This document shows positions 1-64,000 of a DNA stretch of 64,000 bases, piece by piece; the first letter of the stretch is position 1, and each line of letters starts with the position of its first letter. This stretch comes from Panorpa germanica (Eukaryota > Arthropoda > Insecta > Mecoptera > Panorpidae). Under the pieces are notes generated by a model that saw only the letters and a list, made by a program, of their open reading frames with translations, did not search any database and was not told where the DNA came from. The DNA lies in assembly GCA_963678705.1 (NCBI GenBank), contig OY783203.1:21186535-21250534 (forward strand), read 5' to 3'. The position numbers and the translations under genes were made by a program.

Positions 1-1480
1 AGAGGTGTATGGCGGAGATTGAGAAAAGGAACGAGGAAAGAGAAGGAATACAGAGTAGGAACAGGAGGGAGAGTAGCAGGAAGAGCGAAGCAGTATCAGT
101 AGCAGTTTTGTTTTAATTTTTATAAGCATAATTTTTTCTTTCGTTTGGAAGGAGTTAGAATGTTTAGATTTAATAAGGATCAAAATTGAATTAGGCACAA
201 TTATATATAAATAAATGAGTTAAGGCACAAGAATGTAGTGCCAAATGGCAAAAACATTAAAAATAAAATTATATAACACAAGTTACAAATTTTTCACTTG
301 CCCTAACGGCTGAGTATAGGCATAACGCTTAAGCGCCATCCATTTTCAGGGCTAGTTGCTTTGGTTAAAATAATAATGTTGTAAAATTAATGTTATAGTT
401 TAAAATTATAATATTGCAGAGATTTCAACTTCCAAAGACGTATTCATAGTTAGATTTTTATTAGAATAGTTGTAGAATATTAGAAAATAAACCTAATTGG
501 ACACAAGTGAACACAATTTATCACTGAGATGATCAAATTGATATTGTATATAATTGACCACTTTCCATGGTTTACTGTGTCTTACCTACTACAGAAGTTT
601 GGGAACCCCTGAACTACACAATAACGAAAAAGTAAAAATAGTTCTCTACAATTAGGACACAGTTAATAATTTGTAAGGAAGAAAGGCAAGTGCATTTAAA
701 AGTATTAGGGATGTATTTATATACTTTTATTTACGAGTACATACATAACTATAAGTTTCTATATAGACTTTGATAATAGATTGCGTGTTCAAATTCTTGA
801 GAGTCTAGTACAGTCGTTCTCAACCGATGGTAACCCGAAGAATAAGTAGGAATAAGATTATATACGTAGGAATAAAATATATGTTAAAAATATGTATTAA
901 GATATTTGGCATTATCAATACTTCAACTGTCCTCTAGGTGGCCGAGATTCAGGCACGCATTTAGATTATGGCCGTGGTGATATACAAATGAGCGTATTTT
1001 CCGTGGACATTGCACCCCTCGTGCCAATGGTGAACAGTGTTCGGTTCACTCCTGTACTTCCTTTCCCCTTCCGGACGAACACGCTTCAGTGATCATATTA
1101 GTTTGGGATGTTCTTTAAGTTCCAACTTCTTCGTACACATGCAGATGCCTATAAAAAACTGGCAACGTACACCTCTAGGAGTGGAGGAGCAATCAATTCA
1201 AATTTACTACACATAGTGTAGTATATAACTCGTACTCTCTGGGTGGTCGAAGTAGTTAGGTCATAGATTCTAACACTCAGCTAGAATTAGATGCGTGTTC
1301 GATTTCCGAAGATGGAATAAATGTATTTCAAGACTGGCAAAGAATTAACTCACCAAATGATAAGGAAATAAAAAATAAACAAATATAGCCACCTTATAAA
1401 TAAAGAAATTAAAAAATACCACGCAATTATTATATTACAATTAATGCGAGATATCACCTAGCTGTTGATACCGTATTGTA
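1..1480. other. No gene recognised; AT-rich non-coding DNA
   Basis: No open frame of convincing coding character is present. A slightly more GC-rich patch lies at about 930-1200. A possible tRNA-like SINE head lies at about 1246-1310, with an A-box-like TGGTCGAAGTAGTTAGG followed by a B-box-like GTTCGATTTCC, but no second copy was found to confirm it. Confidence 0.5.
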
Positions 1481-2042
1481 CAGGGTGGTCCAATAGTCTC
1501 TTATTATTTTGAATGGCCATAAAATATAAACAAGCGGTATTAATCAGGAACTGTTTATTGTATTTTAATGTACACAATTGTGGGTTTCATTTTTTTGGAC
1601 ATTACATCATGTAAGCATGTACCTTGATTATTTTTACACTCCTGGAACCTAGACTAGAAATTCTGCATGACCGTTCGGCAAGTGGTAGGTGAAATGTATC
1701 GCGTTTCGTTGCATGTTTTCTTTTAATTCTTCAATAGCCTCTGGGTTGCTTATGTAAACTTTACTTTTAAGATATCCCCAAAGAAATTTGTCCATTGGGG
1801 ACAAATCCTGTCTGCGGGGTGGCCAGTTAATGTCACATCTTTTGAATATCACTTTTTGACTAAAAATTTCACTACCTGCAGCTGTAGAGCGTTGCAGGTG
1901 TATCATGTTGCCCCGTCTTGTTAAAACCAGGTTCTTTAATTGTAGCCTGAGAAGTTCTGTAACGCTTGTGCTAACAAATTCTGTAATTCCCCACGGAAGC
2001 AGCAGGGTTCCCAAATGTTAAGAGACTATTGGTCCAAACCTT
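1481..2042 (-). mobile_element. Tc1/mariner-class transposon remnant with terminal inverted repeats
   Basis: The left end reads CAGGGTGGTCCAATAGTCTC directly after a TA dinucleotide. The right end carries the inverse of the inner part: the 17 bases GGTCCAATAGTCTCTTA are repeated inverted at about 2019-2035. The outer bases on the right have decayed, so the right boundary is approximate. Between the ends lies a minus-strand fragment of a DDE transposase. At about 560 bp this is a deletion derivative, shorter than an autonomous copy (normally over 1 kb). Confidence 0.65.
1649..2014 (-). pseudogene. Transposase C-terminal fragment (Tc1/mariner-class DDE)
   Basis: The last third of the frame reads WPPRRQDLSPMDKFLWGYLK and then SKVYISNPEAIEELKENM. 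This matches the C-terminal catalytic region of a Tc1/mariner-class transposase family common in insects, where the consensus is WPPRSPDLTPxDFFLWGYLKSKVY. Upstream, MIHLQRSTAAGSE sits where the family has a DGAxxHxA-type segment, but it is degraded. The N-terminal DNA-binding part and the first catalytic aspartates are missing, so the fragment is inactive. It lies inside the inverted repeats of the same element. Confidence 0.7.
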
Positions 2043-2228
2043 TATACTAAAAAAAAAATATTTCAACTCAAATAATAGTACTCTAATATAATAAAACTTC
2101 ATGAGTTCAAGCTAGGCTTTTACTACAAAGGGTCCATTAATGCAGATTCATGACATCATGAACTCATAGACGTGCGACTAGAGGACTTGTTACTTAAATA
2201 GCGCGGAAATAACTCTATGGCTGTATAA

Positions 2229-2602
2229 GGCCGTCCGTACATGGGTCGACTGGTTCGACCGAAATTCGATCGAAACGTGAGCCCCGAATCTGCCCGATCC
2301 GAATGAGAATGCTACTGTGTTGTAGTGAGAGAACGCACGTGTATACGACTGAGAGAACACACACGGCACGAACGAAACTAAACTGATTTGAAATTAGTTT
2401 TGAGCGACTGTGTTTGTTGGTCGCAGATAATTACGTTACAAGCTTTTAATTGTGACATCATGAGCAGAGATGTGCCCTTATTATGGTATTGTTAAAAATT
2501 CTATAGTCACGAAACACGGCTCGACATGGCTCGTTTTTTTTTTTCGTTGGAAACTTCGTTGCGCAGCTAGTTTGCAATCAGTCGAGCCGTGTGCAGACGG
2601 CC
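2229..2602. mobile_element. Harbinger-type MITE, copy 1
   Basis: The element starts GGCCGTCCGTACATGGGTCG and ends with the inverse (…CGTGTGCAGACGGCC). It is flanked on both sides by TAA (2226-2228 and 2603-2605), which fits the TWA target site of PIF/Harbinger transposons. Related copies lie at 15661-16082, 54428-54864 and, truncated, 54868-54953. It has no coding capacity. Minus-strand open frames across its right end are incidental and recur in the other copies. Confidence 0.75.
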
Positions 2603-3924
2603 TAATAAACAAATAAAATTTGTGTTTCCCATTTACGATAGGCTTATTAGGGAAATGTACGAAACAACGCTCAATGGGTGCGGCGAGTCGTGCGTGTCTT
2701 GCTACGGAGACAATTTCTTGCCGAAACATGTATCGCGTGAAACAATTCACGCATAAAACTCCCGCGTCAGAACAAAGAAACAGTGACTACAGACTAGTGC
2801 TCTGGACTAAAGTGCAACGTAACTTGTTTTTAGTTTAGGTACTTTAGCGATTAGGTGTTGGAAAAGGTTTAGAAGCACTGGTATAGTCCGTAGTCTATTA
2901 GTCTCTGAATGTAATCAAGAATTAACTATCTTCTAGTATATAAAATATAAATACACATCGGTCGTCGGTGGTCGGTGGTCCGTGGTCAGAGCCACTCAGC
3001 TATATGTTCCGTATTTTATTCGGTTCTGTTCAGTTCTGAGAAAGTAATTACTTCTGACTAGTCGATAAACACATAGATCAATATTATGACAGATACGGTT
3101 AACGTAGTACGAGGTCAGGCGGTCAGAAGGGTCACGGGGAGGTCAAAGTGGATATATACACATACATATACCTTCCTACACACACACACACACACATAAC
3201 GGACTTTATTGTACTTCAAATAGGATGTAGATGTAGATGTAGCGAATGTAACGTATACTATGACATAAAACTGATGCCGGAATCGGGATGCCCCTCCGGA
3301 CACATTAATTCATTTAATAAACCTTTAACAATTAGCGAGCCACGAAATATTTGAAAGGTCTGTTTTGTTTGCTGTTGTATCATTATTGTTATCAAGGTCA
3401 GGTCACTTGTACGTTTAGTTTACTCAGAGCACGTGCCCTGCAACTGAAATAGAAACAGTTACACAGCGGACCCAGAACCCAGGACCGGTGACGGTGACGG
3501 TGCCGGTGTGACCAGTGCAGAACTTGCCTTAATGTGTCTCTGTTTAATTTATAAATTGGTCAGTATTATTTACTAATTGACTGGCTTGGTTAACTACATT
3601 ATTTTTTGTTTGTACATTAGGTAACTTGTTTGAATAATTAACTGCGTGATACAGCCAGTCAAAATAATTATAATTTTCAGCCGTAATAACCGATATCACA
3701 TTAAAAAAAAATCTATCCAATCCAGCGGCGATTGTGGTACCAATGTAAACAACCATAATGCATTTTGGGACTAATAAAGGCTCAATAAGCATACTGAATA
3801 TTGAATGGAATTCCTTTATACTGCAATGAAATAATTAATTAATGTATCTATTATTTTTATTTGCTATTTTGTATTATTATTTCTGTATCATATGAAATTC
3901 AAAATGAATGATTCCCTTTCCAAT
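2603..3924. other. Non-coding; simple repeats only
   Basis: No gene was recognised. The stretch contains degenerate GGTCGGTGGTC tandem copies near 2958-2985, a CA dinucleotide run at about 3177-3196 and a short GGTGACGGTGACGGTG run near 3486. Open frames here are short, overlap on both strands and have no family resemblance. Confidence 0.5.
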
Positions 3925-4084
3925 TAGGACTTCTGGACCCGACCCGACCCGGACTCGAACACCGGACACAGGTAGAAAACCCGACGAATCCGGGTCCGAA
4001 TGCTTTTGCTGGTGTACATGCAAAATTAAATAAAACCCAATGCGCGCCGCTCGAATTACACAACCCAAAAATTTAAAATATTTT

Positions 4085-4134
<50 letters not shown>

Positions 4135-4495
4135 ACATGATAATACCGATACTAAACAAGTAAATCATAAAGTTTAGTAAAGGATTAGCATAAAGTATTA
4201 TATAATAAAAAGGATAGTCCTATTATGATAATAAGAAAAAGAACCAACTTCGACGGGTAATGAAAGAACATTCTCGATGTCTGCAAATTTTTGCACCAAA
4301 CTTAGATCGTCATTGGAGGATAAGTGTCTAAATGCTTTGGTATTTCTTAAATATCACTATATTAGAGTAAAGTAAAATAAGTTATGTAATAAATGAATGG
4401 TGGTTATTACTTCAAAATTGAGATATTTCTTTTTCAAATTTCGGACCCGACCCGTACTCTGGGGGGTATTAAAATCCCGGTTTTCAGAAGCCCTA
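3925..4495 (+). mobile_element. hAT-superfamily deletion derivative, copy G1
   Basis: The ends are TAGGACTTCTGGACCCGACC and the inverse of TAGGGCTTCTGAAAACCGGG. The flanks TTTCCAAT and CTTGCAAT agree at 6 of 8 bases, consistent with a decayed 8-bp hAT target duplication. Near 4245-4380 the plus strand encodes NERTFSMSANFCTKLRSS and LNALVFLKY, the C-terminal dimerisation region (hATC) of hAT transposases. The rest of the gene is deleted. An AT microsatellite occupies about 4086-4131. A second copy is at 51345-52170. Confidence 0.7.
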
Positions 4496-4914
4496 CTTGC
4501 AATACAAGGGAATAATATCGTGGTAAACAAATATATTTTGAGGTAATTCATATTGTAATTTCTCAGATGTATACCTCTATATGTTACATTAGCTAAATTG
4601 AGACATTAGTTTGAATGACATTAGAATTGAATAGAACACCTTGAAATTAAATCAATGACATCACCATTGGACGGCTAGAGAAAGTCAATTTCTTTGATTA
4701 TTTCAATAGAGTTTGCAATACCGCAGGCAACGGTTTCCAGGGGCACAGTTCTTCTTTCGCTATTGGAAACAAATTGAATCTGATTTTCGATCTGTTAAAC
4801 GGCGTTGAAGATAAACGTTACAAAGAGGATGGTTGCGTTTGACAATTCCGACATTTACAGGAGTCGCTTCGTTGTCTCTCATGTCTATTGTCTTTATTGT
4901 TATTTTTATCATCA

Positions 4915-5643
4915 TCCTATATTATAATGTGCCAGGTGTATATTTATGATCTTATATTCTTATGATCTTACATGTTTGGTAGTGAATTTTGTATGGTAGC
5001 TTAAAAATTGACTATTTCGTAGAGAAAAAATTCTAAGGCTTTTGGCGTCTCCGGACTTTTCCTTGAATTTCCTGGAAACCCGTAATATTGGAAAAACTTA
5101 AAAAAAAATTGGTCTTTTTTGCTGTATAACTTTGTATTCGTTAAAGATAGACGGGTGAAATTTTGCATATTTTGACGCTTTTGAATGCGAACGTATTTCA
5201 AAATTCAGAAATTCAAAATTTCATAAAAGGAGCGCCGAGAAAGTTAGGAAACTTTGAAGAAAGCTCAAATTTGGGATTGTGTAATAATTGAATATCATAT
5301 TAAAAAAAAGAATTCAAAATTTAAATTATTTGGGGAGAGACGGGGGTGGTTTTCGCTAGTTAAAGTTAAAGTTTTTATATAGGCTAACTTTGGTACATAA
5401 TTTACAAATCTAAAAGAAAAAACCCAAATTTTGAAAAAAATGATTAAATAACGAATAAATTGAAAATATTTTATATTTTGTTGAAAAAAAATTATTTTTT
5501 TAGTATATGAAATGGTATTTTATTATTGAACGAGTTAAATATTTCAATTAGAAAATAGAACAAAATTTGAAATGAAATTACGAATTATTTTATTTATCAT
5601 ACACACTAAAATGACGTTGCTTTGTGACGGGGGTAAACTCTAG
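4915..5643 (+). mobile_element. Non-autonomous Helitron-like element, copy D1
   Basis: The copy starts TCCTATATTATAATG after an A and ends GGGGGTAAACTCTAG before a T. An imperfect hairpin (CGTTGCTTTGTGACG) lies about 10 bases before the terminal CTAG. Helitrons insert between A and T, begin with TC and end with CTRR preceded by a short hairpin, and in other copies here the hairpin is perfect (CGTCGC/GCGACG). No Rep-helicase coding is present. Related copies: 24907-25289, 27046-27582, 44690-44893 and 53026-53486. Confidence 0.6.
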
Positions 5644-8018
5644 TTCTTAATAAAGTTGCTCTTATGTAATAAAAGATGTATTTACAGTTCGGCACTGGCA
5701 TTAGCTAACGGTTGATGGCGGAGCTGTACGGTACGTTGTACACTTGGATTATGTCAACAAATTACGCCCCGGCGCGACGAACTGTCTTTATTAGTTATTA
5801 ATTTACACTTCTTTCAAGAGTGATAATTAAAATGATGTTACAATTTTTAATTATAGAATAACAGCAAATGAACAACTACTTGGAAATGAATGTGGAAGTC
5901 GAACTGTTGAAACATATAATTTATTTTTGTGTTCTACATTTCTAAACATTAGCATAGAAATAAAACAAAGTAATTGGATAAAACAACAATGTATAACAAT
6001 TTCACTACAATTACTGGTTCTATGTAGATTATCTATTAGTGTAATCGTCTTGACAATTGCTTGTTGGAAGATGTAATCAAGTAAAAACTTTCACTTTGTT
6101 TGAACAAATATTTTTGTACTATTTACCTATTTATTAGTTCATCGGGGACAACGGAAGTCCTCAATAGCGAGATTCCTTAACGTTATTGTCAATTGAATTT
6201 ACTGTTCAGCAGCCTACATGCTCAATTTGTTTGGGCTACTGTAACGTCTGTTAACATAGCATATTTGGAATTGCAATGACATTTTTCCTATGATCAGTTC
6301 CACAGTAAAAAGTCATATAGTTTTTATATGAAACATTCAGAATAATATGACTTTTTCTCGTTCCTCAAATGAGTAGCTTGTTATTGATTATTAATTATGA
6401 AATTGAATATATCTAAATTGAAATAATAAAAAGCAAAGCATAATATTTTTATATACACGTCATATAATCTACCATCTACCATCTACCATCCCATCGACGC
6501 TAAATGTATTTATGACATCCGTGAACTATTTATAAATATAGGTCAAATAAAATTTAATCAAAAACTCGTTTATTGATTGTTTAACAATTTAAATATTATG
6601 AAGCCATGTTGCGGTTGAACTTTGACAATGACACAAACACTACTACGGCTATTATCGCCTAGTTCTAGCCCCAGGTTTAGCTCCACTAGACGTAGAGCTG
6701 AAGCTGACGCTGAACTGAGGCTGAGCTGAGGCTTCAGGGAGTAAATACCCCGAATACGACCAATTGTTATCGAAATCAATACGAAATTAATTTGGAGAAC
6801 ATGAAAATTTAGTGAACCGATGAAATGTGTGGTCCAGCTTTGTGGATTGATTCTGCGTATCAATTGTCAAAGGACATGTGGTAATGGTAATATGCCACAT
6901 CTCGTATGTCGTATCCCATACGGTATCTTTATTACAGTGAATTGTTTGAATATTTCATGCCAATATATGAGTTGATAATCACTTGTTAAGAAATAACTTT
7001 GTCTTTAAAGTAATTACATTTTCTTGAAAGTGTTCGACAAACTAAGCTAATTTCATGGTGGTTTGAATGCGGAGAGTGCAGGTAGGTGCAACGAATCATA
7101 CGAGTATATCCGGTAAGTAAGGGTATATATTCTATTACTTCAATAGAAAAACAGAGGAAATTTACATATTTCATCATCCAAAAAAAGGAAAGAAAAACCC
7201 AGTGCATTTTATCTAACGTTCTAACGTTCTAACGTAGTATCCGACGTTGGGATGTTTTTATACAACTCACGAGAAACTGATCTTGTTTTTGTGCACTACG
7301 AGTATATACTCGTATATGTTCAGATATAAAGAAGACCCTTTACATAAAATTGACTTTTTTACAACTCCGAATAAAATATTGTGAAACTAAAAATCCTTGT
7401 ATATTCTGTTTTAGATCAACAGCTACAGTAAAAGTATTTTATCAGATGTGAATTTCAGAAAATTGTGATAAAAAATAAAAAGAAATAGGATAACTGTAAC
7501 CTATCTCAGCAGGTATGAGAGGGCATATCTGTCGGATGAAAAATGGACCAATCTTGATTTGCCTTAGACATATATCACGCCGCATACCGCCTTTAGCAAC
7601 ATTTTAAGAATATAAAAAAAAATCAAGTTTTAAAACAATATGTCATATACTTTAAGACATTTGTATTGACGTTTCGTTTTCATTCTTGTTCTTGTTCTTG
7701 TTCTTTGCAGCAGTTTGTTGCAAACGTCGAATGCTAAGGTACAAGCAGTTTGTTGATGAATTAGTGCTTGTAAATTCTGTTGCAGATATTGATTTATGAA
7801 GTTATTACTCTCTCTGTGTGCTGTTTGCTGTATGCTGTGTGGGATAAAGCTATGAAAGAATGAAGGGATGTAAACATTCTTTATAGATTACACTCCAAAC
7901 AATGTAGCTCATAAAAATGTAATACTTATGTAATAAATTATATAATACATCTTACTTGAGAACCTTATAAAACTTTTGTTTTATTTAATTGCGCCTGCAC
8001 ATTATTATTCTATATATA
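5644..8018. other. Non-coding; nothing recognised
   Basis: AT-rich sequence without a supported gene. It contains a short stem-loop at about 6307-6358 (AAAAAGTCATAT against ATATGACTTTTT), a CTACCATCTACCATC micro-repeat near 6470 and a GCTGA-rich patch near 6690-6730. Nothing suggests function. Confidence 0.5.
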
Positions 8019-8880
8019 AGACAATATCTTCAATCTTATTAGGAATTGTACATTTTTAATCAAACTTATGTGTTGCTCTGATATGTTTCTCATTGAAAGT
8101 GTCCGCAAATTCAACACCGATTTTATTGTATTAACACTGTTTACATAATATTTTTGTGCATTGTTATATTGAACCTTCTCCGCTTAAGAGAGAAGAATTT
8201 TTTGTCTTTTGTTATCTACTTGCTTTGTACATTGTTTTAAAGTTAAAATAATTGTTAGTTTTAAGTTCCTTTACAATAAGTGAGTTGTAATTGTACGTTC
8301 AACCTGTAAAATATAAGTATTACATATTATATACGTATACATATACCTATATTATATATTATATATATATATAAGTATTATATGTTATATATATTATATA
8401 AATAGAATATAAGTTATATATAATATATAACTAGAATTAAACTCACTTCCGTTATTTTGTTCATAAATAAATCCCTATTAGAGATTTATAAAATAAAAAT
8501 ATATAATTAAAATAAATAAACAATTAATCAATAAATTCGCGCTTGATTAATTTCTTACGCGGCGTCCCTTATAGAAAACTAAACAGGATTTTTATAAAAC
8601 TTAACAACATACACATTACAATAATTACACTGTTTAACTTAAATCATACCTGAAATCAAAGAATCGACATTTTATTATTTAAATTGTCAGTCCCTTTGTA
8701 TCTAATTTTATAATAACTTAACAATATGCACCGTGAGTTCTGTCGACTCCAAATATGAACTGTGTTGGCCGTTATTCCTCAAACATCATCGATGGAGTCC
8801 ATGACTATATGGTCACTATTTTATCGATTAGACGAGCTTTGTATTAACTAAAGAAATATAATTTCTTTACATATATATTC
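8019..8880 (+). repeat. Dispersed repeat K, copy 1 (with an internal insertion)
   Basis: The outer parts, about 8019-8080 and 8600-8880, match the other three copies: 46876-47254 (minus), 53494-53782 (plus, partial) and 54957-55180 (minus, partial). The middle, about 8080-8600, is extra DNA absent from copy 2, including a TATA-rich tract at 8320-8440. The family ends in AAAGAAATATAATTTCTTT, itself palindromic. No coding capacity or class-diagnostic terminus was recognised, so the element type is unknown. Confidence 0.6.
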
Positions 8881-9496
8881 CAAATTACTATAATGCTGAC
8901 GTCAAGAAATTTGTCTTTGAAATTAAGCCCGAGAAATATAGCACTAATTTAACGGCTGCATTGCGGATGGTGTAGTAGGGCGAACCACTAAATGGAAGTT
9001 AAACAAATCAGCAACGAGCAGCAACAATAATTACTTTTAGGTGGCACAAACAAACGACCAGCATTTATACACTGTTAATATTTATTTTTCAATACACTGG
9101 TTATGGAAGTTATTTTTAACAGTGTACGATCACCTTTCTTTGTATGGAGACATCGATCTAGTCATAATTTCATATTTATTGATTTGATCGATCAGGTACA
9201 CAAAAAGTTCTTGAAGAAAAGAAAATATGTTTACAGTATTCCTAGACGTTTCTCAGGCGTTCGACAGAGTATGGCATAAAAGCCTAGAATACAAACTTAA
9301 CAAAATGTTACCTAGACAATATAGTGAATTACTAAAGCCATATATAGAAAATAGGCTGTTCAGAGTCAAAGTAGAAGATCAATTCTCAAATATTAAAAAT
9401 ATAAACGCTGGAGTTCCACAAGGAAGTGTATTAGGCCCTGACCAGTGATATTACAACAACAGTGATACTCACTGACATAGCTAGGTATGGGCCAGT

Positions 9497-9830
9497 CGGT
9501 GCTGGGCACCGGGGCCCTCGGACCTGGATCAGCAAACCTCGTATTATACTAGCTAAAAATTCTCCCACCTTTGGAATGTAAATGAAATACACGACGCACG
9601 TTGCAACACGACTTTAAGGTAGTACTGTTGGTCAGATAGTTACCGTTTAATATTTTCTAAAATTTGGGATATTAGTAGATAATAATAAGATAATGTTCTC
9701 ATTAAATTTTAGAAAAACTGCAGAGAACCAGTAAAAAGATATTAAACTTCGAATTTTTTAATTTAACATTGAAGCTTATGAGAAATCACAGTTTTTATTT
9801 TATTTTATAAAAAGAACAGTTTAGATTTAG
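9497..9830 (+). repeat. Dispersed repeat A, copy 1
   Basis: About 330 bp resembling 13234-13578. Shared landmarks are CAGCAAACCTC, AGCTAAAAATTCTC, GCAACACGACTTTAAGGTAG and GAGAAATCACAG near the end. It is non-coding and of unknown class. It lies in the DNA that splits the Jockey reverse transcriptase. Confidence 0.65.
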
Positions 9831-9896
9831 ATTTATCGAAGATAGACCAGCTAACCATTCTTGTGAGGTATGGAGTAATAACCGGTGGCCGTATTC

Positions 9897-10107
9897 CTGA
9901 GTCTTGCGAACAATGATCGTGATCGAATAGATCTGATTTACATGAGTCAAACATTTTACGAATTACTTCTAAAAGAGTATTCCTGTACATTTCCTGAATT
10001 TTATTATTAATTATTATTATAGTTCACGTTTAAGAGTGATTCGAAAAATGTTTCGCTCATATAAATCATATCTGTTCGATCACGACCATAGTTCGCAAGA
10101 CTCCCCA
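9897..10107. repeat. Long imperfect hairpin (inverted repeat) inside the LINE insertion
   Basis: The left arm 9897-9967 (from GAGTCTTGCGAACAATGATC) is repeated inverted at 10037-10107, with only scattered mismatches over about 65 bases and a loop of about 70 bases. A further inverted pair, ACCGGTGGC at 9881 and GCCACCGGT at 10157, lies farther out. This is consistent with a fold-back MITE, but no clean target duplication is visible. Confidence 0.65.
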
Positions 10108-10920
10108 GTTTAGGGCTCCAGTTTCTTTTTGCACCGGGATCTTTGGTTGCCTAGCTACGCCACCGGTGATACTATAAAGGCAACGTTTGCAGATGATACG
10201 TCTATAATGACGATAGCTGATAATATGCAAGAAGCAACCAAAAAGGTGCAAGAAGCCATGAACAACGTAAGTGCTTGGTCAAAGAAATGGCCGATTGCAT
10301 TAAACGAAACGAAAATCGGTGCATGTTAAGTTCACCAACAAGGACTAATTACATTCCGGTACTAATAAATGACCAAGCTATTCCGTATGCGAAAACAGCA
10401 AAGTATCTAGGAATGACTTTAGACGCCAAACTTCGTTGGAAGGCTCACGTAAAGAAAAAGAGAGATGAACTGGGAATAACATATAAGAAAATGTACTGGC
10501 TAATGGGACGCAAATCCACATTATCCATGCATAACAAACTAATGCTGTATAAGCAAATATTGAAACCAGTTTGGACATATGGAATTCAGCTATAAGGCTG
10601 CACTAAAAAATAAAGTTCTGAGGAACATAGTGAATACACCATGGTATGTTCGCAATAGCGATATACATAGGGATCACAGTAGCTGAAAAATTACGAAAAT
10701 AGGAAGAAAGACCGAGCAATGTCTTCAACAACATGTCAACGTGGAAGAGCTAAATTGACTGACAAGAAGATTAAAGAGAACTAAGCCATTAACAATGGTT
10801 AATACTCTTGACTACAAAAAAAATATTACCATTATTTAATTAATTAAAAAATATGTTATTAGATAGTTTGTATAAATTAGTTATAACAATACTAATAGGT
10901 ATAATAGAAGAAAAAAAAAT

Positions 10921-11847
10921 TGATTTAATTTAGATCTCGACCACATGAATGAATCTCCTTGCCTGTCTGCTGTATACTTAGTCAGTCAGTCAGTCAGACG
11001 GTTACTGTGTTCTGCTGAATTAAAGTAAGTGAACTTGTTTGGGGAACTAAATGCTAGTAATGCGAGTAGGTATTTGTCTCTATAGCACTAGACACTGAAA
11101 TGTGTTGTGATCCAGTGTTTTTCAACATAACACCGAACAACACAGCGAACATAAACTTCGACTGGAGCAGAGTAAAACAAAGCGAATAGACAGAGATATT
11201 TATAATGCTCTGCGGAACACAGTTGGAAAAATGAACTAACTAAAGTTTTGTGATGAAGGAGGATAAAGGATAACGAATAACACACACCAGACCAGACTTG
11301 GTTTATTTTCACGTATTTTTATAAACCAGATATTGGAAAAGTTCTTTGATAATCTCAAGAGTTGCAACGGATATTGCGGTTTATTTTGTAATACTCAATA
11401 CAAAAATAAATAACTTTCATAAATATATCTTAATTAAAATACGAGAAACTTGGGATTCGCCGATTACCGTTTAACATTTAATTGACTCAAGGATGAAATG
11501 TACCTACACTGAATTTTATTGTGAAATGTTCATAAAAATGTTAGAAAATAATTTCCGTTTCATTACTGTGCTAAAATTATGAAACGTTGTATTGAGATAT
11601 TTATTTTCCGTTTTGCGTTCGCACCGTTCGGGTTCACGCGTTCTGTTGTTTTTGTAGAGATTGCTTAATTATTTAAAATGTTTTAATTGATAAATTTCAG
11701 ATTCATGAGAATTTTGTGTTTCGGAAGGTCGGGTGTAAAACAATAAAAAATAAATAGATTAAAAAAGCAATAAAACAAAAAAATTACAACGAAAAGACCC
11801 AAAATGATTATTAACAGCTAATACTCGTACATTAACTATGTATTATG
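10921..11847. other. Non-coding; nothing recognised
   Basis: AT-rich DNA with a short CAGT tandem run near 10980-10996. No gene or known repeat was recognised. Confidence 0.5.
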
Positions 11848-11965
11848 ACGACACAGTAGGCGAGAGCATTGATGCTTGACTCTGACTACTATGTCTCCGA
11901 GTTCGATCTCCGTTATATAATCTGGGTTTGGTTGCAATCAGATTTAATTAGTTATGTGCAACCAT
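11848..11965 (+). repeat. tRNA-like SINE, copy 1
   Basis: A head resembling a tRNA promoter (A-box-like CAGTAGGCGAGA, B-box-like GAGTTCGATCTCC) is followed by a non-tRNA body, TAATCTGGGTTTGGTTGCAA and so on. A second copy with the same head and body lies at 44551-44668, where the B box is the better GGTTCGATCACC. Head plus shared body in two places supports a SINE rather than a tRNA gene; the head does not fold into a complete cloverleaf by eye. Confidence 0.55.
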
Positions 11966-13233
11966 AATCATAAATATGAAAAAGAAAACTTTATCACAAA
12001 AAGAAAAATTCGATAAAGAAAATAGACAAAAGAATAAAAAGAAAAAAAATAAGACAGCTATATAAGAAAAAATGGATTATAGTTGAAAGAATAGAAGTTG
12101 TGCACTGGAAGGATCATGACAAGGTAGACATGTGGAAAAGTAATACACAGTAATAGAGGAAAAAAATTAGGGAAGACAATGCAATGGGTGTCATCATAGT
12201 GCTGGCGATGTATCAGATCGTGATGCAGTTATAGTTAAAATAGAAACAGATGAGGATATTGAAAGATGGATAAGGAAGATATTAGAGAAGCAACGATGGA
12301 AGAATTTCAAATAGAATGGTAAAATAAGTTGAAAAATAGAAAACTATATATATAAAACTATATAAATGTAAGTGCTAATAACTATCAATAGTTGATGCAA
12401 AATAAAAAAAACTATGTATTATATTATACGTTAGACCCACCAATATTTAAAGTATTACCTATGTAATCTTTTTTCTTTAATGTTTCTTAATTTTAAAGAT
12501 AATTTTTATGAAAATTTCATAAAATATAAATATTAATATAAAATAAACAGAGCTGTTTAGCAGGTGTTTTATAAACAATTCCATTTCATAAAAAGAAAGA
12601 TTAACTTTATGTTATTGTTAGACATTGCACCAATGGGAAGCCGTGTTGTATCTAGAACAGATTAGCCACGTAATCAATAAATAGACAAATTAAAATAATA
12701 TCCCAAAGGACAAAAATCCAAAGCCATATTGTTTAGCTTTACTTTTTCCAAAGTTTAATCAAATAATGGCTTCTGGGTGATATATAGATACATTTTTATA
12801 CAGTTTTACAACCCACATTTATCTCCCGTATGAGATACGAGTACATCACACTACGGCTACACACATGTGCTATATTAAATCACAGACAATTTAAGGACAT
12901 CTCCTCCTTCCTTTTTAGGAGATGCTGCTGGTGTTGAGATAAATGTACATAGATTAACTTTATATTAAAAAGAGGTTTTGGGCTCAATTTTTGTAGTAAA
13001 TGACATGTTGGCTTAGTCAAATATAATGTTGGGTCATTTATTATGTTATGCACGAGTATGTTTAAATAAATGTTTTGATTTATCTGTTTAACAAAATTAC
13101 ACTCATTTGACTTTAGCATATATTATTTAAATACCATGTTGTCTGAATAACCTGTGCCCTTTGTCCGAGTACTGCTATCATGTGAGTCAAATGTGTTTTA
13201 TAATTCTAAAGGATTGGTAGCTATCGAAGGGCT
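11966..13233. other. Mostly non-coding; possible decayed LINE tail near 12090-12420
   Basis: The 12090-12420 part has the look of a degraded LINE 3' end: it shares TAAGTGCTAATAACT with the tail of the LINE remnant at about 14675. No open frame is supported. The remainder holds nothing recognisable. Confidence 0.35.
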
Positions 13234-13578
13234 AGACGGTGCCGTGTACCGCGGCTTCCAAGCTCAGTGGCACTCGGACCCTGACCAGCAAACCTCCTAT
13301 CGAATTAGCTAAAAATTCTCCTACCTTTGGAATATAAATAAAATAGGTTGCAACACGACTTTAAGGTAGTACTGTCGGTCAGAGAGTTACCGTTTAAAAT
13401 GTTCTAAAATTTGGCATATTAGTAGATTATGATAAGAAAATGATCTCGTTAATTTTTTGAAAAACTACAGAGAATCAGCAAAAAGATATTGAACTTTGAA
13501 TTTCTTTGCATTTAACATTGAGGCTTATGAGAAATCACAGTTCCTATTTCATTTTATAAAAAGTACCGTTTAAATTCC
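13234..13578 (+). repeat. Dispersed repeat A, copy 2
   Basis: Second copy of the non-coding repeat seen at 9497-9830, in the same orientation, with similar ends and internal substitutions. No terminal inverted repeat or target duplication was identified. Confidence 0.65.
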
Positions 13579-14100
13579 ATACAAATTGAGAGAATCAGAG
13601 AAAATAATATATAAAACATTTTAGACACATAATTACTGCTTCAAAGCATGTGGTAGTAATAATTGATAAATAACTGTCAAAAATGAGACAAGTCCATGAG
13701 ACAAATGAGGCACATAAGAGTGAGTGAGACATACACCTTGATTACCTGATACCTGGAAAATGGCCGCCTGGTCAAGTTAGCACGTAGGCATACGGTCATT
13801 GTACATACTAACACTACTCAATCTTACACATTTTGTTCATCAGAAAATAAGTGATGTCTGCCGGTCCTGGGATCTTGGACTATTAGGAGTATGACCTATT
13901 GACCCCGGCCATATTTGCGATCGACGCATACACATGCTATAGTGGCATTTACCACAGAGTGATGAGGTTCAATTGATTTTCTTGTAATCCTTTGATGTGA
14001 GGAAGGACGTAATATAGACTCACTTCATGAACGTTTTGCATTGTATATTTGTTTGTATACAAAACGAAACTCAAAGAGCCCAATAATCTAAATAAGTTAT
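13579..14100. other. Non-coding; nothing recognised
   Basis: No gene or repeat family could be assigned to this stretch. Confidence 0.45.
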
Positions 14101-14720
14101 ATTGGACCGGTATTACAGGAAACGAACAAGTTGATAATTATGCAAAAGAAGTAGGGCGCATTCCAGAAGAAGCAACTATAACATGTTCAGACTTAAAATC
14201 AAAATTAAAAATGTAATAAATTGTTCGTGGTAGGAAGAATGGAACAAAGAAAGTGATAAAAAATTAAGGGAAGTGAAGCCATCAATTTGCAAACAAGAGT
14301 TATCGGACGGAGTAAATAGAATGCTGGAATTAGTAATATGTATATGAAAAATATGACTAGTTAGTTTGGTTAGACTAATGATAGGTCATACAAATCTTAC
14401 TTATACCTACTTATTCAAAAGAGAACCACAACCGATATGTAAACAATGTAACAGCCCACTAACGGTAAAGCATTTACCGTAGTAGTACTATTCTACGATG
14501 CTTAAGGTATTCGTCGCACAGACATGGCAGTAATATGCCTTGAGGAATATAGGCAGATAATTGAAAGCAGGGAAAATCTGAAAAATATAACTGAGTTTAT
14601 CTTTATTTTAAGTACCCATACTCGTATTTATAAATTATGTATAGTAAATGTTTATAAATGTATATATTATTTTAAGTGCTAATAACTTTTGAAAATAGAT
14701 TCACTCACATAAATATTAAA
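14101..14720 (+). pseudogene. LINE ORF2 C-terminal remnant (RNase H end)
   Basis: Plus-strand reading gives TGITGNEQVDNYAKEVGR, which matches the last RNase H motif (GNExAD) of Jockey-group ORF2. Farther on come TRLMIGHTNLTYTYLFKRE and PQPICKQCNSPLTVKHL, the usual C-terminal zinc-knuckle-like segment (CxxC…LTVxH). Several stops and shifts interrupt the frame. The 3' part ends in a TAAGTGCTAATAACT region and an A-rich run near 14720. It is a 5'-truncated dead copy. Confidence 0.7.
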
Positions 14721-14747
14721 AAAAAAAGTTAAATTGGATTTAAAGTA

Positions 14748-15334
14748 CGAGGCGTGTTTTTTAAGTAAGTACCGTTTTGGAATTAAAAAAAGACGTGCAA
14801 AGATATCGCAATAATTTTATTTTTACATGAAAGCCTGTACCTTAATCTACTTTTCTACATAATTTCCGTAAATATTGAGGCACTTGTCATAACGTGGCAC
14901 CAGTTTTTGAATACCCTCCTCATAAAATTCTGCCGCCTGACTTGTTAACCACTGTATCACAACTGTTTTGACTTCGTTATCGTCTTGAAGACGCTGCGGC
15001 CATCTTTAAATGCTCTCACCCATTTCCTTACCATTCCATCACTCATAATGTTTTGTCCGTAAACTTCACAGATCTCACGATAAATATCGATCGGTTTTAC
15101 GCCTTTAGCACTAAGAAATCGTATAACAGCCCGTACTTCACAATCGGCGGGACTCACGATTGTCGGAGGCATCTTAAACACTCAGTAAACAACGTATACA
15201 ATGAAGAATCAGACTGTAATGGCGTCAGTGCGTAGACAAGAGATGTAGGTAACCAGCGCGCATGCGCGGAACGCCGGCCGTAGCGCTGCAAAGGCGGAAA
15301 CGCAAAACGGTACTTACTTAAAAAACATGCCTCG
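14748..15334 (-). mobile_element. mariner deletion derivative with intact terminal inverted repeats
   Basis: The ends are CGAGGCGTGTTTTTTAAGTA and the inverse of CGAGGCATGTTTTTTAAGTA, each flanked by TA (14746-14747 and 15335-15336). The inverted repeats run about 32 bp with few mismatches. The 587-bp interior holds the first and last parts of a mariner transposase on the minus strand joined by a deletion, so the copy could at most move with help from a complete relative. Confidence 0.85.
14957..15172 (-). pseudogene. mariner transposase N-terminus fused out of frame to its C-terminus
   Basis: The true ATG is at 15172 and gives MPPTIVSPADCEVRAVIRFL, then GVKPIDIYREICEVYG and MSDGMVRKWVRAFKDGR: the helix-turn-helix half of the mariner DNA-binding domain. 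After KDGR the frame runs into a deletion junction and stops. In another frame just downstream (about 14990-14850) one reads VVIQWLTSQAAEFYEEG and LVPRYDKCLNIYGNYVEK, the family C-terminus. The whole catalytic DDD core is missing. The product could at most be a short DNA-binding peptide. Confidence 0.8.
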
Positions 15335-15575
15335 TATATTGTTAGACGCCTTTTTCTTAGGCTAAAGCTACACTGCGAAATAATAATTACCGTGAGACTT
15401 TTAAATCAGCAGAGTGCGTGTACTGTGTACATTTATATGATTCAATGTATTACAGAATTACGGTATTATTTTCGTGCTATTTTTTCGTAGTGCAGCTTTA
15501 GACTAAAAAAAAGGCGTCTAACAATATACGAGGCATATTTTTTAAGTAAGTACCGTTTTGCGTTTCCGCCTTTGC
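15288..15575. repeat. Palindrome: MITE flanked by inverted mariner ends
   Basis: The central unit, about 15337-15526, has inverted ends (TATTGTTAGACGCC against GGCGTCTAACAATA) and long inner arms (GGCTAAAGCTACACTGCGAA against its inverse, with an indel). Outside it, the last 47 bases of the mariner (15288-15334) recur inverted at 15529-15575. The whole 288 bp is therefore one large inverted repeat with a spacer of roughly 80 bp. Confidence 0.75.
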
Positions 15576-15660
15576 GGGCGTCTAAAGCAATTTTTCGACA
15601 AAGTTATAGGATATAATTATAGTCATAGGATATAATTACCAAGCCAACATTTTTATCACA

Positions 15661-16082
15661 GGCGCACACGGGTCGACTGATTGCAAACGCGAGCCCCGAA
15701 TCTGCCCGAACCGAATGAGAATACAACTGTGTTGTTAGTGAGAGAACGCACGTGCATACGAGTGAAAGAACACACAAGCTCGAATGAAAAAAACTGATTT
15801 GAAATTGGTTTTGAGCGACTGTGTTTATGGGTTGTAGGGCAATTACGTTGCATGTTTTTGATGGGAACATCATGAGCAGAGATGTGCACAAATACTTTTC
15901 AAAAGTATTTCAATACATACATACATACAAATATCTCACAATACGACACAATAAAATCCCCTATTATGCTATTGTTAAAAATTGTCACGAAACACGGCTC
16001 GACATGGCTTGTTTTTCGTTTTCGATGGAAACTTCGTTGCGCGGCTAGTTTACAATCAGTCGTGTGATTCGTGTGATGACGG
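15661..16082. mobile_element. Harbinger-type MITE, copy 2
   Basis: Same family as 2229-2602 and 54428-54864. It begins GGCGCACACGGGTCGACTGA, contains the shared GTTTTGAGCGACTGTGTTT and CACGAAACACGGCTCGACAT, and ends in a degraded GATGACGG. Unlike copy 1 it retains the interior ATACATACATACAAATATCT tract, also present in copy 3. No clean TWA duplication remains. Confidence 0.7.
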
Positions 16083-16799
16083 AATAAAGATATGACAATG
16101 ACACAAATTTCTTTCAAATTGTTCAATTTAAATTTTGTTACAACTCTTTTTTTATAGCACCACTTAGAATGGCGTGAATATGAGTGTCAGTATCTGCTGC
16201 AATAACTCTGTGGTTTCTCTGCGTTAATCGTGTACTTTGTTGTTCGAGTAAAACCAGAACAATTAACATCTAGTCAGTTAGTACTCGTATAACAAATAAA
16301 AACACACAACAACAGTATACGTCAGTTAATAGTTTAAATATTACGGTCACAGTACAGGTACAGGAACAGGAACAGGTACTTTCCGAAAATATATTTCGAG
16401 GTCGAAAAAACAACATTCATATTTCAATTAGTTTAAAAATTATCACATTGTGTTTAGCTTGAAATAACTTTAATTTGTTTTTAATTACCAAAGTATTGTT
16501 AAATGTCTGTAAATTTCTTTTTCTTTTGTTTATGTACTGAATTTATTCTGTTTGACATCAGTCTTTGAACATCATTAGCCATGGTTATAAAAGCCCAATG
16601 AATTGTACCAAAATAGATATTTAGCTCTTAAGTTCGATAGTTTTGCTAGTCTGACGTTATGGCTATTCATATAAAATTAAAACAATCTGACGAAACTTTT
16701 AATGCGATCCCTTGTAAATCAGATTTTTTTTTTCTAAACATACAAAACTGGTTGATTGAATTCGTACGAGATATAAAAGATGTCAATGTATTAAATTAT
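16083..16799. other. Non-coding; nothing recognised
   Basis: AT-rich DNA with a short GGTACAGGAACAGGAACAGG micro-repeat near 16357-16375. The small frames reading into the downstream MITE are not convincing genes. Confidence 0.45.
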
Positions 16800-17117
16800 G
16801 CCGGTACCAAACGATGCTACGAACACCTTACAACGTTGAACGCAGTGGTCGATGCTAGAACTAAGTGTGTCCAACGTTCACGTAGGAAGAAGTTCGGGCT
16901 GTTGTCGGTCTTTTGACCACTTGACTTGATCCACATGTCATGCAATGCATGAAGGTTTCTTTATTTACTTAAAAGTTTTTGTTAAACAGTGTCAGTCTGA
17001 TCAAACATTCGTTCCCCCGTGTAGTAAGAAACTTGTAATGTCAATCTTCTAATATTTGACTCACACGTTGGAGGTAAGCATTTCAATCAAACGTTTATCG
17101 CATCGTTTGGTGCGGGT
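16800..17117. mobile_element. Short inverted-repeat element, family F, copy 2
   Basis: It begins GCCGGTACCAAACGATGC and ends with the degenerate inverse GCATCGTTTGGTGCGGG. The interior matches, in reverse orientation, the outer parts of 51087-52339, including CCAACGTTCAC and GGTCTTTTGAC. At about 320 bp it represents the family without the insertion found in the other copy. Confidence 0.65.
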
Positions 17118-17322
17118 TTTACGAATATCGTCTGGTTCTACATTGGATAAGATGCAAAAGATTACGCACGAGTTAGATTGCATCACTCTCTTCGAGTAGT
17201 TTCCAATGCAGAGCTCCATACGAATTTCAGAAATGTTTATGTTAAGATAAGACTGAAGCAAAAGTGCAATATCGATAACAGCTGCTTGTCAAATGTTGTC
17301 GCCCCTCAAATTGTGGCGTACT

Positions 17323-18075
17323 TAGGGCTCCACACGAGCACGAGACGTTTCTCGTATCGTCTCGCTTTACGAGACATTTCTGAAAACCATTGAGATGGTA
17401 CCGAGACCATATACGGGAAACCCCGAGAGTCTTGTTGCCGTTATTTTAAAAAAAAATCCGAGAAAAATAAACTAGCAAGCAACATAAACGTTCAACCTTT
17501 TTTTATTACAAAAATCGTACATTTACGAAATAAAAAATCTGGTAAACAAACATCTGTTAAATATTTTTAATATATTAAATTTTGTCCTTTACAACATTTT
17601 GTAGCTGAACGAAAACGAATGTTTTAAGGGATAATAAATGTGAATATAAATGATTTACAATGCGATTGTTTGAAGACATTTTAGCCTTTAGTTGCCGCAA
17701 AAATGTTGTTGAATGTAGGTGTTAGTAGTGTCAACCTGAGAAAAAGGCCGAGATTAGATGAAAGTGATGATGCATTAAGTGAAATTGAACCAGTTGGTCA
17801 GTGAGTAAAAAAAATTCTTCAAAATTTAAATTTTCTTTTAAATTTGATACAATTAATTGTGAGAAAAAATCGATATGCTTAGTGTGTAGAATATGTGTAA
17901 AAATTTAGAATAAAAAAAATAATTAGCCATAATAATATAATGAATTACTTTATTTAGGACTATCTTATTTAGTAGACGAGACGAGACTAAAACGATACCC
18001 ATTCTTTTCTAAACTAACGAGAACGAGGCGAGGTTTTTGAAACTCTCGCCTCTTCTCGTCTCGTGTGAAGCTCTA
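17323..18075 (+). mobile_element. hAT-type element, family H, copy 1
   Basis: The ends are TAGGGCTCCACACGAGCACG and the inverse of TAGAGCTTCACACGAGACG, with flanks GGCGTACT and GGCGTACA: an 8-bp target duplication with one change, as hAT elements make. The interior, from about 17703, keeps a decayed copy of the reading frame seen intact in copy 2 (SVNLRKRPRLDESDDALSE). Extra GAGACGAGACG motifs lie near both ends. It is non-autonomous. Confidence 0.8.
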
Positions 18076-18558
18076 GGCGTACATCGTAAAAAAATCGATT
18101 CTTCGATTATTAGATCTCAGATCTTCTTAGTGTTTTCAGTGTTTCTTATTCGATTGGTGCGGTAATCTTTCATATACGAGTAAATTCAACATCTTCGAAC
18201 TGTGTTTGCATCTCCATTTGACCTTAAACGTAATAATTACTCAGAGTTATGTTAATTAATGAAATAATTTGGTTAATGTATAATGTATTAACACATTGAA
18301 TAATCATAGATATTTAAACAGTACGTTCATCGTCCGTCGACCGTCGTTATTGTTTAATCATAATAACAAATTAATCACGCTCAGACCGATTTATTCATTT
18401 ACAAACAGTTACCTTCATGGTGGGCTAAACAAAGTCTATTTCCATTGGACAATGATGCACAGAGGAAGGTCCGCGATCAATAAAGCTTATTAAACTGGAA
18501 TAGCGAGATCATTCGAACAACGAAGTAAAACTAATGGTATTTAAAGCTAAGTAAATAG

Positions 18559-19297
18559 TAGGACTTCACACGAGCACGAGACTTTTTTCGTCTCGTAAAA
18601 GCCAGACGATACGAGACACGACATTTCTGAAAACTTTTGAGACGGTACCGAGGCTATATACGGCGAGACCCGAGAGTCTTGTTGACGTTAATTAAAAAAA
18701 AAAAATTGATAGAAAAATAAACTAACAGCAACATAAAGGTTCAATCTTATTTTATTACAAAAAAGGTAAGGTCGTAAATTTACGAAATATAAAATCTGGT
18801 AAACAAACATCTGTTAAATATTTTATTTTATAGTTTTGTCTTTTACAACATTTTGTAGCCGAACGGAAACGAATGTTTTAAGGGAAAATAAATGTGAATA
18901 TTTACAAGTCGATTGTTTGAAGACATTTTGCCGCAAAAATGTCGTTGAGTGTAGGTGTTAGTAGTGTCAATCTGACAAAAAGGCCGAGGTTAGATGAAAG
19001 TGATGATGCATTAAGTGAAATTGAACCAGTTTATCAACTGTGTATAAAGAAAAATTCTTCAAAGTTTAAATTTTCTTTTAAATTTGATACAATTAATAGC
19101 GAGAAAAAAGAGATATGCTTAGTGTGTCAAGAATTTAGAAGAAAAATAGTAATTAGCCTAAATAATATAAAGTTCTGTAGTAAGTTCTCATAATAACGAG
19201 ACGTGGCGAGACAAACGATTACGAGACGGGAACGAGACTAAAACGATATCTTTTTTTTCTAAACTAACGAGAACGAGGCGAGATTTTTGAAACTCTA
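18559..19297 (+). mobile_element. hAT-type element, family H, copy 2
   Basis: It starts TAGGACTTCACACGAGCACG and ends AACTCTA, flanked on both sides by a perfect 8-bp duplication, GTAAATAG (18551-18558 and 19298-19305). The right end has lost most of its inverted repeat but the duplication fixes the boundary. Most of the interior matches copy 1 at 17323-18075. A short frame at 18939-19193 remains open. Confidence 0.85.
18939..19193 (+). CDS. Short conserved frame inside hAT family H (possible transposase N-terminus)
   Basis: The 84-residue frame begins MSLSVGVSSVNLTKRPRLDE, continues with an acidic SDDALSEIEP and ends in a KKEICLVCQEFRRK segment. The CxxC could be the first half of a zinc finger, as in the BED-type N-terminus of hAT transposases, but the second half is not seen. 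Most residues are shared with the broken frame in copy 1 at 17703-17930. The basic KRPRLDE could be a nuclear localisation signal. It is probably the remaining start of an otherwise deleted transposase gene and not a host gene. Confidence 0.4.
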   Translation: MSLSVGVSSVNLTKRPRLDESDDALSEIEPVYQLCIKKNSSKFKFSFKFDTINSEKKEICLVCQEFRRKIVISLNNIKFCSKFS

Positions 19298-19305
19298 GTA
19301 AATAG

Positions 19306-19660
19306 AGAAATTGTACAAAAATACTAAATTTGATAATTATCTAGTTTAGGGACAACTTTTGTTTTGAATGTTATAAAGAAACTACTGCACTTTTGTATGT
19401 GTTATGGCGATTGTTGTATACTCAAAACATGTACAAATTTCTATGTACTGTACATTACACCACTTCTTATTTAAAAATAAACTATATCAACGGTTAAACT
19501 TAAAATATAAAATTTGAGGTTAGAAATAATATGACATTGTTCCATATATTAATGACGTCATATTTCACATTTATTAGTCAAATAACCACGAATATTGCCT
19601 ATTTTTTTAATAAAAAGATATAATATTTATTACGCAGTGATTTGTACTTATTTTGAGTAT
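19306..19660. other. Non-coding; nothing recognised
   Basis: AT-rich stretch with no supported gene; part of it may be the 3' untranslated end of the LINE fragment that follows on the minus strand. Confidence 0.4.
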
Positions 19661-19990
19661 ATTAAAAGCGCCATTTGTAATAATATGCCACGTTACAATC
19701 TGTTACAATAAGTATTTAACAATAGGTACCTACGCTAAAAATGAAAATTAACCTATTTAAGAAATAGTCGTCCAGTGACAGCTATATCTATGTATGACAA
19801 TTAAAAACGTTGTGGTAGCTTTAACACACTGTCTTTTTAGTCTTTTAAAGTCAGACGTATGTTTATCTAGTAAAATCACAGCTAGATAGTTTGGATGCTT
19901 GTTTAGTCGCTGCTGGTACCTTTGGCTGATTTTCTTAATTTCTTCTTTAACAGTTTTAATGGCGAAGTCATGGTTTATATAACATACAGA
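19661..19990 (-). pseudogene. Jockey-type LINE 3' end fragment
   Basis: The segment matches, in the same orientation, the far 3' part of the LINE at 57226-58337. Shared landmarks include TATGCCACGTTACAATCTGT, GTCGTCCAGTGAC and GTCTTTTAAAGTCAGACGTA. In the longer copy this part translates on the minus strand to residues such as HPNYLAVNLLDKHTSDFKRL, near the C-terminus of the RT protein. It is a 5'-truncated remnant. Confidence 0.65.
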
Positions 19991-21199
19991 AGTGCAGTAC
20001 TTTTCTTATAAGAACCAAAACAAAATGTACCCCTTAACTAAATATTTACCTCAAATTTCTATACAAAATAACACGGCTTTACTAATGACAGCGTTCTCTT
20101 CAAAGTGCGCCCAATCCATTCTATAAGCAGCTTACATTGCACATGTACTGCCTAATATGTGTGTACAATCATCACCACATAGTAATCAACCTGCCCTAGT
20201 TAAAACACTTTAGTTTGCTGCTTGATGGTGCATTTTGTTTGTTTGTGTGTGTTGTTCTTAAAATTATTTCCCGCCCAGCATATTTCCTAGTAGTTCGGAA
20301 CTAAAAATCAATTTGACTTCCCCGGAAATCTCTGTTTACGGCAATAAGTTAAAGTGTCACTTGAAAAGCCCGGCAGGCGTACCGTTACCGACGATTTCTT
20401 CTTGAATTAATCATATTCGTAGTACGAGCATTTGCAATAGGACCTATTATCCGAAAACTTTGTGCATTGTTGTAAAGTTCCACTGTCCATTTGAACATAT
20501 TCCATGTGTCCATATGGCCATGTGCTGTGTGGCCGTGCCTCTAAAAGCCTCCAAAAACCCCACCCCAGCACTGAAGTACACTAATTGTGGACTTCTGCAT
20601 ACTCGTAACACAGTATGGACTATGGACTATGGATCATGTATGACGTGTACTTTTCCGGTGTCCGGTGGATGGTGAATGGTGCCAGTGTGACATATTGCGT
20701 GACATGGTATGATTCTTCCGTTATCTATATTCTCTGAATATGACGTCATATTGCCAGATAATGGAAACTGCTAGCTCGTACCCGCTGTACATTGGACACT
20801 GGACGGTGAGCACAACTTATAATTCGCACGTATTCACTCATACTCTATTTACAATGTTTATACAATTCATATGCCAAAATTATTGATTAAGCACGAATCA
20901 TGCGGACAAAATAAACGTTAATTGTAATTTATTACAGGGGAGTGAGGAAAGGAGAAGGCATACAGTTGATGAATCTAGGTGCTAGTTTCAACCCCGTTGT
21001 AAATCGTGAACAGGTCTTTTCTTAGGCAGGCAGTTTTTATAAATGGCACCACAGTGCCAAATTAGCCATATAGCAGAAATAGCAAATGCTACGGTCTTTC
21101 TGGAGCCCCGCACTTTGATTAGAAATTGTTCAATTTGTAATATTTTGGTTCAATTATGTTTTTTAGATGTTCGGGATTACAATAATATTTTTAAAAGTG
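19991..21199. other. Non-coding; nothing recognised
   Basis: The stretch around 20460-20700 is less AT-rich and has an open frame, but it is composed of short repeats (GGACTATGGACTATGGA, GGTGTCCGGTGGATGG) and resembles no protein family. Confidence 0.45.
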
Positions 21200-21930
21200 T
21201 TCACATATATTGTTGAAAGCAGTAGACAAGGTCAGCTCCAGGACAAAAGTGTGGCAAATTAAACTCAATGAGTCTAAATCAACACACTTAAATTTCACAT
21301 ACTCAAAGAATACTAAAAAACCTGCCCATAATACTCTCAAACGCAAACACAATCTCTCATGTGAATGAAGCAAAATATCTAGGAATGACACTAGATGCTA
21401 AGTTAAGGTGGAAAACGCATGTCAAACGCAGGAATATGTGTTGGCTAATTGGGCGACGCTCTGAAATAAACATTGAAAACAAGCTGCTCATATAATAACA
21501 AGTGCTAAAGCCAGTGTGGAAGCCATATAGAGGGCAACTCTGGGGTTGCACCAAGAAATCTTAACGTTCGATTTCCAAACGTTCCAAAATAAAGTTTTGC
21601 GAGGAATAGTTAATGCACTGTGGTATATCCACAATGATGGCATACATAGAGACCTGAAGTCGGAAAAGAAATCAAATCTATGGCAGCAAAGTACGACTTG
21701 AGACTTCGTAACCACGAAAACATCGCCGTGACGCAAATGTTGCTTGATAGTAATGATGTTCGAAGACTTCGCTGGACTAAACCCTTGGACATAGTAATCT
21801 AATCATGTAGAATTGTTCATTGGAGCAATATCTACCATACCGTGTAATTATTGAAATGTAAGCTACTAGATATGTATATCCATACTTAGTTGTAGTATTA
21901 TAGAAAATTAAAAAATAAATAAAAAATAAC
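21200..21930 (+). pseudogene. Jockey-type LINE fragment, second copy
   Basis: The plus strand reads WQIKLNESKSTHLNFTYSKN, VNEAKYLGMTLDAKLRWKTH and MCWLIGRRSEINIENKLL, followed by a disrupted LKPVWKPYRGQLWG. This is the thumb and C-terminal region of a Jockey-group reverse transcriptase and parallels 10275-10595. Stops and shifts interrupt it. The 3' end is an A-rich AAAATTAAAAAATAAATAAA near 21900-21927, consistent with target-primed insertion. Confidence 0.75.
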
Positions 21931-22231
21931 TCTAAACGCGACTCCGCTAGAGGAGGGAGGAGAAAATACCTAAGGGATTGATAATAGTTTGTTTTATTTG
22001 ATTATCATACAAAACCTAGGACCCCGAGTCGAAATTTTGGCCCTATTGTCAACCTAGAAGAACTCGTTTCTGGGTTCATGCAGGTCGAAAGAGGTACTAT
22101 TACATAGGATTTTTGCTCCTTCTTTGGCGCTACATGTGGCAGTTATTGGACAAATTATGACGTTTAGGCTTAAATGAAGATGTTATTCAAAACCTTAAAT
22201 AAACCTATTTAGCCCTACTCTCTCTCTCTCC

Positions 22232-22324
<93 letters not shown>

Positions 22325-23454
22325 CCAACCCAGTAAACAATTTGGTGAAGTGTCCCTATTTAGTGACGTTTCTATCACTATTTCACTTCAATTATAGTTC
22401 GCATCAACTTTATCTTCATTTGTATTGCGACAGGTGGAGTAATTTCGCCATCTGTAGCCGTTAAAGTAGAGTAATTTTATATGAAAAAATGTGAGAAACT
22501 GAACTATAAATGAACTCTTTTATGACAAAAAAATCATGACGCATCTTCAATATGATGTCAAAGTGACTCCAAAATGTTTACTGTGAAGTGAAGTGAAATA
22601 TTATTACCGACAAATAAGAGACGTACATCTATCTATCTCTCTCTAACTCATTATTTCATATTCATCAATTAAGAATAAAATCCATGTCGTACACCCATAA
22701 ACAGGTATAAATACTTTTCACAACATTTTTTTTGATCATCTGTGATCTGTGGTTTAAATCAGGTTCACATCTTAGGTTAGGTTTGCGTTAAAATAAGACA
22801 GAGATCATGGAGTTCATTTAGGATGAGGAGAGGGTTATAAACTCTGGTACTGATTAAATTTAAAGTAAGTTCAGGAGAAATTTTGACAGTGTACAATAAC
22901 ATAAATGTATCAGCACTCGAATTATCATTTTTAAATGGTTCTATAAAATACATGTTTATTTTCAAAACTGGAAACAATTTTTAAAACACCTAAAAACCTT
23001 ATAATGAATAACCTAATTAGGAGACATGACACTTGCCTCAGACATCAGAACAATAAATATCCTAAGCGCTCTAACAATGAGTAATTGTCTGATTTTTTAA
23101 TTCCGCGGAATTAACTACCAAATTAAATTTTATTATTTAATGCTTTTATAAGGCTAGCGTACTTTATTTGAATTTGTTACGCTTGGACCTTATTTAACAT
23201 TCTATTTAGCAGTCAAAGTTCGCAAAGTTGTCTGGAATTATTTTAAATGCCAACTGACTTAACGACTGCTACTATATAATGACGTGGCAATTAGTTTATT
23301 AATCTTGTAGTATTACATAGCATTAAGCATTAATTTGTAGGTTGTCAGTTATTAAAGTAGGCTTGGAAGTAGGCCCTCTTTTGGAGAAATACTGCTTACG
23401 AAAATAGTTACTATACATCCTATTAACTCTAGAAGAACGATTTTAACGCTATAA
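21931..23454. other. Non-coding with a large microsatellite
   Basis: Apart from the CT/TA tract at 22219-22321 nothing could be identified. A motif of alternating AGTGAAGTGAA type is present near 22585-22600. Confidence 0.45.
22219..22321. repeat. Compound (CT)n(TA)n microsatellite
   Basis: About 25 bases of CT-rich repeat pass directly into about 78 bases of TA dinucleotides. Confidence 0.95.
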
Positions 23455-23990
23455 AAACAATCATTTAAGAGTATACTTAAGTGTCAAATCGATACAAAAG
23501 AAACATATTTTCGATAATGTTTTAAGACGACACAGTTAATATATAATTATTTCTATAATTACTACATGATAAAATAACATTTGAAGAATACTTTGTGAAA
23601 TTTTCATAAATAATTATCAAGAAATGAGGCATTGACAGCGAATTTTAGTAAACGTCACAAAAAAAAAGTAACATTGCGGTACCGCCCTTAACTCATCACT
23701 GGATTTTCTGAAATCGAAAGACCAATATGATTTCATTAGTTGATAGGTTTCTGCATGTAACGCTATCGAGTTTTTTTTATAATTTTTCAATTTTTTCCAG
23801 CACTTAGAAGTCATATTTCAAAATACGTTAAAATTAAAAAAAAAAACTCGACAACATTACTTTGGCATTTACAGGAAGAGTGTGCAAAATTTCAAAAAGA
23901 TCGGTGCAATAGATTTTGAGCTAGAAAGAAGGTACCGACTCTGAAAAAGCTGAACGCATTTAAATAAAATAATTAATAATAAATAATTTT
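23455..23990 (+). repeat. Dispersed repeat C, copy 1
   Basis: It resembles 28437-29060 (inverted) and 42588-42880 (shorter). Landmarks in order are GACGACACAGTTAATATATA, TTGACAGCGAA, AAACGTCACAAAAAAA, TTTCATTAGTTGATA and, at the 3' side, GATCGGTGCAATAGATTTTG with GAGCTAGAAAGAAGG. The last part is the best conserved and could derive from coding sequence, but this copy has no open frame. Element class unknown. Confidence 0.65.
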
Positions 23991-24906
23991 GTATCTCTGT
24001 AAAGCAGAGTGCGTTTTCAATGTAATTAATTAAATTTGACGTTAAATTGAACCAACGCACAACGCAACAAAATCACGTAAAAGATTTAAAAACATGTAAA
24101 TAATGTACTGGTATGTATAAAAATGTTTTAATAAAAGTAGTATCTGCTTTACAAAAGGGGGAGTGGGATTAAATTAGGTGTAAAACTGGCAATGTTTATG
24201 GTACGTATACATTCCGTAGCGTTTGGCGCTGTGATATGCTGTTGCTGTACTATTCCGTTCCGTTTTAACTTCTGCACTGAGGTAGATGTTCAGAGGTTCA
24301 GAGGTTCAAACTGAAGATAGCAGGAACTGAGGATTGTTTTGTGAGAATTAGCGAAGTGAGAAACAAAGCAAACAGCTCATTAAACACCAAGTACAGTGTT
24401 ACGGTGGTCCTTGCGTTACACAAACTGTAGCAATGTAGGCAATAGACGGCGATAGAAGGTGATAACACCATGCATAAAAACTTTGGATTTCCACATCCAC
24501 ATTACTCTGCGGGAACGACGGGAGGCAGAGGGATAAGAGGGCGGTGGTGGGAGGCTGAGAGAGTCTGTGACCCACATTATTTGGGAAACACTATTTGCTA
24601 ATTGTATCACATATAATAAATAACTATTCTAGTTGTAAGTAGCTCAACGGAGCTATTAGTGGGATAGTTTATGTTTGACACTAACTTTGTTCACGTAATT
24701 TGTACGAGAAGGTTGAACTCCTGTAAGTCTGCTACACAAAAAATATGTTAAATTATTTGATTTGGATTGTAACGGTTGTTGGGGTTGGTTTGTCGCGCTG
24801 TCATGCTGTTTTAGCATCACTACATCTTGTTAGAACTTAGTTGCATACCATATGGTCAAATAATTATCAAATGAAACAGGAACAGATCTCGACTATATAT
24901 ATATAA
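23991..24906. other. Non-coding; nothing recognised
   Basis: No gene or assigned repeat in this stretch; it ends at the Helitron terminus at 24907. Confidence 0.45.
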
Positions 24907-25289
24907 CTAGAGTTTACCCCCGTCGCAAGCGACGACTGTCTTTTGTGTGTGATTTCATTTCAAATTTTAAGTCCATTTTTAAATTGGAATATTTAACTCG
25001 TTCTATACAAATTTTTACATATAAACACAAATAATTTTTCATATAAACCGACTAATACAATACAATACAATTACAAAGTTACACAGCAAGGAAGGTTCAC
25101 TTTATTCCAGTTTTTCCAAAGTTACGAGTTTATAGGAAATTCAGGGAAAAATCCATGGATACCAAAAGTCTTAGAATTTTTTTATCTACGAAATAGGAAA
25201 TTTTCAAAAACTTCCCAGAGCCGTTTTCGAGTTACCATACAGTACCAAACACATACACATATAAGAACCTGGAACATTATAATATTGGA
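24907..25289 (-). mobile_element. Non-autonomous Helitron-like element, copy D2
   Basis: Read on the minus strand, it begins TCCAATATTATAATG after an A and ends in a perfect hairpin CGTCGCTTGCGACG, then GGGGTAAACTCTAG before a T. These are the expected Helitron termini: 5' TC, 3' hairpin plus CTAG, insertion between A and T. At 383 bp it is an internal deletion relative to copy D1. It has no coding capacity. Confidence 0.7.
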
Positions 25290-26578
25290 TACTGTCCTTT
25301 GTACTGTAACATTTTTATTTTATTGTACAATATACAGAGTTTGAGTTAAAATGAGTTAATAACGTTTAGGATGAGACGAGTTTCACCTTACTGTTTTTAG
25401 AATGAAATGTGGAGCAAAGATCAATTTTAGGATCAGGATAGGTCTAAAATTTTGGAGTATATGTAAAAAAAACAGAATAGAGATATGGGAACAGGGTTCA
25501 TAACAGGGACATAAATGTAAATTGTAAATGCCTTAGCCGGCTCATCATTTCACAACGAGGGTGGTAAAGCTCACCTTTTGTTGGACGATAAATATAAAAG
25601 TAAATGCTCAAACTAGCGTAAGAGAGTAAATAAAAACAAGACTTAAAAAAATGAGATGACGCGCAGCTCATACTGATTTCACCGAATAAGCTATAAAAAT
25701 ACCCAGTTCGAATACCACATGTTAAGTCATTGCTTTGCTTGAACGGTATTTTTTCTATAAAAAATCAATACTTTATCAACTTACATAACTTGCATTACTA
25801 AAACCACTGTAACTCGTAAAATAATGCTCACATTGTCATGAAATTTGGACATATTTCGTTTGAAGGTTGGTACCATTTATATGTCATCCTACGAACTTAT
25901 TGAGTGATGTGAAAAGGTAAAATAATGTAATGTAAGTAACATTTCGTGCCTTTTTACTATCATTTAACTTATTATGAACAAGAAAATGACTGTCTTTAAT
26001 ATACTGCCTTTATACATTCAGTATAAAACATTTTTAAATTTACTTTAAATCTATTTAGGGTTAAACTTAGACATGGCAAACAACAAAAGATGTTTGAACA
26101 CTAAGTGAAAATGATATTCATGCTTTTAAGTTATTGTTAACTTGGTTTCTCTATCTTATAGTGTATGCCCTTTGCCCTGTAGTGCAACCCCAATAATATG
26201 TTGTAAACAAACACAAACGCACACACTGAAATAAACTCCTACACATATACACTCTACTGTAATCGTGTATTCCACAAACAAAACGTTAGGTAATCCTAAG
26301 CTGGGCTTACGCCACAATTAGCAAGTTTCAAGACAAATGTACCGACTCCCGGAACCGGAATGTACGAGTATACAAGGGCAAACAAGTTTCAGAGCTTTAC
26401 TTTATTTACAAAAATAATAATTATGCGAGTAATTAACGATCTAAGATTATTGATTTAGTATTTAATGTCAAGTAACTTATAATATCGTATAGCAAAAGTT
26501 AAGTGCATTTTGGTCAGACTGTAGTTTGGGTTTTCTTTTGTACATACTCGTACATTAATAGAAATGTAATACATAATA
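25290..26578. other. Non-coding; nothing recognised
   Basis: No gene or repeat family assigned. Confidence 0.45.
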
Positions 26579-26747
26579 CACGAGGTGCGGTTATTAAATG
26601 ACGAGACTGACCCCAAACGCCAGCGATTGACAGCTGTTTATTGTGAAGCTTTCTCTTTCGAATGCAGTGTCTCTCGCTTCTGTAAACCAATCAGTTTAGC
26701 CGTAGCCTTCGTCCTCCATTAGAGTTGTTTTTTATTTCGCCGAAAAA

Positions 26748-27045
26748 ATGTTAAGTGTAACAATAGAGCAATGAATTGTTGTGAAATTTCACATGAAACT
26801 TGGATAAACCGCTACTGAAACTTATAATTTATTGAAGGAAATGTATGGTAATGAATGTTTATAATAATGCGTGCACTTGTTTTTGAGTGGTTTAAGCGTT
26901 CTTAAGATGGCCCGGAAGACGATTCTGATTCGATCTGACCGTTGGTTAAGTATTCGTACGATTGCTGAAACTGTAGCTATTGATAAAGAGTCCGTACGGC
27001 AAATTTTACATAACAATTTTAACATACAAAAAGTGTGTGCGTAAA
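26748..27045 (+). pseudogene. mariner transposase N-terminal remnant
   Basis: From the ATG at 26748 the reading is MLSVTIEQ, stop, IVVKFHMKLG, then NLLKEMYGNE, FLSGLSVLK, and finally SIRTIAETVAIDKESVRQIL followed by HNNFNIQKVCA. This is the paired helix-turn-helix N-terminal region of a mariner transposase (RSIRAIAETVGIDKESVRQIL in the family). It has stops, shifts and a small deletion, and it ends where the Helitron begins, so no catalytic domain follows. Confidence 0.8.
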
Positions 27046-27582
27046 TAAGTTACCAAGGTTAGCCTATATACAGAATTTCAACTTTCTAGCACAATTTTTA
27101 CTCCCGGCAAATACTGTCCCCGTGCCCCGAAATAAAATTTTGAAATTTTGAATTTTTTTTTATTAATAATATACTTAATTATTTTAGAATCCAGAATATG
27201 AACTTTCTCCAAAGTTCCCTACCGGGCCCTCAATTTTTTCAACGCACCCCTTTTTCTATTTTTGAATTTCTAATTTTTGAAAAGTATCAGTTTTGACCAT
27301 TTTAATACACATGCAAAATTTCACCTTTCTATCTTTTACGAAAAAAAAGTTATACAGCAAAAAAGAGGCCAACTTTTTTTCAGTTTTTCCAAAATTACGG
27401 GTTTCCAGGAAATTCAAGGAAAATCCAGGGACGCCAAAAGTCTTAGAATTTTTTTCTATACAAAATAGGAAATCTTCAATAAACATTGACGGAGCCGTTT
27501 TCGAGCTACCATACAAAATTCAGTACCAAACATATAAGAATATGAGAATATAAACATACAGTTCGAACATTATAATATAGGA
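27046..27582 (-). mobile_element. Helitron-like element, copy D3, nested in mariner
   Basis: Matches family D in reverse orientation: the right border carries CATTATAATATAGGA (inverse of the TCCTATATTATAATG start), and the interior shares AATTTTTTTCTA and CCAGGAAATTCAAGG with D1. The left border lacks the hairpin and CTAG end, so this copy is 3' truncated or the border was lost. Open frames on both strands inside it are repeat sequence, not genes. Confidence 0.6.
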
Positions 27583-27636
27583 ATCAAAATAAAATGTGTT
27601 ACAGCGTCAGTCTCGTTATTTAATAGCCGTATCTTG

Positions 27637-27968
27637 TAGATCGTCGGTTATACTTAACATAAAATCAATTTAAAAAACTTCCGAATTCAAATTATATAAA
27701 AAAAATCAACTAATCTAAATAATATAAGCGTCGTTTAACCTCGGTAATTGGGGTTGCTTAAGCTACAGCTAGAATAATTAAAAAACGGATAATCCAAGTG
27801 ATATTTCAAACAGCATTTAGTATTACTACAAGTATACTACTGTATACTTGTATTTATCAGCTTTTATTTTGTTGTAATTCAGGGTAAAATCAATCTATTC
27901 GTATTTGTAATATAGTGTAGGAATAAAATACGAAACGTCTATTTAAGGAAAGTTATAAAAGCACTTAC
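27637..27968. other. Probable intron sequence flanking the host exon
   Basis: AT-rich DNA without repeats recognised; on the minus strand it follows the splice donor of the exon at 27969-28091. Confidence 0.4.
27963..27968 (-). promoter_or_regulatory. Splice donor of the host exon
   Basis: Minus-strand CTCG followed by GTAAGT matches the consensus 5' splice site. Confidence 0.6.
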
Positions 27969-28091
27969 CGAGTTCCGGGCCACATACTCGAGGGATGATT
28001 TCCAAAATAGCGGAACAGGACGCATCTTCAAAACACAGCTGCCTGGCTAAAAGGCAGTTGAGTATCGCAACCGCTGTTTTGATGTTTGGTC
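27969..28091 (-). CDS. Host gene exon, cysteine-rich; GDNF-receptor-like (GDNF/GAS1 domain) protein
   Basis: On the minus strand the segment is preceded by CCTTTACTTGCAG, a good splice acceptor, and followed by GTAAGTGC, a canonical donor. The 123 nt between have one fully open frame in phase 1 at both ends: PNIKTAVAILNCLLARQLCF, then EDASCSAILEIIPRVCGPEL. Cysteines at a regular spacing with LARQLC…DxxCSxxL…C are typical of the GDNF/GAS1 repeats of GDNF-family receptor-alpha-like cell-surface proteins of insects. Codon use and base composition differ clearly from the AT-rich surroundings. No other exon of the gene was found in the window, so the gene must have very long introns or the neighbours lie outside. 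The splice structure is seen directly. The family name is from memory of the motif and less certain. Confidence 0.65.
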
Positions 28092-28096
28092 CTGCA
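28092..28096 (-). promoter_or_regulatory. Splice acceptor of the host exon
   Basis: Minus-strand TTGCAG with a pyrimidine-rich CCTTTACTTG before it marks the 3' end of the upstream intron. Confidence 0.6.
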
Positions 28097-28436
28097 AGTA
28101 AAGGAAACAAAATAATTAATGTACAGTAGAATTACTTTTCGTTAGGCATCCTCGTAACATAAATTGCTTACGGATGGATTACTTAAATTAGAGCTCCAAA
28201 TGATTATCAGTTTACAAAGTTATACATTGGTTACTAAAACGGGTTATTTTGAACAATTTAATTTCAAGAATCTTCGATATATGTTTGACATAAAAATAAA
28301 TGACCGTGTTGTATTTTATTTAGGTTTGTATGTTTCGTTTTTTCATTTTTCTTTTTCTGACTTAAGGAGAGGGTAAGGTTTCAGTTTCTTTTTTTTATTT
28401 ATTTATGTTATATTAATGTACAACATATTCAACAGT

Positions 28437-29060
28437 TTATTGTGAGAAAATGTCAAGTCGATTCAAGTAAAACTGTCGGAGATATAGAGTTTTAAGTCTT
28501 CACCTCTTGGTCTGGTTTCGTCTTTTTTTGAAACTTTTAAACGCGTTTTTCTTACACTTAACGTTTTCAGAGTTGGTGTCCTCTCTAGCTCAAAATCTAC
28601 TGCACCGACCCTTTTGAAATTTTCCACTCTTTCTTTACATAAATTCCGAGGTAACACTGTCGAGTTTTTTTGTTTTCTTGTAATATTAACGTAATTTAAA
28701 ATAACAAAATTTCTGATTTTTTTCATGAAAGATCGGTATTTTGACACCTGTTTGAGTCCTGTAAAAAAATTGAATATTATAAAAAAATCGACAGGGTTAT
28801 CTACAGAAACTTCTCGACTAATGAAAACATTTTGGTTTTTTGATTTCAGATAATCCAGTGAATCTACATAAACCTTTTTTTGTGACGTTTGCGGGCATTC
28901 GCTGTCAATGGCTCTTTTCTTGATATTTATTTATGAAAATTTCACAAAGTATTCTTTAAATATTATTATATCATGTAGTAATTATAGAAATAAATATATA
29001 ACTGTGTCGTCGACACAAAACATTATCGAAAAAATGTTTCTTATTTATTGATTTGACCAT
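28437..29060 (-). repeat. Dispersed repeat C, copy 2
   Basis: Inverted relative to copies at 23455-23990 and 42588-42880, and the longest of the three. Read on the minus strand it ends with an open 94-codon stretch (28463-28747) that includes VENFKRVGAVDFELER. The same residues can be read in copy 1 with small changes, which hints at former coding function, but no known family was recognised. Confidence 0.6.
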
Positions 29061-29404
29061 AACCACCAGTCACCCCTTAAACACAGGGTCGGATGTAGGG
29101 GGGGGCAACTAATCTATCTTTACTATTTTGATTTTATTCTTTTTTCAGCAATGAAAAAGGGAATATTATACATTTTGTATATAAAAATTAGATAAATTCG
29201 TTACTGTTTAAATATTACATTTGGAAAAACCGTTTATCCTTTTAAAGTAAAATGCAAATTCTTAAAATTACCTAATTTTATATTTTATTACGAGCATTTG
29301 AACACTAAACTAAAGTTCAATGTAATTCTTAATACTGTAAATGGTAAATATGATATATGGTTTTTGTTTCGCTTTTAGCCTTTGTTTGCTATAACCTTAA
29401 GTAT
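29061..29404. other. Non-coding flank of the LTR element; GTAT target copy at 29401-29404
   Basis: AT-rich DNA containing a short G run at 29098-29105. The last four bases, GTAT, are the left target-site duplicate of the LTR retrotransposon. Confidence 0.6.
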
Positions 29405-30211
29405 TGTTGTAAGTACGCATAAGTCGTACTTATCCTTCCTATTTTTAATATAAATGTTATTTATTTTATAAGAATTATATTACGTTATCTTTAATTTTAG
29501 TATTAATATTGTAATAAATAATTATTTGTATTTAGCGCTTGTAAACATTGACTCTGGTCTGTGGAGATTTTATATTGTTTTAATGCTGGTAACTCAGTAT
29601 TGGCACATTGTGATGTGAAATAAATCATTATATATTAATCTGCACGCTAGTCAGAAAGTCAGTCTTCTCCTGAGTCTCAACCAAGTGTTTACTAATTGTA
29701 CTTCGTTCGTACAATACTCCAATTGTAACATCTAAGTATTCAATAGTGAGCACATTTTAACTATTAATCAAATTATAACACTAGAATTACATTTTGTTTT
29801 ATATCTGGCATCTTTATTAATCCAATAAAATACTATTGTAATTAAGTACGTAGATATAATATTACAACGAATAAATGATATATTTTAATAAAAGTGTTTG
29901 TATTAATAGTAATAAAAAGATACTAATTGTTCAACCGTCGTATGTTGCAACGAGGTTACTTTAGACCGCTCAAGTATTCTCTAATTGCAACAATACACCG
30001 TCTTAACAAGAATCCTATTAATCATCTGAAGAGACTTAATTCTTATCAACGTGAGTAATTCAAGAAGGTGGATGATCGTCAAACTGAAGAATCTACTTCC
30101 AGAAACTAGCAACACTGCGTGATGTATTAGCAAGCTGAGTAATCGCCTTTAGAACGACCATCAGCATCTTCACACATTTTTTACATCTGACTACCAACCT
30201 TACTCACAACA
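29405..30211 (+). repeat. 5' LTR
   Basis: 807 bp from TGTTGTAAGTACGC to CTTACTCACAACA. Positions 29405-30143 match 34045-34783 with no difference noticed. The final 68 bases (from about 30144) diverge from the 3' LTR except for the common last 13, CTTACTCACAACA. Confidence 0.9.
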
Positions 30212-30213
30212 AA

Positions 30214-30231
30214 TGGTGTCAGGTGGGGTCT
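30214..30231 (+). promoter_or_regulatory. Primer-binding site (candidate)
   Basis: TGGTGTCAGGTGGGGTC begins two bases after the 5' LTR and starts with TGG, complementary to a tRNA 3' CCA. TGGTGTCAG is a known start among gypsy-group elements. The tRNA may be a leucine type, but that was not checked. Confidence 0.65.
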
Positions 30232-30680
30232 CGAAGAGATATTCCTACACATAAATATCCAAGAGGTACGCCCAAAAATTTTTTTTCTATATATTCTACA
30301 CCTGGATGCAGATCAATTAATCTGGATGCCACTACGCCGATGGATTATTTCCAAAAATTGCCGAAGAGTACGAGATAGAACGTCAATTCATCTGTATTTC
30401 ACATAATTTTTCTACAAGTCCGGCGGATGCAAAAACTACAGCCAGCTGAACCTGGAAAAAGAAATCTTTTGCCGCCCCGGGAATGGATGGATGCTTCTAG
30501 AACATTTGGAATAATCTAAATCGATGTTGGTCGCGTGCAGAATTCCGCACACAGCTGTGTATAGATTATAATCACTGATAAGAAAATCTTTAAGTATAAT
30601 AAGACAGTATCTTTCTTTTTGTATATAATTATTATTATAAATTGATAATTGTATTTTTTTTATTAATAGCATTATTTTTA

Positions 30681-30930
30681 ACGAGGCTATCATTTTTTTT
30701 AGTATTATATTCAGTACTTTTGAATATTTACTATAATCCAAGCATTTTTTTAGTAGCAACGTTGTTAATGAGGCTATTGATATTTTTTTTTAGTATTATA
30801 TTCAATACTTTTGAATATTTGCTATAATCCAAGTATTTTTTTGTAGCATCCTTGTCCATCATTGAAGCTATTAATTTTTTTATAGTATTATATCCAATAC
30901 TTTTGCATATTTACTATAATATTTTTTATA
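30681..30930 (+). repeat. Three tandem imperfect copies in the LTR-element leader
   Basis: Units of about 88-93 bp start near 30681, 30769 and 30862. Each contains GAGGCTAT or GAAGCTAT, a T run, AGTATTATATTCA, TACTTTTGAATATTT and CTATAATCCAAG or a close relative. They lie between the primer-binding site and gag. Confidence 0.75.
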
Positions 30931-31230
30931 ATTGTTTCCGCAATTATACTAATTTATGTTAATATTTTTTTAGAACAACATCTTTTTTTGAACGAGAGGG
31001 AATTTTGAAAAGGAGAAGTAAAGAGCTGAAGCAGTTAGATAGCAGTCTGTTCAATCAGAGAGACTACCTTCCTGTTACAACTGCGGTGTCTGAGCCCCAT
31101 CGGAAATTTCCTGTGAGTTACTGTTTTCGCTAACAATTTTTCCTTGTCAGAATCCTATTTTTCGGAGAGTCGTTTATTGGTACAAAATAATCTTTAGTCT
31201 GTATATTATATATAACTTTAATTAAGTACA

Positions 31231-33729
31231 ATGGCACCGAACGTTCATTCCCTCACATTAGTTGAGAATACAATCAATCTAATCAATGAGTTTTCAAAAA
31301 ATTTAGAAGTCCAATCAACATCCTTAACAATAGTTGAATTAAAAATCAAAAACTTAGATAAAGCTTGGGTTAAATATAGTAGTATCGTAGAAGCACTGCT
31401 TCCAATTCTAAAAAATGAAGAAGCTACGGCTATCGTTAGTAAGTCTATGGAAGTTGAAAGTATTTATGACGACACTCTTATTTACTTGTTGAATTATAAG
31501 CAAACATTTGAGAATGATACACATATTGTAGACGACTCAAAAAGCATAGATTCAATAAAAAATCTGAACTTAAGTCCAATGCAACTAACCGTTTTTGATG
31601 GAGAATATACTAATTGGCAAAGTTTCATGGAATTATTTACAAATTTAATTCGTAATAATAGCAAACTATCAAACATTGAAAAAATGCATTATTTAAAATT
31701 AAATTTGACAGGAGAACCACTCAAACTCATAAAGAATTATCCTTTAACAAACGATAATTATGAAATTGTTTGGAACATCCTTTGTAAACGTTATGATAAC
31801 AAGGTAGCACTTATTGAAACCTATTTAAACAATTTGATAAACTACAATGTTATACGTTTAGAATCAGAAACTAATATCAAAAATTTTTTAGACGAAATTA
31901 ATGAATCGATTAGAGCATTAACCGAGTTGGGAATATATTCTAATCATTCAGATTTTATTTTTATACATTTTTTAAAGACCAAGTTAGATTTTAACACATT
32001 AAAGGAATGGGAAAACAGAAATACTTCTGAATTACCAACCCTAAATGATTTTACGAATTTTCTTGAAACACGGTGGCGCACTCTAGAAAGAAGAAGGCAT
32101 GTTGAATTTAAAACAGATTCAAGTCATTCTATTTCTAGTAGTGAACCAGTTTCAAGTGAACAATTTGCTAACGAAGTCGAAACAAAATTTAAAACTTTTT
32201 TTTGTAACTATTGTAAAAAAAATGGTCATTTAGAGAAATATTGTTTTATCAAGAAGGAAAATGCGGATACGGTATATCCTGTCGCGCAAATTAATATTTG
32301 TAGGAGAGATACGGTATTTTCAAAACCTTCTGTTTATTGTAAAAGATCGAGACATCTTGAATCTGATGGTCCTCAAGTATCTTTTACTAAAAATACAAAA
32401 CAAAATTCACGTTCTTTTTATAATCACCATTTACGTAAATTTAATAGTTTAAATAAAAATATTGAGATTAAAGAAATACAAAATACCAATGATATAACAA
32501 ATTTTAACTGTAACAATGAAAATGTTATTGACAAGCAAACAGCTGACACTGTTCAATTCAGAATAGTCGCAGCCAAAGCAAAGACTGTATCATTTTTATT
32601 GGACACTGGTTCTCAAATTTCTTTAATTAAACAAAATATTTTAAAAAATAATATCAAAATAGATAGTACATCTAAAGTGTTATTAAAGGGAATCTCTGAA
32701 GGCACGCCTTATACTTTAGGTTCACTAAAAACTTCTATAATTTTAGATAGTTCTAGGTCGAAACAAACCTTTCAGGTTGTGTCAGAGGACTTTCCCATTC
32801 AGCAAGATGGAATCATAGGATTAGATATTTTACGTACATTTAAAGCAGTAATTAATTTGGAAACAAACAGCGTACAATTCTCACAACATGGCAAAATGTT
32901 TGAATTACCATTATTGAACATAAACAGTATTATCATAGTTCCAGCACGTACTAGGAAATTAATTCCTATGTCGGGTTCTACGGTAGGAGTTTGTGTAGCC
33001 AAGGAATTGCTACCTGAAGTTTTTTTAGCCAACGCATTAATTAATCCTGTTAATAATACTTTTTATATATCAATAACTAATTCCTCAGCAAAAGATGTAA
33101 TACTTAACAATTTTAAACCAGATATTATTCCAATAAATAAATTTAATTTTTACCATTTTTTGAAAAGAAATCCTAACGATCCTAAAAGATCCTTACGACA
33201 TCTTTTATTTAATAATATAGACTTTTCAAATGTTAATTCAAAATACTTAACAGATTTAATGGAAATCTGTAATAATTTTAATAACATATTTTTTTTCCCG
33301 GTAGATAAGTTATCTTGTGCGAGTGCACTGAGTGACTCACCTAACCCTGTAAACATTAAGCCGCATAGATTATCTCATGCGCATAAAGAAATTGTTGAGA
33401 AGCATATCCAAGAACTGTTGGCTAACAACATTATTGAAAAATGCGACTCACAGTTTAACGCACCTCTGTTAATGGTACCTAAAAAAGCAGATGTGTCGGG
33501 GAACAAACAATTTTGCGTTGTAATCGACTATCGTAAACTTAATGAACAGACGACAAGTGATGTTTATACTTTGCCTCTCGTACATGACATACTAGACCAA
33601 TTTAGTGGTGCAAAATATTCTTCTACGATTGATTTAGCTACAAATAAATTTACTAGTAATAAACCAAAATTTAAATTAAATTTTGATAGAAGGGTCAATT
33701 CTTTTTTTCACCTAGAAAGTATACGGTAG
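31231..33729 (+). CDS. Gag-Pol fusion, truncated in reverse transcriptase
   Basis: The 832-residue frame starts ATGGCACCGAACG at 31231. Residues about 105-260 form a Gag region (FDGEYTNWQSFMELFTNLIR, KMHYLKLNLTGEPLKLI) that resembles DUF1759, the domain of BEL/Pao Gag proteins. A CCHC zinc knuckle follows at 325-338 (CNYCKKNGHLEKYC). A retropepsin with active-site LLDTGS at 456-461 and IIGLDIL near 528 comes next. From about 708 a Ty3/gypsy-type RT begins: HIQELLANNIIEKC, VIDYRKLNEQTTSDVYTLPL, STIDLA with the first catalytic aspartate at 801. Immediately after, a deletion joins unrelated codons and the frame stops. The YxDD box, RNase H and most of integrase are gone. Gag, and perhaps protease, could still be made, and could help or be helped by complete relatives. 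Confidence 0.85.
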   Translation: MAPNVHSLTLVENTINLINEFSKNLEVQSTSLTIVELKIKNLDKAWVKYSSIVEALLPILKNEEATAIVSKSMEVESIYDDTLIYLLNYKQTFENDTHIVDDSKSIDSIKNLNLSPMQLTVFDGEYTNWQSFMELFTNLIRNNSKLSNIEKMHYLKLNLTGEPLKLIKNYPLTNDNYEIVWNILCKRYDNKVALIETYLNNLINYNVIRLESETNIKNFLDEINESIRALTELGIYSNHSDFIFIHFLKTKLDFNTLKEWENRNTSELPTLNDFTNFLETRWRTLERRRHVEFKTDSSHSISSSEPVSSEQFANEVETKFKTFFCNYCKKNGHLEKYCFIKKENADTVYPVAQINICRRDTVFSKPSVYCKRSRHLESDGPQVSFTKNTKQNSRSFYNHHLRKFNSLNKNIEIKEIQNTNDITNFNCNNENVIDKQTADTVQFRIVAAKAKTVSFLLDTGSQISLIKQNILKNNIKIDSTSKVLLKGISEGTPYTLGSLKTSIILDSSRSKQTFQVVSEDFPIQQDGIIGLDILRTFKAVINLETNSVQFSQHGKMFELPLLNINSIIIVPARTRKLIPMSGSTVGVCVAKELLPEVFLANALINPVNNTFYISITNSSAKDVILNNFKPDIIPINKFNFYHFLKRNPNDPKRSLRHLLFNNIDFSNVNSKYLTDLMEICNNFNNIFFFPVDKLSCASALSDSPNPVNIKPHRLSHAHKEIVEKHIQELLANNIIEKCDSQFNAPLLMVPKKADVSGNKQFCVVIDYRKLNEQTTSDVYTLPLVHDILDQFSGAKYSSTIDLATNKFTSNKPKFKLNFDRRVNSFFHLESIR

Positions 33730-33805
33730 TTAATAGGAATAGATTGAAGAGATTTTGTACCAATGAACAAAACCTTGACGTGTTAGATGGATTTTGTCAG
33801 GGATG
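33685..33805 (+). pseudogene. Remnant of integrase C-terminus of the LTR element
   Basis: In a frame different from gag-pol the plus strand reads KYTVVNRNRLKRFCTNEQ and ends NLDVLDGFCQG before a stop. The VNRNRLKRF pattern resembles the end of gypsy integrases (VHVNRLKPF). This marks the far side of the large pol deletion, whose junction lies near 33640-33690. Confidence 0.5.
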
Positions 33806-34032
33806 ATTGTTTTGTGAAGCAGTGTTAACTCTATACGATGGGATCAGAATCGTTGTCGACACTTTGCTTCTCTTTTTGTTTTTTTTCCAGAATTGTAACT
33901 CGTATATTTTGTTTTTATACGTGTCCCTTTTTTTTGGAAGGGGGTGTTGCGATAGTACGACATCGTCCTATCTTCCTTTTTCTTTTTCTTGGAAAGAAAC
34001 GCATATGTTTGTTTAATATGCGTTCCTTTTCT

Positions 34033-34044
34033 AGGGTTGAAGGG
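34033..34044 (+). promoter_or_regulatory. Polypurine tract (candidate)
   Basis: AGGGTTGAAGGG directly precedes the 3' LTR start. It is purine-rich apart from two T residues. A second similar site, GGAAGGGGG before TGTTGCGATAGTACG, lies at 33937-33945. Confidence 0.5.
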
Positions 34045-34865
34045 TGTTGTAAGTACGCATAAGTCGTACTTATCCTTCCTATTTTTAATATAAATGTTAT
34101 TTATTTTATAAGAATTATATTACGTTATCTTTAATTTTAGTATTAATATTGTAATAAATAATTATTTGTATTTAGCGCTTGTAAACATTGACTCTGGTCT
34201 GTGGAGATTTTATATTGTTTTAATGCTGGTAACTCAGTATTGGCACATTGTGATGTGAAATAAATCATTATATATTAATCTGCACGCTAGTCAGAAAGTC
34301 AGTCTTCTCCTGAGTCTCAACCAAGTGTTTACTAATTGTACTTCGTTCGTACAATACTCCAATTGTAACATCTAAGTATTCAATAGTGAGCACATTTTAA
34401 CTATTAATCAAATTATAACACTAGAATTACATTTTGTTTTATATCTGGCATCTTTATTAATCCAATAAAATACTATTGTAATTAAGTACGTAGATATAAT
34501 ATTACAACGAATAAATGATATATTTTAATAAAAGTGTTTGTATTAATAGTAATAAAAAGATACTAATTGTTCAACCGTCGTATGTTGCAACGAGGTTACT
34601 TTAGACCGCTCAAGTATTCTCTAATTGCAACAATACACCGTCTTAACAAGAATCCTATTAATCATCTGAAGAGACTTAATTCTTATCAACGTGAGTAATT
34701 CAAGAAGGTGGATGATCGTCAAACTGAAGAATCTACTTCCAGAAACTAGCAACACTGCGTGATGTATTAGCAAGCTGAGTAATCTCCTTTTAGAACGACA
34801 ATCCGACCTCTTTTTACAACATTGATGTCAGGTGTAACATCCGCCCTCGAATCTTACTCACAACA
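34045..34865 (+). repeat. 3' LTR with a different 3' end
   Basis: 821 bp. From about 34784 the sequence departs from the 5' LTR and contains TTACAACATTGATGTCAGGT, which looks like an LTR end plus primer-binding site, before finishing with the shared CTTACTCACAACA. Confidence 0.85.
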
Positions 34866-34869
34866 GTAT

Positions 34870-35185
34870 ATTTATTTGCCATTTCCTATTTGGCGTCCTT
34901 GTGGTACCGTGCTTCCCTGAAGCGCTGCTAATCCGATGCACTGATGGTAAAATGGTAAACTTGAAAGAGAAACAGCAACCTTGCTGGCCAACCTTCAACT
35001 ACTGTTTGTTGTTTGCTATTTGCTGTTTACCGGCCCACCCACTGTTTTGCTTTAAATCAGTTCTGTTGAAATCAACGACCCTCCCGCAGTTAACCACCAA
35101 CTACACTAACGTTGTAGAATGTAGAGACACTTGGCCAGGGGTTTGCAACTAATCGTTCTTATTAATAAGTATGTCAACTAATATA
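34870..35185. other. Non-coding; nothing recognised
   Basis: A less AT-rich stretch with an open frame at 34901-35152 that resembles no protein family. Confidence 0.4.
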
Positions 35186-35890
35186 CGTCGGTGAAGTACG
35201 CAGTCGATTCGGACTAGTAAATTAAAATTAAAAATCAGAATCAAAACAAATTAAGAATTAAAATAATTCGGTATTAAATCGAACTATAAATTACATGACT
35301 AATGTATTTATTATTGTACTTTTGAACAAATTGAATCGCCTGCTACTTTTCTATGACGCATATAAACTTTTCTAGACTATACATTTAATAGGTTACAATT
35401 TCAGAATAAAATAAGTATTTGTTATGGCCAAAATGTTGTTATTATTTAGATATTAGTTAATCTAGATCTTTAAAGATTAGTTAATCATCATATTAGTTAA
35501 TCTAATTGTGGAAATAAATTTTATTTATATGAATTTATTTATATGAATTTATAAAAATGTAACTTCTGTATTAAAGAAGAATTTGTTACGGCTAAAATTT
35601 TGTTGTTGTTTAGAAAACATATTAGTTAATCAATTTGTTGAAATAAATTTTGAGTAAATGTTTTCTAACAATGTTGCCCTTGCGTTTTATTTCGCCTATA
35701 TTAAAACTTTAATATAAGGCATTTGTATATTATATAATAATATTTAAGCTACTAGATACTTTTTTAATCTAACGTCATTTGAATATTAGTTCAAATGTGC
35801 TCATTAGTCATGTAATTTACAGTTCGATTTAATACCTAATTAATTTTGATTGACACCACTCGTACGAATCGACTGCGCACTTCACTGACG
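35186..35890. mobile_element. Inverted-repeat element (MITE) with TA flanks
   Basis: The left end CGTCGGTGAAGTACGCAGTC is repeated inverted at the right end as GACTGCGCACTTCACTGACG, and further inner blocks (GGTATTAAATCGAACT, AATTACATGACTAATG) are also inverted. TA flanks both ends. The interior contains several ATATTAGTTAATC repeats. No coding capacity, so it is a MITE, possibly Tc1/mariner-mobilised given the TA flanks. Confidence 0.7.
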
Positions 35891-38334
35891 TATCAATATA
35901 TACTTTCTCATGTCACAAACTGAATCAGCTTGGACTCTTTAAAAGGTGTAAACACTTATTCTGACTTGATATTCACATTGATTAAAGAATGTGTTAAATA
36001 TTGTGCCAAAATAAACCTTTAAGAATACCGGTTATGAAATTCATTAGTTAATTATATCTAAAGTAATATTAGATGCTGACAGTAAACTTGTTTGACGTCA
36101 TAGATTGCCAACCTCTGTCAAATGGTCTATAAGGAATACATGGTGCCAAAGGCTGGTAACTGCTTTAATAAGATTTGATTCAGTAGTAAGGGATGGCAGT
36201 AACGGGGTGGCAGAATTATGGTAGCGGTAGGGATAATGAGCGGCGAAACGAGCAGGGGAAAACATGTGGGGGTTTAAATTAAAACTTTTAAATATTTAGT
36301 TTTATCATTTTAGTTAAAGTATCTAAATACATAATTTGTATTTAGTGTGATAACATGCGAAGTTTTTAAAGTTTATACAATCTCATTTATAGAACTCGTT
36401 TAGGTTTGGGAATCCTAATTAACTTTGTGTGTACCATATTATTACTGCTGTTTCTCTAAAATTAAAAAATATTTGACTTAAAATGATAAAAATGTAAGTA
36501 TGCCATGTGGGAATATTCTTAGACATTCCTTGCACATTTTTCTTACAAGACCTTACAAGGTCCAATGTTTCCAAATTAAAAAAAAACTGTATTATATTAT
36601 AACCTCCAAAATGTGACAATGTGTCAAAATGCAGTAGGATTTATTTTTAAAAGAAATCCAATGTAAGCTTGTCAAAAATAACGAACAATTTCTAATTATT
36701 TCACATTCAATTTTGTCCAACTGTCGAACTGTCAAAGTTTGTATTACTAACAATGCATCCGCACCAACTAAATTAACTAAACTCATATTAAAACACGAAT
36801 ATGACAAGGAATGCCTATTCTGAAACCCTGATATTTAGATTGAAATAAATCAAGAAAAACTTAAATTAAATATCAAAACAGTTAGTGGAAATGAGGCTTA
36901 ATGCATTAGAAGAAATATGATTGTGTTGCCAACAAATACATACAGAGAATAATACATTTATTTTATTTCAGAGTATACATTTGGGTATAACGTATACTAG
37001 AAGTATAACTATACAACTCACAATACAATATATTTACAATGGTACATGTCTGTCAGCTTCAATTGGGCTCCCCTGCTAGGGCTAACAGGCTAGTTGCACA
37101 AGTCACATCACAACTAACATTACAGACGTCTATTTGAAATTGTTTCTATTATTACAATATCTATTTCTCGACAAGTTGTTCCTTTGATTCCCATTGCGTC
37201 CACTTTAACTTTAGTTTCAATTGTCAACATTAATTTAATCCAAGTCTGTGAGTAAACTAGCTATATGTACATTGTACAAGCTATAAGCTACAAGCTACAG
37301 CTACAATACGAGTAGAGTAGTGCAGTAGTACACGTACGGTGAAAGTGTGAAAATGCTTAAAATAACGCAGCACACAATACGGGTTCTGCTTGACTTATTT
37401 ACTTACTTACTTTAAATACAGAGTTTTTCACTAAGATCACAATAACTTAAAATGAAAATAGAACAATTTGAATTTTTGCTATGAAATGTTGAATGGTTTC
37501 CTAAAACCCCACTTATTTTTCGCCCTAGAGTCTGCCGGCTACCAGAAATATCATGACTACTATCTGATTCCTCTCCCATAACTTAATATACAGTAATTTC
37601 ATTCATTAGCTCAAACCAAACCCTTGGACTTTGTAGCCTCTCACAGCACATCGTATTTTGATATTATCTTTTTGATCAGTAGAAATTTTGCCCTAAATGC
37701 ATGATGCCCCTATTAGGAGTTATTAGGGCTTACCCGACAGCTCCTAATCGGGTACTATATATAGGTAATCGGACTACCTATTATTTTCGAAGTTATGTAA
37801 GTTGACCAAGATTTGTCAGAAACGGCTGAACCGATCAGTGTCAAATTTTAACACAAGCTTCTTAAGTATATTTTTTAGTAATTAGTCGTAGGTTTTTTTT
37901 CACCGATAAGTATTTTTTTATAAACAATTTAAGACCAAAATTTTGGTCAAAAATCGATTTTCTTTTTTGAGAAGCCGTCATTTTGTCAAAAAAAATTTCT
38001 TGCTTTTTTCTTTGATTAATTACTAAATTATACTGTACTTTAACGAAATCTGTTTGGTTTTTTCATTTTAGATGATTCGGTACAGAGATATCGTGGTCAC
38101 CGCAAGGTGTTTTTTTTTGAGAGGAGCTCCTGGAGATCAGCTATATCAGCTTTAAAATTATTATTTTTACAAATACAGTTAAAAGTTACTATAATATGTG
38201 CACAAATTTTGACATTAATATATTTAAAAGTCTGCTCAAGAAAAATTCTTAAAAAATTGATTTTTTTGGGCCTAATAACTGTATATAACCCCTTAAGGAA
38301 ATATGAGACCCTGATCGGTTAGATTTGAGTTTAG
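35891..38334. other. Non-coding; includes unassigned AT-rich repeat-like DNA
   Basis: No gene recognised. The segment 37775-38329 has the style of dispersed transposon DNA (ACGGCTGAACCGATCAGTGT, TTTTCATTTTAGATGATTCG) but no second copy was identified. TTTAG at 38330-38334 is the left flank duplicate of the P-type element. Confidence 0.4.
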
Positions 38335-38371
38335 CCAACACCTCCTAAATATACAAAGCCTAACAGCGATT
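38335..38371 (+). repeat. Left terminal inverted repeat of P-type element
   Basis: 37 bp starting CCAACACCTCC; pairs with 42328-42364. The TGTGACGTCATC subterminal repeat follows 12 bases farther in. Confidence 0.85.
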
Positions 38372-38724
38372 CAGTCAATGGTATGTGACGTCATCACTTG
38401 TAGTCATATGCTGCTGAGTTCTGCTATCGGTATAAGACAGTTTGTTTGAAAATGTTAGTATCATATAGGGTATTGAACAAAGTTTCTGGTTACAAATTAT
38501 TAAGGACTATCATTTTTAAATTATTAATTAGTTTGCAATTAATGAATTGTTTGTTTATGAATTGGTTTTTGTAAGGGTTTTATAATGAGTAATTAAAGAA
38601 GTAAAATACATCGAAAATTTAATTTTAAACTAAGTAACATTTCTAAATCGTAACATTTCTACAAAAATTAAAATAAATAGACTAGTAACACACATATGCA
38701 AAAAAGGAAAATGGTATACCTTCC

Positions 38725-38726
<2 letters not shown>

Positions 38727-38807
<81 letters not shown>
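38727..38807. repeat. (TA)n microsatellite within the P-type element
   Basis: About 80 bases of TA dinucleotides beyond the transposase 3' end. Confidence 0.95.
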
Positions 38808-38812
<5 letters not shown>

Positions 38813-38853
38813 AAAATAATAATAATAAAAATGTATTATATAAAAATATTAAC

Positions 38854-38859
38854 TTTATT
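38854..38859 (-). terminator. Candidate polyadenylation signal of the P-type transposase gene
   Basis: AATAAA on the minus strand about 70 bases after the TAA stop of the transposase. Confidence 0.5.
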
Positions 38860-38925
38860 TTTCATATATTTCTTTTAACAATATACGAGTGTATACAATA
38901 ACAATACTTATATTTAGAACCATAT

Positions 38926-41860
38926 TTATGTAGTTAGAGTTTGCAATTTTCTTTTCTTATACTGTTTATTATGTTGCAAGTCGTCATTTTTACGAGATGA
39001 TAAATTATTTAACATAATATTAGTTGAAACATGAATTAATAACTTGCATATATAATAGTTGTTATGACACTCGAGATCAAGAAGGTCTTCTAACAGCATT
39101 TCTTTAACTTCTAAAGTTTTGCATGTAACATCTATTATATATTTTCTCTGATTTTGGAGAGAGAAAAAATCTATATCACGAGACAACTTTTCAACTATTA
39201 AATAATTGTACATAACTAAATTGACTACAGAAGGTGTCGGACAAATCAGGCCTCCACGATCAAGATTTTTTATTAAATTGTATGACTGGTGTAAAGAAAT
39301 TGTCTTATCAATTGTTAAGATTTCTTTACACTTGCTACACTTAATTTTTTTTAAAACAGCATGACAACAATACCCCGCTAAATATGTAATTACAGGTAAT
39401 AATTCTTCTACATTGGCTATATCCATTTCGCTAATTACTACCGATTGCAATGGTGTCATTGCTTCATTAGTATCTTCAATATTATCTAGAATATTTTCTG
39501 GACATTGTAATGTTTGCACTGTCATTGCTCTATCTTTAATTATTAGTTCTAGTTTTAAATTTGATTGAAGACGTAATTTTTTTTCACACTCTAGAACTTG
39601 TCTCATGGAGATGTGATATTGAGACCCAGCTAATTGCCTATATTTGCCAAATCTATCTTCAAGTAAATCTGTTTGAATTTTACCTGGTAATATATAAGTA
39701 AATTTTAGTTCGTCTATGCAATAACGACACAATTCTAACTTTCCGTATGTAGTTTGTCTTAACGCATCGTGCGTTTGATTAGTAAAGCAACCACTGGAAA
39801 AATTCATTTGTTGCCACGCGTCGAGCCAGTCAATAAATTTGTTTAAAAATATAAATTTCTGATCTGATTTGTCCTTTGTTAAAGGTGTCATGTAAATGTT
39901 ACTTTTGTGTAAACCTTTGTATACAGTTTTAACGTTCATAACATCCCACCATTTGCAAATGATTGAAATAAAAATTGACGTATCATTATAATACTCAATA
40001 TTATGCAGACGTCCTTTTTCATTCAAACCTTGAACTACAAATTGGTTGAAAATTTTCAACACTAATTTCACATTTTGGCGCTCAAGATTTGAAGGTGCAA
40101 TGCTCTTAAATGTTAACCCGTGTGCATAAGAAATGATTGCAGTATTTTCTATTTCATATAACTTTTTAAGAGCAGAAAATGATGCAGTTCTACAATTATC
40201 ACCTTTTTCAAAATCTGGAAAAAACATACACTGTCCAATATTTTTTTGATTTAACCAGTTATTTCTAATGTTTTTAAGAAGATGAACCGAATCAATTAAA
40301 TAGAAGAGTGGCCTATTAGCATCCTGGGGATGCTGATAAAGAAAAGATGTTTTATTAGGAACAGCGAAACAACTCATAGCTTTTCTATTTATTGCATTGT
40401 TATCTGTAACAACACAAATGACTTTGAATCCCGCCTTTTCTAACCCTAATATAAGCTTTTTTATCAAATTGTATAAAGTTACATAATTTATTGTTTTAAT
40501 TGGTACAATATGAACAACATCTTTAAATTGTGATAATAAACTGGAAACCATAAAAACAAAGGCACTTGTAGCCGCAGTATTTGAATCAAACGATGCACCA
40601 ACAATAGATCCTCCCTTATAGTCAAAAAATGGTTTAATGTGTATCTCATCAATCATTAGTATAACTGTTTTTTCAAAATCTTGAAGATAGCTTACTCTAT
40701 TACTAGCGTACATCAAAAAATTTTTATCATTAGTTTCTAACTGCGGATTTACATGTAAATCATTGCATACTTTCTTCAATGTGTTAGGATGCGGAAATAT
40801 AAAATATCCACTTTGTCTTAAGAACTTGTAGGCATGTGGTGAAATTGTATTTAATAAAGAAGCAAATACTAATAACTCAGGGGAATATCTAAAATTATTT
40901 GTAGGACATATGCACAATTCTATTTGCCCCCTTAAGAAATGTAAAATATTTTCATTCTTGTTGGTTACAACGTCCTTTAACAATTCATCGATTAAATGAA
41001 ATGTAGCACTTCTTTTGCATGTCTTACTGTCTGCCTTGATTAAAACAATGGTTTCTAAAATATCAGTAATCTCATTGTAGCTAGTTATTTTCTGTGGTAA
41101 TAATTTTGGGCCTATTTTCTTAATTAATGTACTCTTTATAAAGACCGATAATGCCAAATGTTTATCTATTGTAATAGAATATTGAATTAAGGGTTCAGGT
41201 TCAACAGTTAAATAAAAAATGCAAATAAGCTCTTTATCTGGCAAATACTGATGTGACCATCTCTCAGAAACACCGTATTTTCTAATACAATCCAGAAGGT
41301 TGTTTATATTATTAATTCTACGATCGGTATTATAGGCATTTGCTGAATTTATACTGTTTATGATCGCTGAATTCAATAATCTATTTTCTCTTTCTTCGGC
41401 TTTTGAATCGGGAGATACTCTATTTGTTGAAGGGCCCGGCGAGGTGTTGCTTGAGGAGCAATATGCAACACTTTTGGGGTAATTTGAAAATACAGAAGGA
41501 ATAGTTCCTTTCTTTAGTCTTTTGACTTTAAGAGTTGCTGAAACTAGAACACCAGTTTTGTTGTCATACGCTTTCGATTCTGTTTCAATATCGTCACTTT
41601 TGAAATGGAGTTCGCAGACCTGTAAATAGTTTAATATAATAGTCTTGTGATGGTCGGTATGTTTGTCTAATTAATCTTTCACGCATACGTTCTCATTATC
41701 TACTTACTTTGGATTTATTCGACGGAACAAACGCCTTTCGCTGAATAGCAGAACACCATTTCTTTTTTAAGCATTCGTCTTTAGGGAAGCCAAATACAGA
41801 TACTTTTGGACCCGTAGGATAGTTGCCCTTACAAAGTGGAACGCAGCATCTACTTGGCAT
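38926..41860 (-). CDS. THAP-domain P-element-type transposase, two exons
   Basis: The predicted gene joins exon 1 (41860-41708) and exon 2 (41619-38926) across an 88-bp intron with GTAAGT donor and TTTACAG acceptor, in phase 0, giving about 948 residues. The ATG at 41860 starts MPSRCCVPLC, the first half of a THAP zinc finger, followed by VFGFPKDE and a conserved W at 36. Exon 2 supplies the CxxH half (VCELHF, 53-56) and a YPKSV tail, so splicing completes the C2CH finger. A linker and a P-type core follow: FLRGQIELC, SPHAYKFLRQSG, MIDEIHIKPF (D375), VVTDNNAINRKA (D457), LIDSVHLLKNIRNNW (D494), and LLEDRFGKYRQLAGSQYH (E705). These match the DDE and insertion regions of P transposase/THAP9, which bind element ends and cut and join DNA in the nucleus. 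Length is in the range of THAP9 (about 900) and above Drosophila P (751). No stop or shift is seen. The position of the catalytic residues is inferred by motif order. Confidence 0.88.
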
Positions 41861-42327
41861 TTTGTTGTCTAATAATTTACACTTTAAGAAGTCACTCACT
41901 CGACAAACTGGTTATTAATTGTGGAATATTATAATTAGTTTTATATATTACACAGTTAGCTAAAATTCTACACACGTAATGATCAGTAAAACATTTACAG
42001 CACATACACCATACAAGGTTTTCATACACAACACTAATTTTTAGATTAAAACAGTTTAATGTTTAAACCAAATATAAACAAAAAAAAAACACAAACACAG
42101 TTACTATAAATACACCCTCTTAAGACTGATTATTTATATTTTTAATTAATTATATATTTTATACGATTTTTTTAACCGAAATAACATGGAAGTAAATACA
42201 ATACGTAATGCACAGAGAGATTCTAAATTGTACTAAATCAATACCCTTAAAGTACATTTCAAGTATATTTAGGTAGAATTGTGTAAAACATCTGGTGTTC
42301 AGATGACTACAAGTGATGACGTCACAA

Positions 42328-42364
42328 AATCGCAGTTAGGCCTTGTATATTTAGGAGGTGTTGG
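42328..42364 (-). repeat. Right terminal inverted repeat of P-type element
   Basis: Inverse of the left repeat with two mismatches. Here the subterminal repeat is separated by only one base, so the two ends differ in spacing. Confidence 0.85.
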
Positions 42365-42532
42365 TTTAGCCCCTTACTAGAGGATATCCGACAGAACCAT
42401 AGCAAGGCCAAACAAAGTTACATTCTTTATGAGGACGTGAGATTTGCCTGACAAGAACTTCATCTTGCAAAATCTAAGGAAAACTTTTGCTTCGATACAT
42501 CCAATATCGTCTATTAGAGTAGTCGCACCTTT

Positions 42533-43019
42533 GAGACACGACTGTCTTAAGGCAGTCCGGATCATGAGAATAGGAAAATATACACACGAAGTAAGGTCAA
42601 ATCGATAAAAACAAGCATATTTTTGATAACGTTTTTTGACGACACAGTTAATATATAATTATTTCTCTAATCACTACATAATAAAATAATATTAGAAGAA
42701 TGAGGCATTGACAGCGAATCTCCGTAGACGTCACAAAAAAAAGTAACATTACGATGCCGCTTATATGATATTCTGAAATCGACTAACCAAAATGATTTCA
42801 TTAGTTGATAAGTTTCTGCAGGTAACCCTGCCAAGTTTTTTTATTGATTTTTCAATTTTATACAGCACTTAGAAGTCAAAGTTAGCCCCTCATTAACAAA
42901 ATAATTAGCGTTGTCTCTGTTTATTCAATGTGTTTATTCAATGTGACTTATGATAATATAGTGCTGTCTCAATCTTTCTACGACAAAAACAAAATAGTCT
43001 TAAGACAGTCGTGTCTCCA
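42533..43019. repeat. Inverted repeat pair GAGACACGACTGTCTTAAG bounding 0.5 kb
   Basis: The left block 42533-42552 is repeated inverted at 42997-43019. Between them lies repeat C copy 3. A third, decayed match (CAGACACGACTGCTTTAAGA) is at about 59171. They may be terminal repeats of a short element, though no target duplication was seen. Confidence 0.5.
42588..42880 (+). repeat. Dispersed repeat C, copy 3 (short)
   Basis: Matches the first half of 23455-23990 in the same orientation, including GACGACACAGTTAATATATA, AGGCATTGACAGCGAATCT and TTTCATTAGTTGATAAGTTT. It lacks the GATCGGTGCAATAG part. Confidence 0.65.
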
Positions 43020-43683
43020 GCGTGTGCCTGCCTTTAGCAATTCTATATACACATATACTCCCACTAATACTTTTAGGCCACAGCGCGTGCCTCGTAATTT
43101 CTCTATTAGATCCAAAATAAAAAAAATACCCTGGAATAATTAATGGTACAAATTAAAAACAATGCCCTTAGAGTTCATTTGTTAGAAATGATGTAAATCA
43201 TTTGGAGGAAGACAGAGAGGAGATGAATTAAAACTAAAATTAATTATACACTTAATTACATAAAGGCGCCCATTTAAAATAACTTCTTTCGAAACGAAGC
43301 TGTTACATTGCTTATTAAAGAGCTACTCCAAATTATTTAATTAAAGTATTTCAATTCGTAATAATTATTTTTATACAAATACGTAATTTAAATCATTTTT
43401 TCTCTGTTATTTTTTAAATTAGTTTGATTATAATTGTTTTGTAATAAATATGGTATATTTTGTTACACTGGAAAACATTTTTGTCAAGTCAACTTTAACT
43501 AAAACACGTAGTTCTTTGCTGAATATATACGAGTAAACCCCCACACTTATTGTAATAAGTACACCAGTGGCATATAGACGTATATGGAACGAGTATACTT
43601 TACTTTAAACGAATCTACAATCTGCTTAGTTGCTTGATTCTGATATGATACGCTATTTGATTTCCAAAGTACTTCGTTGATTT
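43020..43683. other. Non-coding; nothing recognised
   Basis: AT-rich; no assigned repeat. Confidence 0.45.
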
Positions 43684-43770
43684 TGGTGGCGTAATGGCGC
43701 AGTCCCTAGCCTCTAGATACGACCAACTTCGAGTACATACTTACTATGGTGGCGGCCAACTAAGAACCAT
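43684..43770 (+). repeat. Possible tRNA-like SINE head
   Basis: GGTGGCGTAATGGCGCAGT resembles a tRNA A-box region and is followed about 30 bases on by ACTTCGAGTAC, a weak B box. Only one copy was noticed, so the call is tentative. Confidence 0.25.
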
Positions 43771-43951
43771 GTTATGACACTGTAATTTTGTGGGTAATAA
43801 ATATGAACGATCTTTTAAGGAGCATAATATATTTCTAAAATAATTGAAACTATGAAATTGTAGTTGAAATGTTGTGTACGAAAACAGAAAATTTTGCCAT
43901 TTTGTTGTTAACTATAATGTTGTGGTGCAGCTAATCAGTAGAGTTACAAGC

Positions 43952-44210
43952 ATAAAGATATAAGAATAGAGTACGCAAGAGGGTGAATACTGCGATTAAG
44001 GCAAAGAGAGAGATAGCTGTCTAGTGTCTTCTTGCTTGCTTGCTTACCCCCTACCTCACCGCCAATCAACCTAGCCAGTAGCAGCGGTTCGGCTAGAAAG
44101 AGACAGATAGGACACTCGGCAGCTATCTCTCTTTTTGCTTTAATCGCTTCCTTGTACACAACGCCGTACCCTTCGCGCACTCTATTCATATATCTCTATG
44201 GTACCAAGCG
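43952..44210. mobile_element. Short fold-back MITE
   Basis: The left arm (GAATAGAGTACGCAAGAGGG … AAAGAGAGAGATAGCTGTC, about 43965-44022) is repeated inverted at about 44118-44190 (GGCAGCTATCTCTCTTTTTG … GCGCACTCTATTC), with an extra 15-base stretch in the right arm. The centre contains a TTGCTTGCTTGCTTACC run. Open frames across the arms on both strands are a consequence of the inverted repeat. Confidence 0.65.
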
Positions 44211-44550
44211 ATACTGTCTGTACCCAATGAATAGGGTTAGGAATGCTATAGATAATACTTCCTTTGTACAAACGACCTCGGCAAACGAGTCATATCTCTG
44301 ATTAAAAATGAGATTAATTTATCGAACAGAAGTAGTTCAGTTGAAAAATACCCGGGTACTAAATGCTAGAACCGGGGTCGAATCCGGCTTCTAACTGATA
44401 ATTCAATACTCCTAAAATTTATGATAATGACTCGTAATGAGAACAGGATCCATTCAAAACATACCAATAAAATAAAATTGTAAATAAATTAAGAAACAAA
44501 ACTGAAATGAAAGAAAACCAAATAACATAAGGATCCACAAAAATACAAAA

Positions 44551-44668
44551 CTGACGACACAGTAGGCGACACTCAGATTACTATGTCTCCGGGTTCGATC
44601 ACCGGGCCAGAGTTTTATAATCTGGGTTTGGTTACAATCAGATTCAATTGGTTATGTGCGGTTAAGCT
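44551..44668 (+). repeat. tRNA-like SINE, copy 2
   Basis: Shares head (GACGACACAGTAGGCGA, TATGTCTCCGGGTTCGATC) and body (ATAATCTGGGTTTGGTTACA) with 11848-11965. The B-box is close to consensus GGTTCGAATCC. Differences are scattered substitutions and small indels. Confidence 0.6.
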
Positions 44669-44689
44669 ACCCTTGGTAACTTATTTCCG

Positions 44690-44893
44690 AATCAAAAAAA
44701 AAATCCCAAATTTTGAAAAATATATTTTTTTAATCAATTTATTATTGAGTGAGTTTATTATTTCAATTTAAAAATAGAGTTAAATATGAAATGTAATTAC
44801 GAATTATTTTATTGGTTTCAAATCATACACGCCAAAAAGACGTCGCTTCGGGGGTACGCCAAAAAGACGCCAAAAAGACGGGGGTAAAAGCTG
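44690..44893 (+). repeat. Helitron-like family D fragment, copy D4
   Basis: Corresponds to the 3' part of D1 (5400-5640): CCCAAATTTTGAAAAA, TTATTTCAATT and a final GACGGGGGTAAA. The terminal CTAG is lost. Just before the end a GCCAAAAAGAC unit is present three times. Confidence 0.6.
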
Positions 44894-46875
44894 ATATACG
44901 CTATAAATTTATTGATAACACTATCAGTGCCAATTAATTTAATATCCAAAAAAATAGATAGATTCAATGTTTCAACTGTGAAATATTACCTCATAAAAAT
45001 ATAATCTATTGGAAAACCTTATGTGTAACGATTATAAATGTACATCAAATTAATTTCTCATTACGGGAGTGCGAGACTCCGGCATTCGGGCTCCGGGCTC
45101 TCGACATTGCAGTGTAGATTAGTTTACTGTCGACAGTTCCGCCCGAGCTTGAGATAGTCCGATTTGTAGTCTAGATAGCGTCTTCCTGTCATTAGGAGCA
45201 ACTCTGTGCAGCGTCAGAAGGGAGGCCCAGAGCCCAGAGCCCAGGGAGGCTCAGATTGGTTGTATTTATAATAGCTACGAAGTTACGCTTACACAAAGTC
45301 CAAGAAATAAGATTATGCAGCCGTTTGGGAGGATAGAGAAGGATGGGATGGGATGGAAGTAGTTTAATGTAACGGATTCACAGAGAATTCAAAGAGGCAA
45401 GTGAAGAAATCTAAAGATTTGGTGAAATCTATACATAAAGGTTCTTTATTTCAAATATTTTTAATTTTATGCAAATATATCAATCAGAAATATATTTAGA
45501 TGAGACCAATATGTATTTAATTTATGTTGCGTCCTAGACAAACTCTAATAAAAGGTCTGAGCTATATATAGACAATTCAAATATGCAATCAGGGTATTTT
45601 AATTATGCACCAGACATAACCCATTTATTTTATTTATTATTTTTATGTTCTACTTTTTTTAGGGTTTTAAGTAATAAAGTAATTTAAAATAAGTAAACAA
45701 AAATCCATTAAATATTGTGAGTTTATAACTGCAGTATGCTTAAATGTATTTTTATTAAGCTCCGATGACAATATTTATGGATATTTAATGGATTGTCAAT
45801 AGACAAGATATTTGTTATTTTAAGGGCTTTTTACTACCAGTATTTTTGTTACCGCCCACATCCTGTTCCCCTTTCACTAGGTTTATTTACTTCCAAAAAC
45901 TGTATTTTATTTTATATCACCCTTATATTAAGTTTTGAAGGAACTACATCTTAGTTTAAGTCTCAATATACATTCTTAACCTGAGCATCAAGCAATGAGC
46001 TACTTAGGTTAAGTCTCAAACAACGAACCATCGTTGCGGTTGTTCATATTGATCAACCATTCAATCATCATTGTTATATCTCCGCTGTATTCATTCTTAA
46101 TTGTATCAGCATTGTTACATGCTGCTAGAACATTAAGTAAATAAAATCCAATCAACAAAAAACTCACGTGGATTCTTTTTTATATACATCAAACGTAAAT
46201 TGCAGTATTGTCAACCAGCACAATACAAATACGCATTTGTACAACATAGTCGCGGTAAACTAACCGTGTCTCAAACAATTTAAATTCAGAGGAAAACTTG
46301 AGCTGGTGAAAACGACGCTTAATTGTTGTCCATGAAATACTTCACAAGTTACATGAAACAAAAATGTTTAATAACGTGAAAAACTTTGACTTAATAATGA
46401 AGTATCAAAAAGATAAAAACTCTTCAGTTTCATCGATTAAAATATTATGAAAACTTAAACCTCTTATGAAATGTAGTCACGTTTTCGATAGCATATAGCA
46501 TCATTCAAAAGGCTTAACTGGCCATGATTGGATCCCCATGGAATACTGTACCACTACACTCACACAAATACACACACACACACAAACACACCGATTTTTC
46601 AGCATCCAGAACAGAACGTGTGCCGAAGGTCGGTGCACGGAAACATCGTTCCGGTAGGTATGGTAGGTATGGCAGGTAGCTTTCTTCAATGTTACTTCCT
46701 TGTATCAATAACTTAACAGAACTATCTAATTGCAAATTCAATTAAGAGTTTATTTTTTAAACAACCTACATCATTAGTCTAACGACTTAATAAATACTAA
46801 TGATTTCTGCAATAAATGCTTAGCAAAATGATCAAGTTAAAGTGATGACGAATATGCTTTCCAAATCTTTGACTT
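44894..46875. other. Non-coding; nothing recognised
   Basis: A less AT-rich patch at about 45060-45260 contains AGAGCCCAGAGCCCAGG repeats. A CA-rich tract lies at about 46560-46590. No gene was supported. Confidence 0.45.
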
Positions 46876-47254
46876 TATATGTAAAGAAATTATATTTCTT
46901 TAGTTGGTACAAAACTCGTCTGCCAGTAAAACAGTGACTATATACTAATGGATTCCATAGATGACGTTTAAAGAATATCGGCCAACATAGTTGATATTTG
47001 GAGTTGACAGAATTCACTGTGCATATTGTTAACTTATTATAAAATTAGAAAAAAAAGGAATTGATAATTTAAATAATAAACTTTAAATGTCGTTTCTTTG
47101 ATTTCAGGTAAGATAGTATGATTTAAGGTAAACAGTGTCATTATTATAATGTGTATGTAAATTACTAAAATAAAAGATTTTGATTTCACAGCAACACATA
47201 AGTTTGACCAATAACATAATTTACAATTCCTAATAAAATTGGCGTTATTGTCTA
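46876..47254 (-). repeat. Dispersed repeat K, copy 2
   Basis: Inverted copy of the outer parts of 8019-8880 without that copy's 0.5-kb internal insertion, so it shows the basic length of about 380-420 bp. Confidence 0.65.
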
Positions 47255-47752
47255 ATAAAACGACATTTCTAGTTAAAATCAAGAAAAATGAAAAAACTAC
47301 GTATTAAATTTGTTGTGTTAGGGTCAAACGTCATTAAATTAGATAAAATGAATTATAATAAGTTACTTTGTACATCTTTTATTTGTTCCTATATAATTAT
47401 ATATTAATGTAATTGAAATGTAAAAAATTAAGGGGGATAGAATAAGTGGCACATATGCATAAAGGCATAAAGGCACATAGGCATAAAGCAGCACATATGG
47501 GCGGAAGCATAGGAGGTGCTATTAAATTTAATAAATGAAATGACGGAAAAACAAATGTGATAAGCATAAGCTCTATTGATACACCGGACGGACGTATTTT
47601 TGAGGTTTTGAGATGAATTAAAGCCCACAAGTAAGCACACTTCTATATTGTCTTCGAACGCATTTACGAAAATCAAAAATTACCTAAAAAAACACCAAAC
47701 ACGCGCAGTACAATTCCTAATAAAATTTGAGATATTGTCTTATTTATATATA

Positions 47753-47783
<31 letters not shown>

Positions 47784-48890
47784 TTATACATGTGTGTGTG
47801 TGTGTGTGAGTGTGTGTGCTTATGTATTTATCGAAATTAGACTTTTAACGAAAAAAAAGCTCCTTATGTGCTTTATTTCGTGCTACCGTGCTCTCTGCTT
47901 GTCACAAACTTAGAATGATTTTGTTTTATGAACTGAGGTATTTTCATCACGCGAATCATGCTTTATCTAAATCGACATTTTTAATATAGGATTACAAAAT
48001 ATAAAACACAGTACCGTAAAAAGCTGCAAAGCATGTCCATCTGGAGGTCCATAATACTCTAGTGACAAGGATATCACAAGTCTGAACAGGTTTTGTCATG
48101 TATTAAGTGTCAACATACACTAGTGGTAGGACTTAGTGAAAAGTTCAAATAAAATTGTAAGCAATCATTTTTATATAAAGATATAAGTATCACAAAAAAT
48201 GTTGTAAAAGTAAAAAAAATATTTTCTTGCAAAGTGCTTGCTTTTCTGATTTGATAAATGTTGAAATTGTTGAGTTTAATTGATAATATTTTGTTTTTAA
48301 ATTGTTGTGATTTTCTAGCTGGAATCTTTTTTAGACACACAAATTTTCTCTAAATATCTATAAAAATCATTGCAAATCATTGCACAGTATATAAAATATA
48401 CGCACTAAACACAGTCTTGTTATTTAACTTTTATCTAACACAAAAGATGTTGTTGGTTATGAAAACGATTTTACCTAATATGCAATGTTTTGTGACTTAT
48501 TTTTACTGCTTTTGGAGAAGTAAATATATCCTTTTGCGCATTAGTATACTTAAAAATCTTCTTAAGAAAATCACTTTAAAAAAAATTATGTTCTTTACAC
48601 CTATTTTATTCGTATTTTAAATACTTAAAATAAAACTAATTTTAGATTAAATATTCCTAGGTTGTACTTAAGAAAAGATATTATATAAATGTTACGTTAC
48701 ATTTGTATTTTATGTTAAGTAGGTTGGGTTGAAAATAAAATTGAAATGAACCCAAATTTGACCTTTACTAAAAACCATTATATATTAAGATTCCATTTTT
48801 TCCAGTGCGAATTTGTAAATTTAATTTAAATTTTATTTTTTTTTCTCCAGTCTAAATATATCTCAGGTTTCATTAAAGTTATAGTATATA
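47255..48890. other. Non-coding; microsatellite at 47745-47818
   Basis: A TA tract at about 47745-47785 is followed by a GT tract to 47818. Repeated GGCATAAAGGCACATA motifs occur at 47455-47500. No gene was recognised. Confidence 0.5.
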
Positions 48891-49612
48891 CAATGTGTCC
48901 CAATATTCAACGATAAGCGGGCACCAGAGGAAAGTCCTGCTCATGACTACACAAGAAAAAAAGAAAATTTATCTCATTTTGTTTAGGAATTAGAAAAAAA
49001 AGTAAATTTTTTTGGAAAATTGAAACACCTTAAGATGTTTTTAACTATCATGACCACAATTTTTCAAATATTTTTGATTTTTCTTTTGTATCGGCAACCT
49101 AAATAGCACTGCCATCCACCACAAACATTAAAAATCCCAGAATGCTAGTAGTTTTTACACAAAAATCAATCGAAATTATTTTTTTCCCTAAAATTTTTAA
49201 AGATTTTTACTTTCAGTCCATTTTAACTCATCGTGGTGTAAAAAAAAAGTATGAACACTACTATGGCAAGTTTTTTTAAAAATTGGCGCAACTCTTCAGG
49301 ATTCCAAAATGGTATAATACTCCCGAAAAACTAGCAATAAAAAAAAATTATGCATACTATTTCTAAACAAGAACCAAATATCATAAATTGTTGTTGTTGA
49401 TAGTTATCAAAAAAAAAATCAGAAATATTTGAAAAATTGTGGTCATGGTAGTTAAAAACATCTTAAGGTGTTTCAATTTTCGAAAAAAATTAATTTTTTT
49501 TTTCTAACTCCTAAACAAAATGAGAAATTTTTTTTTTAAATTTTTTTCTCGTGTAGTTATGAGCAGGACCACCCTTTGGTGCCCGCTTATCGTTGAATAT
49601 TGGGACACCCTG
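48891..49612. mobile_element. Long-arm MITE, family E
   Basis: Ends CAATGTGTCCCAATATTCAA and the inverse of CAGGGTGTCCCAATATTCAA are both flanked by TA. The inverted arms extend about 205 bp (48891-49097 and 49405-49612), through GATAAGCGGGCACC and CACCTTAAGATGTTTTTAAC. No coding capacity. The CAGGGTGTCCC terminus and TA target suit a Tc1/mariner-mobilised MITE. Confidence 0.75.
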
Positions 49613-51086
49613 TATATTTGCGACTAATAATACATTCAATTATCCATTTTTCTCGTAGTGTACCCGTCAATTAGGACTCTGAACAATATCTTAAATTCTA
49701 GAAATGCATATAATATATACTGATAAAGTTAACTATTATGATCTTAAATGTGATTTCTTTAAATAGTCGTAATATTATTGAAGGTATTAACAATTAAGGC
49801 AATCATTTAGAGAACCTCGATTGTTTATTTTTTAATTTATAATATTTAAATATTCAAGCAGGAATCGGTACAATTTTGCCGACTCCGACTCTACAGCCCT
49901 GGTTTAAAACGATAGATTATTAACGTTATCAACCGGTCATATAAAAGTTATATTTCTGTTACATAATATTACAGATTTATTAGCACATGTGGGAATAACA
50001 TTACGCCATGTGGGACGGCCCCATATGTGGAACAATACATTTAACACAAAACAAATTGTTCTATTGTTCCAATATGTGATTTTTACACTATTTTCATTTG
50101 TATTTAAAATCGTAAGAAAGGCTAGCTACAGGTTCATAAATGGGTTAAATAAATAGTTTCCGCCACAAAGCTTTTCGTTGAGGAGGTATAGGACGTTAAC
50201 GTAATTGATGAGAACGTTGTGAAATTTGGAGAGTCGATACAAATAGTAAAAATACATGCTGTCTCAAAATTTTATACATCTAGGGTTCCTGGTTTTCTTT
50301 TTATACATGATTAAAAATAGTAATTTTCCATACAAATCATAAATTTTAGCTCAATTTCACCACATAATATAACTTTTAACTATGAAAAAATGGTGACACG
50401 GCTTTCAAAAACTAGGTGTATGTAAAATAATCTTTTCTGTAACTATTGCAAAAAGGAAATTATCAAAAGGATACCTATTTACGAAAATATTTAAATAAAA
50501 CCTTTAAGAAACAGTAAGTGTAGGTTATAAGCCGGCAACGTTGCAAATCTCAATTTGAGCGGGAAATTCAAAATCGGAATAAATATTTTATAAAATATAC
50601 CAATTTATTTGTCAAAGAACCAAATCACGCATGCGTCAACACACATAAATTTACAGCGTTGCCAAATTTATTATTTCTTTTTAAAAATATTTAATTTGAA
50701 TTTAAATTGAATTAATATAAATTTGATATTAATTATAGGTTATTTTTTCATTCATTTATATGCATAAAAAAATCATTTTATCTAGCAAATAGCTAGATTC
50801 ATTTTCAAAGATACAGTCCCAATATTTGCTCGTCCCTCATGTACTTCGTATTTTGCATTTCGTATTACCGAGAGATAAACTTTTTGCATTGACGGTACGT
50901 CCTGTACCTCCTTAAATTTTGAAATGCGAGTGAATGTATGAAATTGAAAAGTAAATATGTTAAATTAAGATAGGAGAAGATAGTTTAGTTGTATATATAA
51001 TGTTTACTGCACAGTGCTTGCTGCTAGTGTGCATTTTGACGTATGCTAATACATTTCTGTATGAATGCCACTGGATTTGTCCCTAA
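49613..51086. other. Non-coding; nothing recognised
   Basis: No gene or repeat assigned. Confidence 0.45.
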
Positions 51087-51344
51087 AGCCGGTACCAAAC
51101 GATGCAGTGAACGTTTGATTCAAATGTGTAAGTCAAATATTGGAAGATTGACATGGCAAGTTTTCTGCTACATGGTGGAACGAATGTTTGAACCGAATGA
51201 TTTATTTATTTTAATAATTTGTTGATATTATTGACACTGACACTGTTTAACAAAAACTTTCAATTAAATAAATAAACTTTCAAGTATAAAACCTTCCATT
51301 GTTGGACGATTCATGCAGCAGTGCATGACATGTGGACCCGAATC

Positions 51345-52170
51345 CGTCGGGTATTGACAATAAACCCGAACCCGGGTATAAAACCCGACGGGTCCGAGTC
51401 CGAATGCTTTTGCTGGTGTAACTGCAAAAATAAATAAAACCCAATGTGCACCGCGCCGCTCGAATTACACAGACCAAAAATTAAAAATATTTCCTAAATA
51501 TTTATTAATATACCTATAAATATTTAATATGGATAGTACCGTTAATAAACAAATAAATAATAAAATTTAGTAAAGGATTATAATTTAAAAAGAATAGTCC
51601 TAATATGATGTCGAAACGACCACAAATAAAAAGAAAAAACTAACAAAATTAAAGTAATTGAAGTAGCTATTTAAATGAAAAGAAATTCTTAGGTTTCACG
51701 TAAGCACTTCATTGTAAGCATTGGTGTAATTAACAGTTGACATTAAAAGTTTAGTTACGCAGCAAAAGCAGAATGTTGTGAGTGGTGTTATAGAGTCTGA
51801 GAATTTTGGAAAATTCAAGCAGGAGTTTACTCTTTGTAGGAATACAAAAAAAGAACGCTCAATCTAGAGAAGCTTGCAAGGTCAAATCAACTTCAACGGA
51901 TAATGAAAGAACATTCTCGGTGTCTGCAAATTATTACCCCAAACTTAGATCGTCATTGGGTGATAAGTCTCTAAATGCTTTGGTATTTCTTAAATATCAG
52001 TATATTAGAGCTAGTAAAGTAAAATAAGTTGTAAAATTATGATGTAATTACTTAATTAAATGAATTTAGATTATTACTTGAAAATTTAGATGTTTTTTAT
52101 AATTTTCTGATTTCGTATCCGACCCGGATCCGGTGAGTTTTAAAACCCCGAGTTTTCAGGAGCCCTACAT
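51345..52170 (+). mobile_element. hAT-superfamily deletion derivative, copy G2
   Basis: Matches 3925-4495: GGGTCCGAGTCCGAATGCTT, AATAAAACCCAATG near the left, and CCCGAGTTTTCAGGAGCCCTA at the right end. The left terminal repeat is degraded, so that border is approximate. It keeps a longer piece of transposase than G1. Confidence 0.65.
51806..52027 (+). pseudogene. hAT transposase C-terminal (hATC) fragment
   Basis: The frame contains STSTDNERTFSVSANYYPKL, RSSLGDKSLNALVFLKYQY and ends before a stop. This is the hATC dimerisation segment (SERxFSxAxxxxxxxRxxLxxxxxxxLxFL). Catalytic regions are absent. Confidence 0.75.
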
Positions 52171-52339
52171 GTTGATCAAGTGTGTAATGAGGGTAGAAAA
52201 ATCACTTTTGGCGCGCGTCAAAAGACCGACAACTTCTTCCAAAGTGAACATTGGACACACGATGGAATGCTGGAACTAGCATTGACCAGACGATTCGTTT
52301 AACGTTGAAAGGTGTTTGTAGCATCGTTCGACACCGGCT

Positions 52340-53025
52340 TAACGGGTTACACAAAGCTGAACGAGCGCAAAAGCTCATATACTAATGTACTGGTACATCA
52401 AAGCGATGCATATAGATATTTAAATATAATTAACATAATTATATACAATCTAATTAATTATGCACTCGCTTTGAAAGTTTCAAAACTATAATTGTAAAAA
52501 AATGATAAGAAGAAATTTTTATGAATGTATGACTGTTATATATTAAACATGAAATAAAAAAAAAATAAGAAAAACTAGTCACAGAAACTGTGCCATGTTA
52601 CGCGGGTTATAATCGGGGTAGTGGGAAGGGGGAGAGGAGTAAGAGATCTTCCTTCAACGAACAAAAGTTAGGTTTTTCTTAAAGTTACATCTGTAGAACG
52701 AAAAACAACAATCTTAATGATAAATTACTCTCGCAGCGCGTCGCGTTTTTAGTTGATATGCATGTATACTGTATACTATAGAATACGAGTAATCTAAATA
52801 CGATATGTATATGAAGGAAGGAATACGACGACGAAGGAACCAACTGCAGAGATTTCAAGAGTTGCAAGAGTGGCGATGGCAGAAGCGCTAATGTCCAAAG
52901 TTTCAAAATAAAAATACTTTTTATTTTTAAGAAAAGTTGATTTTAACTAAGATAAAATCTAAGATAATTTATGATGACTCTACTATTAAAACTAGTAATT
53001 ACGAGCATATTTATATACATATTTA
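52340..53025. other. Non-coding; nothing recognised
   Basis: No gene or repeat assigned apart from the TAA duplicate at its left edge. Confidence 0.45.
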
Positions 53026-53486
53026 CTAGAGTGGGCCCGTCGCAAACGACGACTGTCTTTTGCGAGTGAATTAAATTTCATTTCAAATTTTAATTCCATT
53101 TTTAAATTGAAATATTTAACTCGTTCCATATTATAACAACAAACCATATTCCAACAACAAATAATTTTTCATATAAACTGACTAAAAAAATTTTTTCAAT
53201 TTGTTCGTTATTTGACCAACTTTTTTTCAAAATTTGGGACTTTTTTTGATCTGTAAATTAGGTACCAAACTTAACTCATATATAAAATTTCAACTTTCTA
53301 GCCCTATTTTTACCCTCTGCCAAAACCGCCCCCGTGCCCCCAAATAAAATTCTTGAATTTTGGATTCTCATACGAATTGCGTATAATCGCGTGAATAAAA
53401 ATATAAACAAATAAATATACACTTGGAACATTATAATATAGCATACAGTTGGAACATATATACACTTGGAACATTATAATATAGGA
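53026..53486 (-). mobile_element. Non-autonomous Helitron-like element, copy D5
   Basis: On the minus strand it ends with a hairpin CGTCGTTTGCGACG followed by GGCCCACTCTAG and T. The start region carries two copies of CCTATATTATAATG-type sequence (inverse visible at 53428-53443 and 53470-53485), as if the 5' end had been duplicated. Confidence 0.6.
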
Positions 53487-53493
53487 CTATGAT

Positions 53494-53782
53494 AATTACA
53501 GTGTTTAACTTAAATCATACTATCATACCTGAACCAAAGAAACGACATTTAAAGTTTATTATTTAAATTGTCAATTTCTTTTTATCTAAATTTATTATAA
53601 CCTAACAATATGCACTAACTAACTAACAGTGAGTTCAGTCGACTCCAAATATCAACTGTGTTGGCCGTTATTCCTCGTCATCTATGGCGTTCATGAATAT
53701 ATGTTTTCTCTGAACGGTCACTGTTTTATCGACAGATGAGCTTTGTACCAACTAAAGAAGTATAATTTCTTTACATATACCT
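53494..53782 (+). repeat. Dispersed repeat K, copy 3 (partial)
   Basis: Matches the right part of 8019-8880, from CAGTGTTTAACTTAAATCAT to AAGTATAATTTCTTT. It abuts Helitron D5. Confidence 0.65.
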
Positions 53783-54427
53783 ATATATATATATAGGTAT
53801 TACCCATAATTAATGTCAAAATTTTATATATATATATATGAATATATTATATATTCATCAGCCCAAGCGAAGCGATCTATTTGCAAAAACAACTGATTTT
53901 AATATTTACTCGTAATTCAAAACTATGTAATTGGATAAAGTTCTAATATTAAAATATTTGATTAAAGTGATAATGTCATGTTGATTTGAAGGCAACAGAT
54001 GTGTAATCCGATTTATCTGCATCTGTCAGGCTACCAAGTTGCACCCTAGAGACATCTAGTAGTTAATTGCAACACTAGGTCAAAAGGTATTAGTGTTCAA
54101 AACTAATCGCGCAGGAACAATGTTCATGAATCGAATTACATAAATTACATCATGAATAAATGTATTACTACGAGTACTCTACTCTACCTCGTATGATAAC
54201 AGATCATATCGTAGATTGATGCGACTATGATTGCAACCTAATAAATGCGCATAATATTATTGGTGTTTCCTGTACAATGTAATACAGTATTACACAATAA
54301 CAAAAACATATCACACAATAATAATAAATCCCAATATTCATATTCCCTTAACTCTCCCCGGCCTACCCTGCGTGTGTCGGTCTAGCAAATACAGCGAAAA
54401 CAAATTCACTTCGTTATTTAGTATTTA
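53783..54427. other. Non-coding; nothing recognised
   Basis: Contains TATA-rich tracts at 53780-53860. TTA at 54425-54427 is the left target duplicate of the next MITE. Confidence 0.45.
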
Positions 54428-54864
54428 GGCCGTCCGCACATGGGTCGACTGATTGCAAACCTTAGCCCGGAATCTGCTCGAACCGAATGAGAATGCAACT
54501 GTGTTGTAAGTGAGAGAACGCACGCGTATACGAGTGAGAGAACACATCCTGCACGAACGAAACTAAACTGATTTGATATTGGTCTTGAGCACGTTTGGAG
54601 CAACTATGATTCTTGGTCGCAGGGCAATTACGCTGCATGCTTTTGATGGTGACATCATGAACAGAGATGTGCGCAAATACTATTCAAAATAATTGAAATA
54701 CATACAAATAACTCAGAATACGACACAATAAAATCCTCTATTATGCTATTGTTAAAAATTCTATAGAGTCACGAAACAAAGCTCGATGTGCTTCGTTTTT
54801 CGTTTTCTTTGGAAACTTCGTTGCGCGACTAGTTTGCAATCAGTCGACCCGTGTGCAGACGGCC
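54428..54864. mobile_element. Harbinger-type MITE, copy 3
   Basis: Begins GGCCGTCCGCACATGGGTCG and ends CGTGTGCAGACGGCC, flanked by TTA on both sides (54425-54427 and 54865-54867), the TWA target of PIF/Harbinger. Longest of the intact copies (437 bp). Confidence 0.8.
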
Positions 54865-54867
54865 TTA

Positions 54868-54953
54868 GACCCTCCGCACATGAGGCGATTGATTGCAAAC
54901 CTTATCCCCGAATCTGCCCGAATCGAATGAGAATGGAACTGTGTTGTTAGTGA
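54868..54953. mobile_element. Harbinger-type MITE, copy 4 (truncated)
   Basis: Starts GACCCTCCGCACATGAGGCG right after the TTA shared with copy 3 and matches the first 86 bases of the family, then stops where repeat K copy 4 begins. Confidence 0.7.
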
Positions 54954-54956
54954 GCT

Positions 54957-55180
54957 ATGCATAATGTTAAGTTATTATAAAATTAAATGAAAAGGAATTG
55001 ACAATTTAAATAATAAACTTTAAATGTCGTTTCTTTATTTTCGAGTAAGATAGTATGATTTAAGTTAAACAGTGTAATTATTATAATGTGTATGTAAATT
55101 ATTAAAATAAAATACTTTAATTTCAGAAACAACACATAAGTTTGATTAAAAATTTACAATTCCGAATATGTCTTATACAC
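54957..55180 (-). repeat. Dispersed repeat K, copy 4 (partial)
   Basis: Inverted copy of the left and middle part of the family. It begins directly at the break in Harbinger MITE copy 4. Confidence 0.6.
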
Positions 55181-55403
55181 ATATAATTTAAAAACAATTG
55201 TCTCAGTCTTAAATGTATAAAATTGACTGATGTCGAATTACTTTGAAATTGAAGAACATAACATAAATTTAAAATACCAGCAATATACTAGGGAAACGAG
55301 TGTTGTACAGATTTATTTTCAATTTAATTCAAATTTTAAATAACTTATATGGTGCAGCCTGCACCTCACAGGTTGCCAACACCGTATGAGGTCGTAGGTG
55401 ATA

Positions 55404-55725
55404 GCACTACATTCTTTTGCTTTAAATCATTTATTTACATATCATTGTGCTTAATTCAATTTTGATTCTTATTATATCTAAACATTCTCACTCCTTCCAA
55501 GAGAAAAAAAAATATCCTTATAAAAATAAAAACAAAACTACTACTGCTACTGCTTCGCTCCTCCTCCTACTCTCCCTCCTATTTCTACTCTGCCATTCCT
55601 TCTCTTACCTTGTTCCTTTTCTCTATCTCTGTCATCCACCCCATACCTTCACTGCCTCCCTTTAATAACTGCCCAATATTCTTTTCGCTTATTATCTTTT
55701 TCTCACATGAAAATTTTGCCATCAG
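55404..55725 (+). repeat. Dispersed repeat J, copy 1
   Basis: Shares ACTACATTCTT, ATATCATTGTGCTTAATT, TATCTAAACATTCTCACTCC and CTCTGCCATTCCTTCTCTT with 56755-57012. It is pyrimidine-rich. Open frames read from it are low-complexity. Confidence 0.65.
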
Positions 55726-56754
55726 AAATAAGGCTATGTTCAAATAAAGAAATTTATAAAAACAATAAGAAATTTAATTACTTAAATAATCGTTCAGGAA
55801 ATACAACCATTCGTGTTACAGGCTACAGGCTACAGGAAGCGACGAGGAACAAATTCTTGGTAGAACTCGGTGGCACGACGGAAAATAATGACAAATCCCG
55901 CTGCTTGATCTATAAGTATGGAGTAGAATTGTACAGTAATGCTGCCTCATTAGTTTAATTACTGCCTTACTGCCCCCACTGTCACCCCCTACACACACAC
56001 ACACACACTAGGGCCCCGATACATGCAATCCTTGCCCATAAAACGCAATGGTTCAAACGGTACTTGGTACTCGTCATATGTTTCAAAAATAAAAACGTAA
56101 AATATTTTCGGAAATGGTTATAAATTTGAGAGAATATAATTCCCCACAGATGTAATACTTTCATTTGTTCGTTGTTCGTTCGCCCAACTTAGACTATGAC
56201 CGTGTACTATACTTAAGTACCTAAACATATGAATTATATTGCTTTATTATTTATATATTTAAATTACTAAGTATAAAACGGCCGGAAGTTTATAGTACCT
56301 CCGTGTGGTCAGGAGCCAGAACTCCAGGGTTTTCTAACAGCAGAATCGTTGGAACAGGACTCGGACCTGGATCTGGACTGGACTGGACTGGAGCGCTAAA
56401 GCACCAGCAGTGCTAAGTGTGTGGTATTCAGTGGCTGCTCCAGTTACAAAAAGGATTCATTTAAATTAATTAGATATTTTGTTCATTTTTAATTATGATA
56501 TACACTGTTATATTTATGTTCTTAAAATGATACTTCTCACACTCTAGCGATACTTCAATGAGCTGCAATACAATTCATGACTGCATACAGGATAAAGGAC
56601 AGCTGAGATGATACAGGTCCCTACAGACCTGCAGTATTCGGTTGTGCAAGTTGTGCATCGCACAATGGTGTCATTGCACGAAGGCGCTGCGCTGAGACAA
56701 AATATTGTCATTAGTATGAGCATTATTTATTATTTTTAATGTTTTTGCCATTAG
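55726..56754. other. Non-coding; nothing recognised
   Basis: A CA run lies at about 55991-56008 and CTGGACTGGACTGGAC repeats near 56375-56390. No supported gene. Confidence 0.45.
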
Positions 56755-57012
56755 GCACTACATTCTTCTGCCTTAAATTATTAAATTACATATCATTGTG
56801 CTTAATTACATTAGCAATCCTTATTATATCTAAACATTCTCACTCCTTCCAAAAGAAAAAAGAAAAAGAAAAACAACACATGTTTCTACTCTGCCATTCC
56901 TTCTCTTTCCTCACTCTTTTTCTCTATTCGCCATCCACCTCCTCCTTTCACTATCCCCTTTCAATAACTGCACAATATTCTTCTTTTTTCTGATATGAAA
57001 ACTTAATATGCT
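56755..57012 (+). repeat. Dispersed repeat J, copy 2
   Basis: Second copy of the pyrimidine-rich repeat at 55404-55725, same orientation, about 1.3 kb away. Confidence 0.65.
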
Positions 57013-57163
57013 ACAGGGATTCTGTCTCTGTTCCGCACATCATGCCATCCTTTCCTCCCTATTTGCCCAGTATCTGTTTCCTTTCTCGTCGTTTTCCAAT
57101 TTAAATCTTGCAATTCTTCTCATGTTTCTTGTGTCTAATTTTCGTATATTGGAGCTTTGAAGA

Positions 57164-57177
57164 GGGGGGGGGGGGGG
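57164..57177. repeat. Poly(G) run
   Basis: Fourteen consecutive G. Confidence 0.95.
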
Positions 57178-57225
57178 CTTTAAACAGTTTGATACAAGGA
57201 TATCATGCATGGTCATGTATTTTGT

Positions 57226-58337
57226 AATAATATGCCACGTTACAATCTGTTACAATAAGTATGTATGCTAAAAATGAAAATTAACCTAGATAAGAAATAG
57301 TCGTCCAGTGACGGCTGTATCTATGAATGACAATTAAAAATGTTGTGGTAGCTTTAACACACTATATCTTTTTAGTCTTTTAAAGTCAGACGTATGTTTA
57401 TCTAGTAAATTCACAGCTAGATAGTTTGGATGATTGTTTAGTCACTGCTGATATCTTTCGCTGAATTTGTTAATTCCTTCTTTCACAGCTTTAATGCCGA
57501 AGCCATGGTAGATGAATTTGTTGCTTATGATCCATAATGGTTCTTACTGTTTTTGACTGAAATCTTTCTAGTATTACTATATGTTTTTTGTCTAAACACT
57601 AGATGCTCCCCAGAGTTCAATGCCGTAAGTCCAGACAGGTTTCAGTATCGTTTTATAAATCATTAGTTACGTTTTTCCGTGATGTGCTTTTTCCAGGTTA
57701 GGCACCGATCTAAATGCACGCTTAGATACTTAGGTATAATTTGTTCATTTAAATGTACAAGAGGACATGTGTTTCTACACAAGGTAAATGTAACATGAGT
57801 TAACTTCGTCTCGTTTGCTTTAATTCGCCACTTCATTAGCCAGTCTTGAATCTCGTCTATGTTAGCTTGTACTTGCTGTGATGCAACATCGGGACTTTCA
57901 TGCACAGCCAAAATTGTTGATTCATCTGCAAAAGTTGCTGTTGTTGTCTGGCTATTAGTGGGTAGGTCTGCAGTGTACAATGTAAACAATGTTCGGCCAA
58001 GAACACTGCCTTGTGGATCTCCAGCCATTATTGGGTAAAGATGAGTAGCTTCGTCTTAACCCTGAAAGATCTGTCTTGAAGGTAAGAATAAAGTATTCTG
58101 TAGAATGAATTTAACAACCCTACGCGATCCCATGCCCGAAGACGACCACCAACAAGATGGCTGGACGACATAGTAAAGGACATCAAAACTTTGAAACTAA
58201 AAAACTGGTAAAGAGTTGAGGCAGCTAAGACCTGCTGTAGGTATATTCTTAAGAAGAAGTATAATGAATGGGACAGTGTCTTTTATTTTATGAAGCAGTC
58301 CGGCGTGCCATACTTTGTCAAACGTTTTACTAGACTA
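57226..58337 (-). pseudogene. Jockey-type LINE reverse transcriptase, interrupted
   Basis: Reading down the minus strand: VKRLTKYGTPDCFIK (near 58330, a decayed FDKVWHAGLLHK), an inserted block, then LLNSFYRI near 58110, then MAGDPQGSVLGRTLFTLYTA at 58028, TATFADESTILAV and DWLMKWRIKANETKLTHVTF. After a short break come ILKPVWTYGIELWGAS near 57620 and the C-terminal HPNYLAVNLLDKHTSDFKRL near 57390. The order matches Jockey RT palm to C-terminus. The catalytic FADD pair reads FADE here. Stops, shifts and the insertion make it inactive. Confidence 0.8.
58131..58285 (+). pseudogene. LINE C-terminal fragment inserted in opposite orientation
   Basis: The plus strand encodes RRPPTRWLDDIVKDIKT, then a stop and RVEAAKTCCRYILKKKYNEW. 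RGRPPxRWxDDI followed by W…A is the common C-terminus of RTE-like and related LINE proteins. The 155 bp separate two parts of the minus-strand Jockey RT. No target duplication was found. Confidence 0.6.
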
Positions 58338-58352
58338 ACTGTTGTTATATTA

Positions 58353-59123
58353 TTTTTTTTTAATATTTATTTACTTATTTGCCTTGACTTTCTTTCGTCA
58401 TAGCCACCATCAAACATTTTTTATACATCTTTTATAATTTATAATTTAATTTTACAAATTTCTAAATATTTCAATAATTCACTAATTAATTTTGAATCAC
58501 TTAACAAAAATTTAGTATTAACAGGAAAAGTTTTAATCACATCTAATATATCACTATTCAATTTTGATCTTTCTAAACTATAATTTATGCATTCAAATAT
58601 AATATGATTCAAAGTTCCTTCTTCACCACATTGACATCTATCGTCAGATTTAATATTAATTTTGTACATGTGAGCTGGAGTTTTGCAATGATTACTTTTG
58701 ATTCTGATTATAGTTGATATAATTTTGCGGGTCTTATTTCTAAACCATCTCTTCTTACTTAAATTTGGATGTAACATATAATAATCTCTTCCTTTTAACT
58801 GACTTTGTTGTATGAAATCTGTGTTTCTCAAATTGAAGTTTAATTTTTTGATTATATTAAAAATTTCATATGAAGGTAATTTCACTTTCATCTCAATTTC
58901 TAAATTTATTGATTCCTTTGCCAATTTATCCGCAATTTCGTTTCCTTTTATTCCACAATGTTCTGGTATCCACATAAATTTTAAGGTATTATTCTTATTT
59001 ATTATATTGAAATACATCTCTTTAATTTTGCATGTCAAAATATCATTATTTGATTTGTTATCATTAGAATTTAAATTATTTTAAATTAAATTTAATTTTA
59101 ATTTAATTTACATTAAATTTAAA
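58353..59123 (-). mobile_element. 5'-truncated LINE insertion with target duplication
   Basis: On the minus strand the segment ends in an A-rich tail (TATTAAAAAAAAA near 58353-58365) and is flanked by a perfect 13-bp duplication, TGTTGTTATATTA (58340-58352 and 59124-59136). These are signs of target-primed reverse transcription. It carries the RNase H end of ORF2. The 5' end is a run of AAATTTAA-type low-complexity sequence. Confidence 0.85.
58439..59038 (-). CDS. LINE ORF2 C-terminus with RNase H motifs (5' truncated)
   Basis: The frame is open for 199 codons and continues upstream without a methionine (NDILTCKIKEMYF), so no real start is present. It includes LKFMWIPEHCGIKGNEIADK, the last part of an RNase H domain with the conserved H and GNExAD. 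Then come IIRIKSNHCKTPAHMYKI and CQCGEEGTLNHIIFEC, the C-terminal cysteine-rich segment of I/Jockey-group ORF2. The stop is followed by a short 3' untranslated part and A tail. The RT is lacking, so no activity is expected, but the frame shows no stops and the copy looks young. Confidence 0.75.
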   Translation of the reverse strand: MTCKIKEMYFNIINKNNTLKFMWIPEHCGIKGNEIADKLAKESINLEIEMKVKLPSYEIFNIIKKLNFNLRNTDFIQQSQLKGRDYYMLHPNLSKKRWFRNKTRKIISTIIRIKSNHCKTPAHMYKINIKSDDRCQCGEEGTLNHIIFECINYSLERSKLNSDILDVIKTFPVNTKFLLSDSKLISELLKYLEICKIKL

Positions 59124-59136
59124 TGTTGTTATATTA

Positions 59137-60022
59137 GCAACTATATTTATTAACTAATTATAATAACAGTGCAGACACGACTGCTTTAAGACAGCCCAGT
59201 TTGTTATACAAAGAAAGAGACAACACCGTATATAGTACACTCGTCTCTCATAAAATTTGTAGTGCTAATGCCGTGAACTAAAAACGATAAGGCAATGATA
59301 TCACTATAAATAGATAGAGGTTTCTGCTGTATCCGTATTTAAAACAGTGGGTAGCTGAGAGATGCAGCGGAGGGAGGAAATAGTAGCCTGGTGAATGTCA
59401 AGTTATAATGTCAGAGATAAATAGTATACTGTCAATAAGGGCTTCATCAATACCGTGTGCCTGATTCGATTATTTTTTTATAATTTTTAGCATTGGCTGC
59501 TTCATTGAATTGCAGGCGGTTCACGGGCAGCATACATTTATAAAATAACCTACACTACCAACTAGTATCATTAGAGGAAGATCACAAAATGGATGACTTC
59601 TTTGTCAGTAATTAATGGATGTGCGACTTCATGACACCATTATCGATTCCGATTCCTATTCCGATTCGGTCACAAATAAACCCAATACATCTCTAAAAAC
59701 ACGTCATTAAGCGTTCGATTACCTCATGACGGCCTGATATACCGACACAAGTTGAAACAGGCATGTTGTGAACAGCCGACCAACTGAAGTCACGACCAGC
59801 CGTACTTTCAAAACTTAAGGACGGTCTCTACTGGTACCACAGTTTAATTTTCTTTTAAACATTTTATTAGAACACGTATAATAGTTACTATAAATATTAG
59901 TAGGTAATATAAATGTACATCCTCTGTCCCATAATAAACCGGAATGGCTATGTAAACCATAGAAGACGTAGCGATTTTTTTTAGTTTCTTTGTGATTATG
60001 TTCTGTAACGTTCTGTTCGTAA
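59137..60022. other. Mostly non-coding; possible mariner 3' end near 59815-60022
   Basis: The minus-strand frame at 59815-60090 reads RYVFYGLHSHSGLLWDRGCT and runs into the palindrome. It could belong to the decayed mariner farther right, but the match is weak. Confidence 0.3.
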
Positions 60023-60142
60023 ATGTCTGGTAATTTCGTTAATACTGAAGATAATGTCATGAAATTTTTGCAGATTGTTAAAGTTAACAATCTGCAAAAA
60101 TTTCATGACATTATCTTCAGTATTAACGAAATTACCAGACAT
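60023..60142. repeat. Near-perfect 120-bp palindrome
   Basis: The left arm 60023-60081 (ATGTCTGGTAATTTCGTTAA … GCAGATTGTTAA) is repeated inverted at 60084-60142 with no mismatch seen and only AG between the arms. Confidence 0.95.
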
Positions 60143-60720
60143 ATATATGACAGCTGTTCAGAACGGTGGTCATCAGCTTTGGATCTCTTAAAGTGATGCA
60201 TGATGTCTATCTTCAAGCTATCTATAGCCAAATGAAGGTTAAAGAATAGAAAATAGTCACAAGGAGCTAAATCGGGCAAATACAGTTAATGTTGAAGCAA
60301 AAAAAAATTATTTTTAACCTGCATTAAAAGCAAACTTTTTGGTTCTCGATATTCAGGACGAATACGACGAATTCTACTTAGCAAACGCTTCAATACTCTA
60401 AGGTAATACTTAGCATTAACCGTTGAACGTGTTGGAAGAAGTTATTTATGGATAATTCCTTGGGAATAGTAAAAAAAAATTAAGCATTTCTTGGATTTTT
60501 GACTTCATAAAACGAGATTTCCTTGTATTTTCTTAGTCTGGTGACCTGGATACCACTGGTTTCCAGCTGATATGAAAACGTCTGATCACCATCCACGATA
60601 GATTTTGAAAATATTTCATTACGTCGAGCAAATTTAATAATGTTTTGGCAATGCTCAATTCGGTACAATTTTTGATCATCTGTTAATTGATGTGTGACAA
60701 ACTTTAAATTCAACGAATAA
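60143..60720 (-). pseudogene. mariner transposase remnant
   Basis: From about 60715 the minus strand reads KFVTHQLTDDQKLYRIEHCQ, IVDGDQTFSYQLETSG (the first catalytic aspartate region, GDE in the family), and QVTRLRKYKEI. Then come, with shifts, VNAKYYLRVLKRLLSRIRRI and RPEYREPKSLLL. A DNAPAH-type block is not recognisable, and CPI*LLVTIFYSL stands where SPDLAPCDYFLFP belongs. The C-terminus runs into the palindrome at 60142. Multiple stops make it dead. Confidence 0.7.
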
Positions 60721-61499
60721 GATTAATTTCATCATATTGTCGTAGATCTTAAGCGAATCTTACCTCTTTTCTATTACCTCTTTTAAGCATGAGTTGTCGC
60801 CAAACTCTCGTAATTTGAACTATAAATAGTAAACCTTTGTTGTAATGATCGTATTAAGCAGTGAAGTACCATTTTGACCAGTATAGGTTCTTGTCAAAAT
60901 CTTTAAATAATGATAATGACCATAAAATACCTCCACCAGCAGGTATCATTGACTGTACACCAGAAATATATATGAAAATTCATATTTGAATGCAACGGCA
61001 ACGTACTTTTAACATAACGCTAACCCCGGACAAGCTAACCCACGAGCAGTGCAAAATAAATCAGCTTATCTCTAGCTAACGTCCTTGCTTCTATGTAATT
61101 GCAGGTTATAACTGCTGCATCTACGGAGCATGCGCAAATTGTAGCATATAAACAAAATCGCAAGGTTACATGTGAATGGGACTGGGACAATGACCGTGTC
61201 TCTGTACCCTGTACCCTGTCCCGTGTCCGAGTACCTTATGAGAATTAATCCTTGTTATTTATGCAGGGTACTTTGGTTTACGATAATATATTCGTAGACT
61301 TCTCTCGTCACTAAAGACAAGTACAGGACACAATGTTGGAGACTTCTATTGGTTCTAGATATTAGACAGCTTTGTTTATATAAACTTTGCTTAAGAAGTT
61401 TTAAAAGATCAATTACTCGCGATTGCTTGAACTTCTATTTCATATGTACTATACTGTTTGGAGCACCAAAATAAAACAAGGAATTTAGATGAAAATGAT
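60721..61499. other. Non-coding; nothing recognised
   Basis: Contains GTACCCTGTACCCTGTCCCG repeats near 61206-61225. No gene assigned. Confidence 0.45.
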
Positions 61500-62340
61500 G
61501 CAAATTTTTATTGTATTAAGAAAGAGTAAGGTTTGGCAATTATGAATGAAAAATGATATCGGACAATTGTACACCACGAACAAGCTGAATGATGTCTATT
61601 CTTTTATCAAAATTTTCAATCACTTTTTGGCAAAATGGCGGGTCTATTTCGCAAATAGCGTCATGGATTTTGAGTTTTAACTGCAGTTTGAGGTTTGAGT
61701 TTGAGGCTGCAATCTGTTTTTAACATAATCCCACAAAAATAATCCAGTGGTGTTAAATCTCATGATCGGGCCGGCCATTTAACAGCTGAATTTCGTGAAA
61801 TTATGCGATCGGGAAATTAGGTTTGCAATAAATTTATTGTTTCGTTGGCTGTGTGACTTGAGGCACCGTCTTGTTGAAACCACATGTCAGTGATATCCAT
61901 ATCATGATTAATAAGCCAAAATTGAGTCGTTAACATCTCTCGATAGCGTAATCCATTGACAGTAACCGCATTTCCAGTGGTCGGTCGGCTTCAATTCTTG
62001 CATCAGTTGCACCTTATAAGGCTTCAAAGTCAAATCATTACGCAAAATTCACCATGTAGTCGTTTTGGATAACTCCAATTGTTGAGAACCTTGAGGAATT
62101 GAAAAATTCGGATCTTCTTCAACACTGTGGCTCACGGCTGCGATGTTTTCACTTAAACATGCATTAGTGTTGGCCCATTATGTACCGAGCCCGGGCGAAT
62201 TCATCGACCAAATTCTTAATAGCGGTCTCAGAAAGACGATTATGTTGACCGAAAATATCACGAATGTTACCAAATGTAACTTTTACAGATCCTGCTTTAC
62301 AAGTCCTGTAATTTTGTACGTTATACTTGGACCGTGAGGT
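61500..62340 (-). pseudogene. Tc1/mariner-class transposase remnant (second family)
   Basis: From about 62335 the minus strand reads SVKVTFGNIRDIFGQHNRLS and TAIKNLVDEFARA, an N-terminal helix-turn-helix region. After several breaks come DITDMWFQQDGASSHTANET (the QDGAxxHxA block with the second catalytic aspartate), NSAVKWPARS*DLTPLDYFL and WDYVKNRL. The order is that of insect Tc1/mariner-class proteins of the type whose C-terminus is also seen at 1649-2014. It contains numerous stops and shifts. Confidence 0.75.
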
Positions 62341-63695
62341 GCCCTAACCTCAAACTATTTTTAGAGTAAAATTTAATTTTATTTAAGAATTTTAATGTTT
62401 CCTTTTTAAAAACAAGTCTATAGTTGAGGCAATAAATATATTGTCTGAAGGATAAAAAAGTGCTGTTGCCTTGCGGGTTGCGATAAATAATTGGATGCAA
62501 ACAAGAAGTATTACTTTACAATATCAACAAATATTAGGTTGCAATAATGGAGTGCCAGGGCCGAACTATGAGAAACCCGAATGTGTGAATAACACGTGTC
62601 AAACAAATTAACACTGGATAGAACATTTTCTGGAAGGAATTTTATTTGCACGGTGTCAAGACGGCACTGCCTGTTTTCATAATAGTGTATAACAAATAAC
62701 AAAGAAGATGACAATTGCTTTTGCTTTCGTCAAACCGATATGTAGATCCTACAAACACGCGTATGTAGTAAATTGTATATTTCCATTAAAAAGTAATTAT
62801 GGAAATTTAATCAAATAATCTATGAACATAGGGGAGTCGATGTGTGCAGTGTGCGTGAGTTCAAGCTGTGTCAAATTTAACGTCGCCGTCCAAATACGCG
62901 TACACCTGTACCCCTCCCTCGACCACCCACGTATCCCTCATTCCGCACAGTACACTGGCGCTACCCTGCCTCAGCCCCTGCTGCTCTGATTATCATAAAT
63001 TAATAATTTAAAGAGATTTATTGCAACAAATAAAAAGGATAACGTGAATATCGTATATTTGTAAACTTTCGTACGTACTGTGTATTATTTATGAAGCTTC
63101 TGATCCTGTTCTCTTTTGTTAATATGAGGGTGTTATCAATGAATTGATTTTCAAAAAATAACAAAACTATTTCAGCAATAACATTAGCTTGTATTTATAA
63201 AAGTGATTTAAATGTGGGAAAAGGTCATAAATTATTTTTAACCTGTCGGCGTACCTATTGCCATGTCTTGTCACATATTAGGGCTCCTTCTATTTTGACG
63301 TACCGCATTAGAAAGAGAAATTATTATTTTAATTTGGGAATGTTTTTTTCTGTTTTTGGAGGTTGAATTTTAGATTAAATGTGACGTCATAAGGTTATGA
63401 CTCATCCCTCCACCCCGTCTCTTTAACACTTTGCGTGTGACGTAATTAATGGATGACATCTAATGCCGGTTTTCATCAAAGAGAGAAAACAACAAAACAC
63501 TAACAAAAACTGTTTTTCTGAACAAAAACACCAATGTTTTGTAAAAACTGAACAGTTGTTAAAACATTTTTGTCTTTAAAAACTGTTTCAGTAAACAAAT
63601 AACATTCCCATATGGAGTCGGTTAGATCAAGGGAAAACACGTTTATTGTTAATTTTTAGTCCGGTTGGTTTGATAATTTGACTTACTTGGTTCAA
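62341..63695. other. Non-coding; nothing recognised
   Basis: A C-rich stretch occurs at about 62900-62985. Near 63490-63600 several related CAAAAACTG and inverse CAGTTTTTG-type motifs occur but form no clear element. Confidence 0.4.
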
Positions 63696-63980
63696 CTATA
63701 TGTTGGAATATGGTATTTTTCTTGGCGTTTTAGGTCCTACCAAATTAATTAACAGTTCAAAATCAGTTCTTGACATTCTTGTAAAGTTGTGAAATGAGGA
63801 TCTCAATTCTCCATCTAACCCAATGTCGTCAGTATTTAAACCATGCCATAATTCTTCTGTGCCATAATAAACTCTCCTATTCCATAGAGAACTGACCAAA
63901 TATCTACTTTTTTTTCTAATTGGTTTGTCATTTGTTAAAAATAACCGCATTTAATTATAAAATCATCGTCGTCGGACATT
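63696..63980 (-). pseudogene. Harbinger-type nuclease (HARBI1-like) N-terminal fragment
   Basis: At 63980 an ATG starts MSDDDDFIIK, an acidic start typical of Harbinger nucleases, but this frame stops soon. One base over, from 63950, the frame continues MRLFLTNDKPIRKKSRYLVS, SLWNRRVYYGTEELWHGL and SSFHNFTRMSRTDFELLINL with VGPK. The (Y/F)xxFxRMSxxDFExLLxxVGP block is the conserved N-terminal part of PIF/Harbinger transposases. The frame ends after PRKIPYSNI and the catalytic DDE part does not follow. A GTAAGT near 63685 could be a splice donor, but no downstream exon was recognised. Most likely a truncated, frameshifted copy. Confidence 0.65.
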
Positions 63981-64000
63981 TTAATGGGACACACAGAAAA

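Follow-up and report, generated by a model that had tools for sequence, protein, structure and literature searches.

A very recently mobile, probably autonomous P-superfamily DNA transposon on chromosome X of Panorpa germanica

A complete P-superfamily element of 4,028 bp is found on chromosome X (C21) of Panorpa germanica, within a 64,000-nucleotide stretch of DNA (hereafter the window), and is interpreted with high confidence as a very recently mobile and probably autonomous cut-and-paste DNA transposon. The karyotype represented in the P. germanica assembly ijPanGerm4.1 is given as 20 autosomes and an X chromosome (PMC11464959), and the genome searched for copies of the element comprises 464,208,970 bases in 249 contigs. 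Comparison of the copies places the element boundaries at CAACACC (start) and GGTGTTG (end). An earlier note on this DNA had the element extend from 38335 to 42364; the element itself stands, while its exact ends are 38336 and 42363, since the two outermost bases of that span belong to the GTTTAGC duplication. Its matched terminal and subterminal inverted repeats are as described there, with outer repeats that agree at 34 of 36 bp and inner 23-bp repeats that are identical to each other. The features of the element and its immediate flanks are as follows (window coordinates).

38336..42363, minus (transposase strand): complete P-superfamily element, 4,028 bp, with ends set by the exact 7-bp duplications at 27 of 30 loci
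38329..38335, no strand: target-site duplication, left copy GTTTAGC, a perfect direct 7-bp repeat with the right copy
42364..42370, no strand: target-site duplication, right copy GTTTAGC, a perfect direct 7-bp repeat with the left copy
38336..38371, plus: outer terminal inverted repeat at the transposase 3′-end, 34/36 bp identical to the opposite end
42328..42363, minus: outer terminal inverted repeat at the transposase 5′-end, 34/36 bp identical to the opposite end
38385..38407, plus: inner 23-bp repeat and candidate site for transposase binding, its first base being base 50 counted from the 3′-end
42303..42325, minus: inner 23-bp repeat and candidate site for transposase binding, its first base being base 39 counted from the 5′-end
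38727..38808, no strand: internal (TA)n microsatellite, the chief cause of length differences between copies
41708..41860, minus: exon 1, with the start codon and the first half of the THAP finger (C6, C10, P26, W35)
41620..41707, minus: predicted 88-bp phase-0 intron, GT...AG (GTAAGT...TTTACAG)
38926..41619, minus: exon 2, with the second half of the THAP finger (C53, H56, F57, P92), a helix-turn-helix (HTH), the RNase H-type catalytic core and the C-terminus

A 21-base probe from the element end has 161 matches in the genome at two or fewer mismatches, against none for a reversed control. Elsewhere in the window, a retroelement Gag/protease-like frame (DUF1759, RVP) is found at 31222-33729 on the plus strand, and LINE-like reverse transcriptase and RNase H pieces are found at 57663-59080 on the minus strand. 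Rfam gave no match in the window at gathering thresholds. In the assembly, the best COX1 match is on C249, and 19 further COX1-like matches on other contigs most likely represent mitochondrial DNA copied into the nuclear genome.

The gene model of the earlier note, in which two exons and an 88-bp phase-0 intron divide a THAP finger, is borne out from the sequence. The predicted spliced product is 948 aa followed by a stop, and the 897 aa contributed by exon 2 fit the core of “about 900 residues” proposed there. The length of the intron and its GT...AG borders are kept in all 23 aligned copies, and a frame read through the intron meets two stops three residues past exon 1, so that the THAP finger can be made whole only by intron removal. 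All eight THAP positions (C6, C10, P26, W35, C53, H56, F57 and P92) are present, and they are those given for Galileo (PMC4168063). The Pfam THAP model matches exon 1 at 1.2e-7, with the remainder of the model on exon 2 at 0.011, which is below the curated cut-off. Matches to the P-type HTH (PF12017, 3.6e-7) and to the N-terminal RNase H domain (PF21787, 1.4e-15) are also found. In a phmmer search against solved structures, the protein aligns with the Drosophila P transposase (6p5a; E 9.2e-12) and is identical to it at 90 of 379 residues, or 24% over the aligned part. The same residue occurs in P and in the Panorpa protein at D230/375, D303/457, D339/494, D444/610, D528/702 and E531/705, which includes the acidic residues 375, 457, 494 and 705 singled out by the earlier note. 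The catalytic triad of P is given as D230, D303 and E531 (PMC7776569, PMC8230255), and its counterparts D375, D457 and E705 are thus all present. The counterpart of P D252 is not conserved in the 6p5a alignment. A single-sequence structure prediction for exon 2 has a mean pLDDT of 32, too low to be of use. At residue 678 the window copy has K, in contrast to the M found in all 22 other copies. At E ≤10, a setting at which HMMER filters drop most weak matches, neither PF21788 (the GTP-binding insertion domain) nor PF21789 (the C-terminal RNase H model) is listed, and the PF21788 region of the transposase does align to P, weakly, in phmmer. Within this weakly aligned region, NKSD of P (376-379) lies opposite NTAI and K385 lies opposite G, positions that we take to have a bearing on GTP use.

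The genome contains 23 near-full-length copies at 97-100% identity, contrary to the single decayed relative that would have spoken against the earlier note. The spliced frame is intact in 22 of the 23 aligned copies and the acidic residues are kept, which upholds the reading of an intact P-superfamily element; L009 has a stop five codons ahead of the normal one. Five copies contain 12-bp in-frame deletions: a single deletion near window position 39819 is common to L011, L016, L018 and L020, and that of L014 is a separate one near 39485. In L023, 231 bp are inserted near 42291. The description of the element as young agrees with a median pairwise divergence of 0.05% (maximum 0.18%) over 190 pairs of 20 copies, calculated with the microsatellite masked and with L021, L022 and L023 left out; the two values rise to 0.08% and 0.77% when all 23 copies are included. 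The 22 copies other than L023 differ from the majority sequence at a mean of 1.45 positions per ~3,900 bases, and the family would be roughly 130,000 generations old at the insect mutation rate that we assumed. Chromosome X, which makes up ~10% of the genome, holds seven of the 23 near-full-length copies (binomial p 0.007, post hoc). The viral contigs scanned for relatives of the element contained none.

We infer that the family may be active at present. The alternative is a family that burst lately and has since died or been silenced, for example by small RNAs, leaving copies that are intact yet inactive; this clashes with the preferred reading on present-day activity alone, and its probability falls not far short of even. 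Coding changes among the 22 copies other than L023 comprise two silent and 12 replacement changes, in which constraint is undetectable; this counts in favour of silencing and is expected of new copies or of copies that are not selected singly. Against silencing, three of the 22 copies do not differ from the majority sequence at all once the microsatellite is set aside, and L021 and L022, which lie on C20 and C8 with different duplications, have the same sequence along 4,031 bases, which indicates that the latest moves were very recent. The older copy L023 differs from the others by nine silent and eight replacement changes, fewer replacements than expected by chance (p 0.003), and this deficit suggests that the lineage has been under selection for a working protein. 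That the transposase gene is instead a domesticated host gene is very improbable. Copy number and target-site duplications led to the rejection of this candidate: the gene occurs in many copies that have terminal repeats and are flanked by duplications at unrelated sites.

Among the 30 loci from the genome search, 27 have an exact and perfect 7-bp direct repeat, and only one end was located at the other three (L015, L024 and L026). The target statistics rest on these 27 sites in genome orientation, 26 of which are independent because one and the same repeat flanks both L023 and L030. The duplications tend towards the consensus G-Y-T-N-R-G-C/T. The base two positions before the duplication is G in 25 of 27 sites, and that two positions beyond it is C in 24 of 27; the two flanking bases occur jointly at 22 of 27 sites, compared with a background of 2.7% in the flanks. 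A 7-bp duplication at a palindromic target, a trait of Galileo and 1360, is found here, whereas the 8-bp duplication of the P element proper (PMC7776569, PMC3276498) is found at none of the 27 measurable loci.

The element also has the P-superfamily trait of terminal inverted repeats with unequally spaced inner repeats. In 26 of 27 copies, the first base of the inner repeat is base 39 counted from the 5′-end and base 50 counted from the 3′-end, with L029 and L030 read in opposite orientation; in L027 it is base 38 and base 48. In P, the repeat is separated from the binding site by 9 bp on the 5′ side and by 21 bp on the 3′ side, and an analogy has been drawn between this unequal spacing and V(D)J recombination with its 12/23 rule (PMC7776569). 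Unequal spacing of the inner end repeats is thus found again in an element distant from P. On the proposed mechanism, splicing out of the one intron would give the 948-aa transposase, the THAP finger of which probably binds the inner 23-bp repeats at their unequal distances of 39 and 50 bp; the RNase H core (D375, D457, E705) would then make long-staggered cuts in the outer repeats, and joining of the cut ends to a palindromic target would duplicate 7 bp. Some ends are themselves duplicated. L021 and L022 each have an extra 67-bp 5′-end, and seven tandem 141-bp left ends, with matches of 99%, are found on an internally deleted relative at C4:10862939-10863925 (within L054-L060). On C6, end matches at 18579562, 18596835 and 18614108 are spaced by exactly 17,273 bp, pointing to a large tandem duplication.

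A genome-wide search for facing pairs of 10-base ends within 30 bases of each other found three sites at zero mismatches and none in the control. At each of them the flanking 7-bp duplication is perfect and is accompanied by both bases of the target pattern, the G two positions ahead and the C two positions beyond, and 9-12 bases lie between the retained ends, which measure 20 and 21 bases at one site and 12 and 12 at the other two. The P transposase cuts one strand 17 bases inside the element, so that end remnants are expected after excision, and the three short sites with their perfect duplications look like excision scars. Abortive gap repair can shrink elements, and the sites could instead be extreme internal deletions left by such repair, uninformative on the cutting stagger; we give this a sizeable but minority chance. 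Its case is that there are only three such sites in the genome at zero mismatches, and that one of them retains 20 and 21 bases, which exceeds the 17 in Drosophila P. On the other side, all three keep the full duplication together with 12-21 bases per end and 9-12 bases between, and a complete duplication with short end remnants is what a long-staggered cut that leaves ends behind is expected to produce. If the sites are excision scars, the stagger may be a little longer than that of P. L051 offers an additional case: about 19 bases are found at the inner ends, with a leftover outer end adjoining and a matching 7-bp duplication, but T takes the place of the G two positions ahead of that duplication. 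It is conceivable, if unlikely, that the family encodes a working P-superfamily transposase that makes a 7-bp duplication, does without the GTP-binding signature of P and cuts about 20 bases inside its ends. Were this true, a GTP-free 7-bp element would allow a test of 7 versus 8 bp and of the need for GTP across the superfamily.

Other P-type sequences are common in this genome. The P-type RNase H model has 150 scored matches among 241 candidates, about 36 of which, by hand count, are at places of the window-element family; the remaining 114 or so indicate that other P-type families are frequent, and the 150 matches make the rarity argument of the earlier note, that complete P elements outside Diptera are described in a limited number of lineages, a weak one for this genome. 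At L065 (C1:15729300-15731000), a different P-type transposase is found as a 566-residue open frame that matches all three P core models, including PF21788 at 1.9e-14 and PF21789, and has G at the expected position of the first catalytic Asp. The solo ends were also considered as being, without exception, small derivatives of the element, a candidate that was rejected because the left end is fused to another, non-P dispersed repeat at 10 of the 11 loci compared (L033, L035, L036, L041-L044 and L048-L050, but not L034). Copies of these fusions are roughly 90-97% alike, and an end fragment of a relative seems now to be spreading with another repeat.

A limited literature search naming Mecoptera or Panorpa found no report of P elements in Mecoptera. 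The family is new, and its kind, a P-superfamily element with a 7-bp duplication, is already known. No functional Galileo copy was known as of 2014, according to the account in PMC4168063. For the biochemistry of 7-bp P-type elements, the Panorpa family makes a practical candidate, being homogeneous, rich in intact transposase genes and marked by a 7-bp duplication. Its near-identical copies and possible scars offer hints on how the element cuts and inserts.

Among known systems, Drosophila P shares with the Panorpa element the THAP finger, an RNase H core in which D230/D303/E531 are conserved, and inner-site spacing with the shorter interval at the 5′-end and the longer one at the 3′-end, with a similar offset of 11 bp here and 12 bp in P. 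It differs in its 8-bp duplication, as opposed to 7 bp, while the Panorpa gene has one intron and its product leaves the GTP-domain model unmatched. Zebrafish Pdre2/THAP9 likewise combines a THAP domain and a P-type transposase with terminal and subterminal repeats, but is described with 13-bp terminal repeats, 400-bp spacers and an 8-bp duplication (PMC7776569). Galileo has a 7-bp duplication at a palindromic target (GTATTAC/GTANTAC; PMC4168063), a transposase of 905 aa (PMC4168063) or 912 aa (PMC3688188) compared with 948 aa here, and, in some copies, ends enlarged by tandem repeats (PMC4168063). In contrast to the 36-bp outer repeats and 88-bp intron of the Panorpa element, the Galileo of D. 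buzzatii is described as intronless with 1.2-kb repeats (PMC3688188), and no functional copy was found in D. willistoni (PMC4168063), compared with 22 intact copies here. A consensus Galileo transposase gave zero transformants when tried in embryos (PMC3688188). The 1360/hoppel element, compared by its description, has a modal 7-bp duplication at the target GTTNAAC, which shares its palindromic shape with the tendency seen here, and many insertion sites among fly strains (PMC3276498); it is described as intronless in the title of a reference in PMC3276498, unlike the one-intron gene found here. Compared through these published descriptions, the 7-bp duplication style of the Panorpa element is akin to that of Galileo and 1360.
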